A DNA stretch of 64,000 nt from Gemmatimonas sp. Lineage in GTDB: Bacteria; Gemmatimonadota; Gemmatimonadetes; Gemmatimonadales; Gemmatimonadaceae. Both the position numbers and the translations under genes were made by a program. This document shows positions 1 to 64,000 of the stretch, in pieces. Numbering within the stretch: position 1 is the stretch's first letter; every line of letters begins with the position of its first letter. The stretch is from the NCBI GenBank assembly GCA_011390885.1, contig JAABRO010000060.1, positions 62,001 to 126,000 of the forward strand, in the 5' to 3' direction. The notes beneath the pieces are model-generated. The model searched no databases and was not told the DNA's origin. It was given only the letters and a program-made list of their open reading frames with translations.

Positions 1-366
1 GAGATCATCTTCGGCGCCGTGCACGAGCCGGCGATGCAGGGGGAGATCCGGGTCACGGTCATCGCGACCGGCTTCGATCGGATCCTCCAGGGCGGGCTGG
101 GCTCGGGGGGCATGGGGCAGGGCTTCGGCGGTGCCGCGGCGCAGCCGCAGTCGCCGCCGGCTCGACAGGCCGCCGTGCTGCCGTTTCCTGCGGCGCGTGA
201 CCGTGGCGCGGCACCGGCTCCGAGACCCGCTGGCGCACCCGGTCGTCTGCCTCCCAGCGGCCCGGCACCAGTAGCCCGGCCGATCCGGCCGAACGTTCCG
301 CCGCCCGCCAGCGTAGAACTGGACGACATGGAAATCCCGACCTTCATTCGGAGACAGATGGATTGA
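1..366 (+). CDS. ftsZ: Cell division protein FtsZ, C-terminal part (5' end outside window)
   Basis: C-terminal end of the tubulin-like GTPase whose polymer forms the division ring; the GTP-binding half lies upstream of base 1. The frame is open from the first base. Residues 2-10 (IIFGAVHEP) and 15-25 (EIRVTVIATGF) match the last strands of the FtsZ C-terminal domain. An Ala/Pro/Arg-rich linker of roughly 65 residues follows, which is typically disordered. The final residues (EIPTFIRRQ) are the conserved C-terminal peptide that in other bacteria binds FtsA and other membrane anchors. The stop codon overlaps the TTG start of the next gene, so the envelope peptidase downstream is probably translated together with FtsZ. 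The identification is firm although only about 121 residues are visible. Confidence 0.95.
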   Translation, partial: EIIFGAVHEPAMQGEIRVTVIATGFDRILQGGLGSGGMGQGFGGAAAQPQSPPARQAAVLPFPAARDRGAAPAPRPAGAPGRLPPSGPAPVARPIRPNVPPPASVELDDMEIPTFIRRQMD

Positions 367-1682
367 GCCGGGCGCTAACCAAGGGACTGATCGTCGGGGG
401 CCTCGTCGCCCTCGCCCTCGGAGCCCTCGCAATCGGGCGCCCTGTTCCCCAACGCGCCGCTGGTGAGCTCCTCGTCGTCGAGGCGCCGCCGGAGCCTGTC
501 GTGGCGTTCCGCACGGACACGATCCACAGCGGCGAGCCGCTGCTCGCGGTCCTGCAGCGCCATGGCCTCGAGCACGACGACGCCAATCGTGCCGTCGCCG
601 GACTCTCGCTGCTCGACGCGCGCAAGGTCCGCGCGGGCACGGAGGTCACGGCGGCCGTGCACCCCGATTCCGGCGTCACCAACGTGACCTTCCAGCTGGC
701 CATCGATCGGGTCGTGCGCCTCATGCGGTCGCCCGACGGATGGGTCGAAGTCGAAGAGCGCCTGCCGTGGACGACGGACACCGTCGCTGTGGCAGGCGTC
801 GTCACGTCCACCCTCACCGACGCCATCGCAAAGGCCGCCGAGGCGTTCCCTGCGGACGTGCGCACCGAAGTGGCCTATCGCATTGCCGACGTGCTCGAGT
901 ATCGCGTGGACATGAGCCGCGACCTGCGCGTGGGCGATTCCATCGTGGCGCTCGTCGAGCGCGAGGCCACCGCCAAGGGGCACGTGCGGGCCGGGCGCAT
1001 GCTCGCCACGCGTGCGATGATCGGCGGCACCCGCTACGAGGCCGTGCGCTTCGACGGTGAGGACGGGGCCGAGCGCTTCTACGATGCCGAGGGGCGCAGC
1101 ATGAAGGCCGCGTTCCTGCGCTCGCCGCTCGAGTTCAGTCGCATCTCCAGCACCTTCGGGTCGCGCAAGCACCCCATCCTCAAGACGTGGCGCCAGCACA
1201 CGGGCGTCGACTACGCAGCGCGCACGGGCACTCCGGTACGCGCGATCGGTGACGGCAAGGTGATCTTCGCCGGGTGGAAAGGCGGCTACGGACGCACCGT
1301 CGAGCTGCGCCATCCCAATGGCATGGTCACGCGATACGCCCACCTGAGCGCCTTCGGTGCCGGCATCAAGGTCGGGGCCACGGTCAAGGTGGCCAGCACG
1401 ATCGGCAAGGTCGGCATGACGGGGCTGGCCACGGGTCCGCACCTGCATTTCGAGACGCTCATCGGCGGCACGCACCGGAATCCGAGCGTCGCGCTCAAGA
1501 ACGTGGGCGGTGAGCCGCTCCCCGCCGCACAGCGCTCCGCCTTCGCCATGCGCCGCAGCGCGCTGCTCGGCGACCTCGACACCCGCGTGCTCGCCATGCA
1601 GGCGCCTGCGATGGGCCCCGAGGGACTGCGCCCCGCCGGCATGCGTCCGGTCGAGTCGCGCGCCGCCGGCGCCACCAACTGA
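363..1682 (+). CDS. M23 family metallopeptidase (LytM/NlpD-like), membrane-anchored
   Basis: Predicted peptidoglycan endopeptidase, or a degenerate activator of one, facing the periplasm. The 439-residue protein has a single N-terminal membrane segment at about residues 8-25. A long middle region follows, then a C-terminal Peptidase_M23 domain at about 265-380. The zinc and catalytic pattern is intact: H279-x3-D283 and the HLH motif at 360-362 (HLHFE). It is therefore probably active, unlike EnvC/NlpD-type activators that lose these residues. The TTG start overlaps the ftsZ stop (TTGA), which indicates translational coupling and suggests a role in septal wall processing. A further 40 or so residues after the catalytic domain are rich in Ala, Met and Arg and match nothing I know. 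Family assignment is secure; the division role is inferred from position. Confidence 0.9.
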   Translation: MSRALTKGLIVGGLVALALGALAIGRPVPQRAAGELLVVEAPPEPVVAFRTDTIHSGEPLLAVLQRHGLEHDDANRAVAGLSLLDARKVRAGTEVTAAVHPDSGVTNVTFQLAIDRVVRLMRSPDGWVEVEERLPWTTDTVAVAGVVTSTLTDAIAKAAEAFPADVRTEVAYRIADVLEYRVDMSRDLRVGDSIVALVEREATAKGHVRAGRMLATRAMIGGTRYEAVRFDGEDGAERFYDAEGRSMKAAFLRSPLEFSRISSTFGSRKHPILKTWRQHTGVDYAARTGTPVRAIGDGKVIFAGWKGGYGRTVELRHPNGMVTRYAHLSAFGAGIKVGATVKVASTIGKVGMTGLATGPHLHFETLIGGTHRNPSVALKNVGGEPLPAAQRSAFAMRRSALLGDLDTRVLAMQAPAMGPEGLRPAGMRPVESRAAGATN

Positions 1683-1719
1683 TTCCGTCGCCGCGCCCTC
1701 GCGGCGACGCGTCCGCCTC

Positions 1720-3594
1720 ATGATTCCGTGGTTGCTCGCCCTCGCCGGCGCGGTGGTCGGCGCGTGGATCGCCTACGGCCCGCTCGCCTTGGCGCGTGCG
1801 CAGGAGCGGAGCGGCCTCGCCCTGCCCGTCGCGAACCGGGCGGCGCGTGTCGGCCTCGGCGCCCTGCGCGGCGCGGCGTATCTCCTGCTGCTGGCCATCC
1901 TGCTCGGTGCCCCCGCGGGACGCCCAAGTCCGCTCGCGCCCCTCGCCGTGCTCGACGTGTCGGCCAGCTGGCAGCGCGCGAACGACGGCTCCGCCTGGCG
2001 CGCCGCGCTCGATTCGGTGCGGTCGCTCGGCGGCGACTCGGTGATCCTCGCGGGCGACTCGGCCCGCATCGGTTCGCTCGATCAGGCCAAGGCGGTCGGG
2101 CCGACTGACCCCAACAGCCGGCTGCAGCCGGCGCTCGACCTCGCCGCGGCCCTCGGACGGGCCGTCGTGCTCGTCACCGATGGCGAGCCTGCAGACCCCA
2201 CGGCGTTCACCCGGCTCGGCCGTGGCTCGCGCGCGGTCGTGCTCGAGCGCGCGCCGGCGATCGACCTCGCGGTGGCCGATGTCGAAGCGCCGTCGATCGC
2301 CACCGGCGGCGACACCATCGACGTGCACGCGACGCTCGTGGCCGGCGCGTCGGCGGTGCGGGCCGGCAGCCTGGACGTGCTGCTCGACGGGTCGAGCGCG
2401 GCGCGGGTGGCGCTCGCGCCGTTCGAACCGTTCGATGCTCGTCGCGTCTCGGTGCGCGTGCCGCTCCCGCGTGGCGCGCGAGGACTCATCCTCTCGCTCG
2501 CCGCGTCGGCGCCGGACGATGTCGAAGGGCGCAACGACACGCTCTCCGCCGCGCTCGACGTGACCGACCGCCCGCGCGCGGTGTTCGTCTCCACGGCGCC
2601 CGACCTCGACGTGCGCGAGGCGCTGCGGCTGCTGCGCGGCGCGGTGGCGGTGCCCACGCGGGGCTACCTGCGCGTGGCGCCCAACGTGTGGCGCGAGGAA
2701 GGCACACTCGCCCCGATCACGCAGGCCGAGGTGGAACGGCGCGCGCGCGAGGCGGGAATGCTCGTGCTGCACGGTGACACCGCCTGGGCCGGCGTGGCCG
2801 GGGTGCGGCGCGGTGCGCTGGTGCTGTGGACGCCGGCGCCGCCGCCGGCTCCTCCGCGGGCCGGCGAGATTGCGCGTCCGGTGGAGTGGTTCCTGCAGCG
2901 AGCACCGGCGTCGCCGCTCTCGGCCTCGCTCGACGCACTGCCCTTCGATTCGCTGCCGCCGCTCGCGCTTGGCGAACCGGTCTCGGACGGTGTGCCGGTG
3001 CTCGAGGCACGCATGGGACGGGCTGGCGCGGCGCGCGCGATCGCATCGGTCGGCGACGGGCAGGGGGCGCGCACGGTGCGCGTCTCGGGCACCGGGTTTG
3101 CGGCGTGGGTGCAGCGCGGGGGCCGCAGTGCGGACGCCTTCGCGGCGCTGTGGGGCGCTATATTCGACTGGGCAGTGGCGTCGGAAGGCGCGGGCAGTGG
3201 CGTGCGGCTCGACACGGATCCGATTCGTGCGGGCGAGCCGCTGCAGTGGCGGCGCGGTGGCCCGGACTCGCTGGTGACGCTCACGCTTACCGGCTCGGAC
3301 GGTCGTGTCGACTCGCTGGCGCTCCGGTTCGTGGGCGGCTCCGATCGCACCGACTCGCCGGCGCTCGACGAGGGGCTCTACACGGTGCGTGAGGGCGACG
3401 CGTCCTTCCGGCTCGTGGTGAATCCGTCGCGGGAGTGGGTGCCGCAGGCACCGCTCGCAGCGCCTGCCGTCGAGGCGGCGGGCGCGCCGTCCGCGCCGGC
3501 GCGTCCGCTGCGCGAGTCGAACTGGCCCTTCGTCGCGGCCCTGCTGCTGCTGTGCGCGGAATGGTTGCTGCGCCGCCGCGCGGGGCTGCGCTGA
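1720..3594 (+). CDS. Membrane protein with vWA-like periplasmic region (BatA/aerotolerance-like)
   Basis: Protein of unknown function, 624 residues from the ATG chosen here; the open frame runs further upstream but would overlap the M23 gene. Membrane segments are predicted at about 3-20 and 45-64 and once more near the C-terminus (about 602-618), followed by an Arg-rich cytoplasmic tail. After the second segment comes VLDVSASW (77-84), a DxSxS motif like the metal-binding loop of von Willebrand A domains. The long extracytoplasmic part is rich in Ala, Asp and Val and looks like repeated beta domains. The topology resembles BatA-type or DUF1355-like proteins of diderm bacteria. There is no clear Shine-Dalgarno, and the 37-base gap to the M23 gene suggests one transcript. 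The specific function is not recognised. Confidence 0.7.
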   Translation: MIPWLLALAGAVVGAWIAYGPLALARAQERSGLALPVANRAARVGLGALRGAAYLLLLAILLGAPAGRPSPLAPLAVLDVSASWQRANDGSAWRAALDSVRSLGGDSVILAGDSARIGSLDQAKAVGPTDPNSRLQPALDLAAALGRAVVLVTDGEPADPTAFTRLGRGSRAVVLERAPAIDLAVADVEAPSIATGGDTIDVHATLVAGASAVRAGSLDVLLDGSSAARVALAPFEPFDARRVSVRVPLPRGARGLILSLAASAPDDVEGRNDTLSAALDVTDRPRAVFVSTAPDLDVREALRLLRGAVAVPTRGYLRVAPNVWREEGTLAPITQAEVERRAREAGMLVLHGDTAWAGVAGVRRGALVLWTPAPPPAPPRAGEIARPVEWFLQRAPASPLSASLDALPFDSLPPLALGEPVSDGVPVLEARMGRAGAARAIASVGDGQGARTVRVSGTGFAAWVQRGGRSADAFAALWGAIFDWAVASEGAGSGVRLDTDPIRAGEPLQWRRGGPDSLVTLTLTGSDGRVDSLALRFVGGSDRTDSPALDEGLYTVREGDASFRLVVNPSREWVPQAPLAAPAVEAAGAPSAPARPLRESNWPFVAALLLLCAEWLLRRRAGLR

Positions 3595-3686
3595 TCGAAC
3601 GTGGTGCGTGGCGTGCGGTGATGACGGCCCTGGCGTCGTCCCCGACACGTCGATCGCCCGACTTCACCGTGAACTCCTGAACCATC

Positions 3687-4619
3687 ATGGCCCGTCTCTT
3701 CAAGCGCGAGGGCGACACGCCCAAGCGCTCGCTCTGGCAGCGAGTGAAGGATCTCGCGCGCACCGACTTCGGTGTGCTGCTGCGCGGCGGCGTGGACCCC
3801 GGGTCGCTCGAGGCGCTCGAGGCGCTGCTGCTCGAGGCCGACTTCGGCGTGCCGACCACGCTCAAGCTCGTGGAGGAGGTGGAGCGGCTCGCCAAGCGCG
3901 GTGCGATCAAGACGGAAGACGAGTTCCGCGACGCGCTGCGCGTGGGCGTGCGTGATGCGCTCACGGCGGGGCGCAGCGATCCGTCGCTGCACTACGCCGC
4001 GACGGCTCCCACGGTGCTGCTCGTGATCGGGGTGAACGGCGCGGGCAAGACCACGTTCATCGGCAAGCTGGCCACGCGGCTGCGCGGCGAGGGGCGCAAG
4101 GTGCTCGTGGGCGCCGGCGACACGTTCCGCGCCGGTGCGATCGACCAGCTGCGCGTGTGGGCCGAGCGCGCGGGCGTGGAGTTCGTGGGCGGCAAGCCGG
4201 GCGCCGATCCCGCCGCCGTCGCGTTCGACGCGGTCGATGCGGCCGCCAACCGCGGCTGCGACGTCGTGATCATCGACACCGCCGGCCGTCTGCACACGAG
4301 CCACGACCTCATGACCGAGCTGCAGAAGGTGCATCGCGTGCTCGGCAAGCGACTTGCCGGTGCGCCGCACGAGGTGCTGCTCGTGCTCGACGGCACGATC
4401 GGTCAGAACGCGCTCGCGCAGGCGCGCACCTTCAGCGCGGCCGTGCCGGTGACCGGGCTCGTGGTCACCAAGCTCGATGGCACGGCGAAGGGCGGGGTGG
4501 TGGTGGCGGTGCACGAGGCGCTCGACGTGCCGGTCAAGTTCGTGGGCGTGGGCGAGAAGGCCGGCGACCTCGAGGCGTTCGACGCCGAGCGCTACGCCAC
4601 GGAGCTCGTCGCGTCGTGA
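3687..4619 (+). CDS. ftsY: Signal recognition particle receptor FtsY
   Basis: SRP receptor GTPase that docks ribosome-nascent chain-SRP complexes at the membrane for co-translational insertion. At 310 residues it is the short form: the acidic A domain of enterobacterial FtsY is missing and only a basic N-terminus (RLFKREGDTPKRS) precedes the helical N domain. The NG core is complete. It has the G1 P-loop GVNGAGKTT at 115-123, DTFRAGAIDQL, the G3 DTAGRL and the G4 TKLDGTAKGG. The C-terminal GVGEKAGDLEAFD is also typical. It lies just upstream of recG, after the envelope genes. FtsY is distinguished from Ffh by the absence of a Met-rich M domain. Membrane binding is expected through the N-terminal amphipathic part. 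Confidence 0.96.
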   Translation: MARLFKREGDTPKRSLWQRVKDLARTDFGVLLRGGVDPGSLEALEALLLEADFGVPTTLKLVEEVERLAKRGAIKTEDEFRDALRVGVRDALTAGRSDPSLHYAATAPTVLLVIGVNGAGKTTFIGKLATRLRGEGRKVLVGAGDTFRAGAIDQLRVWAERAGVEFVGGKPGADPAAVAFDAVDAAANRGCDVVIIDTAGRLHTSHDLMTELQKVHRVLGKRLAGAPHEVLLVLDGTIGQNALAQARTFSAAVPVTGLVVTKLDGTAKGGVVVAVHEALDVPVKFVGVGEKAGDLEAFDAERYATELVAS

Positions 4620-4656
4620 CCCGAAACGGCGCGCAGGCCGCGGAGTTCGTCGCGCC

Positions 4657-6783
4657 GTGACCGACCGGGACGGTGGCGAGCGCCGGCGACGCCGGACGGG
4701 TCCACCGCCACGGCTCACCCTCGACACGCCGGTCGGGTACCTCAAGGGCGTGGGCCCCGCGCGCGCCGAGTCGCTGGCGCGACTGGGCATTCGCGTGGCG
4801 GGCGACCTGCTGCGCCACGTGCCGCATCGCTACGAGGATGCCACCACCGTCACGCCGATCGCGCAGGCCGCGATCGGCGCCGACGTCACCGTGCTCGGCC
4901 AGGTCATCGCCACCGGCATCCTGCCCACGCGCAAGGGACTGCGGGTGTTCCAGGCCGTGATCAAGGATGCGAGCGGCCTGCTCGAGCTCGCGTGGCCCGG
5001 ACAGCCGTTCCTCGAACGCACGATCCGCAAGGGCGACTGGCTGCTGTGCACCGGCGAGGTGCGATTCCATCACGGGCGTCGCGTGCAGCCGCGCGAGTTC
5101 GTGAACCTGGGCCCGGGCGACGAGAGCACGCTCGAGGGACGCGTGCTGGCCGTATACCCGGCCACCGAGGGACTCAGCGTGCGCTGGCTGCGCACGCTCG
5201 TGGAACAGCATCTCGATGCGCTGCTGCCGCTGGTGAAGGAGCCGATGCCGCCCGCGCTGCTCGCCGAGGCGGGCGTGCCGCCTCTCCCCGACGCGCTGCG
5301 GCGCGTGCATCGACCGGCCACCGTGGCCGATGCGCGCATCGGGCGCGCGCGGCTCGCGTGGGAGGAGCTGTTCTGCGTGCACCTGCTGCATCGGCGCGCG
5401 AACGTGATCGCGCGCGAGACGCGCACGGGCACGCCCTTCGAGAATCGGCGGCTGCTCACGCGTCAGCTGCGCGACACGCTCCCCTTCGAGCTCACGGGCG
5501 CGCAGAAGCGCGCGGTGCGCGAGATCGTGGGTGACCTCTGCAGTCCCACGCGCATGCACCGGCTGCTGCAGGGTGACGTGGGCAGCGGCAAGACGGTGGT
5601 CGCGCTGTTCGCCGCGTTGCTGGTGATGGAGAACGGCTGGCAGGCGGCGCTCATGGCGCCCACGGAGCTGCTCGCCGAGCAGCATGCGCGCACCGCGGAG
5701 CGGCTGCTGGCGCCGCTCGGCATCACTCCGGTGCTGCTCACTGGGCGGCTCGGGGCGAGGGATCGTCGCGCCGCGCTCACGCGGCTCGCCTCGGTCGAGT
5801 CCGTGCTCGCCGTCGGCACGCACGCGCTCTTCCAGGCGGACGTCGAGTTCGCGCGGCTCGGGCTCGTGCTCATCGACGAGCAGCACCGCTTCGGCGTGGA
5901 GCAGCGTGCCGCGCTTGGCGCGAAGGGCGCCGACGGTGCGCCCCCCGACGTGCTGCTCATGACGGCCACGCCGATCCCGCGCTCGCTCGCGCTCACGCTC
6001 TACGGTGACCTCGACGTGTCCACCCTCGACGAGCGTCCGCCCGGTCGCCAGCCGGTCACCACGGTGCACCGGCGCGAAGCGGCGCGCGCGCGTGTGTTCG
6101 GTTTCGTGGGCACCGAGCTCGATGCGGGACGGCAGGCGTACGTGGTGTACCCCGTGATCGAGGCCAGCGAGAAGACCGACCTCAAGGACGCGACGAGTGC
6201 GTACGAGGCGCTCGTGGCGGGTCCGCTGGCCGGACGGCGTGTGGCGCTGCTGCACGGGCGCCTGCCGGTGGAGGAGCGTGATGCGATCATGCGCGCCTTT
6301 CGCGACGGCGAGATCCAGGTGCTCGTGGCCACCACCGTGATCGAGGTGGGGATCGACGTGCCGAACGCCACGGTCATGGTGATCGAGCATCCGGAGCGCT
6401 TCGGGCTGTCGCAGCTGCACCAGCTGCGCGGCCGCGTGGGGCGCGGGGCGGGGCAGTCGTACTGCATCCTGCTCGGCGACGTGGGCACCGAGGCGGGCGC
6501 GCGCCTGCAGATCATCGTGGACAGCGACGACGGCTTCGAGATCTCGCGGGCCGACCTGCGCCTGCGCGGCATGGGCGACCTGTTCGGGGCGCGGCAGTCG
6601 GGACTGCCGGCGTTCCGCATCGCCGATCCGATCCAGGATGAGGAGCTCAACGAAACGGCACGGGTCGCGGCCGAGCGTGTGCTCGACCGCGACCCGAACC
6701 TCGAACGACCGGAGCACGCCGGGCTCCGGCAGCTGCTCACGGTGGGCTACCAGCGGGCGCTGGAGCTGTTCCGCGTGGGGTGA
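4657..6783 (+). CDS. recG: ATP-dependent DNA helicase RecG
   Basis: Superfamily 2 DNA translocase that reverses stalled replication forks and processes recombination intermediates. The chosen GTG start gives 708 residues, close to the usual ~690; the open frame extends upstream but overlaps ftsY in another frame. An N-terminal wedge/OB region occupies about residues 25-240. Helicase motif I is GDVGSGKT (306-313), and motif II is the RecG-type DEQH (407-410) followed by RFG. TATPIPR (motif III) and the C-terminal helicase half with ATTVIEVGIDVPNA and QLRGRVGRG are all present. The gene follows ftsY after 37 bases and is probably co-transcribed. The sequence around the ftsY stop recurs imperfectly just before this GTG, so the start is plausible rather than certain. 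Confidence 0.95.
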   Translation: MTDRDGGERRRRRTGPPPRLTLDTPVGYLKGVGPARAESLARLGIRVAGDLLRHVPHRYEDATTVTPIAQAAIGADVTVLGQVIATGILPTRKGLRVFQAVIKDASGLLELAWPGQPFLERTIRKGDWLLCTGEVRFHHGRRVQPREFVNLGPGDESTLEGRVLAVYPATEGLSVRWLRTLVEQHLDALLPLVKEPMPPALLAEAGVPPLPDALRRVHRPATVADARIGRARLAWEELFCVHLLHRRANVIARETRTGTPFENRRLLTRQLRDTLPFELTGAQKRAVREIVGDLCSPTRMHRLLQGDVGSGKTVVALFAALLVMENGWQAALMAPTELLAEQHARTAERLLAPLGITPVLLTGRLGARDRRAALTRLASVESVLAVGTHALFQADVEFARLGLVLIDEQHRFGVEQRAALGAKGADGAPPDVLLMTATPIPRSLALTLYGDLDVSTLDERPPGRQPVTTVHRREAARARVFGFVGTELDAGRQAYVVYPVIEASEKTDLKDATSAYEALVAGPLAGRRVALLHGRLPVEERDAIMRAFRDGEIQVLVATTVIEVGIDVPNATVMVIEHPERFGLSQLHQLRGRVGRGAGQSYCILLGDVGTEAGARLQIIVDSDDGFEISRADLRLRGMGDLFGARQSGLPAFRIADPIQDEELNETARVAAERVLDRDPNLERPEHAGLRQLLTVGYQRALELFRVG

Positions 6784-6796
6784 GCGCGCCGATCGC

Positions 6797-7003
6797 TCAG
6801 CGCGACTGCACGCGGCACCCGGGGAAGCCCACGCGCGCGAGCACCTTCTCGAGCGGGCAGAAGTTCGTGAAGCTCGACTGCAGGAGGTTGAGCCCCACGA
6901 ACGCGGTGAACGCGTACCACCACGGGTTCACCCACGTGCCGAGCGCCACCGAGAGAAGGATGAAGACGCCGGCGAAGCGGCGGATGACCTGGTCAGCACA
7001 CAT
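6797..7003 (-). CDS. DUF2892 (YgaP-type transmembrane) small membrane protein
   Basis: Small inner-membrane protein of 68 residues from the ATG chosen; an in-frame upstream start would add 11 residues. It has two adjacent hydrophobic segments (about FAGVFILLSVALGTWV and WWYAFTAFVGLNLLQSS). These are followed by the family hallmark TNFCPLEKVL and a C-terminal Cys. The pattern matches the DUF2892/YgaP transmembrane domain, often found beside rhodanese or transporter genes. It is the last gene of the minus-strand export operon, 29 bases behind the PII-like gene, and ends only 13 bases from the convergent recG stop. Its function is unknown; a role accessory to the RND pump is inferred from position only. 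Confidence 0.8.
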   Translation of the reverse strand: MCADQVIRRFAGVFILLSVALGTWVNPWWYAFTAFVGLNLLQSSFTNFCPLEKVLARVGFPGCRVQSR

Positions 7004-7032
7004 GTGTTCGACTCCGTGAAAAAGTAGGCAGA

Positions 7033-7326
7033 TCATACGAATGATTCGACCGGCAGCACGGCCACGTGCAGCGACTCGCCCGGCGGCAGCTGCGCACCCG
7101 CGGTGCGCAGCGCCGCCTGCAACGTCGCCACCTGGTCATCGGGCACCACGGTGACGAGCATGGTGCCGATGCCGGGGAACGCGCGGTTTCCCTCGATGCG
7201 CCCGTGCGAACCGGCGCCGGTCACGTCATGGAGCACCGAGTAGCCCGGCGCTCCGTGCGCCTCAAGCACCAACGAGATGCGCTGCGGACTCTCGCCCGCG
7301 TACATCAGCAGCAGCAATTTCGACAT
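7033..7326 (-). CDS. PII-like transporter-associated protein (PG0541-type)
   Basis: Small soluble protein of 97 residues with the ferredoxin-like length and strand pattern of PII-type regulators. It begins MSKLLLLMYAG, has a central segment SHGRIEGNRAFPGIGTMLVTVV and ends with a strand leading to PVESFV. It resembles the transporter-associated family encoded beside RND pumps, in which PII-like proteins are thought to sense a ligand and modulate the pump; that role is family knowledge, not shown here. The start is well supported: GAGGA lies eight bases upstream of ATG on the minus strand. The gene overlaps the last 65 bases of the RND pump gene in another frame, so the two are almost certainly co-translated. 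Confidence 0.75.
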   Translation of the reverse strand: MSKLLLLMYAGESPQRISLVLEAHGAPGYSVLHDVTGAGSHGRIEGNRAFPGIGTMLVTVVPDDQVATLQAALRTAGAQLPPGESLHVAVLPVESFV

Positions 7327-10300
7327 CGAGCTTGTCCTCTTCGCGGCGGCGCAGCTCCCAGTACAGGAGCGGCACCACCACCATGGTGAGCAGTGTGGCC
7401 ACGATCGCGCCGCCAATCAGCGCCACCGCGAGGCCCTGGAAAATCGGGTCGAGCACCATCACCAGGCCGCCGATCACCACGGCCGCAGCCGTGAGCGCGA
7501 TCGGACGGAACCGCACCGCGCCGGCCTCGAGCACCGCCTGCACCAGCGGACGCTGGCGGGCCTCGGCGAGCTGGATGAAGTCCACCAGCAGGATCGAGTT
7601 GCGCACGATGATGCCCGCCAGCGCGATCATGCCGATCATCGACGTGGCCGTGAAGAACGCCCCCGTCAGCGCGTGCGCCGGCAGGATGCCCACCATCGTG
7701 AGCGGGATCGGCGCCATGATCACCAGGGGAATCGTGAACGACTGGAACCACGCCACGACGAGCACATAGATGAGCACCAGCACGATTGCGAACGCGATGC
7801 CCAGGTCGCGGAACACCTCGATGGTCACCTGCCACTCGCCATCCCACTTCACGGCCGTCTCGTCGAGGCGATCCGGCTGCACGGCGTTGTAGCGCGTGAT
7901 CTCGGCACCCTCCACGCGCAGCGTGTCGAGCACCTGGTTGAGCGCGAGGATCGCGTACACCGGCGCTTCCACTTCACCGGCCACGTCACCCGTCACGTAG
8001 ATCACGGGGCGCAGGTTCTTGCGGTGCCGCGACGTGGCGCGCTGGGCCGAGTCCACCGTCACGAAGCGGCCGAGCGGCTGCGGTCCCATCGCCGTCGTCA
8101 CCGGCAGCGCGAGCAGGCGCTCGATGCTGGAGCGATCGGCCACGTCGAGGCGCGGCACCACGAGCACCGGCTCGCGCGACGTGCCCGACTGCAGCGCGCC
8201 CATCGGCATGCCGCTCACCGCCATCGCCACCGTCTGCGTGAGCAGCGGCACATCGGCACCGGCGCGCGCCGCCGCGGCGCGGTCCACGCGCAGCGCCAGC
8301 TGCGCGGCCGGCGCCTCCACCGTCCAGTCCACGTCCACCACGCCCGTCGTGGCCTCGAAGGCCGCCTTCACCTTCTCCGCCGCCGCGAGGCGCGTGGCAT
8401 CGTCGGCCGCGTAGATTTCGGCCACGAGCGTGGACAGCACCGGCGGGCCCGGCGGGATCTCGGCCACCTTCGCGCTCGCGCCGAACGTCTGCGCGATCGA
8501 GTCCACCATCGGGCGCACCGCCACCGCGATCTCGTGGCTCTGCCGCGACCGGTCGTGCTTGGGCGCCAGGTTCACCTGGATGTCCGACACGTTCGCGCCG
8601 CGCCGCAGGAAGTAGTGGCGCACGAGGCCGTTGAAGTTGAACGGCGCCGACGTGCCCGCGTACACCTGCGTGCTCACCACCTCGGGGACCGTGCGCAGCT
8701 CGCGCGCGATCGCCTCGGAGGCCGCCAGCGTCGTCTCGAGCGTGGTCTGCTCCGGGAAGTCGAGCACCACCTGGAACTCCGACTTGTTGTCGAAGGGCAG
8801 CATCTTCACCTGCACCACACGCACCGCCACCAGCGCCATCGACGCAACCAGCAGGCCGATCGTGCCGGCGTAGAACGCGCGACGACGGGACTTGCGCTCG
8901 ATGAGCGGTGTCATGAGGCCGGCGTAGAACTTGCCGAAGCCGGAGGCGAGCACCTGTTCGCCGCCCTCCTCGTGCCCATGGCCATGCCCCGAACCGTGCG
9001 CCGCCTGCTTGCGCAGCAGCCGGTAGCCCAGCCACGGCGTCACGATGAAGGCCACACCGAGCGACGCGAGCATCGCCACCGACGCGCCCACCGGGATCGG
9101 GCGCATGTACGGCCCCATCATGCCCGACACGAACATCATCGGCAGGATCGCCGCGATCACCGTGAACGTGGCGAGGATCGTGGGGTTGCCCACCTCGTCC
9201 ACCGCCTCCACGGCGGCCACGTCGGCCGGCCGGTCCCGCATGGCCACGTGCCGCGCGATGTTCTCCACCACCACGATCGCGTCATCCACCAGGATGCCGA
9301 TCGAGAAGATGAGCGCGAACAGCGTGATGCGGTTGAGCGTGTAGCCCATCAGGTAGTACACGAACAGCGTGAGCGCGAGCGTGACCGGCACGGCCACGAG
9401 CACGACCACCGCTTCGCGCCACCCCAGGAACCACCACACCAGCAGCGTCACCGAGAGGGTCGCGATCGCCAGGTGGAGGATCAGCTCCGACGCCTTCTCC
9501 GCGGCCGTCTCGCCATAGTCGCGCGTGACGTCCACGCGCATGCCTTCGGGCACGATGCGGCCGCGCGACTCCTCGATGCGCTCCACCGCCGCGTGCGCGA
9601 CCGTGGTGGCGTTCGCGCCGGGGCGCTTGGCCACGGCGATCGTCACGGCCGAGCGGGGCGAGGTATCGCCCTTCATGGCCGTGGTCACGTACTGCGACAC
9701 TTCGGCGAAGCCGTCCTCGATGCGGGCCACGTCGCGCAGCGCGATCGCGCGACCGTTTCGGACCGCGATGATCACGTCGCCCACGTCGCCGGCGCTGGCG
9801 AATGCGGTGGACACGTCCACACGCACCGCCTCGTTGCCGGCCGCGAACTCACCGGCCTGCAGGCGCGCGTTCGCGCCCATCAGCGCCTTCGCGATCTCGC
9901 CGGGCGTGACGCCCGTGGCCGCGAGGCGTGACGGATCGATGCGCACGGACACCTGCCGCGGCTCGCCGCCCACCAGGAACACCTGCGCCACGTCGGGCAC
10001 GGTGCGCAGCTCCTCGGCCATGTGCGCGGCCACCTGGCGCACCACGCCGGGCTCGGCGTGCGCGTCCGAGACCGTGAGCGCGAGGATCGGCACGTCGTCG
10101 ATGGCGTGCGGCCGCACCAGCGGCGGCGGTGCACCCACCGGCCACGCGTCCATGCGCGAGAACACCTTGGCGTGGACCTTGGACACGCTCTCCGTCTGGT
10201 CGGCACCGACGGCGAAGCGCGCCGTCACCATGCCGCCGCCATCGCCGGCCATGGAGTACACGTACTCCACCCCCGCCACTTCCCAGAGCGCCTGTTCGAG

Positions 10301-10519
10301 CGGCTTGATGACCTGCTGCTCGACCTCGGCCGACGACGCGCCGGGCAGGCCGGCGAACACGTCGATCATGGGCACCGAGATCTGCGGCTCCTCCTCACGC
10401 GGCGTGGCGATCAGCCCGATCGCACCCACGAAGAGCGAGGCCATCGTGACCAGCGGCGTGAGCTTGCTGTGCAGGAACGCCTTGGCGACGCGCCCTGCGA
10501 TACCCGTCGCGGCACTCAT
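7262..10519 (-). CDS. RND superfamily efflux transporter, inner-membrane pump subunit
   Basis: Proton-driven inner-membrane pump of a tripartite export system, 1085 residues, the usual size. The first membrane helix is followed by a long periplasmic loop. Then comes a helix bundle with the RND motif GILVDDAIVVVEN, whose aspartates at 412-413 correspond to the proton-relay pair of AcrB-type pumps. A second periplasmic loop and a second bundle follow (IGMIALAGIIVRNSILLVDF). A His/Gly-rich stretch (HGSGHGHGHEEGG) lies in the cytoplasmic loop between the halves and might bind metal. The start ATG overlaps the adaptor stop (ATGA). The substrate cannot be read from sequence. The closest style is the AcrB-like group found with PII-like partners rather than the classical heavy-metal pumps. 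Confidence 0.93.
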   Translation of the reverse strand: MSAATGIAGRVAKAFLHSKLTPLVTMASLFVGAIGLIATPREEEPQISVPMIDVFAGLPGASSAEVEQQVIKPLEQALWEVAGVEYVYSMAGDGGGMVTARFAVGADQTESVSKVHAKVFSRMDAWPVGAPPPLVRPHAIDDVPILALTVSDAHAEPGVVRQVAAHMAEELRTVPDVAQVFLVGGEPRQVSVRIDPSRLAATGVTPGEIAKALMGANARLQAGEFAAGNEAVRVDVSTAFASAGDVGDVIIAVRNGRAIALRDVARIEDGFAEVSQYVTTAMKGDTSPRSAVTIAVAKRPGANATTVAHAAVERIEESRGRIVPEGMRVDVTRDYGETAAEKASELILHLAIATLSVTLLVWWFLGWREAVVVLVAVPVTLALTLFVYYLMGYTLNRITLFALIFSIGILVDDAIVVVENIARHVAMRDRPADVAAVEAVDEVGNPTILATFTVIAAILPMMFVSGMMGPYMRPIPVGASVAMLASLGVAFIVTPWLGYRLLRKQAAHGSGHGHGHEEGGEQVLASGFGKFYAGLMTPLIERKSRRRAFYAGTIGLLVASMALVAVRVVQVKMLPFDNKSEFQVVLDFPEQTTLETTLAASEAIARELRTVPEVVSTQVYAGTSAPFNFNGLVRHYFLRRGANVSDIQVNLAPKHDRSRQSHEIAVAVRPMVDSIAQTFGASAKVAEIPPGPPVLSTLVAEIYAADDATRLAAAEKVKAAFEATTGVVDVDWTVEAPAAQLALRVDRAAAARAGADVPLLTQTVAMAVSGMPMGALQSGTSREPVLVVPRLDVADRSSIERLLALPVTTAMGPQPLGRFVTVDSAQRATSRHRKNLRPVIYVTGDVAGEVEAPVYAILALNQVLDTLRVEGAEITRYNAVQPDRLDETAVKWDGEWQVTIEVFRDLGIAFAIVLVLIYVLVVAWFQSFTIPLVIMAPIPLTMVGILPAHALTGAFFTATSMIGMIALAGIIVRNSILLVDFIQLAEARQRPLVQAVLEAGAVRFRPIALTAAAVVIGGLVMVLDPIFQGLAVALIGGAIVATLLTMVVVPLLYWELRRREEDKLDVEIAAADVRGRESAAHLVGA

Positions 10520-11631
10520 GTGCGGACCTCCGACTCGGTCGAGATGAGCACTCGGTCGCCGGCATTCACGCCGGAGAGCACTTCCACGAAGTCGCCGCGC
10601 ACGCGGCCCAGCCGCACCCAGCGACGGTCGGCGCCGCCATCGGGCGTGCGCACGAGCAGGCCGGTGAGGTCGCCCTCACGCGTGACCGCGGCGAGCGGCA
10701 CCAGGCGCACGGCGCGCGGGGCGCCGACGAGGGAGAGCGTGGCCGATCCGCCGGTCGGATAGCGGCCCTCACGATTGTTCACGATCACGTTCACGGTGAA
10801 GAGGCCGCCGCTCGCAGCCGCGACGACGCCTTCCACCGTGCCCGTGGCCTCGACGCCCTCGATGGTGACCGAGACCGACTGGCCGCGCTTCACCTGCTGC
10901 GCGGCGCCCGGCGGCACCATCGCGGAGACCCGAAGCGACGTGGACTGCTGCACGGTGATGAGCGGCATGCCGGGAGCGGCAAACGCGCCCGGATCCACGA
11001 GCCGCTGCGTGACGACGCCGGCGAACGGAGCGCGCAGCGCGCCGTAATCGCGCACCGCACTGGCTTCCGCCACGCCGCCGCGTGCCGCGCTCACCATCGC
11101 CTTCGCGCGCGCCAGGCCGGCCTCGGCTGCGTCGAGCTGCGCCTTGGGCGCCGCGCTGTCCGCGTAGAGGGCGCGCATGCGCGCCGTCTGGAGTTCGGCG
11201 TCTGCCAGCATCGCTTCGGCACTCTGCAGGTTGCCGGTGGCCTGGGCGGCCTTGGCGTCGATGTCGCGCACGTCGAGCGAGACGAGCAGCTGCCCCTCGC
11301 GCACGACGTCGCCTTCCTTCACATGCACGGCCGTGACGGCCGCCATGAGCTTGGTGGACAGCGTGGCGCTGAGCAGCGGTGTCGCGGTGCCCACGGCGTC
11401 GTTCACATCGGGGAGCACGCTGTCCACCACCGCGACTTCGCGCATGCCCTCGGTCGAGGCCACGACGCGCGTGGCTTCGGGGGCGTCCTGGGTCGAGTCG
11501 CCGCCGCAGGCCGCGAGCGTGCCGCCGCCGACCAGCAGGACGAGGCCGGTGCGCAGGGTGCTGGCGGTGCGACCGGCGACGAGCGGTCCGCGCCGGAACA
11601 GGGCTGCCATCGGAGAGGAAAGTCGGATCAT
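10516..11631 (-). CDS. RND efflux periplasmic adaptor (HlyD/MFP family), lipoprotein
   Basis: Membrane fusion protein joining the inner-membrane pump to the outer-membrane channel, 371 residues. A hydrophobic signal ends in a lipobox (LAAC, Cys42), so it is probably a lipoprotein anchored in the inner membrane. The lipoyl half-motifs flank a helical hairpin (KEGDVVREGQLLVSLD and APFAGVVTQRLVDPGAF). Between them is an Ala-rich coiled-coil at about 130-190. A beta-barrel and a membrane-proximal domain follow. The ATG overlaps the TolC-family stop (ATGA), and the stop overlaps the pump start in the same way, so outer channel, adaptor and pump are translationally coupled in order. An alternative start at Met8 would shorten the leader. 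Confidence 0.92.
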   Translation of the reverse strand: MIRLSSPMAALFRRGPLVAGRTASTLRTGLVLLVGGGTLAACGGDSTQDAPEATRVVASTEGMREVAVVDSVLPDVNDAVGTATPLLSATLSTKLMAAVTAVHVKEGDVVREGQLLVSLDVRDIDAKAAQATGNLQSAEAMLADAELQTARMRALYADSAAPKAQLDAAEAGLARAKAMVSAARGGVAEASAVRDYGALRAPFAGVVTQRLVDPGAFAAPGMPLITVQQSTSLRVSAMVPPGAAQQVKRGQSVSVTIEGVEATGTVEGVVAAASGGLFTVNVIVNNREGRYPTGGSATLSLVGAPRAVRLVPLAAVTREGDLTGLLVRTPDGGADRRWVRLGRVRGDFVEVLSGVNAGDRVLISTESEVRT

Positions 11632-13046
11632 CGGTCGAGTGCCAGGAGAGGAGTCAGGTCGAGGCCGAGCGCGACGCGTTCGGCGGCCAGGGCCACGAGC
11701 GCGTCATGTCGCGCGCTGACGGTGGCGAGGTCGGCGGCCGTACGGGCGGCGGCCGCATCGAGGAGTTCGGTGATGGCGGCGAGCCCGCCGTCGTAGCGAC
11801 GCTGCACGAGCCGGAGCGCCTCGCGGGCCTGCTCGAGCGAGCGATCGGCGATCTGCAGCCGCTCGATGGCGACCTCGCGCTGGATGCGCGCCTGCGTCGC
11901 TTCGAGGTTGGCCTGGGCGACCGCCCCGTCGGCTCGGCTGGCGGCGGCCCTGGCGCGCGCCGCGGCCCGCTGCCGGTCGGCCACATCGGCGCCGCCCTTG
12001 AACACCGACCAGGACGCCATCACGCCCACGGTCCAGTAGGGGGAGCCGCCGAACGGCTGGTCGACGGTGGCCCAGTCGTTGCGCAGCACGGCCCCCACGG
12101 TCGGGAGCCAGCTGCCGTTCGTGCGCTGCACGTCGGCGCGCGCGGCCCGCACGCCCAGTTGCGCGGCTTGCACGTCGCGTCGTGCCTCGGTGCCGGTGGC
12201 GTGCGGCCAGCCGGCGTTCACGAGGGCGGTGATCTCGGCGGTGCTGGGCAGCGTGCTCGGCAGCGCGGCGAGGGTGTCCGCCGGGGCGCCCATCTGCACG
12301 GCCACGCCGAGGCGCGCCACGATGGCGTTGCCCGCGGCGCTGGCGCGCTGCGCCTCGAGGTCACCCACGCGCACCTGGGCGAGCAGCATGTCGGAGCGGG
12401 TCACCACGCCATTGCGCTCGAGCGTGGCGGCCTGGCTGACATGGGCGCGTCCCGCGGCGAGCGCGGAGTCGAGCGCCGAGACCGCCGCCACGGCCACGAC
12501 GGCGCCGTAATAGGCGCGCGCGGCGGCCAGCCGCGACTGCTCGCCCGTGCGGTCGGCCATCGCGTCGGCCGCCTGGGCGGCGAACGTGGCGGCCCGACGT
12601 CCGAGCAGCGCCTGCGGCACGAAGACCGGCTGCTCGAGCACGAGTGCGCCGGTGGTGAGGGTGAGAGCGTCGGGGCGGTTGAGGCGCGCCGGGTCGAAAT
12701 CGGCGGCGGTGACGGCCCGCTGCCGCAGGCGGGCGCCGAAGACGCCGATCGGGTCGGTGGTGCGCGCGGTGCCGCCTTCGATGCGAAGGGTGGGGAGGAG
12801 TCCCTGGAGCGTGGCCGTGACGTCGGCACCGGCGGCGTCGGCATCGGCGCGCGCGGCGGCCGGTGCGTAGCCTTCGGCGTCGACGGCGCGGAGCACGTCG
12901 GCGAGTCGGAGTGCGGGGCGATCGGCTCGAGTCGGCTGGGCGCCCAGGGGGGCGGCCAGGGCGACGAGTGGCGCCACCAGCAGGGCCGCGCGCCGGGGAC
13001 TCCGGACGGCGCGCAGGGCCCGTGTGAAGAGTGGGTGTCTGGTCAT
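11628..13046 (-). CDS. TolC family outer-membrane efflux protein
   Basis: Outer-membrane channel component of the export system, 472 residues, within the normal 420-500 range. A signal peptide is predicted (positively charged start, hydrophobic core, ending APLGAQ at about residue 37). Two internally similar Ala-rich helical repeats follow, as in OEP domains, with the repeat motifs ARADADAAGADVTATLQGLLPTL early and ARADVQRTNGSWLPTVGAVL in the second half. It is the first gene of the minus-strand operon. The start was chosen as the ATG giving a proper signal peptide; upstream in-frame sequence is intergenic. No Shine-Dalgarno is seen, and the predicted promoter sits so close that the message may be leaderless. 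Confidence 0.9.
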   Translation of the reverse strand: MTRHPLFTRALRAVRSPRRAALLVAPLVALAAPLGAQPTRADRPALRLADVLRAVDAEGYAPAAARADADAAGADVTATLQGLLPTLRIEGGTARTTDPIGVFGARLRQRAVTAADFDPARLNRPDALTLTTGALVLEQPVFVPQALLGRRAATFAAQAADAMADRTGEQSRLAAARAYYGAVVAVAAVSALDSALAAGRAHVSQAATLERNGVVTRSDMLLAQVRVGDLEAQRASAAGNAIVARLGVAVQMGAPADTLAALPSTLPSTAEITALVNAGWPHATGTEARRDVQAAQLGVRAARADVQRTNGSWLPTVGAVLRNDWATVDQPFGGSPYWTVGVMASWSVFKGGADVADRQRAAARARAAASRADGAVAQANLEATQARIQREVAIERLQIADRSLEQAREALRLVQRRYDGGLAAITELLDAAAARTAADLATVSARHDALVALAAERVALGLDLTPLLALDR

Positions 13047-13053
13047 GCAATCA

Positions 13054-13081
13054 ACTAAATAAGCAAGTAACGAACTGTCAA
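13054..13081 (-). promoter_or_regulatory. Predicted sigma-70-type promoter of the TolC/adaptor/RND operon
   Basis: On the minus strand a perfect -35 hexamer TTGACA (13081-13076) is followed after 16 bases by TTTAGT (13059-13054), a 4/6 match to the -10 consensus. The segment is strikingly AT-rich for this genome. The predicted transcription start falls at about 13047, next to the ATG at 13046, so the transcript would have almost no leader. An operator for a local repressor could overlap it, but no repressor gene is adjacent. Confidence 0.55.
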
Positions 13082-13090
13082 GCGTTCCCT

Positions 13091-13132
13091 CGCGTCCGGC
13101 CGCGCAGCGGTCGATACTCCAAGCCGGACGCG
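13091..13132. promoter_or_regulatory. Inverted repeat in the divergent intergenic region
   Basis: A perfect 10-base inverted repeat (CGCGTCCGGC at 13091-13100 and GCCGGACGCG at 13123-13132) is separated by 22 bases. It lies between the TolC-operon promoter and the GTG start of the hybrid kinase. It could be an operator or a hairpin in the kinase leader; GC-rich sequence makes chance occurrence possible. Confidence 0.35.
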
Positions 13133-13176
13133 GGAGCGCCGACGCTGCCCGCCTCGCCACGCCGTCACCCGAATCC

Positions 13177-15825
<2,649 letters not shown>

Positions 15826-15864
15826 CTTACCCGCTCGCTTCGCTCACCCTCAGCCGACCCTGCC

Positions 15865-17166
<1,302 letters not shown>

Positions 17167-17176
17167 GCGCCGGCGG

Positions 17177-17214
17177 CGCGGGGGGCGCGTGCCACGTGCA
17201 CCGCGACCCCCGCG
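17177..17214. terminator. Hairpin between convergent asnS and mazG
   Basis: CGCGGGGG (17177-17184) pairs with CCCCCGCG (17207-17214) across a 22-base loop, in the 57-base gap between two convergent genes. It has no T-run, so it is only a probable bidirectional terminator. Confidence 0.4.
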
Positions 17215-17223
17215 TCGCTCGGC

Positions 17224-18009
17224 TCACTCGCCGGTCTTGACCTCGTTCCAGAGCGCATCCTGCTCGGCGAGCGACAGGTCGCGAAACACCACGCCGCGCG
17301 ACTCGGCGAGTGCCTCCATGCCGCGAAAGCGGCGCGCGAACTTCTGGTTCGCACCGTCGAGCGCGAGCCCGGCGTGCACGCCGAGCTTGCGACACAGGTT
17401 CACGACGGAGAAGAGCAGGTCGCCCAGCTCCCCCTCCAATCGCGCGGCGTCGGGCACGGTGCCCGACGGCGCGAGGCACTCGGCCACCTCCTCCACTTCC
17501 TCGCGCACCTTGGCGAGCGGGCCGACTGCATCGGGCCAGTCGAAGCCAACGCCCGCCGCGCGATCCTGCAGTCGATGCGCGCGGTGCAGCGCCGGCAGGC
17601 CGCTCGCCAGCCCTTCGTCGATGAAGCGGCGCGTGCCGGCCTTCATCGTCTCCCAATCCCGCTTCACGCCGTCGCCGTACAGGTGCGGATGACGCGTGCG
17701 CATCTTCGATACCAGCGCGCCCGCCACGTCCTGCACGTCGAAGGCGCCACGTTCCTCGGCGATCACGGCGTGGAAGAGCACCTGCAACAGCACGTCGCCG
17801 AGTTCGTCGCGCAGCGTCGCGTCGTCGCCGCCCGCGATCGCGTCATCCACCTCGGCGGCTTCTTCCACCAGGTACGGGCGCAGCGACTGGTGCGTCTGCG
17901 CCGCATCCCACTCGCAGCGGGCGCGAAGGTCGCGCATCAGGGCCAGCGCGTCGTCGAGCGAGCGTCGGCGGTCGGTGGTCCCGCCGTCCTGTCGCGATTC
18001 GTCTTGCAT
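17224..18009 (-). CDS. mazG: Nucleoside triphosphate pyrophosphohydrolase MazG
   Basis: Hydrolyses (d)NTPs to monophosphate and pyrophosphate, a house-cleaning and stress-related activity. The protein is 261 residues from the chosen ATG, near the usual 260-270 for the two-domain form. The first MazG repeat has CEWDAAQTHQSL and LVEEAAEVDDAI, carrying the metal-binding EExxE pattern with DELGDVLLQ. The second repeat has VREEVEEVAE and GELGDLLFSVVNLCRKLG. The start at 18009 is preferred because a purine-rich ribosome site (GGGAGAGAGGG) lies directly upstream; an in-frame ATG at 18027 would add six residues. It is divergent from alr and convergent with asnS. Confidence 0.93.
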   Translation of the reverse strand: MQDESRQDGGTTDRRRSLDDALALMRDLRARCEWDAAQTHQSLRPYLVEEAAEVDDAIAGGDDATLRDELGDVLLQVLFHAVIAEERGAFDVQDVAGALVSKMRTRHPHLYGDGVKRDWETMKAGTRRFIDEGLASGLPALHRAHRLQDRAAGVGFDWPDAVGPLAKVREEVEEVAECLAPSGTVPDAARLEGELGDLLFSVVNLCRKLGVHAGLALDGANQKFARRFRGMEALAESRGVVFRDLSLAEQDALWNEVKTGE

Positions 18010-18163
18010 CCCCTCTCTCCCGTCCATAGACTCGCCGGTTGCCTTGCCGCGCTGCGGCGGCCCGGCTCGATCGCTGCGCCCTGCGCGTCAACGTCTCCCC
18101 GCCCATGCCTTCCCTCCCTGCTGCCCGGGTGACCCTCCCGCTGCTCGCGGGGTACGCCTCGGC

Positions 18164-19354
18164 ATGAACGCGGCAATATACGAACCGGCCACGGTGCAGG
18201 ATCCCGATCGCGCGCTCGCGCCGGCCGGCCCCGACGGCCAGCGGGCGTGGTGCACGGTCGACCTGGCGGCGCTTCGGCACAACGCTGCCCTGCTGCGCGC
18301 GCGGGCCGGTGTGCCACTCGTGCCCATGGTGAAAGCCGACGCGTACGGGCTTGGCGTGGAGGCCGTCGCGCGGGCGCTCGGCGCCCCGTTCGCCACGCCC
18401 GGCGAGATTGCCGGCGTGCCCGACCTGCCCACGAGCCACGATGCGCCGTGGGCACTCGGGGTGGCCACGGTGCGCGAGGCCGAGCAGCTGCGCGCGTTCG
18501 GCGCCACGGGGCGCCTGCTGTGCACCTCGCCCGTGCTTCCCGAGGAGTTCGACCGGCTCGTGCAGGCGCACACCACGCCATCGCTGCACCTCGAGGCGGA
18601 CGTGCGCGCCTGGCGTGCGCTGACCGAGGCGCCGTGGCACCTGTCCATCGACACGGGCATGCAGCGGGCGGGCGTGCCGTGGCGCGCGGTCGAGGCGCTG
18701 CGCGACGTGGTGGCCGAGCATCCGCCCGAGGGCGTGTTCACGCACTTCCACTCCGCCGATCGCGCCGATGGCACGCGCGAGGTGCAGGAGGCGCGCTTCC
18801 GCGAGGCGCTGGCGCGATTGCCGCTCCCCGCCGGCACGCTGCGCCACACCGACAACTCGTGGGCGCACGTGGCCCGCGTCCCGTCACCGTGGGAGCTCAC
18901 GCGTCCGGGCATCGCGCTCTACGGGTCGCCCAGCGTCGGCCCGCTCGGCCTGCAACCCGTGCTGCACGTGCATGCCCGCGTCGTCGACCTGCGCGACGTG
19001 ACCCCGGGCGACACGGTGAGCTACGAGGCCACCTGGACGGCCACCCGCGCCACGCGGCTCGCGACCATCGCCATCGGGCATGGCGACGGCTACCGCCGCG
19101 CCCTGTCCAATCGCGGCGTGGCGCTGCTGCACGGGCGGCGCGTGCCCGTGGTCGGCGTGGTGACCATGGACATGACCATGCTCGACGTCGCCGACGTGCC
19201 CTGCGCCGTGGGCGATGTGGTCACGCTGCTCGGCCGCGATGCGCTCGGCTCCGACCCGCTCACGCTCGACGAGGTCGCGGCGCTCGGCGAACTGTCCCCC
19301 TATGAACTGCTCGTGGGCTGGCGCTTGCGCCTCCCTCGCGTGTATCGACCGTGA
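18164..19354 (+). CDS. alr: Alanine racemase
   Basis: PLP-dependent enzyme converting L-alanine to D-alanine for peptidoglycan, 396 residues from the ATG chosen (the open frame continues upstream into mazG antisense). The PLP lysine is K57 in VKADAYGLG and the second catalytic base is Tyr287 in SYEATW. RPGIALYG and the C-terminal VTMDMTMLDV/LGELSPYELL complete the family pattern. The first 28 residues before WCTVDLAALRHN are an unusual extension with no clear homology, so a later start cannot be excluded. It heads a plus-strand gene set; the deoB start overlaps its stop, which implies one transcript. Confidence 0.93.
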   Translation: MNAAIYEPATVQDPDRALAPAGPDGQRAWCTVDLAALRHNAALLRARAGVPLVPMVKADAYGLGVEAVARALGAPFATPGEIAGVPDLPTSHDAPWALGVATVREAEQLRAFGATGRLLCTSPVLPEEFDRLVQAHTTPSLHLEADVRAWRALTEAPWHLSIDTGMQRAGVPWRAVEALRDVVAEHPPEGVFTHFHSADRADGTREVQEARFREALARLPLPAGTLRHTDNSWAHVARVPSPWELTRPGIALYGSPSVGPLGLQPVLHVHARVVDLRDVTPGDTVSYEATWTATRATRLATIAIGHGDGYRRALSNRGVALLHGRRVPVVGVVTMDMTMLDVADVPCAVGDVVTLLGRDALGSDPLTLDEVAALGELSPYELLVGWRLRLPRVYRP

Positions 19355-20550
19355 TCATGCACTCCGACCACGCTTCCGCGACCGGCCGCCGCGCCCTGCT
19401 GCTCGTCCTCGACGGCGTCGGCATCGGCCCCGCGCCCGATACCGACGCCTACGGGGATACCGGCAGCGACACGCTGGGCAACCTCTCGAGGCAGCGCCCT
19501 GGGCTGCATCTGCCCGCCCTCGCTGCGCTCGGCCTCGGCAACATCGCGCCGCTCGTCGGCGTCCCGCCCACGGACGCGCCCGCGGCCGCCTGGGGTGCGG
19601 CGCTCCCCAACTCGGCCGGGAAGGATTCCACGACCGGACACTGGGAGCTGGCCGGCGTGCAGCTGGCGCGCCCGTTCCCCACCTATCCGCACGGGTTCCC
19701 CCCCGAGGTCCTGGCGCCCTTCATTGCGGCCACCGGCCGCGGCGTGCTCGCGAACTGCGTGGCCAGCGGCACGGCCGTGATCGCGCAACATGCCGAGGCG
19801 CAGCGCGCGAGCGGCGACTGGATCGTGTATACCTCGGCCGATTCCGTGTTCCAGATTGCGGCGCACGAGGCGTGGATTCCGCTCGAGGAGCTCTACCGCG
19901 CCTGCGAGATCGCCCGGGCGCAGCTCGTGCCGCCGCACGACGTCTCGCGCGTGATCGCCCGCCCGTTCACGGGTGACGCGGGCGCGTGGCAGCGCACTGC
20001 CAACCGCCGCGACTATTCGGTGCCGGCACCCGAGCCCACGCTGCTCGACGTGCTGGCCGAGGCTGGCGTGCCACGATGTGGGGTGGGGAAGGTGGACGAC
20101 CTCTTCGCCGGCCGGAACCTTGTCTCGCGGCACACGCGGGACAACGCCGAGGGGCTGCAGCACCTGTTCGCGTGGCTCGAAGGCGCGACGCATGGGTTCT
20201 GCTTCGCCAATCTGGTAGATTTCGACCAGTTGTTCGGACACAGGAACGACGTGCCCGGATTCGCCGGCGCCCTCGAGGCGTTCGACGCTGCCGTGCCGCG
20301 CCTGCTTGCTGCCCTCAGGGAGGACGACCTGCTCATCATCACCGCCGATCACGGCAACGACCCGACCACCCCCTCCACCGACCACTCGCGCGAGCGGGTG
20401 CCGGTGCTCGTGGCCGGCCCCCGCGTGCGTCCCGTCGCGCTGGGTGTGCGCGACACGTTCGCCGATGTGGGGGCGTCCGTCGCGGAGTGGTTCGGCGTCG
20501 CGTGGCGCGGTGCCGGGCAGTCGTTCCTGCCGGCCTGCGGGCTCGCATGA
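19351..20550 (+). CDS. deoB: Phosphopentomutase
   Basis: Interconverts ribose 1-phosphate and ribose 5-phosphate (and the deoxy forms) in nucleoside salvage, 399 residues. It belongs to the alkaline phosphatase superfamily: the metal-binding [13 protein letters not shown] at the start, [13 protein letters not shown] around the phosphoacceptor threonine, [27 protein letters not shown] and [10 protein letters not shown] are all visible. The GTG at 19351 overlaps the alr stop; an in-frame ATG at 19357 is an equally good start. The cdd gene follows with an ATGA overlap, and the two enzymes act in the same pathway (cytidine to uridine, then pentose phosphate entry). Confidence 0.95.
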
Positions 20551-20978
20551 GTCACGCCGACCCCAACGCCGGGCACGCGTCCTCGGTGCAGGAACTCATC
20601 GCGTTGGCCTGGGAGGTGCGCGCGCGTGCCTGGGCGCCGTACTCCCGCTTCCTGGTGGGGGCCGTGCTGGAGACGCCCGATGGGCGGCGCTTCGCCGGCT
20701 GCAACGTGGAAAACGCGAGCTACCCGGCCGGCATCTGCGCCGAGCGGGGCGCGTTGGCGGCGGCCGTGGCGGCCGGCGCGCGCGAGTTCACGCGCGTCGT
20801 CATCGCCACCGAGGCCGACGTGCCCACGCCACCCTGCGGCATCTGCCGGCAGGCGCTGGTCGAGTTCGCGCCCGCGCTCGAGGTGGTAAGCGTCGCCGCC
20901 GGTGGACGCACCGCCAGCTGGTCGCTCGCCGACCTGCTTCCCTCTCCCTTCACGCCTTCCTCGCTCGCGAATGCCTGA
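20547..20978 (+). CDS. cdd: Cytidine deaminase
   Basis: Zinc enzyme deaminating cytidine and deoxycytidine to the uridine forms, 143 residues, typical of the tetrameric short class (~130-140). The zinc site is complete: C64 and E66 in CAERG, and C97 and C100 in PPCGICRQ. The substrate loop [12 protein letters not shown] precedes it. The ATG overlaps the deoB stop (ATGA), so the two salvage enzymes are coupled. The last residues overlap the start of the next gene by eight bases. Confidence 0.95.
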
Positions 20979-22305
20979 GCGTTTCCTTCGTTCGTTCGTC
21001 GCCTGGTCCACCTCCGGGTCGTGGCGCCAGCCGCGGGCGCCGCGCGCCCTGCTGCTCGCGCTCGTCGTCGGGCTGGCCGCCTCCGCCTCCGCCTGCACCG
21101 AGGAACTCGTGGGCGGTGAGGGGTGCCCCGTGCTCTGCCCGCAGCAGCAGGCCACGTTCCGGGATACGATCCTCGAGGCGATCGTGGTCGACTCCACGAT
21201 CGGGCCCTTCCCGGTGCTTGGCGTGTCGAGCGGCGCGCTGCTTGCCGCGCGCGGCGACACCGTCGAGACCTATGTCGTGGTGCGCTTCGACAACCTGCCG
21301 GATACCTACAATCCGAACGGGCTCGCGATCACCGAGGCGATCACCGCGGTCGACTCCACGGTGCTGCGTTTCTTCGTGGACACGGTCGCGTCGCGCGTCA
21401 CGGCGCCGCTCACGATCGAGGTGTTCGACGTGGACACCGCCGACACCGATTCCGCGGCGGCCGTGGTGCGGTCGCTGTTCCGCGCCGATCGCAAGCTGAG
21501 CGAGTACACGATCGCGCCGGGCACGCTCACCGACTCGATGCGCATCCCGATCCCCGACTCGGTGCTGCTCGCACGCATCACGGCTCGCAGTCGCCTGCGC
21601 GTGGGGCTGCGCATCGCGCCGGGCGTCAACGGCCAGTTGCGTCTCGGCGCGCTCATCTCGGGTCAGCCGGCGCCGCGCCTCACCTTCGACCCGGCGTCCG
21701 ACACCACGTACCGGCCGCTCGACGTCACGCCCATCACCACGATCGCCGGTGCCGAATCCGACGACGTGCTGCGGCTGGCCTACACGGTCTACACGCTCAC
21801 CGCTCGCGGCACGGCGCCTCTGCCCGCCGGCACCCTGGGCGTGGGCGGCTGGCCTTCACAGCGCGCGTATTTCCGCTTCGAGGTGCCGGCGGCCATTCTC
21901 GACTCCAGCACCGTCGTGCGCGCCGATCTCCTGCTCACGCAGAAGCCGGCCGGTGGTGCCGATCGCGCCGACACGGTCACCGTCCAGCCGTTCGTCGGCG
22001 TGTCGACGGGTGTGGTCACCGATCCGTACTTCGCCACGGCACTGGCCGTCAACGGCCTGCTCGCCGGTGTGGACTCCATTCGACTCGTGCCGCAGGACAG
22101 CGGCCTCGCGGTGCTGAACATCGTGAATCTGGTGCGTGGCTGGTCCACGCTGAGTTCGGGGGTGACCCGGTTCCTGGCGCTTCGCATTGCCGGTGAAGGG
22201 TCGCTCGCCCACGAGATCCGCTTTCACGACCTGTCGGCGCCGCTCGCCCAGCGACCGCGCCTGCGCGTCACCTATATGCCGCGCACGGAGTTCACGCTGC
22301 CATGA
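20971..22305 (+). CDS. Predicted outer-surface lipoprotein, function unknown
   Basis: 444-residue exported protein. After a charged start a hydrophobic stretch ends in a lipobox (ASAC, Cys42), so it is a predicted lipoprotein. The mature part is rich in Asp, Thr and Val with many short beta strands. The C-terminal half (about 270-440) resembles DNRLRE-like beta-sandwich modules: strands such as RAYFRFEVP followed by a residue-rich turn and [10 protein letters not shown] do not recognise a named family. The ATG overlaps the cdd stop. The gene overlaps the next one (an outer-membrane protein) by ATGA, and such lipoprotein/barrel pairs are usually made together and may interact. Confidence 0.7.
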
Positions 22306-23495
22306 GCACTCGACCTGCTTCTCTGAACCGGCGTCGCGAGGCGTCAGGCCCGTTCCGCTGCTGCCGCGCGTGCCTGCCGATCGGCCTGTTCGTGGCCACG
22401 CTGGGCGCGCCCGCTGCGCTCGTGGCCCAGGGCACGCTCAGCACGCAGGGGTTCGGCTATCCCACGGGGGGCCTCTCGGCGCGCGCGCTCGGGACCGCCG
22501 GTGCCACCGGCGAGTTCGACCTGCTGTCGGCGCGCAACCCGGCCGCCGTCGGCGACATCGGCTCGGCGATCGTGAGCGTGCAGGGGGAGCCCGAACTGCG
22601 GACGGTGCGCATCGGCGAGGTGTCCGAGCGGTCGCGCGTGCAGCGCATCCCGCTGGTGGCCGCCGGCCTGCGCGTGCGCAACGTGGCCATTCTCGCGTCG
22701 GGCACCACCTTGCTCGATCGCTCCTTCTCGACACGCTCCGTGGGCTCGGCCGTCATCGATGGCGTCTCCGTGCCGACCACCGATGAACTCGAGGCGCGCG
22801 GCGCCATGACCGAGATGCGGCTCGCCGCCGGCTGGGCGTGGAAGTCGCTGCGCATGGGGGCGGCCGCCGTCGCCATCACCGGCGACAACACCGTCGTGCG
22901 GGCGCGCTCATTTGCCGATTCGCTGCGCTTCGGCTCCGTGCGTGACACGGCCAGCGTCGGATTCCAGGGGATTGGCGCGTCGTTCGGCCTGAACTGGCGC
23001 CCCACCGATGGCCTGTTGCTCGGCGCGAGCGTGCGCGTGGGCGGCGGGCTCGACGCGGTGCGACGCGACACGGCGATCGCGAAGGCGAACGTGCCGGGAC
23101 GCGTCGGCCTCGGCGTCCTGTACGACGGCCTGGCGGGCACCATCCTTGCGGCGTCCGTCGAACGGGTGTCGTGGTCGGCGATGAACGGCCTCGGCTCGGA
23201 GGCGTCGACGGCGCAGGACGCGACGAACTGGTCGCTCGGCGCCGAGTTCGTCGGTGGCAGCATCCGTCGTTTTCCGGTGTTCTGGCGCGTCGGCTACGCG
23301 CGGCGCGACTTGCCCTTCCTGCTGCGCGACGAGCCCGTCTCCGAGCGGGCGCTGCACGCCGGCCTAGGCATTCCACTCGCCGGTGAGGCGGCCGTGGTCG
23401 ACTTCGCGGTGCAGCGGTCACAGCGCCGGGTGACCGGCGACGCGGCCAGCGAGGATGCGTGGAGCCTGACGGCTGGACTGACCATCCGCCCCTGA
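22302..23495 (+). CDS. Outer-membrane protein (PorV/FadL-like barrel), function unknown
   Basis: 397 residues with a predicted signal peptide ending at about LVAQ/GT (residue 42). The mature start (TQGFGYPTGGLSARALGTAGATGEFD, then ARNPAA) is the pattern seen in PorV, PorQ and FadL-type barrels, where an early Gly-rich segment and an NPAA motif follow cleavage. Alternating hydrophobic strands and a final strand AWSLTAGLTIRP support a beta-barrel. It is coupled to the upstream lipoprotein gene by an ATGA overlap. No specific cargo or function is recognised; a part in lipoprotein export, as for PorV, is only a suggestion. A GC hairpin directly follows the stop. Confidence 0.7.
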   Translation: MSTRPASLNRRREASGPFRCCRACLPIGLFVATLGAPAALVAQGTLSTQGFGYPTGGLSARALGTAGATGEFDLLSARNPAAVGDIGSAIVSVQGEPELRTVRIGEVSERSRVQRIPLVAAGLRVRNVAILASGTTLLDRSFSTRSVGSAVIDGVSVPTTDELEARGAMTEMRLAAGWAWKSLRMGAAAVAITGDNTVVRARSFADSLRFGSVRDTASVGFQGIGASFGLNWRPTDGLLLGASVRVGGGLDAVRRDTAIAKANVPGRVGLGVLYDGLAGTILAASVERVSWSAMNGLGSEASTAQDATNWSLGAEFVGGSIRRFPVFWRVGYARRDLPFLLRDEPVSERALHAGLGIPLAGEAAVVDFAVQRSQRRVTGDAASEDAWSLTAGLTIRP

Positions 23496-23518
23496 CGACT
23501 CCCGGCCCCCCGCCTGAA

Positions 23519-23541
23519 GCCTCCGGGACGGTCCCGGAGGC
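23519..23541 (+). terminator. Perfect palindrome after the outer-membrane protein gene
   Basis: GCCTCCGGGAC and its exact reverse complement GTCCCGGAGGC are separated by one base. It starts 24 bases after the stop codon and is followed by a run of nine C, not T. It may end the alr-deoB-cdd transcript, or be read through into the kinase gene that starts 29 bases further on. Confidence 0.45.
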
Positions 23542-23569
23542 CCCCCCCCGGCCGCGGCCAGCGCTGGCG

Positions 23570-26371
23570 ATGCCGCCGCGCTTCGGAACGTGCGCCGTCC
23601 TGTCGAGACTCCCCTCCGTGCCCAGCAATCTCCCCGCCGCTCTTCGGGAAGCGCTCCCCGAATGGTACCTGCGCCTGCTCGAGCTGCCGCAGGCCACGCC
23701 CGACTACGTCTTCTCCACCTCGCTCGACGGCACGATTCTCTGGGCGAACCCCGCGATGGAGCGCCTCGCGGGCGAGCCGCTCGTGGGCCGCAGCGTGGAG
23801 TTGTTCCGCCCCGACTGGGTGCGCGTGCTGCTCGAGGTCGAAGCACGACCGGCCGCACTGCGCGACGGGTACTGGGTGGGCCAGACCGCCATCGCGCTCC
23901 CCGGTCAGCCGGAGCGCCCGGTGCGGCAGGTGCTCGTCCCGCATCGCGATGCGGCGGGTCGACTCGCCGGCTTCTCGGCGGCGCTGCAGGACTTGAGCGA
24001 GCAGGCGAAGGTCGCCGAGCAGCTGCGCGCGATCGCCGAGACCGTGCCGGTCGGTGTCTTCGTCAACGACGCCGAGGGGAAGTGCGAGTGGGTCAACGCG
24101 ACCTACTGCGAAATGACCGGACGCTCGGCAGAGGAGCTGCTCGGTGACGGCTGGCGCGCGGTGCTGCTGGCGGGCGGCGGCGAGTTTTCGGCGCGTGCGG
24201 TCGAGGAGCTGACGCGGACGGGGCGGCTCGGGCCCGTCGAGGTGTCCTACCTCGGGGCCGATGGCCAGCCGCACACCGGAAGTGTGCGCGCCCGCGTGCT
24301 GCGCAACTCCGATGGCTCGATCCGCGGCCAGGTGGGCGTGGTGGCCGACATCACGAGTGCGCGCGCGCAGCAGGACGCGCTGGCCTTCAGCGAGGAGCGC
24401 TTCCGCGCCGTGCTCGGCACCATCCAGGAGGGCATCGTGATGCACGATGCCTCCGGCGCGGTCACGCTCTGGAATCCGGCCGCCCTGCACATTCTCGGCC
24501 TGACGGCCGAGCAGTTGCGCGGCGTCACGCCCACCGATCCCCGCTGGCGTACCGTCGATGCCGACGGGCGCGCGCTGCGTGGTGACCAGCATCCGGCGTC
24601 GATCGCCCTGCGCACCGGTCAGCCGGTCTCGGGCACCATCATGGGGGTGGCCCGGCCGGACGAGAGTCATGTCTGGCTGCGCGTGAGTGCGCTGCCGATC
24701 ACGCTGCCGGGCCCCGCGCATGAGCGCGGCGTGGTCGTGACCTTCGTCGACATCACCGAGCAGCGACTCGCCGAGGAGCGGCTGCGCGCCAGTGAGCAGG
24801 AGTTGCGGGCCGTGACCGATGCCGCACGCGAGGCGATCTGCCTCCACGAGGCCGATGGCACGTATCGCTGGGTGAGCGAAGGCGCCGCGGAGGTGCTTGG
24901 CTGGGAGCCGGCGCAGCTGCTCGGTCGCAATGCCTACGAGTTCTTTCACGCGGATGACAGCGAGCGCATTCGCCGGGAGTCGCACGAACCCACGCTGCAG
25001 GGCACGGACTCGCACACCATCACGTATCGCTTCCGGCGTGCGGACGGCAGCTTCAGCTGGCTGGAGACGACGTCCGCGATCGTGCCGGCCACGGACGACA
25101 TGCCGCTGCGCATCGTCTCCACCTCGCGGTCGGCCGATTCGCGCGTGGCCGACGACGCTCGCAAGTCCGTGCGGCAGCGACTCGGCGGCGTCACGCACTT
25201 CGCCGGCCGCCTCGCCCATGACTTCACCAACCTGTACACGGTGCTGCAGTCGCGGCTCGAACTCATGCGCGATCGGCTCGAGGGCGATGTGCGCGAGGAC
25301 CTCGAGGCCGCGTTCGCCGCCATCGACCGCGCCACGGAACTCACGCGGGCACTGCGCGCCCTTGGCGGCCGAGAGCAGATGTCGCTCGTGCCCGTTGCGC
25401 TCGCGGTGCTGGTGGCGGAGCTCGCGCCTGAGCTCGCGCGCTCGACCGGTGCGCGGGTGCGGGTGGAGGCGAACGCCGAGCACGCGCCGATGCCGGTGCT
25501 GCTCGATCGGGACGCGTTCGCGGCCACGCTGCTCGCCGTGGTGCGCAACGCGGTTGAGGCGCAGCACCAGCCGACCACGATCACACTGCACACCGAGCTC
25601 GTGCGGGTGCGCACGCCCATCGTGGAGGCGCACGGCGAGGTGCCGGTCGGTGACTGGGCGGTCCTGCGGTGTCGCGACAACGGCCCCGGCATCGACGCAG
25701 ACGTGCTCGGCTCCCTGTTCGAGCCGGAGTTTTCCACCAAGCGCGCCCAGATCGAGACGGGACTCGGCCTGCCCGTGGCGCTCGCGCGTATGCAACGCAT
25801 GCTGGGACACCTCTCGGTGGCCCGGCGTGCCGAGGGCGGCACCGAGGTGTCGCTCTGGCTGCCGCTCACGCGCGTGGCGCTAGGCGAGGGCGATGCGCAG
25901 GATGCCGATGCCCCGGTGAAGTCGGCGACGCCGGAGGCCCCGGTGCGCTCGGTCACGCCGCCTGCGGCGGCGCCGGGCCCCGGGGCGCACATCCTGCTCA
26001 TCGACGACGACGCCCTCGTGCTGAGCACCGCACAGCGGCTGCTCCTGCGCGCCGGCTACCGGGTGACCTGCGCGTCGAGCGGTGCCGAAGCGCTCGAGCT
26101 GCTGGCCGCGGACACGCTCGACATCGACGTGCTGCTCTCCGATGTGGTCATGCCCGGCGTCTCCGGTCCGCAGCTCGTCGCGGCCCGACGTGCTGCTGGC
26201 GACCGGCGACCGGCGGTCTACATGTCGGGGTACACCGCCGACGCGCTCCCGCTGCCGCACATGCCGGAACCGGGGGCGGAACTGGTGACCAAGCCCTTCA
26301 CGTCGGCCCAGCTCGTGGGAGCGATCGAACGGGCAGTGGCCCGGGCGCGGCGCGCGGAGCCGGCGGGGTAG
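23570..26371 (+). CDS. Soluble hybrid histidine kinase with four PAS domains and a receiver
   Basis: 933-residue cytoplasmic signalling protein; no membrane segment is visible. Four PAS domains follow one another (about 30-130, 145-260, 275-405 and 415-530), each with recognisable cores such as DGTILWANPAMERL and EGKCEWVNATYCEMTG. The kinase core has H550 in LAHDFTNLYTVL. It has an N-box RNAVEAQ, DNGPGID and a degenerate ATP lid (KRAQIETGLGLPVAL, where GTGLGL would be usual). The C-terminal receiver has Asp858 in LSDVVMPG. The start is uncertain: a GTG at 23618 is in frame and neither site has a ribosome-binding sequence. There is no DNA-binding output or adjacent regulator. The PAS repertoire could bind cofactors or small molecules, but which is unknown. 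Confidence 0.85.
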   Translation: MPPRFGTCAVLSRLPSVPSNLPAALREALPEWYLRLLELPQATPDYVFSTSLDGTILWANPAMERLAGEPLVGRSVELFRPDWVRVLLEVEARPAALRDGYWVGQTAIALPGQPERPVRQVLVPHRDAAGRLAGFSAALQDLSEQAKVAEQLRAIAETVPVGVFVNDAEGKCEWVNATYCEMTGRSAEELLGDGWRAVLLAGGGEFSARAVEELTRTGRLGPVEVSYLGADGQPHTGSVRARVLRNSDGSIRGQVGVVADITSARAQQDALAFSEERFRAVLGTIQEGIVMHDASGAVTLWNPAALHILGLTAEQLRGVTPTDPRWRTVDADGRALRGDQHPASIALRTGQPVSGTIMGVARPDESHVWLRVSALPITLPGPAHERGVVVTFVDITEQRLAEERLRASEQELRAVTDAAREAICLHEADGTYRWVSEGAAEVLGWEPAQLLGRNAYEFFHADDSERIRRESHEPTLQGTDSHTITYRFRRADGSFSWLETTSAIVPATDDMPLRIVSTSRSADSRVADDARKSVRQRLGGVTHFAGRLAHDFTNLYTVLQSRLELMRDRLEGDVREDLEAAFAAIDRATELTRALRALGGREQMSLVPVALAVLVAELAPELARSTGARVRVEANAEHAPMPVLLDRDAFAATLLAVVRNAVEAQHQPTTITLHTELVRVRTPIVEAHGEVPVGDWAVLRCRDNGPGIDADVLGSLFEPEFSTKRAQIETGLGLPVALARMQRMLGHLSVARRAEGGTEVSLWLPLTRVALGEGDAQDADAPVKSATPEAPVRSVTPPAAAPGPGAHILLIDDDALVLSTAQRLLLRAGYRVTCASSGAEALELLAADTLDIDVLLSDVVMPGVSGPQLVAARRAAGDRRPAVYMSGYTADALPLPHMPEPGAELVTKPFTSAQLVGAIERAVARARRAEPAG

Positions 26372-26441
26372 GGGCGGCCGGCACGCGGTAGGCGGCGGGC
26401 GCGCGTTGAACCCGAGTCGCCGGGTCGGCTATCATTCCGGG

Positions 26442-27794
<1,353 letters not shown>

Positions 27795-27815
27795 CCGGGT
27801 CGGCGCTGCGATCGC

Positions 27816-27846
27816 ATGATGGTGCGCGGCGACGAATGATGGTGCG
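27816..27846 (+). repeat. Direct repeat ATGATGGTGCG, two copies 20 bases apart
   Basis: The 11-base sequence occurs at 27816-27826 and 27836-27846 in the gap between miaB and comEC. The 20-base period equals about two helical turns, as for paired protein-binding half-sites, but a short accidental duplication is just as possible. Confidence 0.4.
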
Positions 27847-27855
27847 TTCGACTCG

Positions 27856-27887
27856 GAGGCGGGGCACCCTGTGAGGTGCCCCGCCTC
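27856..27887 (+). terminator. 13-bp hairpin behind miaB, overlapping the comEC start
   Basis: GAGGCGGGGCACC (27856-27868) and GGTGCCCCGCCTC (27875-27887) form a perfect 13-bp stem with the six-base loop CTGTGA, followed by GTCTATTTCG. It looks like an intrinsic terminator for miaB, but its right arm contains the first start codon available to comEC (GTG at 27876). It could instead, or also, hide that start and limit translation. Confidence 0.65.
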
Positions 27888-30290
27888 GTCTATTTCGTCG
27901 GTGCCTGGCTCGCCGGCGCCTCGCTCATCTCGGTGCTGCACGCGCACGCGCGCGCCGGTGGCACGGTCGTGCCCGATGCGCTGCTGGCCGGATGCCTCGG
28001 CGCCGCGCTGCTCGCGGTCGTCCGCCTCGTGCGCGACGCGCGCACGGGCGTTCGCGCGGGCGTCTGCACGCCGACGTCGTCGACGGTGCTCGCCTCGTTC
28101 GCCATCGGCGTGGGGGCCGTCGTCATCGGACACGGCGCGTGGCAGGCCGACCGTCAGTGCCTCGCCGCGCTCGGCGATCCGGCGCAGCCGTTGCTGGTGC
28201 GCCTCGACGCCGAGGCCGAGCCGGGGGCGTGGGTGCGTGGCGTCGCGCGCGCGGATGCGCGTGCGCAGGCGCGTGCGCAGGCGCGTGACGTAGACGACGC
28301 GCGCGCGCCCTGTCGCGTTCCGGTTGCCGTGGCGGTGCGCGAGGGCGACGCCGTCGCCGGCGCGTGGGTGCGAGTCGAGGCGACGCGCCTCGCCACGGGC
28401 CAGCTGCTGCGCCTCGACGAGGCGCGCGTCGTGCCCACGGGCAGTGTGGACTGGCTGCAGGGGTGGCGCGCGCGCACCGGCCGCACCATCGACACGCTGT
28501 TCGCCGAGCGCGCCCCGCTCGTGCGTGCGCTGCTCGTGGCCGACCAGCAGGGCATCGACGTCGCCGTGCGTGACCGATTCGCCTCGGCAGGCCTCGTGCA
28601 CGTGCTCTCGATCTCCGGGCTGCACGTCGCGATCATCGCGGGAGCCCTACGCACGCTTGGCGCCGCGCTGCGGCTCCGCCGCGCCACCGCCGACCTGCTC
28701 GCGCTGCTCGGCGTCGGCGGTTACGTCACGCTGCTCGGGCTGCCGCCACCGGCGGTGCGCGCTGCCACCATGCTGGCCGTGCTCATGCTCTCGGCTCGGC
28801 TCGGCCGCCCCGTGCATCCGTGGACGGCGCTCGCGCTCGGTGTCGTGGTGCCGACGCTCGACCCGCGGGTGGTCGCCTCGCTCGGCTGGCAGCTCTCGGC
28901 GAGCGGCATGGCGGCGCTCGTGGGCGCACGCGGTCTCATGCGGCGCTGGCGCGCGTGGCCGCTCGTTCGTCCGGCCAACGCGACCCGGTCGGCGGCGGGA
29001 CGGCTGGTGTGGCGGCTCCGCGTCGCCGGCCCGCGGCTCGATGGCTGTCGCCTGGTCGTGGTGCAGGAGCTGGCCGTCGGCACGATCGCCTCACTCGTGA
29101 GTGCGCCGCTGGTGGCCTGGGCGTTCGGCAGGGTCAGCCTCGTCGCGCCGCTCGCGAACCTGGCGGCGGCGCCGGTGGTCACCCTGCTGCAGCCCACCCT
29201 CTTCCTCGCCCTGGTGCTCGCGCCGGTACCCGCCGTGGCACGCTGGGTGGCGGACGCCTCGGTGTGGCCGCTCCTGCTGCTCGACCGGATTGCGCTCGTG
29301 GCGAGCGGCGTGCCGTTCGCTGCGCTCGACGTCGCGCCCGGTGTCGTCACGGCGCTCTGCATGGGTGTGACCGTGGGGGCGCTCGTGGTCGCCACGGCCC
29401 GTCGGCGCATCATGCCGCCGCTGCTCGTGGGCGCCGCCGCCGTGGTCGTGGCCATCTGGGCCCCCGTGCTCGGTCCGGGCCCGGGGCAGCTCGAACTGCA
29501 CGTGCTCGATGTCGGGCAGGGTGATGCGCTCGCGCTGCGCACGCCGCGCGGGCGCTGGGTGCTCGTGGACGCCGGGCGCACGTGGACGGGTGGCGATGCG
29601 GGACGCCGGTCCGTGGTGCCGTACGTGCGGCGCCGCGGCGGGGCCGTGGCGCTCTTCGTGCTCTCGCACCCCGATGCCGATCACGTGGGGGGCGCGCCGA
29701 GCGTGCTGGACGCCCTGCGGCCGGCCCGCTGGTGGGACCCCGGCTTCGTGCACACGAGCGACGTGTACCGTGAGGCGCTCGCCGTGGCCCGCCGTCACGC
29801 CATTCCCTGGCGGCGCGCGCAGGCCGGCGACTCCCTCCGGATCGACGGCGTGCTGCTGCGCGTGCTCGGCCCCGACTCGGCGTGGACCGCCGCGCAGTCG
29901 AGCGCGAACGACGCCAGCGCGGTGCTGCTCGTGCAGCACGGGCGCGTGCGGTTCCTGCTCACGGGCGATGCCGAAGCCGCCGAGGAGGCGTGGCTGGTCG
30001 AGCGGTGGGGCGCAGCGCTCGAGGCCACGGTGCTCAAGGTCGGCCACCACGGCAGCCGCACCAGCTCCACGCCCGCCTTTCTCGACGCCGTGCGTCCGCA
30101 GGTGGCCCTCATCTCGGTGGGGGCGGGCAATCGCTACGGCCACCCGGCGCCGCCCGTGGTCGAGGCGCTGCGGGACCGCGCGGTGGAGCTCCTGCGCACC
30201 GATCGCGACGGGGCGATCGTCCTGCGCACCGACGGTCGGTCGCTCACGCTCGAGACGCGCCACGCCCGGTGGACCCGCCCGGTGCCCTGA
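27876..30290 (+). CDS. comEC: DNA internalization/competence protein ComEC/Rec2
   Basis: Inner-membrane channel for uptake of single-stranded DNA in natural transformation, 804 residues. The N-terminal part has membrane helices and a DUF4131-like soluble segment (about 60-200). The Competence domain starts with LVVADQQGID and contains the hallmark LVHVLSISGLHVAIIAGAL; several helices follow. The C-terminal metallo-beta-lactamase domain starts at LDVGQGDALALRT and keeps the metal motif SHPDADH (H598, D600, D602, H603) and KVGHHGS. It is likely to be a nuclease that degrades the non-transported strand. The first start in frame is the GTG inside a strong hairpin; the next good in-frame GTG is at 27933. 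Competence needs other genes that are not in this window. Confidence 0.9.
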   Translation: MPRLVYFVGAWLAGASLISVLHAHARAGGTVVPDALLAGCLGAALLAVVRLVRDARTGVRAGVCTPTSSTVLASFAIGVGAVVIGHGAWQADRQCLAALGDPAQPLLVRLDAEAEPGAWVRGVARADARAQARAQARDVDDARAPCRVPVAVAVREGDAVAGAWVRVEATRLATGQLLRLDEARVVPTGSVDWLQGWRARTGRTIDTLFAERAPLVRALLVADQQGIDVAVRDRFASAGLVHVLSISGLHVAIIAGALRTLGAALRLRRATADLLALLGVGGYVTLLGLPPPAVRAATMLAVLMLSARLGRPVHPWTALALGVVVPTLDPRVVASLGWQLSASGMAALVGARGLMRRWRAWPLVRPANATRSAAGRLVWRLRVAGPRLDGCRLVVVQELAVGTIASLVSAPLVAWAFGRVSLVAPLANLAAAPVVTLLQPTLFLALVLAPVPAVARWVADASVWPLLLLDRIALVASGVPFAALDVAPGVVTALCMGVTVGALVVATARRRIMPPLLVGAAAVVVAIWAPVLGPGPGQLELHVLDVGQGDALALRTPRGRWVLVDAGRTWTGGDAGRRSVVPYVRRRGGAVALFVLSHPDADHVGGAPSVLDALRPARWWDPGFVHTSDVYREALAVARRHAIPWRRAQAGDSLRIDGVLLRVLGPDSAWTAAQSSANDASAVLLVQHGRVRFLLTGDAEAAEEAWLVERWGAALEATVLKVGHHGSRTSSTPAFLDAVRPQVALISVGAGNRYGHPAPPVVEALRDRAVELLRTDRDGAIVLRTDGRSLTLETRHARWTRPVP

Positions 30291-30386
30291 CGGCACCGAA
30301 AAAGCGGGCGCGCTCTTGCATCCGCTCGCGTACGATCGCCAGTTTCACGGATCGGCCGGTCCTGTCTCCCGAGCGAGGTCTCATCC

Positions 30387-31451
30387 GTGGTCAAGCACAC
30401 CGCCACATCCGTCGTCACCATCGAACGGTTCATCATCGAGGAAGAGCGCAACTTCCCCGAAGCCACGGGTGAACTCTCCGGTATCCTCTACGACATGGCG
30501 CTGGCCGGCAAGATGATTGCCAACAAGGTGCGCAGCGCCGGCCTCGCGGACATCCTCGGCTCCGCCGGGGCCGAAAATGTACAGGGCGAGATCCAGCAGA
30601 AGCTCGACGTGATCTCCAACGAGATCATCGTCAAGGCGTTCGACCACGGCGGTCGCCTGTGTGCCATGGCGTCAGAAGAGGAACCCGGCATCATCCAGAT
30701 CCCGGACGGCTTCCGCACCGGCAAGTACGTCATGCTCTTCGATCCGCTCGACGGCTCGAGCAACATCGACGTGAACGTGCCCGTGGGCACGATCTTCTCG
30801 GTGTACAAGAAGATCACGCGCGGCCCGCGCGGTGAGATGGAGGACATGCTGCAGCCGGGGCGACGTCAGGTGGCCGCGGGCTACATCATCTATGGCTCGA
30901 GCACGATGCTCGTATACACCACGGGGCAGGGTGCGCACGGCTTCACGCTCGATCCGTCCATCGGCGAGTTCCTGCTGTCGCATCCGCACATCCGGATTCC
31001 GAGCACCGGGCGCTACCTGTCGGTGAACGATGCGTACGAGCAGGACTGGCCGGAGCCTACCCGAGCGCTCATGCGCCGCTACCGTGGCCTCGACGGTGTG
31101 CGCAAGCCGCTCAACGTGCGCTACGTGGGTTCGCTGGTGGCCGACTTCCATCGCAACCTGCTCGGCGGCGGCGTGTTCGCGTATCCCAGCAATGCGCGCT
31201 CGCCGCGCGGCAAGCTGCGCCTGCTCTACGAGGCCAACCCGCTCGCCTTCATCGTGGAGCAGGCCGGTGGCCTCGCCACCGACGGCTCGCGCCGCATCCT
31301 CGACATCGATCCCACCGAACTGCACCAGCGCACGCCGCTGTACATCGGCAGCAAGGACGAAGTCGAGACGGTGGCGGAGTTCCTGCAGGGTGAGGAAATC
31401 CCGCCGCGTCGCCGTCGTGAAGACGCCACGGTCGCGGTCAGCGAGGACTGA
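30387..31451 (+). CDS. fbp: Fructose-1,6-bisphosphatase class I
   Basis: Gluconeogenic enzyme hydrolysing fructose 1,6-bisphosphate to fructose 6-phosphate, 354 residues (family 330-360). The metal site D119-P-L-D122-GSSNID is intact. [17 protein letters not shown] and [15 protein letters not shown] (N-terminal), [22 protein letters not shown] and the C-terminal [14 protein letters not shown] also match. It starts with GTG, 96 bases behind comEC. A strong terminator hairpin follows, so fbp ends this gene set. The last 20 residues are a basic/acidic tail beyond the family core. Regulation by AMP cannot be judged from the sequence. Confidence 0.95.
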
Positions 31452-31468
31452 TCGCGGGCCGTGAACGA

Positions 31469-31501
31469 ACGCCCTCCGACCGCCACGCGGTCGGGGGGCG
31501 T
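31469..31501 (+). terminator. Terminator hairpin after fbp
   Basis: Arms at 31469-31483 and 31487-31501 form a 15-bp stem (one G-T pair) around the loop CAC, starting 18 bases after the fbp stop. There is no T-run, but the stem is long and isolated. Confidence 0.65.
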
Positions 31502-31566
31502 CGTCGTGTGAGGGGCTCAGGGAGAAGCAGACGGGACTGTCGGGGAAGCGCCGACGAGCAACTGGT

Positions 31567-31581
31567 ATATGTACTGCATAT
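31567..31581 (+). promoter_or_regulatory. AT-rich inverted repeat upstream of the FAS1 lipoprotein gene
   Basis: ATATG and CATAT flank TACTG, within the most AT-rich stretch of this region (about 31561-31583). It lies 91 bases upstream of the ATG at 31673 and downstream of the fbp terminator, where a promoter or operator is expected. TATATG could serve as a -10 box, but no convincing -35 was found. Confidence 0.35.
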
Positions 31582-31672
31582 TGGTCGCGCGTTCACGCCG
31601 AGCGGCGCACGTCCAACCCGCAGCACTCCCCAGGGACGCTCCGCGTCCGCACTCCCCTCGCGAGGTATTTCC

Positions 31673-32239
31673 ATGCGGTCCAGATCGCTCGTGGTCTCTC
31701 TGCTCGCCATCGCCCCTCTGCTGCTCGCCTGCGGCGGCGGTGCATCGAACGCCGATTCTTCCAGCGCCGAATCAGGAGCGCCACCCGAAGCACGCTCCGC
31801 CGGACAGGCCAACACCGACGACGGCGAGTCCATGCCGAACGTGGTGCGCATCGCCGCCGGCTCGGCCGACCATACCACGCTCGTGGCGGCGCTCGAGGCC
31901 GCCGGTCTGGTGGACGCGCTTGCCAATCCGGGGCCGTTCACCGTGTTCGCGCCGGTCAATACCGCGTTCGAGAAGCTCCCGGCCGGTGCCCTCGACGACC
32001 TGCTCAAGCCCGAGAACAAGGCCAAGCTCAAGGCCGTGCTGTACCACCACGTCATCACCTCGTCGCGGTCGCTCGATGATTTCGCTGATGGCGAAGTGAT
32101 CAGCATGCTCGACGGGCCTCAGGAGACGATCCGCAAGACCGCCGACGGCGCCTTCATCGGGGATGCCCGAATCGTCGCCTCCGTGCAGGCGTCGAACGGG
32201 ATGGTGCACGTGGTGGACGCGGTGATCCTGCCCGAGTGA
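31673..32239 (+). CDS. Single-domain fasciclin (FAS1) lipoprotein
   Basis: 188-residue secreted lipoprotein. The signal ends in the lipobox LLAC, followed by a Ser/Ala/Glu-rich linker. One FAS1 domain covers about residues 55-187 with both conserved boxes: GPFTVFAPVNTAFEKLP (H1) and SNGMVHVVDAVILP (H2), and YHHV between them. FAS1 domains mediate adhesion and low-affinity protein or carbohydrate binding at the cell surface. The ATG was chosen over the longer open frame because it gives the lipoprotein signal; GCGAGG lies upstream. It stands alone between the fbp terminator and a convergent gene. A second, four-domain FAS1 lipoprotein lies 6 kb downstream. Confidence 0.88.
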   Translation: MRSRSLVVSLLAIAPLLLACGGGASNADSSSAESGAPPEARSAGQANTDDGESMPNVVRIAAGSADHTTLVAALEAAGLVDALANPGPFTVFAPVNTAFEKLPAGALDDLLKPENKAKLKAVLYHHVITSSRSLDDFADGEVISMLDGPQETIRKTADGAFIGDARIVASVQASNGMVHVVDAVILPE

Positions 32240-32281
32240 CCGTACGCCGCGGACCCCGGCGCGCGACCGGTGAGGTTCGCC

Positions 32282-34000
32282 TCACGCGGTCGCCGCTGCG
32301 GCGCAGGCGCGGCGCCAGCCGTCGAGCAGCGTGACGTGCTGCGTGAGCAGCAGCTGGTGCTGCCATTCGGATGCCTCGCCCTTCGCGCGGATCACCCGCT
32401 CGAGCAGGTCGCGGTCGTGCGGTGACCACTGCTCGAGGTCCGGCACGAGGTCCACGGCGAGCGCCCACAGGTCGAACGCCTCGCCCGCCGCGCCGCGCCA
32501 GTCGCGCATCCGGGACGTGTGCAGCTCCCGCTCGAGCCGCGCCACCGCGGTGCGCTGCGCCGCGTCGCGATCACCGGCGTAGGCGTGCGCGATGTGCCGC
32601 TGCACCGCCATCGTGAGGACGGCCGTGTCGATCGGCGCGCGGTGCGCCGCGTGCGATGTGGTCGCGGCATCCGTCCTCGACGGCACGACGAGCTGCAGCC
32701 CCGCCACCACCAGCTCGCGCAAGCGAGGCATCGGCACCATGTACCCGCGTCGCGTCGTGAGCTTCGCGAACTCCCGTTCCGCGACACGCCCGAGCCGCGC
32801 ATCGGTGGGGCGGAACCCGAGGCGGTAGTAGAACCAGTACGCACCGGAGCGCAGCCCTTCCGGGTTGTCGTGGCCGAGCTGGTAGTTCTCCGCCTCGAAG
32901 CAGGACACGCCGTAGCGCTGGTGATACAGGCGCAGCAGCTGCGCGAAGAACCACGCCGACTCGCCGCCGCGCTGCGCGGGGAACACGTTGATCCCCACCT
33001 TCGAGCGCTGCGGAAAGAGCCACGCGCCGCCGTACGCCAGCGGCACGCCGTTGCGAAACGCCATGAAGCCCACGTAGCTGTCGAACGGCAGACGATGGGC
33101 CAGGTCGAGCGAGAACAGCGCGATGCGCAGGCCGCGCCCCATGTCGTGCAGCGTCACGTCGCTCGCATGCGTGACCGGGTCCGTTTCGCGCTGCAGCGAG
33201 GCGAGCACCACGCGCGCCGTGTCGATCAGGGCGTTGCGCTGCCGCGTGTCGAGGGCCACCGCCTCCGGCAGTGGCTCGGCGAGCACCGCGGCCAGCTGCA
33301 CGCCGCGCTGCGGTCCGTCCGGCAGGGTGAACACTGGCCCCTGCGGCGCGCGCGCGGACGTCATGGCGCCGGTACGCGTGCCGAGCGGCACCGTGAGGTA
33401 CGGTTGCAGTCGCGCGAACAGATGGGCGCGAAGCGCCTCGCTCGCCTCCAGCCGGTCGAGGCGAACCATGAGGTGCGCCAGTCTCGCTTCGGGCGTGGGA
33501 CCAAGGAGTCGCTCCGCGAGTTCGCGTGCGCTCCCCTCGAGCAGGTCGGGCACCTCCCGCTCCACGGGGAGCAACAGCGTGCGCAGCACCTCGCGCGCCT
33601 CCTCGTCGGGGGCCTCGAGCGACAACAGGCCCGCGCGCCCACGCCACCGGCCCAGCAGCAGGCGACGCACGAGCCGGTGCGAGAACGAGGCCTCGAGTCG
33701 CGTGCCTGTCACGCCACTGTTCGCGAGCGCCGCCGCGTGACGCGGAGAGGACGAACACATCGCTGCCGCACGCCTCGCCACACGCAGCAGCTCCCGCTTC
33801 GCGAGCCTGTGCTGCTGCTCGCCGCCCGGATGGGCAAGCACGAAGAGCAGCAGGTCGTGCCACTCGCGAAGCGCGCGGGGCGACGCGGCGGAGCGTCCGA
33901 GCAGCGCGCGGAAGACCGCGTCTCGGTCCGGTGCCGCGCGCGAGAGCGAGGCGCGTGCGGCAAGCACCTCGGCTGTGGTGAGTGCGGTGGGAGCGGCCAC
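32282..34000 (-). CDS. Orphan 572-residue protein with a divergent GNAT-like core
   Basis: No named family recognised. No signal peptide or membrane segment is visible. The N-terminal half (about 1-250) is rich in Ala, Arg and Leu and largely helical. Around residues 295-415 the sequence VGFMAFRNGVPLAYGGAWLFPQ, then NVFPAQRGGESAWFFAQLLRLYHQ and GAYWFYYRLGFRP, follows the strand-helix-strand order of GNAT acyltransferases, including the final YRLGF bulge. The acetyl-CoA P-loop is degenerate, so activity is uncertain. The C-terminal quarter is helical with no known motif. The gene is convergent with the FAS1 lipoprotein and divergent from the ECF sigma gene, separated by 86 bases. Confidence 0.6.
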   Translation of the reverse strand: MAAPTALTTAEVLAARASLSRAAPDRDAVFRALLGRSAASPRALREWHDLLLFVLAHPGGEQQHRLAKRELLRVARRAAAMCSSSPRHAAALANSGVTGTRLEASFSHRLVRRLLLGRWRGRAGLLSLEAPDEEAREVLRTLLLPVEREVPDLLEGSARELAERLLGPTPEARLAHLMVRLDRLEASEALRAHLFARLQPYLTVPLGTRTGAMTSARAPQGPVFTLPDGPQRGVQLAAVLAEPLPEAVALDTRQRNALIDTARVVLASLQRETDPVTHASDVTLHDMGRGLRIALFSLDLAHRLPFDSYVGFMAFRNGVPLAYGGAWLFPQRSKVGINVFPAQRGGESAWFFAQLLRLYHQRYGVSCFEAENYQLGHDNPEGLRSGAYWFYYRLGFRPTDARLGRVAEREFAKLTTRRGYMVPMPRLRELVVAGLQLVVPSRTDAATTSHAAHRAPIDTAVLTMAVQRHIAHAYAGDRDAAQRTAVARLERELHTSRMRDWRGAAGEAFDLWALAVDLVPDLEQWSPHDRDLLERVIRAKGEASEWQHQLLLTQHVTLLDGWRRACAAAATA

Positions 34001-34086
34001 GCCGGAAGCTAGTCGAGGCCGGGCCGTTTGGGGGCGCGCGACGAGGCGGGGGCGCGGCCGCTGGTCACCGGGTCCCGGTGGTGCGT

Positions 34087-34677
34087 ATGCTCAAGGACAT
34101 GATGACCGAGCAACCGCCCGCCCTCGATCCGTACCCGGAGTGGACGCGTCGCCTGCAGGCCTCCGACCACGGGGCGCTGGAGGCCGTCTTTGCCGACGCG
34201 CACGACGCGCTCGTGGCCTACGCGCGTCGTCTGTTGGGCGATGTGGCGCAGGCGCGCGACGTGGTCCAGATCGCCTTCATCCGGCTCTGGGATCATCGCA
34301 CCTCACTCGATCCAGAACGATCGGTGCGTGCCTGGCTGTTCCGGACGGTGCGGAACCTCGCCCTGACCCGGATCCGGGATGAACGCAACCAGGCGCAGTC
34401 ACTCGAAGCGTGGGAAGAGGCCCCGCTGTGGCGTGCCCCCGAGCCGGAGGCGCTGCTCGAGGAAGGTGAACTCGGCCGCGCCCTGCAGGGGTGGCTGGCG
34501 GAACTCCCCGATCGACAGCGGGAGGCGATCGTCTTGAGTCGGTTCGAAGGGCTGTCACACGAAGAGATTGCGGCGGTGATGGAGATCGCCCCCCGCACGG
34601 TCAACAACCACATCGTCCGCGGGTTGCAGGCCCTCCGCGCGCGGTTCGATGCCAACTGGACGCAGGAGCAGGCATGA
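34087..34677 (+). CDS. ECF RNA polymerase sigma factor (sigma-70 family)
   Basis: Extracytoplasmic-function sigma factor, about 196 residues, with regions 2 and 4 only. Region 2 has ALEAVFADAHDALVAYARRLLGD, DVVQIAFIRLWDHR and LFRTVRNLALTRIRDE. Region 4 has LPDRQREAIVLSRFEGLSHEEIAAVMEIAPRTVNNHI, the DNA-reading helix-turn-helix. Several starts are possible: ATG 34087 (GGTGG upstream), 34099 and 34102 (AAGGA four bases upstream of the last). The stop overlaps the FecR-like gene (ATGA), so sigma, anti-sigma and the STN-bearing receptor form a FecI-FecR-FecA-type cell-surface signalling set. It presumably transcribes that set and perhaps the FAS1 gene behind it. Confidence 0.92.
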   Translation: MLKDMMTEQPPALDPYPEWTRRLQASDHGALEAVFADAHDALVAYARRLLGDVAQARDVVQIAFIRLWDHRTSLDPERSVRAWLFRTVRNLALTRIRDERNQAQSLEAWEEAPLWRAPEPEALLEEGELGRALQGWLAELPDRQREAIVLSRFEGLSHEEIAAVMEIAPRTVNNHIVRGLQALRARFDANWTQEQA

Positions 34678-35723
34678 GTGACGCACGGAATCGGGCGCTG
34701 CCGGAGCCCGTCGGTGACGAGGTCGCCTCGGACGCCGAGCGCACGGCGCTGGCGGAGGTGTGGGGGCGTCTCGAGGCGGCGCGTCCGGCACCCGCCGTGG
34801 CGACCGACGAGCGGGCGGCAATGTGGGCGGCGATCGCCGCGGCGACGCGGCCGCAGGCCGGCGATGTCGCGGCATCGCCGCCCGCCGTCGCAGACCCGGA
34901 TGCGACGGACGTGGCGGGCGCGGCGGCGAGGCCCCCGCACCGCGCCGCACCGCGCCTGTCGCCGCCGATGCCTCCCGCCTGGGCGCGGCGCGGACGCCGC
35001 ACCGCCGTCGGCGTGATGGCTGCGGCGATCGCCGTGCTGCTGGGCGTCGTCGGCCGTCCCGGGGCCTGGGAGGAGGTCACGGTGCCGCGCGGTCGACAGG
35101 AGGAGCTTCAGCTGCCCGATGGTTCGCGCGTCGCGCTCGAGGGAGGGAGTACCTTGCGCTTTCGTCGCGGCTTCCGCGGCTGGTTCGGCCGGCCGGCGGA
35201 GCGTCTGACGGAGCTCGAGGGCACCGGCTATTTCGCGGTCACGCGAGACGGGCGTCCGTTCACCGTGCGGACCTACAATGCGTCGGTGCGCGTGCTTGGC
35301 ACCGCGTTCAACGTACAGGCGCGGCGCGGCGATACCACCGGCACCACGGTTGCCGTGGCAGAGGGCCGCGTCGAGCTCCTCGGGACGACGCGGTCTGGCG
35401 TCACCCTCGGTGCCGGTCAGCGGGCCGTGCTGGCGCACGGAGCGCTCGGGCCGGGAGACGTGGAAGCCCTTCCGGTCGATCGCGTGGCGCCGTGGCGCAC
35501 GGGCGGATTCGTCGCAATCGACGAACCACTGGCGGTCGTGTTGGGCTCCCTCGAGCGGCACTTCGCAGCCGTGATCACCCTGGAGGCCCCGGACCGCGCT
35601 GATCGCAGGGTCACGCTGTACTTCCCCTCCGCTGCGCTGGAGCGGGTGCTCACCGATCTCGCCACGATGCAGGAGCTTGTGCTGGAACGCCGACGCGACG
35701 GGTACGTGTTGCGTTCGCAGTGA
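34674..35723 (+). CDS. FecR-family anti-sigma/sigma regulator
   Basis: Single-pass inner-membrane regulator of the ECF sigma factor, 349 residues. A cytoplasmic Ala/Arg/Pro-rich part (1-108) contains the sigma-binding WAAI region. The membrane helix is at about 110-127. The periplasmic FecR domain follows with LPDGSRVALEGGSTLRFRR, ELEGTGYFAVTRDGRPFTVRT and VRVLGTAFNVQAR. A C-terminal DUF4974-like domain follows (DEPLAVVLGSLERHF, YFPSAALERVLTDLATM). Cell-surface signalling proteins of this type receive a signal from an STN-bearing receptor and release or activate the sigma factor. The genes on both sides overlap it (ATGA and GTGATG), as expected for such a set. Confidence 0.9.
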   Translation: MSDARNRALPEPVGDEVASDAERTALAEVWGRLEAARPAPAVATDERAAMWAAIAAATRPQAGDVAASPPAVADPDATDVAGAAARPPHRAAPRLSPPMPPAWARRGRRTAVGVMAAAIAVLLGVVGRPGAWEEVTVPRGRQEELQLPDGSRVALEGGSTLRFRRGFRGWFGRPAERLTELEGTGYFAVTRDGRPFTVRTYNASVRVLGTAFNVQARRGDTTGTTVAVAEGRVELLGTTRSGVTLGAGQRAVLAHGALGPGDVEALPVDRVAPWRTGGFVAIDEPLAVVLGSLERHFAAVITLEAPDRADRRVTLYFPSAALERVLTDLATMQELVLERRRDGYVLRSQ

Positions 35724-38452
35724 TGCAGACACCGCCACGACATCGGCACGCCCCGCACCCACGCGCCTTCATCTGGCTCGTGGCGGCTGCCATCGCCGTG
35801 CCGTCTGCCTCGGAGGTCCGCGCGCAGGCGCCGCGCGGACCGGTCGAGGCCACGATCACGCTCTCGCTGCGCGGTGTGCCGGTCACCGAGGCATTGGACC
35901 GGTTCGCGGCCGTGAGTGGGGTCAGTCTCGTGTTCGACCCCGCCGTCGTCGGAAGTGGACGGGTCTTCTGCCAGGTCGAAGAGGCGCCGCCGGAAGCGAT
36001 GCTGCGGTGCATCGTGCGCGAGGCCGGGCTGGACTTCTATCGCCTGTCGTCCGGCACGTACGTGGTGATCGCGTCGCTCGCCCAGGCCCCGCAGTTCGCG
36101 ACCCTCGCGGGGCAGGTGACCGACGCGGCGAGTGGGGAGCCAGTGCCGCTGGCCCGCGTGTCCCTCGACCAGGACATCGGGGCGCGCACCGTCAATGACG
36201 CCGGCGCCTTCCGGTTTGCCGCGCTGCTGCCCGGGCGCTATCAGGTGCGCGTGCAGGCGGTGGGCTACCGCCCGCTCGTTCACACGGTGGAGCTGGCGCC
36301 GGGACGGATCGAGCGATGGCGCGCGCCGCTCGAGCCGCTGCCCGCGACGCTCGCGCTGGTCGAGGTGACAGGGCTGTCGCCGGCGGGCGGGGCGTCGCCC
36401 ACGGGGGCCCAGACGATCGCGGTCGACTCCACCTCCGCGGCACTCGCGGCGAGCGGGCTGCTGCGCGCCGCGGCGTACCAGCTGGGGGTCGGCCAGCGCG
36501 CGCTGGCCGGTGACCTGCACATCCAGGGCGGCGAAGCGGGCGAGCATCAGTACCGACTCGATGGCGTGCCGGTGTTCGATCCCGTGTCCGTGGCGCGGCT
36601 GTTCGGTGCCTTCACGCCACTCGCCATCCGGCAGCTGACCGTGCACAAGGCGGGATTCGGCGTGACGAACGGCAGCTATACGGCTGGCGTGATCGATCTC
36701 GAGCACTCCCTTGGCGCGGGCGGCGACGGGCTCGTGACGCACCTCGACCCGGTGGCGGCCTCGGTGCGTTACAGCGCGCGCGGCACGGTTGGTGGCCGCC
36801 GTGTCCAGGGCATGATCGCCGGGCGAAGGAGCCTCTGGGATGTGAATGCGGTGCCCTCGCTCTCGCAGGCATTCGACGGCTGGGCGCGCGTCGACCCGCT
36901 GCTGCTCGATCGCGTCAGCGGCGCGCCGGTCGCGGTCGGCCCCGACGCGTCGTTCGCGATCGATCGGCATACGCCCAGCCTGCGCTTCGTGGACGTGCAC
37001 AGCGCGGCGCGCGTCGAGCTGGGCGCCTTCCAGTCCGTCGCCGCGTCCGCCTTCATTTCGAGCAATGCGGTGAGTGCCGACGTGCGCGCCTTCGCGTCGT
37101 CGGCCGGTGAGGACGCGGTGCGGCTCGAGACGCGCGACGCGTATGCATGGCAAACAGTGGGCGGCATGGTGCGGCACGACTGGCAGCCGACGGCACGTGT
37201 GCAGCAGATGCTGCGGCTGCGCATGAGCGGGCATCAGCTCGCGCATCGGCATCACGCCGTCGCGGCCGCCGAGGTCGGGCCGATCGCGTCCGCGGCCCCG
37301 GACCGCCACGAGTCCAACGCGGTGGCGGAAGTGTCGCTCGACGCGATCACGCGCCTGGCAGCCACCGACGCTGGCGAACTGACGGTTGGCGCGGAGCTCG
37401 CGCGCACCGACAGCCGCATGGACATGGACAACGGCGTGTTTCGGCCGATGCAGAGCGCGGGCGCCGCGTGGCGCGTGGCCCAGTTCACCGAGTGGCGGCA
37501 GCGCCTGCCGCGCGGCCTGCGCATCGATGCAGGGCTGCGCCTCACGTGGGTCCCGACGTTCGCGACGGTGTATGGCGAGCCGCGCATCGCGCTGCTCGGC
37601 GAGCACGATCGGGAGCGAGGCGTGCTCGCATGGCGCCTCGCCGGCGGTGTGTATCGCCAGTTCGTCTCGCAGTTCGACCTGCCGGCGCTCGGTCCGACGG
37701 CCGTGGCGAGCGGCGTGCGCTTCTGGCTGCCGGTCGATGGCACCATCCGGCCGGCCGAGACGTACCACGCGGCGGCCGAGGTCGTCTGGCGTCATGTCCG
37801 CGGGCTCGAGTTGCGCGCCGAGGCGTACCACAAATGGCTCACGTCACTGCCGGCGCTCGACTTCGGCGTGCTGCTCGGCGAAGGCGGCGCGCTGCCTCAC
37901 GGCCTGACGCAATCCGACTTCATCGGCGTCAGTCGCGGCCGGACGGCTGGCGCAGGAGTCCGCGTCGCGCAGGAGGCACGCGCGGGTCGGGCCTCCCTCG
38001 CGATCGACGTCGGTCACTCCGTGCGCTCCTTTCCCGGTCGATTCGACGGCCGGCCCACGCGGACGCCGTGGAACGAGTCGCTTCGCGTCACGTCGTCCAT
38101 CGAGGCGCGCCTGCCCGGTACGTTCACGCTCTCGATGCAGTCGCGAAGTGCCTGGGGACGCGCGTGGGCCCTGCGGCGTGCGTACTACGACCTGGCACTC
38201 GCGGCGCTGCCAGTGACGACGCCGGGGAACGATCGATTGCCGGCGTGGCACGAAACGGATGTCGCGATCGCGCGCGCGTTCGCGATCGGCAGTGCACGCG
38301 CAGAACTCTCGCTGAGCGCGTTGAATCTGTTCGCGCGCGCGAACGTGATCGATGCGTGGCTTGTTCCCTCGTCGGAAGGCGCGTCGTTCTCGCGCGTACC
38401 GCGCATCGGTGTCGCGCGACAGTTGCTCCTCGCCGCGCGCGTGCGTCGCTGA
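35720..38452 (+). CDS. TonB-dependent receptor with STN and carboxypeptidase-regulatory-like domains
   Basis: Outer-membrane transducer of 910 residues. After a signal peptide (about 15-38) comes a secretin/TonB short N-terminal (STN) domain (about 45-118: LRGVPVTEALDRFAAVSGVSLVFDP). STN domains contact FecR-like proteins. A CarboxypepD_reg-like beta domain (about 124-205: LAGQVTDAASGEPVPLARVSLD), as in SusC-type proteins, precedes the plug (about 225-330: GEHQYRLDGVPVFDPVSV). The rest is a beta-barrel. A TonB box is not obvious. The substrate is unknown; combined STN and SusC-like features suggest uptake of a large oligomer with signalling. GTG 35720 and ATG 35723 are both possible starts; the FecR stop overlaps. 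Confidence 0.85.
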   Translation: MMQTPPRHRHAPHPRAFIWLVAAAIAVPSASEVRAQAPRGPVEATITLSLRGVPVTEALDRFAAVSGVSLVFDPAVVGSGRVFCQVEEAPPEAMLRCIVREAGLDFYRLSSGTYVVIASLAQAPQFATLAGQVTDAASGEPVPLARVSLDQDIGARTVNDAGAFRFAALLPGRYQVRVQAVGYRPLVHTVELAPGRIERWRAPLEPLPATLALVEVTGLSPAGGASPTGAQTIAVDSTSAALAASGLLRAAAYQLGVGQRALAGDLHIQGGEAGEHQYRLDGVPVFDPVSVARLFGAFTPLAIRQLTVHKAGFGVTNGSYTAGVIDLEHSLGAGGDGLVTHLDPVAASVRYSARGTVGGRRVQGMIAGRRSLWDVNAVPSLSQAFDGWARVDPLLLDRVSGAPVAVGPDASFAIDRHTPSLRFVDVHSAARVELGAFQSVAASAFISSNAVSADVRAFASSAGEDAVRLETRDAYAWQTVGGMVRHDWQPTARVQQMLRLRMSGHQLAHRHHAVAAAEVGPIASAAPDRHESNAVAEVSLDAITRLAATDAGELTVGAELARTDSRMDMDNGVFRPMQSAGAAWRVAQFTEWRQRLPRGLRIDAGLRLTWVPTFATVYGEPRIALLGEHDRERGVLAWRLAGGVYRQFVSQFDLPALGPTAVASGVRFWLPVDGTIRPAETYHAAAEVVWRHVRGLELRAEAYHKWLTSLPALDFGVLLGEGGALPHGLTQSDFIGVSRGRTAGAGVRVAQEARAGRASLAIDVGHSVRSFPGRFDGRPTRTPWNESLRVTSSIEARLPGTFTLSMQSRSAWGRAWALRRAYYDLALAALPVTTPGNDRLPAWHETDVAIARAFAIGSARAELSLSALNLFARANVIDAWLVPSSEGASFSRVPRIGVARQLLLAARVRR

Positions 38453-38554
38453 CGCGCTGGTCATCGCGCATCGTTGTTGCGTAGTGAAGGTACGCGCGGC
38501 ACGCAGCATGTGCGCGCCTCGCGACTTCACTACTCAGATCGAGGAAACCGCATC

Positions 38555-40282
38555 ATGCGACTGTTCGGACGTGGGCGCCGCGCGTGGACGCGCTTTGCGC
38601 CGGTGCTGCTGGCCGGCACTGCTCTGCTTGCCGCTTGCGGCGATGACGAATCGGCCGTTGAGCCGACGCCGCCGGCGACGGTGGTCGCCGCCGCGCAGGC
38701 CTCTCCCAACCTGAGCACGCTGGTGAGTGCGCTCACCGCGGCTGATCTCGTGGGCACGCTGAGCGGGCCTGGGCCCTTCACGGTGTTCGCGCCGGTGAAC
38801 AGCGCGTTCGATGCCGTGCCGGCGGATGTGCTGCAGCGCCTGCTCGCGACGGGGAACGTGCAGATCCTGTCCAAGGTGCTGCGCTACCATGTGGTGCCGG
38901 GCCGAATCCTCGCGGCCGATCTCCGTGAGGGCCAGGAGGTCACCACGGTCGAGGGCACCACGCTGCGCATCACCCTCGCCGGCGGCGCCCGCGTGAACAA
39001 CGCCCGCATCACCACCACCGACATCCAGACCGGCAACGGCGTCGTCCACCTCATCGACGCGGTGATGACCGAGAGCCTCGACATTGTCGACGTGGCGACC
39101 ATTCGCGGCTTCAGCTCGCTCGTGAGCGCGGTGGCCAGCGCCGGGCTCGTGGATGCGGTGCGCGGCAATGGTGCCGGCCAGGGCATCACGGTGTTCGCGC
39201 CCACCAACGCGGCGTTCACGGCGCTTGGCACGCTGCCGGCGAATCCGGCGCTGTCGCAGGTGCTCACGTACCACGTGGTCGCGGGCCGTGCGCTTGCGGC
39301 GTCGCTCACCGACAACCAGCAGCTGACCACGCTCCAGGGCGGCACGGTGCGCTTCCGCACGAATCCGACGCGGCTGCAGGGCATCGCCAACACGGTGAAC
39401 ATCACGGCCACCGACATCGTGGCCAAGAACGGCGTGATTCACGTGATCGATGCCGTGCTGCTGCCCACCGCGCCCGTCACGCAGAACATCGTGCAGCTGG
39501 CCGGCGCGACACCGCAGCTCAGCACGCTCGTCACCGCCATCGGCGCCGCGAACCTCGGCGCCACGCTCAGCGGTGCGGGGCCGTTCACGGTCTTCGCGCC
39601 GGTGAACAGCGCGTTCGATGCCGTGCCGGCCGATGTGCTGCAGCGGCTGCTGGAGACGGGCAACGTCGGCATCCTCTCCAAGGTGCTGCGCTACCACGTG
39701 GTGCCGGGGCGTGTCCTGGCCGCCGATCTCCGTGAAGGGCAGGAGGTCACCACGGTCGAGGGCACCACGCTGCGCATCACGCTGGCCGGTGGCGCACGCG
39801 TCAACAACGCGCGCATCACGGCAACCGATATCCAGGCCACCAACGGTGTCGTGCACCTCATCGACGGTGTGCTCACCGAGAGTCTGGATATCGTGGATGT
39901 GGCCACGATTCGCGGCTTCAGCTCGTTGGTCAATGCCGTCGCGACGGCGGGGCTCGTGGATGCGCTTCGTGGCAACGGCGCGGGGCAGGGCATCACCGTG
40001 TTCGCGCCGACCAACGCGGCGTTCACGGCGCTCGGCACGCTGCCGGCGAATCCGGCGCTCAGCAACGTGCTCACGGCGCACGTGGTCAATGGGCGTGCGC
40101 TTTCGACCGGGCTGTCGAACAATCAGAGCGTGCCCACCCTGCAGGGCGGCAGCGTCACGATCCAGACCGGCCCGCTTCGCGTGCGTGGCGCCGGCAACAC
40201 CGCGCCCGTCGGCATCTCAGCGACGGACATCGTCGCCAAGAACGGCGTCATTCACGTGATCGACGGCGTCATCCTGCCGTGA
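38555..40282 (+). CDS. Four-domain fasciclin (FAS1) lipoprotein
   Basis: 575-residue lipoprotein with the lipobox LLAAC near residue 27 and a short Thr/Pro linker. Four FAS1 domains follow (about 40-172, 173-312, 318-440 and 442-575), each with an FTVFAPVNSAFDAVP- or ITVFAPTNAAFTALG-type H1 and a GVVHLIDAV- or GVIHVIDAV-type H2. Domains alternate in type A, B, A', B', and the pairs are about 269 residues apart. Such proteins act in surface adhesion and ligand binding. The ATG has GAGGA nine bases upstream. It follows the TonB-dependent receptor by 102 bases and could belong to the ECF regulon. A large hairpin ends the gene. Confidence 0.9.
   Translation: MRLFGRGRRAWTRFAPVLLAGTALLAACGDDESAVEPTPPATVVAAAQASPNLSTLVSALTAADLVGTLSGPGPFTVFAPVNSAFDAVPADVLQRLLATGNVQILSKVLRYHVVPGRILAADLREGQEVTTVEGTTLRITLAGGARVNNARITTTDIQTGNGVVHLIDAVMTESLDIVDVATIRGFSSLVSAVASAGLVDAVRGNGAGQGITVFAPTNAAFTALGTLPANPALSQVLTYHVVAGRALAASLTDNQQLTTLQGGTVRFRTNPTRLQGIANTVNITATDIVAKNGVIHVIDAVLLPTAPVTQNIVQLAGATPQLSTLVTAIGAANLGATLSGAGPFTVFAPVNSAFDAVPADVLQRLLETGNVGILSKVLRYHVVPGRVLAADLREGQEVTTVEGTTLRITLAGGARVNNARITATDIQATNGVVHLIDGVLTESLDIVDVATIRGFSSLVNAVATAGLVDALRGNGAGQGITVFAPTNAAFTALGTLPANPALSNVLTAHVVNGRALSTGLSNNQSVPTLQGGSVTIQTGPLRVRGAGNTAPVGISATDIVAKNGVIHVIDGVILP
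38777..40276 (+). repeat. Tandem 807-bp internal duplication in the FAS1 lipoprotein gene
   Basis: Two copies of a FAS1 domain pair repeat with a period of 807 bases. For example, the segment starting TTCACGGT at 38777 recurs at 39584, and the one ending ATTCGCGGCTTCAGCTCG near 39100 recurs near 39910. DNA identity is high in long stretches, including many synonymous positions, which suggests recent duplication or conversion. Confidence 0.85.
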
Positions 40283-40292
40283 TCGCAGTTCG

Positions 40293-40330
40293 TCCCGGCG
40301 GGTGCTCGCACGGGCGAGCATCCGCCGGGA
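40293..40330. terminator. Large bidirectional hairpin between convergent genes
   Basis: Arms 40293-40309 and 40314-40330 form a 17-bp stem with a single G-T pair and the loop ACGG. A smaller stem (CCACC/GGTGG, 40331-40342) touches the end of the minus-strand gene. It sits exactly between the FAS1 gene and the cyanophycinase-M28 gene and can stop transcription from both sides. Confidence 0.75.
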
Positions 40331-40342
40331 CCACCTCGGTGG

Positions 40343-42628
40343 TCAGCGTTCCAGCCGGAACCCGGGATCGAGCGCGGGGCGTCGATCTGACGTGGCCGCC
40401 AGCCAGCCCGCGCCGTACAGCCAGCGTGTCATGCGCGTGAGCTTGGCGTAGTCGATGCGCTGAGGCTCGTCGCGCGGCGTGTGGTAGTCGGCGTGCAGCA
40501 GGCTCGTGAAGAAGAGTGCCGGCACGTTGGCGCGCGCGTAGGGCAGGTGGTCGGAGCGGAAGTACCACCCTTCGGGGTGCGACGGCCGGTCCCACAGCGA
40601 GTCGAGCGCGAAGCGTCCGGTGAGGTCGTTGGCACGCAGGGCCATGGCCACGAGCTCGGACGAGTTGCGATGCGGCGGCTGCACACCGAGCAGTGCGGCC
40701 GAATCGGGGCTGTTGCGGCCGAGCATGTCGCCGTTGAGCACGGCCACGATGCGGTCGAGCGGCACCACCGGATTGCGCACATGGTAGTTGGAGCCGAGCA
40801 GCCCGCGCTCCTCCGCGCCGTGGTACACGAACAGCGCCGAGCGTCGCCCCGGCTGTTGCGTGAAGGCGCGCGCGATCGCGAGTAGCGCCACGCTGGTGGT
40901 GCCGTTGTCGTCGGCGCCGTTCCACGTGCTGTCGCCGCCGATGTCGTAGCGCGCGCCGTCGTGATCCTGGTGGCTGCTGAACAGCACGTGCTCGTCGCGC
41001 AGCGCCGGGTCGGTGCCGCGTACCCGTCCCACGATGTTGAGCGACGGATACGTGAACGATTCCTGATGCAGGTTGATCGCCGTGGGCTGCCCGACGGCCG
41101 TGCGCAGCCGTTCGCCGAGCGCGCGCCGCACGAGCAGGACCGGCGCGGCCGTTGCCGGCGCGCCACCCGTCGGCGTGTCCAATCGATAGGTGCCGCGGCC
41201 GGCGATGTTCGCCACGCCCTCGAACGCAAGCTCCGCCGTCGAGTCGGCTATCAGCAGCACAGCCACGGCCCCGCGGCGCGTGAGCGCAAAGCCCAGCGAC
41301 TGCATGGCCGAGCGTGCGTATCGGTACTCCGGCGAGTTCACGCTCGTCTCGCGCCGAGGCGTGGGGGGCGGCACGAGCTGCGCGATCGCCACCTTGCCGC
41401 GCACGTCGATGCTGGTGTCGCGACCGTCGCCGGCCCAGACGGAGGGCGCCGTGAGGGTGGTGGGCGTGGTGCCGGTCACCGCCACGTCGCGCCACATTGT
41501 GAAGGCCTCGTCGCCCACGCGCACCGTGCTCGACGCGCCGATGCGTGTGCGGCGCAGGTCGAACCACTGGAAGTACGACCCGTCGTCGCCCATCGGCTCG
41601 AGGCCGATGCGTCGCAACTGCTCGGCGATCCACACCGAAGCGCGCAGTTCGTCGATCGTGCCCGCTTCGCGCCCGCGCAGCGCGTCACCGCCGAGCAGCA
41701 TGAGGTCGCGGCGCAGGTCGCTCTCACGGATCGCCGCCTGTGCGCTCGGCAGGGTGTCCGTACCGGGGGCGGCGGTCAGCACCGCGCGCGCCCGCATGTC
41801 GTAGCGCGTGCCGGGCGACAGCTTCATGAAGGGGGCGCCGTTCGTGGGTCGTGTGCGGTCGTGCACGGCCACGTCGGCCTTGCCGATCACCTCGAAGCGG
41901 TCGCGCTGCACCACGATCGCCGTGCCCTCGGAAATGCCGATGCCGAGGTAGTCCGGGAACCTGTCCATCACGGGTATGAGGTCGTTCCACCGGTTGCGTG
42001 CGTCCACGTGCTGGTCGATTGCGGAGCGGCGCAGGAAGTCGAACGCGTTCTGATGCTCGGGCTCCGGCGCCATCATGATCTGCGCGCCGGCGACCGCGCC
42101 GCGCACCAGGTACGAGCCTTGGATCGTGGCACCGGCCGAGCTGCCGCCGATCACGCCGCCGCGTGCGAGCACGTCGTGGAACGCGCGGTAGGTGCGTGTG
42201 CCGGCGTACGAGTCCACGAGGTTCCACTGGCGGCCGCCGTTGAACCACACGCCCCGTGCGTCGCGCACGGTGGCGGCGAACGCGTCCTGGTCGGCCACCT
42301 GCGGATCGTGCGTGTGCAGCATGTGCACGTTCGTGAGGCCGCGCGCCTTCCACGAGGCCAGCACGCGCTGGGCGTCGTATGGGATGAGCGCGCCGTCGCG
42401 TCCGCGGTTGCCCCCCGCCGTGGGCACGATCACGATCTTCGCGTCCGGTCCGCCAGCGAGCGCGATGAACCGCTCCACGATGCCGGTGCCATCGAGCTGG
42501 CCACCGCCAGCGATCACGAGGCTGCCGGTCGGCGGACCGTGCACGGGGGCGTCGGTGTCCTGCGCAGGCAGCACGGCACCGATCGGGAGCAGGAGCAGGG
42601 CGGCAATCGCGGAGCGGGCGAGACGCAT
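40343..42628 (-). CDS. Secreted fusion: cyanophycinase-like (S51) domain plus M28 aminopeptidase domain
   Basis: 761-residue exported protein with a signal peptide ending at about LPAQ (residue 23). Residues 35-285 match cyanophycinase-like S51 peptidases: LVIAGGGQLDGTG, VPTAGG, FNGGRQWNLVDSY and the nucleophile S164 in GSSAGATIQG. Residues 300-761 form an M28 zinc peptidase. Its likely ligands are H553 and D555 (SSHQDH), D573 or D574 (GADDNGT), E607 and E608 (GAEERG), D634 (NGDMLG) and H716 (YHTPRD), with a PA-like insertion between. Cyanophycinases cut beta-Asp-Arg polymers into dipeptides and M28 enzymes release amino acids, so one chain could do both steps outside the cytoplasm. This is inference; S51 relatives with other substrates exist. 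Confidence 0.85.
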   Translation of the reverse strand: MRLARSAIAALLLLPIGAVLPAQDTDAPVHGPPTGSLVIAGGGQLDGTGIVERFIALAGGPDAKIVIVPTAGGNRGRDGALIPYDAQRVLASWKARGLTNVHMLHTHDPQVADQDAFAATVRDARGVWFNGGRQWNLVDSYAGTRTYRAFHDVLARGGVIGGSSAGATIQGSYLVRGAVAGAQIMMAPEPEHQNAFDFLRRSAIDQHVDARNRWNDLIPVMDRFPDYLGIGISEGTAIVVQRDRFEVIGKADVAVHDRTRPTNGAPFMKLSPGTRYDMRARAVLTAAPGTDTLPSAQAAIRESDLRRDLMLLGGDALRGREAGTIDELRASVWIAEQLRRIGLEPMGDDGSYFQWFDLRRTRIGASSTVRVGDEAFTMWRDVAVTGTTPTTLTAPSVWAGDGRDTSIDVRGKVAIAQLVPPPTPRRETSVNSPEYRYARSAMQSLGFALTRRGAVAVLLIADSTAELAFEGVANIAGRGTYRLDTPTGGAPATAAPVLLVRRALGERLRTAVGQPTAINLHQESFTYPSLNIVGRVRGTDPALRDEHVLFSSHQDHDGARYDIGGDSTWNGADDNGTTSVALLAIARAFTQQPGRRSALFVYHGAEERGLLGSNYHVRNPVVPLDRIVAVLNGDMLGRNSPDSAALLGVQPPHRNSSELVAMALRANDLTGRFALDSLWDRPSHPEGWYFRSDHLPYARANVPALFFTSLLHADYHTPRDEPQRIDYAKLTRMTRWLYGAGWLAATSDRRPALDPGFRLER

Positions 42629-42712
42629 GGGCCGGACGGCTGGAGGAAAGAAGAGGAAGTCTCACGGGAATCTCCCGCGGCGCGAGGCGGGCGTCCAGCG
42701 GCCGCGCGGGAA

Positions 42713-42732
42713 CGATGCGCCGCGATGCGCCG
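42713..42732. repeat. Tandem 10-bp repeat CGATGCGCCG, two copies
   Basis: Two adjacent copies (42713-42722 and 42723-42732) lie in the 176-base divergent region between the fusion peptidase and the DoxX gene. Function unknown; it could be a binding site or chance. Confidence 0.3.
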
Positions 42733-42804
42733 TAACCACGACAGGCACGCCACGTGCACGCGACCGCCCATGCACGTTCTTCCGATCGCTCCGACCCCTC
42801 GTTC

Positions 42805-43224
42805 ATGGCCACGAAGCCGTCACTCCTCCGCGCCGATTTCCTCCCCTCGAGCACCGACGTCGCCCTGCTCCTGCTGCGCGTGTGGCTCGGCGGCTCGCTG
42901 CTGTGGCTTCATGGCATGGGCAAGATCCCGCGCCTCATGGCCGACGAGGTGCGCTTCGCCAGCGTGGCTGGCCTCAGCCCCACGGTGTCGCTCACGCTCG
43001 CGGTCGTCGGCGAGGTGGTGGCGCCGGTGCTGCTCATCCTCGGGCTGGGCGCGCGCTGGGCGGCGTTCCTGTCGGCGGCCACGATGCTGGGCGCGTACGT
43101 GGTGGGACACGGCATGGCGCTCTCCGGTGAGCGCAGCGGCGAGCTGCCGTTCATCTTCCTGGCCGGCTTCCTCGCGCTGCTCATCGCCGGCCCCGGCCGC
43201 TTCAGCATCGACGGCCGACGCTGA
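42805..43224 (+). CDS. DoxX family membrane protein
   Basis: Small four-helix inner-membrane protein, 139 residues from the ATG chosen (a GTG at 42754 would add 17). Pattern: [21 protein letters not shown], then [35 protein letters not shown] and a final helix [15 protein letters not shown]. This matches the DoxX/SURF4-like fold with its Glu in the second helix and GARWAA turn. DoxX-like proteins are linked to quinone or thiol redox processes, but most members have no known function. It is followed 95 bases on by an acyl-CoA mutase gene, with no clear functional tie. Confidence 0.85.
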
Positions 43225-43319
43225 GCCGCCTCTGCGCAACAGCTGAACCGCCGCCGAGCGAGCGGCGCACTCGCGTTCGGCCGAGTCCCGATTTCCCGGT
43301 CGTCGGCCTAGGTTACGGC

Positions 43320-44915
<1,596 letters not shown>

Positions 44916-44917
44916 CA

Positions 44918-44943
44918 CGACGCGCGTGACGCGTCACGCGTCG
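44918..44943 (+). terminator. Nested palindromes after the mutase gene
   Basis: A perfect 12-base palindrome GTGACGCGTCAC (44926-44937) lies within an outer 7-bp inverted repeat (CGACGCG at 44918-44924, CGCGTCG at 44937-44943), three bases after the mutase stop. It is a probable terminator separating the mutase from the five-gene array. Confidence 0.45.
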
Positions 44944-44997
44944 GCGTTCTCCCGCGAACGGTGAAACCGCGCGCGCTGCGACGGGCGTAGGGACGGC

Positions 44998-46077
44998 GTG
45001 TACACCACCTGCCTCTTCTGCCACGCGGCGCTCGGCGCCAACGAGGTCATCGAGCATTTTCCGGTCGGTCGTCGCCTCGCGTTCGACGCCGACCAGGGGC
45101 GGCTCTGGGTGGTGTGCCCCAAGTGCGAGCGCTGGAACCTCACGCCGCTCGAGGAGCGCTGGGAGGCCATCGAGGAGGCCGAGCGTGCGTACCGCGCAAC
45201 CACGCGGCGCGTCGCCACCGACAACATCGCGCTGGCGCGGCTCTCCGAGGGGCTGGAGCTCGTGCGCATCGGGCGTCCACTGCGGCCGGAGTTTGCCGCG
45301 TGGCGCTACGGCGACCAGTTCGGGCGACGTCGGCGACGGCTGTGGACGTATTCGGCGATGGGCGTGGCGGCCGCGGCCGGCGTGATGGTGGGCGGACCGG
45401 CTGTGGGCCTCGGCGTCGGCGCGCTGTCGCAGGTCGTGAACTTCGGTCCGCTGCTGTGGCACTACTCCATGCCGACGGTGAGCGTGCGCGCGGCCAACGG
45501 CGACTGGATGCGCCTCAGCCGCGACGATCTCTACAAGGCGCGCTGGGAGCCGCGTGACGCCGGCCAGATGCTCGTGCGCTTTCGCCATCAGCGCTGGGTC
45601 GCCACCTCCGGTCTCGTCGCGAAGCTGGGCGTGCGGCAGAAGCCGCTCACAGGCAAGGAGGAGGCCACGCTCGTGGGTGAGGACGCGGTGCAGGCCATGG
45701 CGCGACTGCTCCCCGCGCTCAACCGTGGCGGCGGCGGCGCGCGCGATGTGGAGCAGGCGGTGGGACTCATCGAGGAGGCGGGCGACGTGCGGCGCGTCTT
45801 CGACCGCGCCAGCCGCTCCAAGCGGCGCTCCTCGCTCGAGGTCATGGCGTGGACCGGCGAATCGGCCAAGCCCGACGCCCTGATCACGCTCACGCGTCCC
45901 GTGCGCCTCGCGCTCGAGATGGCGCTGCACGAGGACGACGAGCGCCGCGCCATGGCCGGCGAACTGGGCGCGCTCTACGCGCGGTGGGAGGAGGCGGAGC
46001 GCGTGGCGCGCATTGCCGATCGTGAGCTGTCCGTGCTGCCGGGCGCCGCGGGCGCAGGGGCCGAGCCGTCCGCGTGA
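44998..46077 (+). CDS. Tandem zinc-ribbon membrane protein, copy 1
   Basis: First of five tandem paralogues; 359 residues, no family recognised. The N-terminus carries a four-cysteine ribbon (C5-x2-C8 and C40-x2-C43) with the shared IEHFPVGRRLAFD between the pairs. WNLTPLEERWEAIEEAE and TDNIALARL follow, up to AWRYG (about 103-107). A hydrophobic stretch (about 118-155) probably spans the membrane once or twice. The C-terminal half has ALARLLPALN-like and VEQAVGLIEEAGDVRRVF segments. The shared acidic helix LEMALHEDDERRAMAGELGALYARWEEAERVARIAD ends the family region. The GTG has AGGGA seven bases upstream, the best ribosome site of the array. It is the most divergent copy in the N-terminal block (ADQGRLWVV for GERGRLWAV). 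Confidence 0.85.
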   Translation: MYTTCLFCHAALGANEVIEHFPVGRRLAFDADQGRLWVVCPKCERWNLTPLEERWEAIEEAERAYRATTRRVATDNIALARLSEGLELVRIGRPLRPEFAAWRYGDQFGRRRRRLWTYSAMGVAAAAGVMVGGPAVGLGVGALSQVVNFGPLLWHYSMPTVSVRAANGDWMRLSRDDLYKARWEPRDAGQMLVRFRHQRWVATSGLVAKLGVRQKPLTGKEEATLVGEDAVQAMARLLPALNRGGGGARDVEQAVGLIEEAGDVRRVFDRASRSKRRSSLEVMAWTGESAKPDALITLTRPVRLALEMALHEDDERRAMAGELGALYARWEEAERVARIADRELSVLPGAAGAGAEPSA

Positions 46078-46159
46078 CGATCGTGGCGAGCACCGCGCAC
46101 GGCTGAGTCCGCTGGCGCTTCAACTTGCGAGCGCCATGCTCGCGGTGAATCGTTGCCGC

Positions 46160-47257
46160 GTGTTCTCCACCTGCCTGGTCTGCCACGGGTCACTCGGCGC
46201 CAACGACGCCATCGAGCACTTTCCGGTCGGTCGCCGTCTCGCGTTCGACGGCGAGCGCGGTCGGCTGTGGGCGGTGTGTCCGCACTGCCACCAGTGGAAC
46301 CTTGCGCCCATCGAGGAGCGCTGGGAGGCCATCGAGTCGTGCGAGCGCGCCTATCGCGGCACCCGACAGCGCGTGTCCACCGACAACATCGCGCTCGCGC
46401 GACTCAAGGACGGCACCGATCTCGTACGCATCGGGCAGCCGCTGCTGCCGGAGCTCGCCGCGTGGCGATACGGCGGGCGCTACCTCGCGCGTCAGCGGCG
46501 AGAGCTGGCAGTCGCCTTCGGCTCGCAATCCGTCTATGTGACGGCCATGTCCGCAAAGTGGATGCTGGGCGCTGCGATGCCGATTGGTGTGCTGGCCGGG
46601 ATCGGCGTGCTCACTGCAGCGATGCAATGGGGAGCGATCGCCGCGGAGGCACGCCGCCGCTGGCTGCCCCGCGGCATCGTCCATACCATGGAGCACGGTC
46701 CCCGAGCCGTCACCTACGGTGACTCCAAGGCCACGCGCGTTCGGCTCGACGCGGCGGGGCAGATGTCGATCGCACTGCGCTCGCGACCGGTCGTGCCGGC
46801 ACCGCGGCCGCTACGCGTGCTGGGGCTCCGCTACCTGTGGACCGGTGGTGCCGCCTCCGAGTCGTGGCACGGCGGCAGGGAAGCGCCGACGATGCTTGCG
46901 CCGCTGCTCGGCGCATCGCACGCCCACACGGCCTTCGGTCGTCGTCAGATCGATGAGGCCGTCAACGTGATGGTTGAGCGCGTGCAGCGCGTGGCCGAAC
47001 CGCCAGACCAGGCCGCCGTCCGCATGCTCACCGATCAGGCCACCGCGATCGGACGTCCCGGCGACTTCCCCAACGGTCGCCCGCTCGACAGCATTCCCAT
47101 GCGCGTGCGCCTCGCCGCCGAAATGGCCCTCCACGAAGACGACGAACGCCGCGCCCTCGCCGGCGAACTCGGCGCACTCTACCGCCGCTGGGAAGAGGCC
47201 GAGCGCATCGCGCGCATCGCCGACGGTGAACTCACGCGACTCCCGGATCGCGCGTAA
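46160..47257 (+). CDS. Tandem zinc-ribbon membrane protein, copy 2
   Basis: Second paralogue, 365 residues from a GTG chosen because it aligns exactly with the start of the other copies (FSTCLVCH). The frame is open further upstream, overlapping copy 1. Cysteines are at 5, 8, 40 and 43, with an extra His (CPHCHQW) next to the last. The hydrophobic middle (about 120-160: YVTAMSAKWMLGAAMPIGVLAGIGVLTAAM) has no sequence likeness to that of copy 1. The following region (about 165-320) is also distinctive. The C-terminal helix (LAAEMALHEDDERRALAGELGALYRRWEEAERIARIADGEL) is again conserved. An 82-base gap separates it from copy 1; the stop TAA is three bases before copy 3. Confidence 0.82.
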   Translation: MFSTCLVCHGSLGANDAIEHFPVGRRLAFDGERGRLWAVCPHCHQWNLAPIEERWEAIESCERAYRGTRQRVSTDNIALARLKDGTDLVRIGQPLLPELAAWRYGGRYLARQRRELAVAFGSQSVYVTAMSAKWMLGAAMPIGVLAGIGVLTAAMQWGAIAAEARRRWLPRGIVHTMEHGPRAVTYGDSKATRVRLDAAGQMSIALRSRPVVPAPRPLRVLGLRYLWTGGAASESWHGGREAPTMLAPLLGASHAHTAFGRRQIDEAVNVMVERVQRVAEPPDQAAVRMLTDQATAIGRPGDFPNGRPLDSIPMRVRLAAEMALHEDDERRALAGELGALYRRWEEAERIARIADGELTRLPDRA

Positions 47258-47260
47258 CGC

Positions 47261-48298
47261 ATGTTCTCCACTTGCCTCTTCTGCCACGCCGCACTCGGCG
47301 CGAACGATACCATCGAACACTTCCCCGTGGGCAAGCGCCTCGCCTTCGACGGCGAACGCGGTCGCCTCTGGGCGGTATGCCCACGCTGCGCACGCTGGAA
47401 TCTCGCGCCCATTCAAGAACGCTGGGAAGCACTCGAAGCCTGCGAGAAGGCGTACCGCGCGGCCACGAAGCGTGTCTCCACCGACAACATCGCGCTTGCG
47501 CGCTTGAAGGACGGCACCGACCTCGTGCGCATCGGGCAGCCGCTGCTGCCGGAGTATGCGGCGTGGCGGTATGGGGACATGGTGCGCAATCGCCGGCGTC
47601 GCTTCTTCAACGAGCAGGCCGGCACACTGTTTCTCAGCGCCGTTGGTGCAGGTATTCTCGGCACGGGGGTGGCGACGGGCGCCACCTCGGCGCTGCTCTC
47701 CCCCATCCTCACGCCGATCCTCTTGGCGTCAGGCGGCTTGGCCTGGTGGAGCCGCCGTCGTGCGCGGCGTCCCTTCGCGGCCGCGCTTCCCGGCAACGAT
47801 GTGGTCTCGCGGCGTCTTGCGGCGCAGCACCTCAGCGCTCGGCTCCGGCGGGAGACCGATGGCGCGTGGGTCATCGAGACAGACGCGAGCGCCTTGTCGT
47901 GGTGGCAACGACGCGCACCAGGAGGAGATGGCGCGTTTCGGCTCACGGGCTCGGCGGCACGGGCGGCGCTGCCACCGCTGCTTGCAGCCATGACGCCCTG
48001 GGGAGCCAACGCGGTCGAGGTGCGGGAGGGCGCCAACCTGTTCGAGCGCTCCCCCGATGTGGAGGCGCTCTTCGATGCCATCGCAAACAAGGCGTTCCTC
48101 GGCTCCGACATCTATCGCGGCGCGCTCAGTGTGGCCGATCCAGCGTCGAAGCTGGCGCTCGAAATGGCGCTGCACGATGAGGACGAACGCCGCGCCCTCG
48201 CCGGCGAACTCGGCGCGCTCTACGCCCGCTGGGAGGAGGCCGAGCGCATTGCGCGCATCGCGGACGGCGCACTTACGCGACTCGAGGGTCGCGAGTAA
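47261..48298 (+). CDS. Tandem zinc-ribbon membrane protein, copy 3
   Basis: Third paralogue, 345 residues, ATG start. The N-terminal ~105 residues are nearly identical to copies 4 and 5 (cysteines 5, 8, 40, 43; KRLAFDGERGRLWAVCPRC). The hydrophobic middle (about 120-163) has two likely membrane spans, LFLSAVGAGILGTGVATGA and LLSPILTPILLASGGLAWW, followed by a basic patch RRRARR. The later part contains AALPPLLAAMTPWGANAVEVREGANLFERSPDVEALFDAI, alignable with copy 4 throughout. The acidic tail helix ends the protein. Copies 3 and 4 are therefore the youngest pair. No good ribosome site precedes the ATG, so translation probably re-initiates after copy 2. Confidence 0.83.
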   Translation: MFSTCLFCHAALGANDTIEHFPVGKRLAFDGERGRLWAVCPRCARWNLAPIQERWEALEACEKAYRAATKRVSTDNIALARLKDGTDLVRIGQPLLPEYAAWRYGDMVRNRRRRFFNEQAGTLFLSAVGAGILGTGVATGATSALLSPILTPILLASGGLAWWSRRRARRPFAAALPGNDVVSRRLAAQHLSARLRRETDGAWVIETDASALSWWQRRAPGGDGAFRLTGSAARAALPPLLAAMTPWGANAVEVREGANLFERSPDVEALFDAIANKAFLGSDIYRGALSVADPASKLALEMALHDEDERRALAGELGALYARWEEAERIARIADGALTRLEGRE

Positions 48299-48301
48299 CG
48301 C

Positions 48302-49327
48302 ATGTTCTCCACCTGCCTCTTCTGCCACGCCTCGCTCGGCGCGAACGATACCATCGAACACTTCCCGGTGGGGAAGCGCCTCGCATTCGACGGCGAGCGT
48401 GGCCGGCTCTGGGCGGTGTGTCCACGGTGCGCACGCTGGAACCTCGCCCCCATCGAGGAACGCTGGGAGGCGCTCGAGGCATGCGAGAAGGCGTACCGCG
48501 CCGCCACGAAGCGTGTGTCCACCGACAACATCGCGCTGGCGCGACTCAAGGACGGCACCGACCTCGTGCGCATCGGGCGACCGCTGCTGCCGGAGTTTGC
48601 GGCGTGGCGATACGGCGATGCGGTGCGCGAGCGTCGGCGACGCGCGCTCGTGGATCAGTGGGGTGGCACGTTCGTCGGTGCCGTCGCGGCTGGCGCGATT
48701 GGGACTGCCATTGCGACGGGAGCGGCGCCGATGGCGGTGCTGTCGCCGCTTCTCATGGCCTCCGGCGGCCTCGCCTGGTGGCGAGGTCGCGGAACACGCC
48801 GGTCGTTCAGCGCTGTCTTGCCAGGTCGCGACGACGCCGCACGGCGACTCGCCACGCATCACTGGCGCACTCGGCTCGGCCGCGCGGACGACGGCACGTG
48901 GATGATCGAAGAGAGCAAGGGATACATGGACACGTGGCGAGGGCCGCGCGCCGATCCCCGCGCCGTGCGGCTCACCGGTGCTGCGGCGCGCGCTGCCTTG
49001 CCACCGCTGCTCGCCGCGATCATGCCGTGGGGGGGCAATGCGGTGGAGGTGCGGGAAGGCGCCGACCTGTTCGAGCGCACCCCCGATGTCGACGCCTTGT
49101 TCGACACCATCGCCAACCGAGCGTGGCTTGGCTCGGAGAGCTATCGGGGGGCGCTCGCGACGGCCAGCCCTGCGTCCACGCTCGCGCTGGAGATGGCCCT
49201 CCACGAGGACGACGAACGGCGCGCCCTCGCCGGCGAACTCGGTGCGCTCTACGCGCGCTGGGAGGAGGCGGAGCGCATCGCGCGCATCTCCGACGGCGAG
49301 CTCACGCGCGTCGCCGCGAAGGAGTAG
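48302..49327 (+). CDS. Tandem zinc-ribbon membrane protein, copy 4
   Basis: Fourth paralogue, 341 residues, closest to copy 3 over the whole length (for example NAVEVREGADLFERTPDVDALFD against the copy 3 equivalent). The zinc-ribbon cysteines, TDNIALARLKDGTDLVRIG and AWRYG are unchanged. The membrane segment (about 120-158) reads FVGAVAAGAIGTAIATGAAP and LLMASGGLAWW. Differences from copy 3 are concentrated between the membrane segment and AALPPLL (about 165-240), including a Trp-containing stretch (ESKGYMDTWRGP). It begins three bases after the copy 3 stop with the same TAACGCATG junction as copy 2/copy 3. Its 3' end carries AAGGAG just before the stop, which may serve copy 5. Confidence 0.83.
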   Translation: MFSTCLFCHASLGANDTIEHFPVGKRLAFDGERGRLWAVCPRCARWNLAPIEERWEALEACEKAYRAATKRVSTDNIALARLKDGTDLVRIGRPLLPEFAAWRYGDAVRERRRRALVDQWGGTFVGAVAAGAIGTAIATGAAPMAVLSPLLMASGGLAWWRGRGTRRSFSAVLPGRDDAARRLATHHWRTRLGRADDGTWMIEESKGYMDTWRGPRADPRAVRLTGAAARAALPPLLAAIMPWGGNAVEVREGADLFERTPDVDALFDTIANRAWLGSESYRGALATASPASTLALEMALHEDDERRALAGELGALYARWEEAERIARISDGELTRVAAKE

Positions 49328-49332
49328 CGCGC

Positions 49333-50448
49333 GTGTTCTCCACCTGCCTCGTCTGCCACGCATCGCTCGGCGCCAACGACGCCATCGAGCATTTCCCGGT
49401 GGGGAAGCGACTCGCCTTCGACGGTGAACGCGGTCGCCTCTGGGCCGTCTGCCCGCGGTGCGAACGCTGGAACCTCGCGCCCATCGAGGAACGCTGGGAA
49501 GCGTTGGAAGAGTGCGAGAAGGCGTACCGCGCCGCGACGAAACGTGTGTCCACCGACAACATCGCGCTTGCACGATTGAAGGACGGCACCGACCTCGTGC
49601 GCATCGGCCAGCCGCTGCTGCCGGAGTTCGCGGCCTGGCGGTACAGCCGCACCTTCCTGCGGCGCGCGCGCTGGGCAACGGTGCGGCGGTTCACGCCAGT
49701 CATCGCCGTCAACGCCGTGCTCACCGCTGCGGTGAGCGCGACCTTGGGCCCCGGTGCCTTCGGCCTCATGTTGCTGCCCGCGGCCAATGCCGGGTCGCTG
49801 TTCGCGTTCGCCGGCTTCATGCGCTGGCGCATCCGCCAACCCACCGCGCTGGTCTTCACCCACGACGGCGCGCTGCACGGAGTCACCCCCCGCGTCGTCG
49901 GCGCCACGCGCATCACCTACGATGCCGATCAGGGGCTCGGTCTTCGATTGCAGACACAGATCGTGCGCCCCGCGCATGCCCTCGCGCGACGCGTCGGCAT
50001 TCGCGTGCAGGCCGACGCGCAGCACATGCCCGGCGAGGTGCTGCTGACCGGTGAGCACGCACACGCCCTGCTGCCGCGGCTGCTGCCGGCGCTCAATCAG
50101 TTCGACGCATCGGGGCTGCTCATCGAGGAAGCCGTCGCGCGTGTCGAGCGACAGCGCGCCGCCCCCAGCGTCGACGATCCCGTCGTCGCCCTGCTCGCCC
50201 CGCGCATCGCCGGTTACCGGCGGTCGCTCTTCGGCACCGGCGAACAGATCGGGCTGCTCTCTCCCGTGAGCCGCCTCGCTGCCGAAATGGCCCTGCACGA
50301 GGACGACGAGCGCCGTGCCCTCGCTGGCGAACTCGGTGCGCTGTATGCTCGGTGGGAGGAGGCAGAACGAACCGCCGCCATCGCCGACCGACTGCTGCTG
50401 CCGCCAGCCGCAGCCGTTGAAGCCCCACCCCGGACCGGCTACGTTTAA
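49333..50448 (+). CDS. Tandem zinc-ribbon membrane protein, copy 5
   Basis: Last paralogue, 371 residues from a GTG aligned with the other starts; AAGGAG lies 9 bases upstream, within copy 4. The N-terminal block equals that of copies 3 and 4, but after AWRY the sequence is different. There is a longer hydrophobic region (about 117-165: FTPVIAVNAVLTAAVSATLGPGAFG and LLPAANAGSLFAFAGF). A beta-rich segment follows (about 170-235: ALVFTHDGALHGVTPRVVG), then LLPRLLPALNQFDASGLLIEEAVARVE. The tail helix AEMALHEDDERRALAGELGALYARWEEAERTAAIAD is conserved. A hairpin overlaps its stop codon. The combination of a young N-terminus with an old, different body suggests exchange of the N-terminal block between copies. 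Confidence 0.83.
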   Translation: MFSTCLVCHASLGANDAIEHFPVGKRLAFDGERGRLWAVCPRCERWNLAPIEERWEALEECEKAYRAATKRVSTDNIALARLKDGTDLVRIGQPLLPEFAAWRYSRTFLRRARWATVRRFTPVIAVNAVLTAAVSATLGPGAFGLMLLPAANAGSLFAFAGFMRWRIRQPTALVFTHDGALHGVTPRVVGATRITYDADQGLGLRLQTQIVRPAHALARRVGIRVQADAQHMPGEVLLTGEHAHALLPRLLPALNQFDASGLLIEEAVARVERQRAAPSVDDPVVALLAPRIAGYRRSLFGTGEQIGLLSPVSRLAAEMALHEDDERRALAGELGALYARWEEAERTAAIADRLLLPPAAAVEAPPRTGYV

Positions 50449-50467
50449 GGGTTGTCGTTCAACCCTT
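50447..50467 (+). terminator. Hairpin overlapping the stop of array copy 5
   Basis: AAGGGTTG (50447-50454) and CAACCCTT (50460-50467) form an 8-bp stem with the loop TCGTT; its first bases are part of the TAA stop. It is unusually AT-rich here and lacks a T-run. It may end the array transcript or attenuate expression of the FmdB-like gene 15 bases further on. Confidence 0.4.
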
Positions 50468-50481
50468 CAAGTTCCTGAGCC

Positions 50482-50808
50482 ATGCCAACTTACGAGTTTC
50501 GTAGCCCCGACGGCACGATTCACGAACGCGTCTTCAAGATGTCCGAGGTTCCCCCGTCCATCACGCTCGACGATGGCACGGTGGCCGAGCGCATGATTTC
50601 CGCCGGCGTCGGCCTGCTGTTCAAGGGCGAGGGGTTCTACATCACCGACTACGGCAAGGACGGCAAGAAGGACCAGCGCGCCGCCGCGAAGCCGGCCGCC
50701 GCGGCGTCCGTCAGCGACGCGCCCAAGGCCGACGCCCCGAAGGCCGACGCCCCCGCGCCCAAGGCCGAGGCCAAGCCGGCCGCGCCGTCCACGCCCAAGG
50801 CCGACTGA
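50482..50808 (+). CDS. FmdB-like protein without zinc-ribbon cysteines
   Basis: 108-residue small protein. The N-terminus MPTYEFRSPDG, the segment MISAGVGLLFKGEGFYITDYGKDGKK and the overall spacing follow the FmdB/CxxC regulatory family. In that family two CxxC pairs normally follow MPTYEYRC and precede the I-S-G-G-x-G turn. Here all four cysteine positions are replaced and the protein contains no Cys at all, so it cannot form the usual zinc ribbon. The C-terminal ~45 residues are a low-complexity Ala/Lys/Pro/Asp tail with repeated PKADA units. The reading frame is intact and the conserved parts are not decayed, so a functional cysteine-free derivative is more likely than a pseudogene. Function unknown. 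Confidence 0.8.
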   Translation: MPTYEFRSPDGTIHERVFKMSEVPPSITLDDGTVAERMISAGVGLLFKGEGFYITDYGKDGKKDQRAAAKPAAAASVSDAPKADAPKADAPAPKAEAKPAAPSTPKAD

Positions 50809-50856
50809 CGCACCCCGCGTCTGTCGCCTCGTCATTTTCCCGGTACCCCGCGTCCA

Positions 50857-52509
50857 TTGACTCACGCTGAGGCCCTGCGCGCCGAAATCGCGCGCGCCGC
50901 CCGCTCGCTCGGTGCTCCCGACGACGTCACGCCGCACCTCGAACGCCCGCGCGACCCCGCGTTCGGCGACTGGGCCACCAACGTGGCCATGACGCTCACC
51001 AAGGCGCTTGGGAAGAAGCCGCGCGACATCGCCGAGGCGCTCATCGCCGCCATGGACCTCGCGTCCGTCGGCGCGACGGGCGCCGAGATCGCCGGCCCGG
51101 GCTTTATCAACTTCCGCCTCGACCCCGGCTTTCAGGCGCGCGCCCTGCTCGCCATTCTCGCTAGCCCCGCAGAGTGGGGACGCAGCGACGTGGGGCAGGG
51201 GCGCAAGGTGTGCGTCGAGTTCGTCTCGGCCAACCCCACCGGCCCGCTGCACGTGGGACACGGACGGCAGGCCGCGCTCGGTGACGCCATCAGCGCGCTG
51301 CTCGAGGCCACTGGCTGGGACGTCGACCGCGAGTTCTACTACAACGACGGCGGCACGCAGATCGCCAACCTCGCCAAGAGTGTGCAGGCGCGCGTGCGCG
51401 AACTGAACGGCGCACCGCTCGAGATTCCCGAGGGCGGCTACCACGGCGAGTACATCCGCGAGATCGCCGTCAACTACGTGCAGCAGCATGCGCACGATCG
51501 CGAGGGCCACGACCTCGACGCGCTGCGTGTGTTCGCGGTGGCCGCGCTGCGTCACGAGCAGGACCTCGACCTGCAGGCCTTCGGCGTGAAGTTCGACACG
51601 TACTACCTCGAGAGCTCGCTCTACGAGGACGGGCGCGTGGCGAAGACCGTGGCCGCCCTCGAAGCGAGCGGGAACACGTACGAGGAGGAGGGCGCGCTCT
51701 TCCTGCGCACCACCACCTTCGGCGACGACAAGGACCGCGTCATGCGCAAGTCGGCCGCCAAGGGTGGCGACTTCACGTACTTCGTGCCCGACGTCGCGTA
51801 TCACGTCACCAAGTGGGAGCGCGGCTACGGGCGCGCAATCAACGTGCAGGGCGCCGACCACCACAGCACCACCACGCGCGTGCGCGCCGGACTGCAGGCG
51901 CTCGGCATCGGCATTCCCGAGGGCTACCCCGAGTACGTGCTGCACCAGATGGTCACCGTCACGCGCGGCGGCGAAGAGGTGAAGATCTCCAAGCGCGCCG
52001 GCGCGTACGTGACCGTGCGCGACCTCATCGACGAAGTGGGGCGCGACGCCGTGCGCTACTTCTTCCTCATGCGGAAGGGCGATTCGCAGCTCGTCTTCGA
52101 CGTCGACCTCGCCAAGTCGCAGAGCGAGGAGAACCCGGTCTACTACATCCAGATGGCGCACGCGCGCATGTGCGGCATCTTCCGCGTGGGCGAGATCGAT
52201 GCCACCACCGTCACCGGCGAGGGCGTCGACCTGGGCGTGCTCGCCGAGCCCGCCGAAGTGGAGCTCGTGAAGGCGCTGCTCGACTTCCCGAGCGTCGTGG
52301 CCGGCGCGGCCGCCGCGTGCGAGCCGCATCGCGTGGCCGGATGGCTGCTGGAAACGGCGCGCCTCGCGCACCTGTGGTACCACAAGCATCACGTCCTCGG
52401 CGAGCCCGAGGCCATCACGAAGGCGCGCCTCGTGCTCGCGCGCGCCTCGCAGCTCGGCATCGCCGCCGGCCTGCGCACCCTCGGCCTCACCGCACCGGAG
52501 CGGATGTGA
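50857..52509 (+). CDS. argS: Arginyl-tRNA synthetase
   Basis: Class I aminoacyl-tRNA synthetase charging tRNA-Arg, 550 residues (family 550-600). The N-terminal Arg-specific domain is followed by the HIGH-type signature NPTGPLHVGHGRQ. The KMSKS loop appears as KISKRAG, and the C-terminal anticodon-binding domain contains the typical NPVYYIQMAHARM. FYYNDGGTQIANLAKSV is another family block. The start is a TTG (TTGACTCACGC), 48 bases behind the FmdB-like gene; no ATG or GTG lies nearby in frame. The stop overlaps the start of the PfkB kinase (GTGA), which begins a coupled set of kinase, purM and outer-membrane protein genes. Confidence 0.95.
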   Translation: MTHAEALRAEIARAARSLGAPDDVTPHLERPRDPAFGDWATNVAMTLTKALGKKPRDIAEALIAAMDLASVGATGAEIAGPGFINFRLDPGFQARALLAILASPAEWGRSDVGQGRKVCVEFVSANPTGPLHVGHGRQAALGDAISALLEATGWDVDREFYYNDGGTQIANLAKSVQARVRELNGAPLEIPEGGYHGEYIREIAVNYVQQHAHDREGHDLDALRVFAVAALRHEQDLDLQAFGVKFDTYYLESSLYEDGRVAKTVAALEASGNTYEEEGALFLRTTTFGDDKDRVMRKSAAKGGDFTYFVPDVAYHVTKWERGYGRAINVQGADHHSTTTRVRAGLQALGIGIPEGYPEYVLHQMVTVTRGGEEVKISKRAGAYVTVRDLIDEVGRDAVRYFFLMRKGDSQLVFDVDLAKSQSEENPVYYIQMAHARMCGIFRVGEIDATTVTGEGVDLGVLAEPAEVELVKALLDFPSVVAGAAAACEPHRVAGWLLETARLAHLWYHKHHVLGEPEAITKARLVLARASQLGIAAGLRTLGLTAPERM

Positions 52510-53480
52510 CCAGCACCGACCATATCGACCCTGCGCTCGTGCACCCCACCCACACCGACGCGAGCGCCGTGCTCGTCGTGGGCTCGGTCGCCCTCGACTC
52601 CATCGAGACCCCGTTCGGCAAGGCCGACGAGGTGCTCGGCGGCTCCGGCACCTACTTCTCGAGCAGCGCGTCGCACTTCGCGCCCGTGCAGCTCGTGGGC
52701 GTGGTGGGCAACGACTACCCGGTGCACCAGCTCGAGTCGCTGCGCGAGCGCGGCGTGGACCTCGCCGGCCTCGAGACCGCCGACGGCAGCAGCTTCCGCT
52801 GGCGCGGTCGCTACCGCCACGACCTCAACTCCGCCGAAACGCTCGAGACGCACCTCGGCGTGTTCTCGCACTTCGCGCCCAAGATTCCGGAGCAGTTCCG
52901 GCGCGCGCCGTTCGTGTTCCTGGCCAACATCGATCCGCGCCTGCAGCTGCAGGTGCTCGACCAGGTCGAGGCGCCGCGCCTCGTGGCCTGCGACACCATG
53001 AACTTCTGGATCGAGAGCCGCCGCCCCGAACTCGTGGAGCTGCTTGGCCGCGTGGACCTCATCACGCTCAACGATGGCGAGGCACGTCAGCTCACCGAGC
53101 AGGCCAACCTCGTGCACGCCGCGCGCTGGATCCTCGACAAGGGCCCGAAGCACGTGATCATCAAGAAGGGCGAGCACGGCGCGTTCATGTTCACGCGCGA
53201 ATCGGTGTTCTTCGCGCCGGCCTACCCGCTCGAGTCGGTGTTCGACCCCACCGGCGCTGGCGACAGCTTTGCGGGTGGCTTCATCGGCTACCTCGCCAGC
53301 ACCAACGACCTGAGCGACCGCGCCATGCGCCGCGCCGTGGTGGTGGGCTCGGCCATGGGCTCGTTCGCCGTGGAGAAGTTCAGCAACCAGCGCCTGCTCG
53401 AGATCGATCGCGACGCCATCGAGCGCCGCGTGGAGGAGTTCCGCCAGCTGGTGGCCTTCGACACGGACCTGCCCGCATGA
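52506..53480 (+). CDS. PfkB-family sugar/nucleoside kinase
   Basis: Cytoplasmic kinase of the ribokinase superfamily, 324 residues. It contains an early substrate-binding motif GGSGTYFSSSASHF and the C-terminal signature DPTGAGDSFAGGF with the catalytic Asp and anion hole. KGPKHVIIKKGEHGAF precedes it. The substrate is not evident: the N-terminal lid differs from ribokinase and fructokinase, and adenosine or inosine kinases are possible given its coupling to purM. The GTG overlaps the argS stop (GTGA), and its own stop overlaps the purM ATG (ATGA). The exact specificity needs comparison with characterised members. Confidence 0.88.
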   Translation: MTSTDHIDPALVHPTHTDASAVLVVGSVALDSIETPFGKADEVLGGSGTYFSSSASHFAPVQLVGVVGNDYPVHQLESLRERGVDLAGLETADGSSFRWRGRYRHDLNSAETLETHLGVFSHFAPKIPEQFRRAPFVFLANIDPRLQLQVLDQVEAPRLVACDTMNFWIESRRPELVELLGRVDLITLNDGEARQLTEQANLVHAARWILDKGPKHVIIKKGEHGAFMFTRESVFFAPAYPLESVFDPTGAGDSFAGGFIGYLASTNDLSDRAMRRAVVVGSAMGSFAVEKFSNQRLLEIDRDAIERRVEEFRQLVAFDTDLPA

Positions 53481-54541
53481 CGCAGCCGCCGCAGGATTCG
53501 TCGCAGGGGGCGATGGACTACCGCAGCGCCGGCGTCGACATCGACGCGGCGGAAGACTCGAAGTGGCGCCTCAAGCAGCACGTCGAGAGCACGCTCACCG
53601 AAGGCGCGCGCGGTGCGTTCGGCGGCTTCGGCGGCATGTTCCGCGTGCCGGGCGGCTTCGCCAAGCCCGTGCTGGTGTCGAGCGCCGACGGCGTGGGCAC
53701 CAAGATCAAGGTGGCCATCGAGGCTGACCGACACGACACGATCGGGCACTGCCTGGTGAACCACTGCACCAACGACATTCTGGTGCAGGGGGCCACGCCC
53801 CTCTTCTTCCTCGACTACGTCGCGTTCGCCAAGCTCATCCCGAGCGTGGTGGAGCAGGTGGTCGCGGGCGTGGCCGCCGGCTGCCGCGAGAATGGCGCCG
53901 CGCTCATCGGGGGGGAGACCGCCGAGATGCCGGGCGTGTACACCGCGCCCGACTACGATCTGGCCGGCTTCATCGTGGGCGTGGTGGACGAGGACCGCAT
54001 TCTCGGCCCGGAGCGCGTGCGTGCCGGGCAGGTGCTCGTTGGCCTCGAAGGCAACGGCCTGCACACCAACGGCTACTCCCTCGCGCGGCGCATCGTGAGC
54101 GAGCGCCTCGAGCTCTCGGCGCACGATCCGTTCCCCGACGCGAACGGCGCCAGCGTGGCCGACGTGCTGCTCAAGGTGCATCGCTCCTATCTCCCGACCA
54201 TGCGCCCCATCCTCGGCGACGTGTGTGCCATGGCGCACATCACCGGTGGCGGGCTGCCGGGTAACCTGAATCGTGCGCTGCCGGCGCACCTCGACGCAGT
54301 GGTGGACACGTCCACGTGGACCATCCCGTCGGAGTTCCGGGTACTCGAGGCAGCGGGACAGGTCGCACGCGACGAGATGTTCCGCGCCTTCAACATGGGA
54401 GTCGGCATGGTCGTCATCGTCGAAGCGGACAACGTGGGCAAGGTCACGGCGCAGGCCGCGGCGCAGGGAATCGGCGCATGGGTGCTTGGCGAGGTCGTGC
54501 CCGGCACTGGCGTGGTGCGGCTCGAGGGAACCGGCCGGTGA
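53477..54541 (+). CDS. purM: Phosphoribosylformylglycinamidine cyclo-ligase (AIR synthetase)
   Basis: Fifth step of purine synthesis: ATP-dependent ring closure of FGAM to aminoimidazole ribotide. 354 residues, normal length. Motifs: MDYRSAGVDIDAAED at the start, KPVLVSSADGVGTKIKVA, HCTNDILVQGATPLFFLDY, ALIGGETAEMPGVY and AHITGGGLPGNLNRALP. It lies between a PfkB kinase and an outer-membrane protein and overlaps both neighbours by four bases. Other pur genes are not in the window, so purine genes are dispersed in this genome. Confidence 0.95.
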   Translation: MTQPPQDSSQGAMDYRSAGVDIDAAEDSKWRLKQHVESTLTEGARGAFGGFGGMFRVPGGFAKPVLVSSADGVGTKIKVAIEADRHDTIGHCLVNHCTNDILVQGATPLFFLDYVAFAKLIPSVVEQVVAGVAAGCRENGAALIGGETAEMPGVYTAPDYDLAGFIVGVVDEDRILGPERVRAGQVLVGLEGNGLHTNGYSLARRIVSERLELSAHDPFPDANGASVADVLLKVHRSYLPTMRPILGDVCAMAHITGGGLPGNLNRALPAHLDAVVDTSTWTIPSEFRVLEAAGQVARDEMFRAFNMGVGMVVIVEADNVGKVTAQAAAQGIGAWVLGEVVPGTGVVRLEGTGR

Positions 54542-55560
54542 GGTCGCGGCGCACGCTCGTCGCGGCGCTCGTCGTCGCGGCGTGCGCCGCCGTCGCCGCT
54601 CCCGCCGTCGCTGAGGCGCAGGGGTGCAGCGCCGGCATCACCGGCGGCCCGGTGCCGCCCGGGTTCGGCAGCGACGCGTGCCAGAAGGCGCGCGACCTCT
54701 TCCTGTTCATCGCGCCGCAGGTGGGCACCGCGCTCTCCGGCGGCAACGTCATGCTCGGCGAAGGCGGCGCACTCGGCGGGTGGGGCAAGCGCTCCATCGT
54801 GCTGCGCACGAGCGTGGTGGAGGGCTACGTCCCGGAGCGCTCCATCGCGATCACGGGCACCGAGTTCCTCGAGCCCGTCGACTTCGGCGCACAGCGCGTG
54901 CCCGTGCCGGTGCCGTCGCTCGACATCGCCATCGGCCTGCTGCGCGGCGTGCCGGTGGGTCTCACCAATGTGGGCGGCGTGGACCTGCTGGTCGGCGTCA
55001 CCTACCTGCCCAGCGTCACGCGCGACGACTTCTCGCTGCGCCCCGATGGCAACGGCATCGCCGCCACGCTTGGCGCGCGCCTCGGCCTGCTGCAGGAGTC
55101 GGCCGCGGTGCCGGGGGTGGCCGTGTCCTGGCTGCGCCGCCGGCTGCCCACCACCACGGCGCGCTACACCACGGGCGACGACTCGCTCGGCGTGATCGAT
55201 GCGCGCGTGGCCACGTCCGTGCTGCGGCTCACGGCCAAGAAGCACTTCGGGTTCATCGGCTTTGGCGGTGGCATCGGCCAGGATCGGCACGACAGCCGCA
55301 CCGAGCTGACGGCGGTGGTGAACGAATCGGTCGACGGACGCGCCGCGCGCGCGCAGCTGGCGGTGCCGGAGTATCGCTTCACCACCACGCGCACCACGTT
55401 CTTCGGCAACATCTCGCTCGGGCTGCCGCGCGCGCAGGTCGTGCTCGAGGTCGGGCAGTCGCGTGCCGGCGATGAGCGCAGCACGAGCAACTCGTTCGGT
55501 GACCGCCGCGCCAATGAGGCGTACCGGTACGGCTCGCTCGGCATCGGCCTGCGCTTCTGA
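54538..55560 (+). CDS. Predicted outer-membrane beta-barrel protein, function unknown
   Basis: 340-residue exported protein from a GTG that overlaps the purM stop. The open frame continues upstream, but the chosen start gives a proper signal peptide (basic RSRR, hydrophobic core, cleavage near AVAEA/QG at about residue 27). The mature protein has the alternating strands of a barrel. Examples are VGTALSGGNVMLGEGGALGGWGKRSIVLRTSVVEGY, LLVGVTYLPSVTR and a final strand YRYGSLGIGLRF. Two cysteines lie just after the signal (GCSAG, DACQ) and may pair. I recognise no named family. It is coupled to purM and sits immediately before ribD, but nothing shows a link to either pathway. Confidence 0.75.
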   Translation: MRSRRTLVAALVVAACAAVAAPAVAEAQGCSAGITGGPVPPGFGSDACQKARDLFLFIAPQVGTALSGGNVMLGEGGALGGWGKRSIVLRTSVVEGYVPERSIAITGTEFLEPVDFGAQRVPVPVPSLDIAIGLLRGVPVGLTNVGGVDLLVGVTYLPSVTRDDFSLRPDGNGIAATLGARLGLLQESAAVPGVAVSWLRRRLPTTTARYTTGDDSLGVIDARVATSVLRLTAKKHFGFIGFGGGIGQDRHDSRTELTAVVNESVDGRAARAQLAVPEYRFTTTRTTFFGNISLGLPRAQVVLEVGQSRAGDERSTSNSFGDRRANEAYRYGSLGIGLRF

Positions 55561-55593
55561 TGCGTCGTCGCCCGCGCGCGCGGTGACTGCGTC

Positions 55594-56697
55594 ATGACCG
55601 ACACTCGCGTCGACGCGAAGTTCATGCGGCATGCGCTCCGCCTCGCGCGCAAGGGGTGGGGGCGCGTCGCGCCCAATCCGCTCGTGGGCGCGGTCGTCGT
55701 GCAGGACGGCGAGGTCATTGGCGAAGGGTGGCACCCGTGGCACGGCGCGCCGCACGCCGAGCCCATCGCGCTCGCCGAGGCGGGCGAGGCCGCGCGCGGC
55801 GCGACGCTCTACGTCACGCTCGAACCCTGCAACCACTCCGGCAAGACGCCGCCGTGCACGGACGCGATCCTCGCCGCCGGCATCGCGCGCGTGGTGTACG
55901 CCGTGGCCGACCCCAATCCGGTGGCGGCAGGCGGCGCCGAGCGGCTGGCCGCCGCAGGCGTGGCCGTGACGGGCGGCGTGCTCGAGGCCGAGGCCGCCGA
56001 GCTCAACGCGCCCTTCCTGTACGCCGCGCGCGGCGCCACGCGCCCGTGGGTCACGCTCAAGCTCGCCGTCTCGCTCGACGGCGCGATCGCCGATCACACG
56101 CGGCAGCCGGGCTGGATTACGGGGGCCGAGGCGCGGCGCGAGGTGCACCGCCTGCGGGCCGGCGCCGACGCGGTCGCCATCGGCATCGGCACGGCCCTCG
56201 CCGACGATCCGCACCTCACCGTGCGCCACGGACAGCACGTGCGCGTACCGCCTGCGCGCGTCGTCTTCGACCGGCAGACGCGCCTGCACGCCGACTCCCG
56301 CCTCGTCCGCACGATCGCCGAGGCGCCGCTCTGGCTGGTGGTCGCCCCGACGCCCGCCGACGAGGCCGAGCTGGCCCGCCGGGAGCGGCTCGCCTCGCTC
56401 GGCGTGCACCTCATTCCGGCCGAGGGCACCGAGGCCGCCCTGCGTGCCCTGCACGCCGAAGGGGTGCGCCACCTGTTCGTGGAGGGGGGCGCCGGCCTTG
56501 CCAGCGAACTCATGGGCACGAATCAGGTCGATCGCCTGATTATCTTTCAAGGGTCGGTCATCCTGGGAGGCGGCGCACTGTCGGCCTTCGCGGGACTCGC
56601 TCCCCGCTCGGTCGCGGCGGCGGTGCGGTGCCGCGTGCTCGCACGCCGCGCCGTCGGCGACGACCTGATGACCACGTACGCTGTTTCGGAACTGTGA
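55594..56697 (+). CDS. ribD: Riboflavin biosynthesis bifunctional deaminase/reductase RibD
   Basis: Catalyses the second and third steps of riboflavin synthesis. The deaminase domain (about 1-145) keeps the zinc site H54-A-E56, C79 (LEPCNHSGKTPPC) and C88. The NADPH-dependent reductase domain (about 150-360) has RPWVTLKLAVSLDGAIA, GADAVAIGIGTALADDP and LFVEGGAGLASELM. 367 residues, typical for the fused enzyme. It heads the rib set, 33 bases behind an outer-membrane protein gene. That gap is too short for an FMN riboswitch, and none is seen. Confidence 0.95.
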   Translation: MTDTRVDAKFMRHALRLARKGWGRVAPNPLVGAVVVQDGEVIGEGWHPWHGAPHAEPIALAEAGEAARGATLYVTLEPCNHSGKTPPCTDAILAAGIARVVYAVADPNPVAAGGAERLAAAGVAVTGGVLEAEAAELNAPFLYAARGATRPWVTLKLAVSLDGAIADHTRQPGWITGAEARREVHRLRAGADAVAIGIGTALADDPHLTVRHGQHVRVPPARVVFDRQTRLHADSRLVRTIAEAPLWLVVAPTPADEAELARRERLASLGVHLIPAEGTEAALRALHAEGVRHLFVEGGAGLASELMGTNQVDRLIIFQGSVILGGGALSAFAGLAPRSVAAAVRCRVLARRAVGDDLMTTYAVSEL

Positions 56698-56704
56698 GGA
56701 CGGG

Positions 56705-57313
56705 ATGTTCACGGGGTTGGTGGACGACGTCGGGACCATCGCATCGGTGGCCGACACGGAGGCAGGGCGCACCCTGCGCGTGACGTGCCGGTACGAGGAC
56801 CTCGTGCCGGGCGAGAGCATTGCCGTGAACGGGGCCTGCCTCACCGTGCGCGAGTACGGGCCGGGGTGGTTCACCTGTGCCGCCGTCGTCACCACGCTCG
56901 ATCGCACCACCATCGGCGCGTGGACCGAAGGCACCCGCGTCAACCTCGAGCGCGCCATGAAGCTCGGTGACCGGCTGGGCGGGCACCTCGTGCTCGGCCA
57001 CGTCGACACCGTCGCCACCGTGCGTGACGCCGCCGTGCGCGACGACGCCTGGCTGTTCGACCTCCAGCTCACGCCGGAGATCGCGCTGCTCATGGCCCCG
57101 CACGGCTCCCTCACCGTCGACGGCGTCAGCCTCACCGTCAACGCGCTGCTGCCGGATCACGGCGTGCAGCTGTCCATCATCGAATACACGCGCCGCCACA
57201 CCACGCTCGGCTCGCTCGCCACCGGTGACCGGGTCCACGTGGAGGCCGACGTGATCGCGAAGCACGTCGCCCGCCTCGCGGCGCCTCATCTTGCTGCCCA
57301 CGGACTGTCCTGA
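56705..57313 (+). CDS. ribE: Riboflavin synthase, alpha subunit
   Basis: Last step of the pathway: dismutates two 6,7-dimethyl-8-ribityllumazine molecules to riboflavin and the pyrimidine precursor. 202 residues with two homologous lumazine-binding barrels. The first starts MFTGLVDDVGTI and contains SIAVNGACLTV; the second contains GHLVLGHVDTVATV and SLTVDGVSLTVNAL. The C-terminal helix for trimer formation is present. GAGGA lies just upstream of the ATG. The stop overlaps the ribBA start by one base (TGATG). It is also called ribC in some genomes. Confidence 0.95.
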   Translation: MFTGLVDDVGTIASVADTEAGRTLRVTCRYEDLVPGESIAVNGACLTVREYGPGWFTCAAVVTTLDRTTIGAWTEGTRVNLERAMKLGDRLGGHLVLGHVDTVATVRDAAVRDDAWLFDLQLTPEIALLMAPHGSLTVDGVSLTVNALLPDHGVQLSIIEYTRRHTTLGSLATGDRVHVEADVIAKHVARLAAPHLAAHGLS

Positions 57314-58542
57314 TGTCCACGGAAACCGCTCCCAACACGATCGCCCGCGCGCTCGAGGACCTGCGCGCCGGCAAGTTCATCGTCGTGGCCGACGACGAGG
57401 ATCGCGAGAACGAGGGCGACCTCGTCTGCGCGGCCGAGCTCGTCACGCCCGAAATGGTCAACTTCATGCTCGATGCCAAGGGCATGATCTGCCTCTCGAT
57501 GTCCGGCGACCTGGTCGACCATCTGGGGCTCGGGCCGCAGGCCGACGACAACACCGAGGCGATGCGCACCGCCTTCACGGTGAGCATCGACGCGGCCGCG
57601 AAGTACGGCGTGACCACGGGCATCAGCGCCAGCGATCGCGCCACGACCATTCGCGTCGCGGCCGATCCGTCGAGCACGCGCGGTGACCTGCGCGTGCCGG
57701 GGCACATCCACCCGCTGCGCGCGCGCGACGGTGGCGTGCTGCAGCGCGTGGGACACACCGAGGCCGCGGTCGACCTCATGCGACTGGCCGGCCTGCGCCC
57801 CGCGGGCGTGATCTGCGAGATCCTCAACAAGGACGGCACCACCGCGCGCCGTCCGCAGCTCGAGCAGTTCTGCGCCGAGCACGGCTTCACGTTCATCACG
57901 GTGGCGCAGCTGGTCGCGCACCGGCTGCAGACCGAGCGGCTCGTGCACCGCGAGGCGGAGGCGCGCCTCCCCACCGACTTCGGGGAGTGGCGCATCGTGG
58001 GCTATCGCAACGACGTGGACCACGCCGAGCACGTGGCGATCGTGTACGGCAACGTGTCCTCGCCCGAAGCCGCCGAGCCGCCGGGCATGCTTGTGCGTAT
58101 GCACTCCAAGTGCCTCACCGGCGACGTCTTCCACTCGCGCCGCTGCGACTGCGGCTGGCAGCTGGAAATGGCCATGCGCATGATCCAGGCCGAGGGACGC
58201 GGCGTGATCGTGTACCTCGACCAGGAAGGGCGGGGCATCGGCCTCGTCAACAAGCTGAAGGCGTACGAACTGCAGGACCGCGGCGCGGACACCGTCGAAG
58301 CCAACGAGCAGCTCGGCTTCAAGGCGGACCTGCGCAACTACGGCATCGGCGCGCAGATCCTGCTCGACCTCGGGGTGCGCACCATTCGTGTCATCACCAA
58401 CAATCCGCGCAAGCTCGTGGGGCTCGACGGCTACGGCCTCGTGCTGCATGATCGCGTACGTCTCGAAATGCCGGCGTCGGACGACAACGCCGAGTACCTC
58501 GAGACGAAGCGCACCAAGCTCGGACACCTTTTCGCCATCTGA
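57313..58542 (+). CDS. ribBA: Bifunctional DHBP synthase/GTP cyclohydrolase II
   Basis: Supplies both precursors of riboflavin. The N-terminal RibB domain (about 1-205) converts ribulose 5-phosphate to 3,4-dihydroxybutanone 4-phosphate and keeps DDEDRENEGDL, SMSGD and RDGGVLQRVGHTEAAVDL. The C-terminal RibA domain (about 210-409) opens GTP. It has a complete zinc site in HSKCLTGDVFHSRRCDCGWQLE, then YLDQEGRGIGLVNKLKAYELQD and TNNPRKLVGLDGYGL. Both halves therefore look active. 409 residues is normal. The ATG overlaps the ribE stop by one base; ribH follows after six bases. Confidence 0.95.
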   Translation: MSTETAPNTIARALEDLRAGKFIVVADDEDRENEGDLVCAAELVTPEMVNFMLDAKGMICLSMSGDLVDHLGLGPQADDNTEAMRTAFTVSIDAAAKYGVTTGISASDRATTIRVAADPSSTRGDLRVPGHIHPLRARDGGVLQRVGHTEAAVDLMRLAGLRPAGVICEILNKDGTTARRPQLEQFCAEHGFTFITVAQLVAHRLQTERLVHREAEARLPTDFGEWRIVGYRNDVDHAEHVAIVYGNVSSPEAAEPPGMLVRMHSKCLTGDVFHSRRCDCGWQLEMAMRMIQAEGRGVIVYLDQEGRGIGLVNKLKAYELQDRGADTVEANEQLGFKADLRNYGIGAQILLDLGVRTIRVITNNPRKLVGLDGYGLVLHDRVRLEMPASDDNAEYLETKRTKLGHLFAI

Positions 58543-58548
58543 CGGCAC

Positions 58549-59049
58549 ATGGCCGATTTCACGGGAATCCCGCGCGGTGAAGGACGACGCATTGCGGTCG
58601 TCGCGAGCCGCTTCAACGAGACGGTCACCACGCGACTGGCGGAGGGGGCGGTGGAGGCGCTGGTGCGTCACGGCGCCGACTTCGGCGACGTGGACGTGTG
58701 CTGGGTGCCGGGGGCATGGGAGCTGCCCATGGCCGTGCGTCGCGTGCTCGCGTCGGGGCGCTACGACGGCGTGGTCGCCGTGGGTGCCGTGATCCGCGGC
58801 GACACGCCGCACTTCGACTTCGTGGCGGGCGAAGCAGCGCGCGGGCTCGCCGAGGCGAGCCGCGAGTTCGACGCCCCCGTCACGCTCGGTCTGCTCACCA
58901 CCGACACCATGGCCCAGGCGGAAGCGCGCGCCGGCGGTGACCACGGCAACAAGGGGTGGGACTCGGCCGTCGCGCTGCTCGAGGTGCTCGACCTGTTCGA
59001 TCGCATCGAACCGTCCGACGACGAGGCGGAGGGCGATGATGACGCCTGA
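58549..59049 (+). CDS. ribH: 6,7-dimethyl-8-ribityllumazine synthase
   Basis: Condenses the RibB and RibD-pathway products into lumazine; usually forms pentamers or 60-meric capsids. 166 residues, with an acidic C-terminal extension (SDDEAEGDDDA) beyond the ~155-residue core. Motifs: VVASRFNETVTTRLAEGA, WVPGAWELPMAVRRVL, VAVGAVIRGDTPHFDFV with the catalytic His, GLLTTDTMAQA (equivalent of LTTD) and the Lys/Trp-containing GNKGWDSAVALLE. The nusB start lies inside its last codons, an arrangement widespread in bacteria. Confidence 0.95.
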   Translation: MADFTGIPRGEGRRIAVVASRFNETVTTRLAEGAVEALVRHGADFGDVDVCWVPGAWELPMAVRRVLASGRYDGVVAVGAVIRGDTPHFDFVAGEAARGLAEASREFDAPVTLGLLTTDTMAQAEARAGGDHGNKGWDSAVALLEVLDLFDRIEPSDDEAEGDDDA

Positions 59050-59593
59050 CACCCCCAACCTGCGCGACGACGACTTCTGGGACGCCCCCACGGCGGCGTC
59101 GGTGGTGGTGCCCCCCGCCTCCAAGGCGCCGGCCGGTCGCGCGCGTCCCGCGCGGGGCGGCAAGTCGCGTGGACGCGGGGCCGAGCGCGTGGAAACCCGC
59201 GGTCGTGCCCGCGCGCTGCAGGCGCTCTACGCCGCCGACATGCGCGACTACACCAAGCTGCGGCGCATCGCCGTGCAAGTGTGGGACGACCTCGCGATCG
59301 AGCCGGAGGAGCGCAAGTTCGCCTCCGGTCTCGTGGAGCTCATCGTGGAGCGACAGGCGGAGCTCGACGCCACCCTCGGCGAAGTCACGGCCAACTGGCG
59401 GCTCGAGCGGCTGGGCGCGGTGGAGCGCAGCGTGCTGCGCCTGGGCGCGGCCGAACTGCTGCGCGGCGTCACGCCGCCCCGCGTGGTGCTGCAGGAGGCC
59501 ATTCACCTGGCCGAGCGTTATGGCACCGCGCGCAGCGCGCGCTTCGTGAACGGCGTGCTCGACGCCTACGCGCGGCGCCTGGGCCAGCTGTGA
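59039..59593 (+). CDS. nusB: Transcription antitermination factor NusB
   Basis: RNA-binding helical protein of the antitermination complex on rRNA operons. 184 residues from the ATG chosen (GGAGG six bases upstream; an ATG one codon earlier is also possible). The first ~50 residues are a Pro/Ala/Arg-rich extension not present in most NusB proteins. The family core begins ETRGRARALQALYAADM and continues with LVELIVERQAELD, NWRLERLGAVERSVLRLGAAELL and VVLQEAIHLAERYG. It overlaps ribH by 11 bases in a different frame. Confidence 0.93.
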   Translation: MTPDTPNLRDDDFWDAPTAASVVVPPASKAPAGRARPARGGKSRGRGAERVETRGRARALQALYAADMRDYTKLRRIAVQVWDDLAIEPEERKFASGLVELIVERQAELDATLGEVTANWRLERLGAVERSVLRLGAAELLRGVTPPRVVLQEAIHLAERYGTARSARFVNGVLDAYARRLGQL

Positions 59594-59603
59594 TCTTCGG
59601 CCC

Positions 59604-60770
59604 GTGCGGCCGTCGGGGCCGCGGCCGGTGACCTCCAGCGCGTCCGCCCTCCGTCCGCTCCGCATCGTCGTCGTCAACTGGCAGTGCCGCGAGAATCCGC
59701 TCGCGGGCGGCGCGGAGATCCATCTGCACGAGATCTTCGGCCGGCTGGCCGCGGCCGGCCACGAGGTCACGCTGCTCTGCGGCGGGTGGCCCGGCTGTCC
59801 GCCGCGCACGACGCTCGACGGCATCGCCGTGCACCGCGTCGGCACGCGGCAGTCGTTCCCGTTCAAGGCGCGCGCCTACTGGAACGCGCACCACGCCGCC
59901 TGGCGCCCCGACGTGCTCGTCGAGGACATCAACAAGGTGCCGCTGTACACGCCGCGCTGGACGCGCGTGCCGGTGGTCGCCCTCGTGCCGCACCTGTTCG
60001 GACCCACGGCGTTCCGGGAGCTCTCCTTTCCGCTGGCCTCGGCTGTGTGGCTGGCCGAACGCCCGTTGCCGTGGCAGTATCGGGGCGTCCCTTTCGAAGC
60101 GATCAGTGAGAGCACCCGCGACGACCTCGTCTCCCGCGGGATCGCGCGCGAACTGGTGCGGGTGATCTTCCCCGGGATCGATACCGGGCAGTACACTCCG
60201 AAAGCCGGGACGCGTGCCGAATCGCCGACCTTCGCGTACCTTGGCCGACTGCAGAAGTACAAGGGTGTGGACATCGTGCTCCGGGCGTTTGCGGAGGCCG
60301 CGCTGCCGAACGCGGTGCTGGAGATCGCCGGGGCCGGCAACTTTCGACCGTCGCTCGAGGCGCTGGCGCGAGAACTCGCGGTGGCCGACCGGGTACGGTT
60401 TCTTGGACGGATCGACGAAGTCGAGAAGCAGGCCCTGCTGCGACGGGCATGGGCTCTGGCGTTCGCATCACCCAAGGAGGGCTGGGGCATTACCAATCTC
60501 GAGGCCGCGGCAAGCGGGACACCGGTGATTGCGTCGAACTCGCCGGGGATTCGCGAATCCGTCCAGCATGAGGTGACCGGGTATCTGGTCCGTCATGGGG
60601 ACACCGTGGCCATGGCGCAGGCGATGCGCCGCCTTGCCACCGACCAGTCGCTCGTGGAGCGGCTCGGCGTGGCGGCGCGACAGTTCGCGACCGGGTTCAC
60701 CTGGGAGCGGGCCGCCGAAGATACCGAGGCCCACCTTCGCGAGATCGTGGGCCGGCGAGGAGATGGCTGA
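59604..60770 (+). CDS. Glycosyltransferase family 4 protein
   Basis: 388-residue GT-B glycosyltransferase. The N-terminal fold contains LAGGAEIHLHEIFGRLAAAGHEVTLLCGG. The C-terminal half has PGIDTGQY, FAYLGRLQKYKGVDIVLRAF, RVRFLGRIDEVEK and the nucleotide-sugar motif SPKEGWGITNLEAAASGTPVIAS, a variant of the EGFGxxxxEAMACG pattern. Two GTG starts are possible (59604, 59628); the later one leaves only a short leader. It probably transfers a sugar in polysaccharide or glycolipid synthesis, but donor and acceptor are unknown. The next gene begins directly after its stop (TGAATG). Confidence 0.88.
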   Translation: MRPSGPRPVTSSASALRPLRIVVVNWQCRENPLAGGAEIHLHEIFGRLAAAGHEVTLLCGGWPGCPPRTTLDGIAVHRVGTRQSFPFKARAYWNAHHAAWRPDVLVEDINKVPLYTPRWTRVPVVALVPHLFGPTAFRELSFPLASAVWLAERPLPWQYRGVPFEAISESTRDDLVSRGIARELVRVIFPGIDTGQYTPKAGTRAESPTFAYLGRLQKYKGVDIVLRAFAEAALPNAVLEIAGAGNFRPSLEALARELAVADRVRFLGRIDEVEKQALLRRAWALAFASPKEGWGITNLEAAASGTPVIASNSPGIRESVQHEVTGYLVRHGDTVAMAQAMRRLATDQSLVERLGVAARQFATGFTWERAAEDTEAHLREIVGRRGDG

Positions 60771-61088
60771 ATGGAGATCATCCTGCACGCGCATCACGCC
60801 GAAGTCACGGAGTCGCTCCGCACCAAGGCGGAGCGCGCCATCGAACGCCTGGCCACACGCGTCCGACGCGTCGTGACCGCGATCGTGCGGTTCGAGGGCG
60901 ATGGGCCCAGCAAGCGAGTCGAGATCGTGCTGCAGGCGCCGCGGCGCCCCGACATCGTCGCCCACGCCTTCGATCGGCAGTACGAGCCCGCCCTGTCGCT
61001 CGCCGTGCAACGGCTCGAGGCGCAGGTGGCCCGCGCGCGTCGCTCACGTCGTCCCCGCTCCCGCCCGCCCGAGACACCACCCTGGTGA
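60771..61088 (+). CDS. hpf: Ribosome hibernation promoting factor (short form)
   Basis: Small ribosome-binding protein that protects or dimerises 70S ribosomes in slow growth. 105 residues: the short HPF form, lacking the C-terminal dimerisation domain of long HPF. The beta-alpha core is visible as EIILHAHHAEVTESLRTKAERAIERLATRVRRV, then VRFEGDGPSKRVEIVLQAP and ALSLAVQRLEAQVARA. The tail is very basic (RRSRRPRSRP). It is placed directly upstream of hprK and PTS genes, the same order seen around rpoN-hpf-ptsN in other phyla. The ATG abuts the glycosyltransferase stop; the hprK GTG overlaps its end. Confidence 0.88.
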   Translation: MEIILHAHHAEVTESLRTKAERAIERLATRVRRVVTAIVRFEGDGPSKRVEIVLQAPRRPDIVAHAFDRQYEPALSLAVQRLEAQVARARRSRRPRSRPPETPPW

Positions 61089-62068
61089 CTGCCCGCCTGA
61101 CCGTCAGCAAGCTGCTCGACACCATGAAGGACGTCCTCCAGCTCGAGGAGCTGGGGGACCCCGTCGGGCACGACCGCGAGATCACGAGTCCCGAGGCATC
61201 CAGCCCGGGACTCGCGCTCTCCGGGTACCTCAATCGCTTTCCCTACCAGCGCATCCAGGTGCTCGGTGAAACCGAGATCACCTACCTGCAGTCCCTCGAT
61301 CCCGCCACGCGCGCGGCGAACCTCACGGCGTTCTTCGACTTCCCCATGCCGTGCGCCTTCGTCACGAAGGGGCTCGAGCCGCCGGAGCCGTTCGTGGAGG
61401 TGGCCGATCGCGCCGGCGTGGCCGTGCTGCGCTCGCAGCTGAAGACGGCCGAGTTCTATCGGCTCCTGAAGCCGTATCTCGCCGACCATTTCGCGCCCAC
61501 CACCACCATGCACGGCTCGCTCGCCGACGTGTATGGCGTGGGGCTCTTCTTCACCGGCAAGAGCGGCATCGGCAAGTCGGAGTGCGTGCTCGACCTCGTC
61601 GAGCGGGGCCACCGGCTCGTGGCCGACGACCTGGTCTTCGTGTCGCGGCGCGGCAGCGACGTGCTCATCGGCCGCGGCCACGAGCAGCAGCGCCACTTCA
61701 TGGAGATCCGCGGCGTCGGCCTCATCGACGTGCCCGCCATCTTCGGCGTGAAGGCCGTGCGCCAGCAGAAGCGACTCGAGGTGGTCGTGGTGCTCGAGCA
61801 GTGGGACGGGGAGGCGCACATCGACCGCACTGGCCTCGACGTGCAGAAGACCACCGTGCTCGGCGTGGAGCTGCCGCGCATCACGGTGCACCTCAATCCG
61901 GGAAAGAACATCACGGTGATCGCCGAGGTCATCGCCATGAATCACCTGCTGCGCTACCATCGCGGCTACGATTCGGCCACGGCGTTCAACGAGATGCTCA
62001 TCAGCAACATGAGTGCGAAGCGGCGCGGCGGCGACGCCCACCGCTACCTGCTGGAGGACGACGAGTGA
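61085..62068 (+). CDS. hprK: HPr kinase/phosphorylase
   Basis: ATP- or pyrophosphate-dependent kinase and phosphorylase acting on a serine of HPr. 327 residues, family length. The N-terminal domain is followed by the catalytic region with MHGSLADVYG (His143), the P-loop GKSGIGKSE (158-166) and LVADDLVFV. The HprK signature MEIRGVGLIDVPAIFGVKAVR and the C-terminal PGKNITVIAEVIAMNHLLRY are also present. The GTG overlaps the hpf stop, and its stop overlaps the PTS EIIA start. In the phyla that keep it outside Firmicutes, HprK usually belongs to a regulatory PTS, which fits this locus. Confidence 0.94.
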   Translation: MTARLTVSKLLDTMKDVLQLEELGDPVGHDREITSPEASSPGLALSGYLNRFPYQRIQVLGETEITYLQSLDPATRAANLTAFFDFPMPCAFVTKGLEPPEPFVEVADRAGVAVLRSQLKTAEFYRLLKPYLADHFAPTTTMHGSLADVYGVGLFFTGKSGIGKSECVLDLVERGHRLVADDLVFVSRRGSDVLIGRGHEQQRHFMEIRGVGLIDVPAIFGVKAVRQQKRLEVVVVLEQWDGEAHIDRTGLDVQKTTVLGVELPRITVHLNPGKNITVIAEVIAMNHLLRYHRGYDSATAFNEMLISNMSAKRRGGDAHRYLLEDDE

Positions 62069-62484
62069 GTGACGACGCGGTCGTCGTGGCCGTGGTGGCG
62101 GGACACGGTCGCTTTGCGGAGGGCATGGTCTCGGCCGTCGAGCAGATCACCGGGCGCGGTGCGGCGTTCGCCACGCTGTCCAACGCCGGCCTGTCCCCCG
62201 CCGACCTCGAGCGCGCGCTGCTCGACCGGCTCGACGCCACCGGAGCGCGGGTCATCTTCACCGACCTGCCCGCCGGCAGCTGCACCATGGCGGCGCGGCG
62301 CGTACAGCGGGCGCGTCCCGACGTGGTGCTCGTGACCGGCGCGAACGTGGCCGTGCTCATGGAGTTCCTGTTCGCGGCCATCAGCCCGCTCGACACGCCG
62401 GTGGCCGGCCTCGTGGATGTGGCCGAGCTCGCGCGTACCGCCGCCGAGAAGGCGCGCGCCACACTCGTGGCGTCGGGGGGCTGA
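62065..62484 (+). CDS. PTS mannose-family EIIA component
   Basis: Soluble phosphocarrier of a mannose/fructose/sorbose-type phosphotransferase system, 139 residues. The phosphorylated histidine is H14 in VVAGHGRFAEGM, as in ManX EIIA. Later blocks FTDLPAGSCTMAARRV and GANVAVLMEFLFA match the family. The GTG overlaps the hprK stop (GTGA). EIIA here is a separate protein, whereas enterobacterial ManX fuses A and B; EIIB is the next gene. Its partner HPr and enzyme I are presumably encoded beyond the window end. Confidence 0.9.
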   Translation: MSDDAVVVAVVAGHGRFAEGMVSAVEQITGRGAAFATLSNAGLSPADLERALLDRLDATGARVIFTDLPAGSCTMAARRVQRARPDVVLVTGANVAVLMEFLFAAISPLDTPVAGLVDVAELARTAAEKARATLVASGG

Positions 62485-62485
62485 C

Positions 62486-62977
62486 GTGGGGATCCAGCTG
62501 TATCGGGTGGACGACCGCCTCATCCACGGCCAGGTCGTGGTAGGATGGGGACAGCCGCTCGGCCTGCGCTTCCTCGTGCTCGTCGACGACGACGTGGCCG
62601 CCAGCGACTGGGAGCAGGAGCTCTACCGCATGGGCGTGCCTCCCGACGTGTCGGTGCACTTCCACACCGTCGAGGAGATGGGCCCGGGGCTCGCGCGCTA
62701 TCAGCAGGAGGCGAGCCCCGGGCTGCTGCTCGTGGGCAGCGTCGACACCATGCGACGCCTCGTGGAGGTGTCGCCGTCCATCACGGCGGTGAATCTCGGC
62801 GGGGTGCACCACGCCGAGGGGCGCGTGCAGCGCCTGCGCTACGTGTTCCTCACGCCCGCGGAGGAAGACATGCTGCGCGCCCTCGAGGCACGCGGTGTGA
62901 CCATCACGGCGCAGGACGTGCCCTCCGCGCGCCCCGTGCCGCTGGCCGACGTGCTCGCCGGCCGCGCCGACGCCTGA
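62486..62977 (+). CDS. PTS mannose/sorbose-family EIIB component
   Basis: Soluble EIIB that takes the phosphate from EIIA and passes it to sugar. 163 residues, GTG start one base after the EIIA stop. The active-site loop is VDDRLIHGQVVVGWGQ with H14 as the phosphoacceptor. DDDVAASDWEQELYRMGVPP, LLLVGSVDTMRRLVE and AVNLGGVHHAEGR (IGG-type motif) complete the family pattern. The open frame extends upstream over EIIA but the start used here gives the canonical length. Confidence 0.92.
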   Translation: MGIQLYRVDDRLIHGQVVVGWGQPLGLRFLVLVDDDVAASDWEQELYRMGVPPDVSVHFHTVEEMGPGLARYQQEASPGLLLVGSVDTMRRLVEVSPSITAVNLGGVHHAEGRVQRLRYVFLTPAEEDMLRALEARGVTITAQDVPSARPVPLADVLAGRADA

Positions 62978-62982
62978 CGCGC

Positions 62983-63687
62983 GTGCTGCCACTCACGCTC
63001 GACCTGCTGCCGCTCGTGCTGCTCGGAGCCATTCTCGGCCTCGACGTGGTGAGCTTTCCGCAGGCCATGATCTCGCGGCCGATCGTCGCGGCCACGCTGG
63101 CCGGCGCCTTCGCCGGCTCGCCCGCGGCGGGGCTGGTGGTCGGGGTGGCCCTCGAGTGCCTCGCCCTGGAAACGCTCCCGTTCGGCGCCTCGCGCTACCC
63201 CGAGTGGGGGAGCGCGTCGGTGGTGGGCGGACTCGTGGGCACGCGCGCGGCCGATGGGGCGCTGCTCCCCGATCCGGGCGCGTGGGTGGTCGGCGTCATG
63301 GCGGCGATCGCCACGGCGTGGGTGGGCGGCTGGACCATGGTGCAGCACCGGAAGCTCATTGCGCGCTGGGCCCGGCCGCGGCTCGACCAGCTGGCCGCCG
63401 GCTCCATGCGCACGGTCGTGTCGCTGCAGGTGTACGGGCTCACCGCCGACCTCGTGCGCGGCGGGGCGCTCACGCTGCTCGCGCTGCTCGTGGCGTGGCC
63501 GATCTCGGGGTGGGCCATCGACGCCTGGCGGCTCGGTGCCGTGGAGACGCGCGGTGCGCTGATCATCGGCGCCGCCGCCGTGGCGGCATCGGCCGTGTGG
63601 AAGGTGCTGCACGGGTATTCGGTCACGCGGCGCCTCTTCGTGGCCGGTCTCGCGGTGGGCACGCTCCTGGTCGGTTTCCGTGGCTGA
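62983..63687 (+). CDS. PTS mannose-family EIIC component
   Basis: Membrane subunit of the mannose-type system, 234 residues, a little shorter than ManY (~265). Predicted helices include TLDLLPLVLLGAILGLDVV, PIVAATLAGAFAGSPAAGLVVGVALECLAL (with the conserved Glu), ALLPDPGAWVVGVMAAIATAWV and two at the C-terminus. It starts with GTG five bases after EIIB and overlaps EIID by eight bases. Sugar specificity cannot be inferred. The coding frame continues upstream over EIIB, so the start is set by context. Confidence 0.85.
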   Translation: MLPLTLDLLPLVLLGAILGLDVVSFPQAMISRPIVAATLAGAFAGSPAAGLVVGVALECLALETLPFGASRYPEWGSASVVGGLVGTRAADGALLPDPGAWVVGVMAAIATAWVGGWTMVQHRKLIARWARPRLDQLAAGSMRTVVSLQVYGLTADLVRGGALTLLALLVAWPISGWAIDAWRLGAVETRGALIIGAAAVAASAVWKVLHGYSVTRRLFVAGLAVGTLLVGFRG

Positions 63688-64000
63688 GACCACCGTGCCG
63701 TCGCCCGCGGTGCCGGCGGGTGCGCCCGGGGCGTCGACCGCGCTGCCCACCGGCATGCGCGCCGCACCGCTGCCGGCGCGCACGCGCGCGGCCATGCTGC
63801 TGCGCTGCCTCGCCATTCAGGGGGCGTGGAACTACGAGATCCTCAACGGCAACGGCATCGGCTTCTGCGTCGAACCGGCGCTCCGGCACCTGCCCGGCGG
63901 GCAGGACGGGGACGCCTACCGCGCGGCGCTCGCCCGGCAGTGCGCGTACTTCAACGCGCACCCGTATCTCGCGTCGCTGGCGGTGGGCGCGCTCGCGCGC
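63680..64000 (+). CDS. PTS mannose-family EIID component, N-terminal part (runs off the window)
   Basis: Partial gene, 107 codons to the window end. A Pro/Ala-rich leader of about 35 residues precedes the family start. There RCLAIQGAWNYEILNGNGIGFCVEPALRHL corresponds to the EIID pattern L-Q-x-S/A-W-N-x-E, and RQCAYFNAHPYLASLAVGAL matches F-F-N-T-H-P-x-x-A-S. EIID is the second membrane-associated subunit needed for mannose-type transport. The GTG lies eight bases inside EIIC. The rest of the gene, and probably HPr and enzyme I, lie downstream. Confidence 0.88.
   Translation, partial: MAETTVPSPAVPAGAPGASTALPTGMRAAPLPARTRAAMLLRCLAIQGAWNYEILNGNGIGFCVEPALRHLPGGQDGDAYRAALARQCAYFNAHPYLASLAVGALAR

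Follow-up and report, generated by a model that had tools for sequence, protein, structure and literature searches.

A tandem array of five membrane zinc-ribbon-like proteins with common ends and diverging middles in Gemmatimonas sp.

Five intact, consecutive open reading frames on the + strand (44998-50448), encoding proteins of 359, 365, 345, 341, and 371 amino acid residues, form a tandem array in the analyzed window, a stretch of 64,000 nucleotides from a Gemmatimonas sp. genome. The encoded proteins belong to an unnamed membrane zinc-ribbon family without a counterpart among curated families or solved structures; they look as if a housekeeping protein had undergone successive duplications, with diversification of its central portion. 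Codon-level purifying selection, together with intact homologues in hundreds of genomes, indicates that the array is beyond chance. Our preferred reading, with a probability of roughly 35%, takes them for zinc-ribbon adaptors anchored in the membrane, sharing their ends but each with a middle of its own, and likely derived from a housekeeping role; an expansion of purely redundant housekeeping copies is only slightly less likely.

Organization of the array and its genes

The array and its immediate neighbors comprise the following features, all on the + strand:

43320..44915, +, methylmalonyl-CoA mutase large subunit, upstream of the array (PF01642, E 6e-214)
44998..46077, +, copy g1, 359 aa, GTG start; orthologue of L043:3303-4361, both located directly after the mutase gene
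44998..45309, +, N-block of g1, residues 1-104, putative zinc ribbon (C5/C8/C40/C43) to AWRY, defined by invariant alignment columns and the model; such a block opens every copy
45310..45471, +, predicted membrane hairpin region of g1, approximately residues 105-158, from model helices 101-132 and 140-157, the uncharged run, and a charge count; Arg-rich before the hairpin
46160..47257, +, copy g2, 365 aa from GTG; start uncertain, an alternative ATG at 46136 giving 373 aa
47261..48298, +, copy g3, 345 aa; nearest relative g4
48302..49327, +, copy g4, 341 aa
49333..50448, +, copy g5, 371 aa, GTG start; orthologue of L044:264-1355 and L048:39-1076
49828..50226, +, beta domain forming the variable middle of g5; a separate model of it (pLDDT 83.6) has the strand order of g1; homologue of the second ribbon in the single-copy form described below
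50482..50808, +, FmdB-like small protein, downstream of the array, followed by argS, a pfkB kinase, and purM

Copies g2 to g5 are separated by gaps of only 3-5 nt, and no transposase was seen in the gene calls surrounding the array, which bears out the original prediction of a tandem expansion without mobile elements. The downstream neighbor resembles the FmdB-family zinc ribbon (TIGR02605), a small protein whose model is not matched by the array proteins. The FmdB-like protein (50482-50808) contains zero cysteines (MPTYEFRSPDGT...FKGEGFYITDYGKD), yet its homologue at locus L042 of the same genus still matches TIGR02605 weakly (E 2e-6, under the cut-off), so that its zinc site appears to have been lost here. 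At the end of the window (62065-64000), PTS-component-like genes, judged by eye, follow a putative HPr kinase (61085-62068).

Predicted architecture and comparison with known families

The layout announced in the original prediction was confirmed by alignment, with C5, C8, C40, and C43, the AWRY motif (101-104), a hydrophobic middle segment, and an acidic tail helix present in 5/5 intact copies; the tail strings of the other copies differ by a few residues from the one quoted there. AWRY is followed in all copies by a mainly uncharged run of about 29-49 residues. Pairwise identity among the five proteins is 72-96% in the N-block (104 aa) and approximately 76-85% in the C-block, and falls to about 20-27% in the middles, apart from g3 vs g4 (61%). 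The family architecture (N-terminal Cys set, WRY near residue 104, hairpin, and tail helix) is kept in 108 homologues in invariant or near-invariant columns, C43 being missing in one of them, and the invariant cysteines suggest that the N-terminal ribbon binds zinc.

Structure prediction of the monomer, one of the checks proposed originally, yielded for g1 an AlphaFold2 model (built with 108 sequences, mean pLDDT 85.8) in which the ribbon is followed by the hairpin, the small beta domain, and the tail of helices. Specifically, the ribbon (residues 1-50) is followed by a helix (54-67), strands (71-91), the two hairpin helices (101-132 and 140-157), the beta domain (159-226), a helix (227-241), and further helices up to residue 345. 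The g5 middle, 22% identical to that of g1, showed the same order of strands and helix when modelled on its own. Median charge across the 108 homologues is +4 before and +2 after the uncharged stretch, and the flank is net positive in 95% of them ahead of the hairpin and in 79% behind it; by the positive-inside rule, these charges on either side predict that both ends of the array proteins are cytoplasmic.

No significant match to the family was found in Pfam, NCBIfam, PADLOC, or PHROGs, nor in a PDB sequence search with the full-length profile, which supports the claim of an unrecognised zinc-ribbon membrane family. None of the array proteins scored above the curated cut-offs of zinc-ribbon families in Pfam and NCBIfam. 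Some of these, namely Zn_Ribbon_YjdM, DZR, and Zn_ribbon_CSL, share the CxxC...CxxC knuckles, but they are short ribbon domains devoid of the hairpin and tail of the array family. Foldseek searches (the full model against PDB and BFVD, the middle domain against PDB) and VIA-align on both models gave no confident fold match. Structural matches were middling only (OB/SSB, EF-P SH3-like, PH-like, and generic helices), and for the middle domain compared with PH-, OB-, and SH3-like beta domains the best Z was about 4, with no Foldseek E value < 0.001. A match of the middle-domain profile to 7bqr ('Mussoc'), which we take to be a designed protein, was set aside as short and partial (E 2e-4, 47 residues). 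No paper on the family was found in the open-access literature.

Envelope stress, one of the roles initially envisaged, found a sole lead in PspM (NF047839), whose weak match extends across the membrane segment of one array copy (E 0.11); at 12.4 bits vs a cut-off of 80 it is non-significant, and the zinc ribbon lies outside it. The membrane hairpin, the fast-evolving middle domain, and the multiplicity of copies would fit proteins whose middles sense different ligands or stresses and signal via the zinc-ribbon head. Such a sensor is nevertheless unlikely, given that both sides are predicted to be cytoplasmic, with no periplasmic domain, that no regulator is conserved as a neighbor, and that the PspM match is so poor.

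Distribution and the single-copy form between thiO and lipA

The survey of copy number and neighbors revealed at least one family copy in 212/298 sampled Gemmatimonadota genomes, with 1 to at least 7 copies each. A scan of one genome per species (84,980 species) placed the best 79 loci in Gemmatimonadota, except for one Chloroflexota-labelled contig and one uncultured record. The Chloroflexota-labelled contig (L062) carries a typical family member and was rejected as probably mis-binned Gemmatimonadota, given that 60 other Chloroflexota genomes gave 0 family matches. The source genome harbors seven copies, the array and a pair on another contig (C22, L011 7927-10169), the latter probably next to iscS and mnmA, since the orthologous pairs in L091 and L053 adjoin iscS and/or mnmA. 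The family members of L046 and L175 are located between grpE-dnaJ and mnmA-iscS. The array slot holds five copies here, two in L042, five in L043 (split), at least two in L044, and two in L071. No partner gene is common to the whole phylum, and no neighbor cluster occurs in more than nine of approximately 80 loci.

These data also bear on defence, likewise raised in the original prediction. Ends that stay constant around a variable and recombining middle, and a copy number that differs among relatives, might be expected of a system for anti-phage defence or interbacterial recognition whose recognition domains have diversified. We regard this as very improbable: PADLOC matched 0/43 members at E 0.01, no family homologue was found in plasmids, phages, or viral contigs, the array is surrounded by housekeeping genes, and one copy resides in a metabolic operon of sister families.

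This operon copy is a divergent homologue, nearly always the sole copy, found in two sister families of the same order (f2/f3; L121-L130 and L133-L158) and recognized by the full-length profile with E values of 1e-60 to 1e-69. It is flanked by thiO (glycine oxidase) and lipA (lipoyl synthase), both identified by passing NCBIfam cut-offs, with PDH E1, E2, and lpd genes downstream of lipA wherever the stretch read was long enough. The lipA gene adjoins it in 26/26 loci and thiO in 24/26, the two remaining loci being near contig ends or broken. A profile of the single-copy form separates it clearly, giving E 1e-161 or better for its own members (except one split gene) vs 1e-58 or worse for the rest. 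The two types have in common the N-terminal ribbon, the WRY motif, the hairpin, and the helical tail, whereas the single-copy form differs by its one copy, its fixed operon, a tail helix without a 7-residue segment, and a second CxxC...CxxC in the middle domain.

This second ribbon, which matches Zn_Ribbon_YjdM, DZR, and Zn_ribbon_CSL only under every curated cut-off (E 0.004-0.05), is absent from 5/5 array copies, and just 1/108 array-type (type-1) members has even two Cys in the middle. Profile-profile comparison (hhalign) related the middle domains of the two types with a probability of 97.1, and the array middle has turns where the single-copy form carries its cysteine pairs; the variable middle of the array is thus homologous to a metal-ribbon module.

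The occurrence of a single copy inside the housekeeping ThiO-LipA-PDH operon of sister families means that the family is not confined to a specialized array. It shifts the picture towards a housekeeping-linked family that has diversified in some lineages. The finding named beforehand as contrary to an undescribed system, a single housekeeping copy elsewhere, was thus obtained in part: the copy exists in the operon, but the operon also occurs without the gene. In G008 and G038 the lipA-PDH operon is present without a family gene, which shows that the gene is not required for the operon; on the same ground, a candidate role as a factor on which PDH or lipoylation depends was rejected. In the source genome, lipA (contig C9) has no family copy alongside, and the array is not located between thiO and lipA. 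At L172 of G038, a member of a sister family, lipA-PDH-lpd-lipB is intact, with neither thiO nor a zinc-ribbon gene before lipA.

Evolution of the copies and proposed function

In the phylogenetic tree, rooted by hand, a single clade (15 rows, SH-aLRT 98) unites the array-type copies of the genus; in it, g1 pairs with the same-place copy in L043, g5 with the copies in L044 and L048, and g3 with g4 as sisters; L043 has undergone a recent expansion of its own. Between orthologous array copies, dN/dS is 0.06-0.09 in the N-block vs 0.44-0.55 in the middle, the middle of the C22 pair having 0.25-0.31. N-block amino acid identity is 94% both for the paralogues g4-g5 and for the orthologues g5-L044, while the middles are 28% and 53% identical, respectively; N-block dS is lower between orthologues too. 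The array combines constant ends with a middle that diversifies, and with ends conserved and middles down to ~25% identity, diversity, one of the two selective causes advanced at the outset, fits better than dosage.

Groupings drawn from the N-block and from the middle are in conflict. The clade g3+g4+g5+L044, recovered in the N-block tree, is rejected by the middle (p-AU 0.0002), and the clade of five members in the middle tree is in turn rejected by the N-block (p-AU 0.021), which on its own does not reject g5+L044+L048 (p 0.17); these tests involve a 312-nt N-block, divergent middles, synonymous sites near saturation, and clades picked after the trees were seen. Within these limits, we read the conflict as recombination or conversion between copies.

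On the preferred adaptor reading, repeated tandem duplication at one syntenic slot would have produced the array, and recombination between copies would have homogenized the N-terminal block even as the middle domains drifted apart. Each protein would then act as a cytoplasmic adaptor anchored in the membrane: its head and tail, constant among copies, may dock on a partner or on one another, as homo- or hetero-oligomers, and its individual middle domain may bind a copy-specific client. The presence of a single-copy form in the ThiO-LipA-PDH operon points to housekeeping as the basic role of the family, possibly by holding a metabolic or cofactor-handling assembly at the membrane; the array would be a diversified version of this form. 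Counterpoints are that no solved structure or named family supports the adaptor reading, that no partner gene is phylum-wide, and that the operon persists in relatives lacking the gene. It is rather doubtful that the proteins are phylum-specific membrane adaptors whose client-recognition domain was diversified by tandem duplication and recombination while the docking ends remained common.

The same genomic contexts make it possible, if tentative, that the family performs one conserved task, such as the handling of metals, sulfur, or cofactors in the vicinity of PDH, IscS/MnmA, or the B12-dependent mutase, with redundant extra copies and relaxed middles: a single copy lies within the ThiO-LipA-PDH operon, a pair adjoins iscS and mnmA in several Gemmatimonadaceae, and methylmalonyl-CoA mutase adjoins the array. 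Such redundancy is at odds with the intactness of every copy, with middles still under purifying selection (dN/dS 0.25-0.55), with orthologues of individual copies that persist across species, and with neighbors that vary between loci.

A conserved, apparently phylum-restricted family, present in ~70% of sampled Gemmatimonadota, is thus missing from every family library searched. If the adaptor-diversification reading is true, the array would amount to several interchangeable membrane platforms, for which we know of no described counterpart in bacteria. The single-copy relative in a pyruvate-dehydrogenase/cofactor operon provides a concrete entry point for testing the function of the family.
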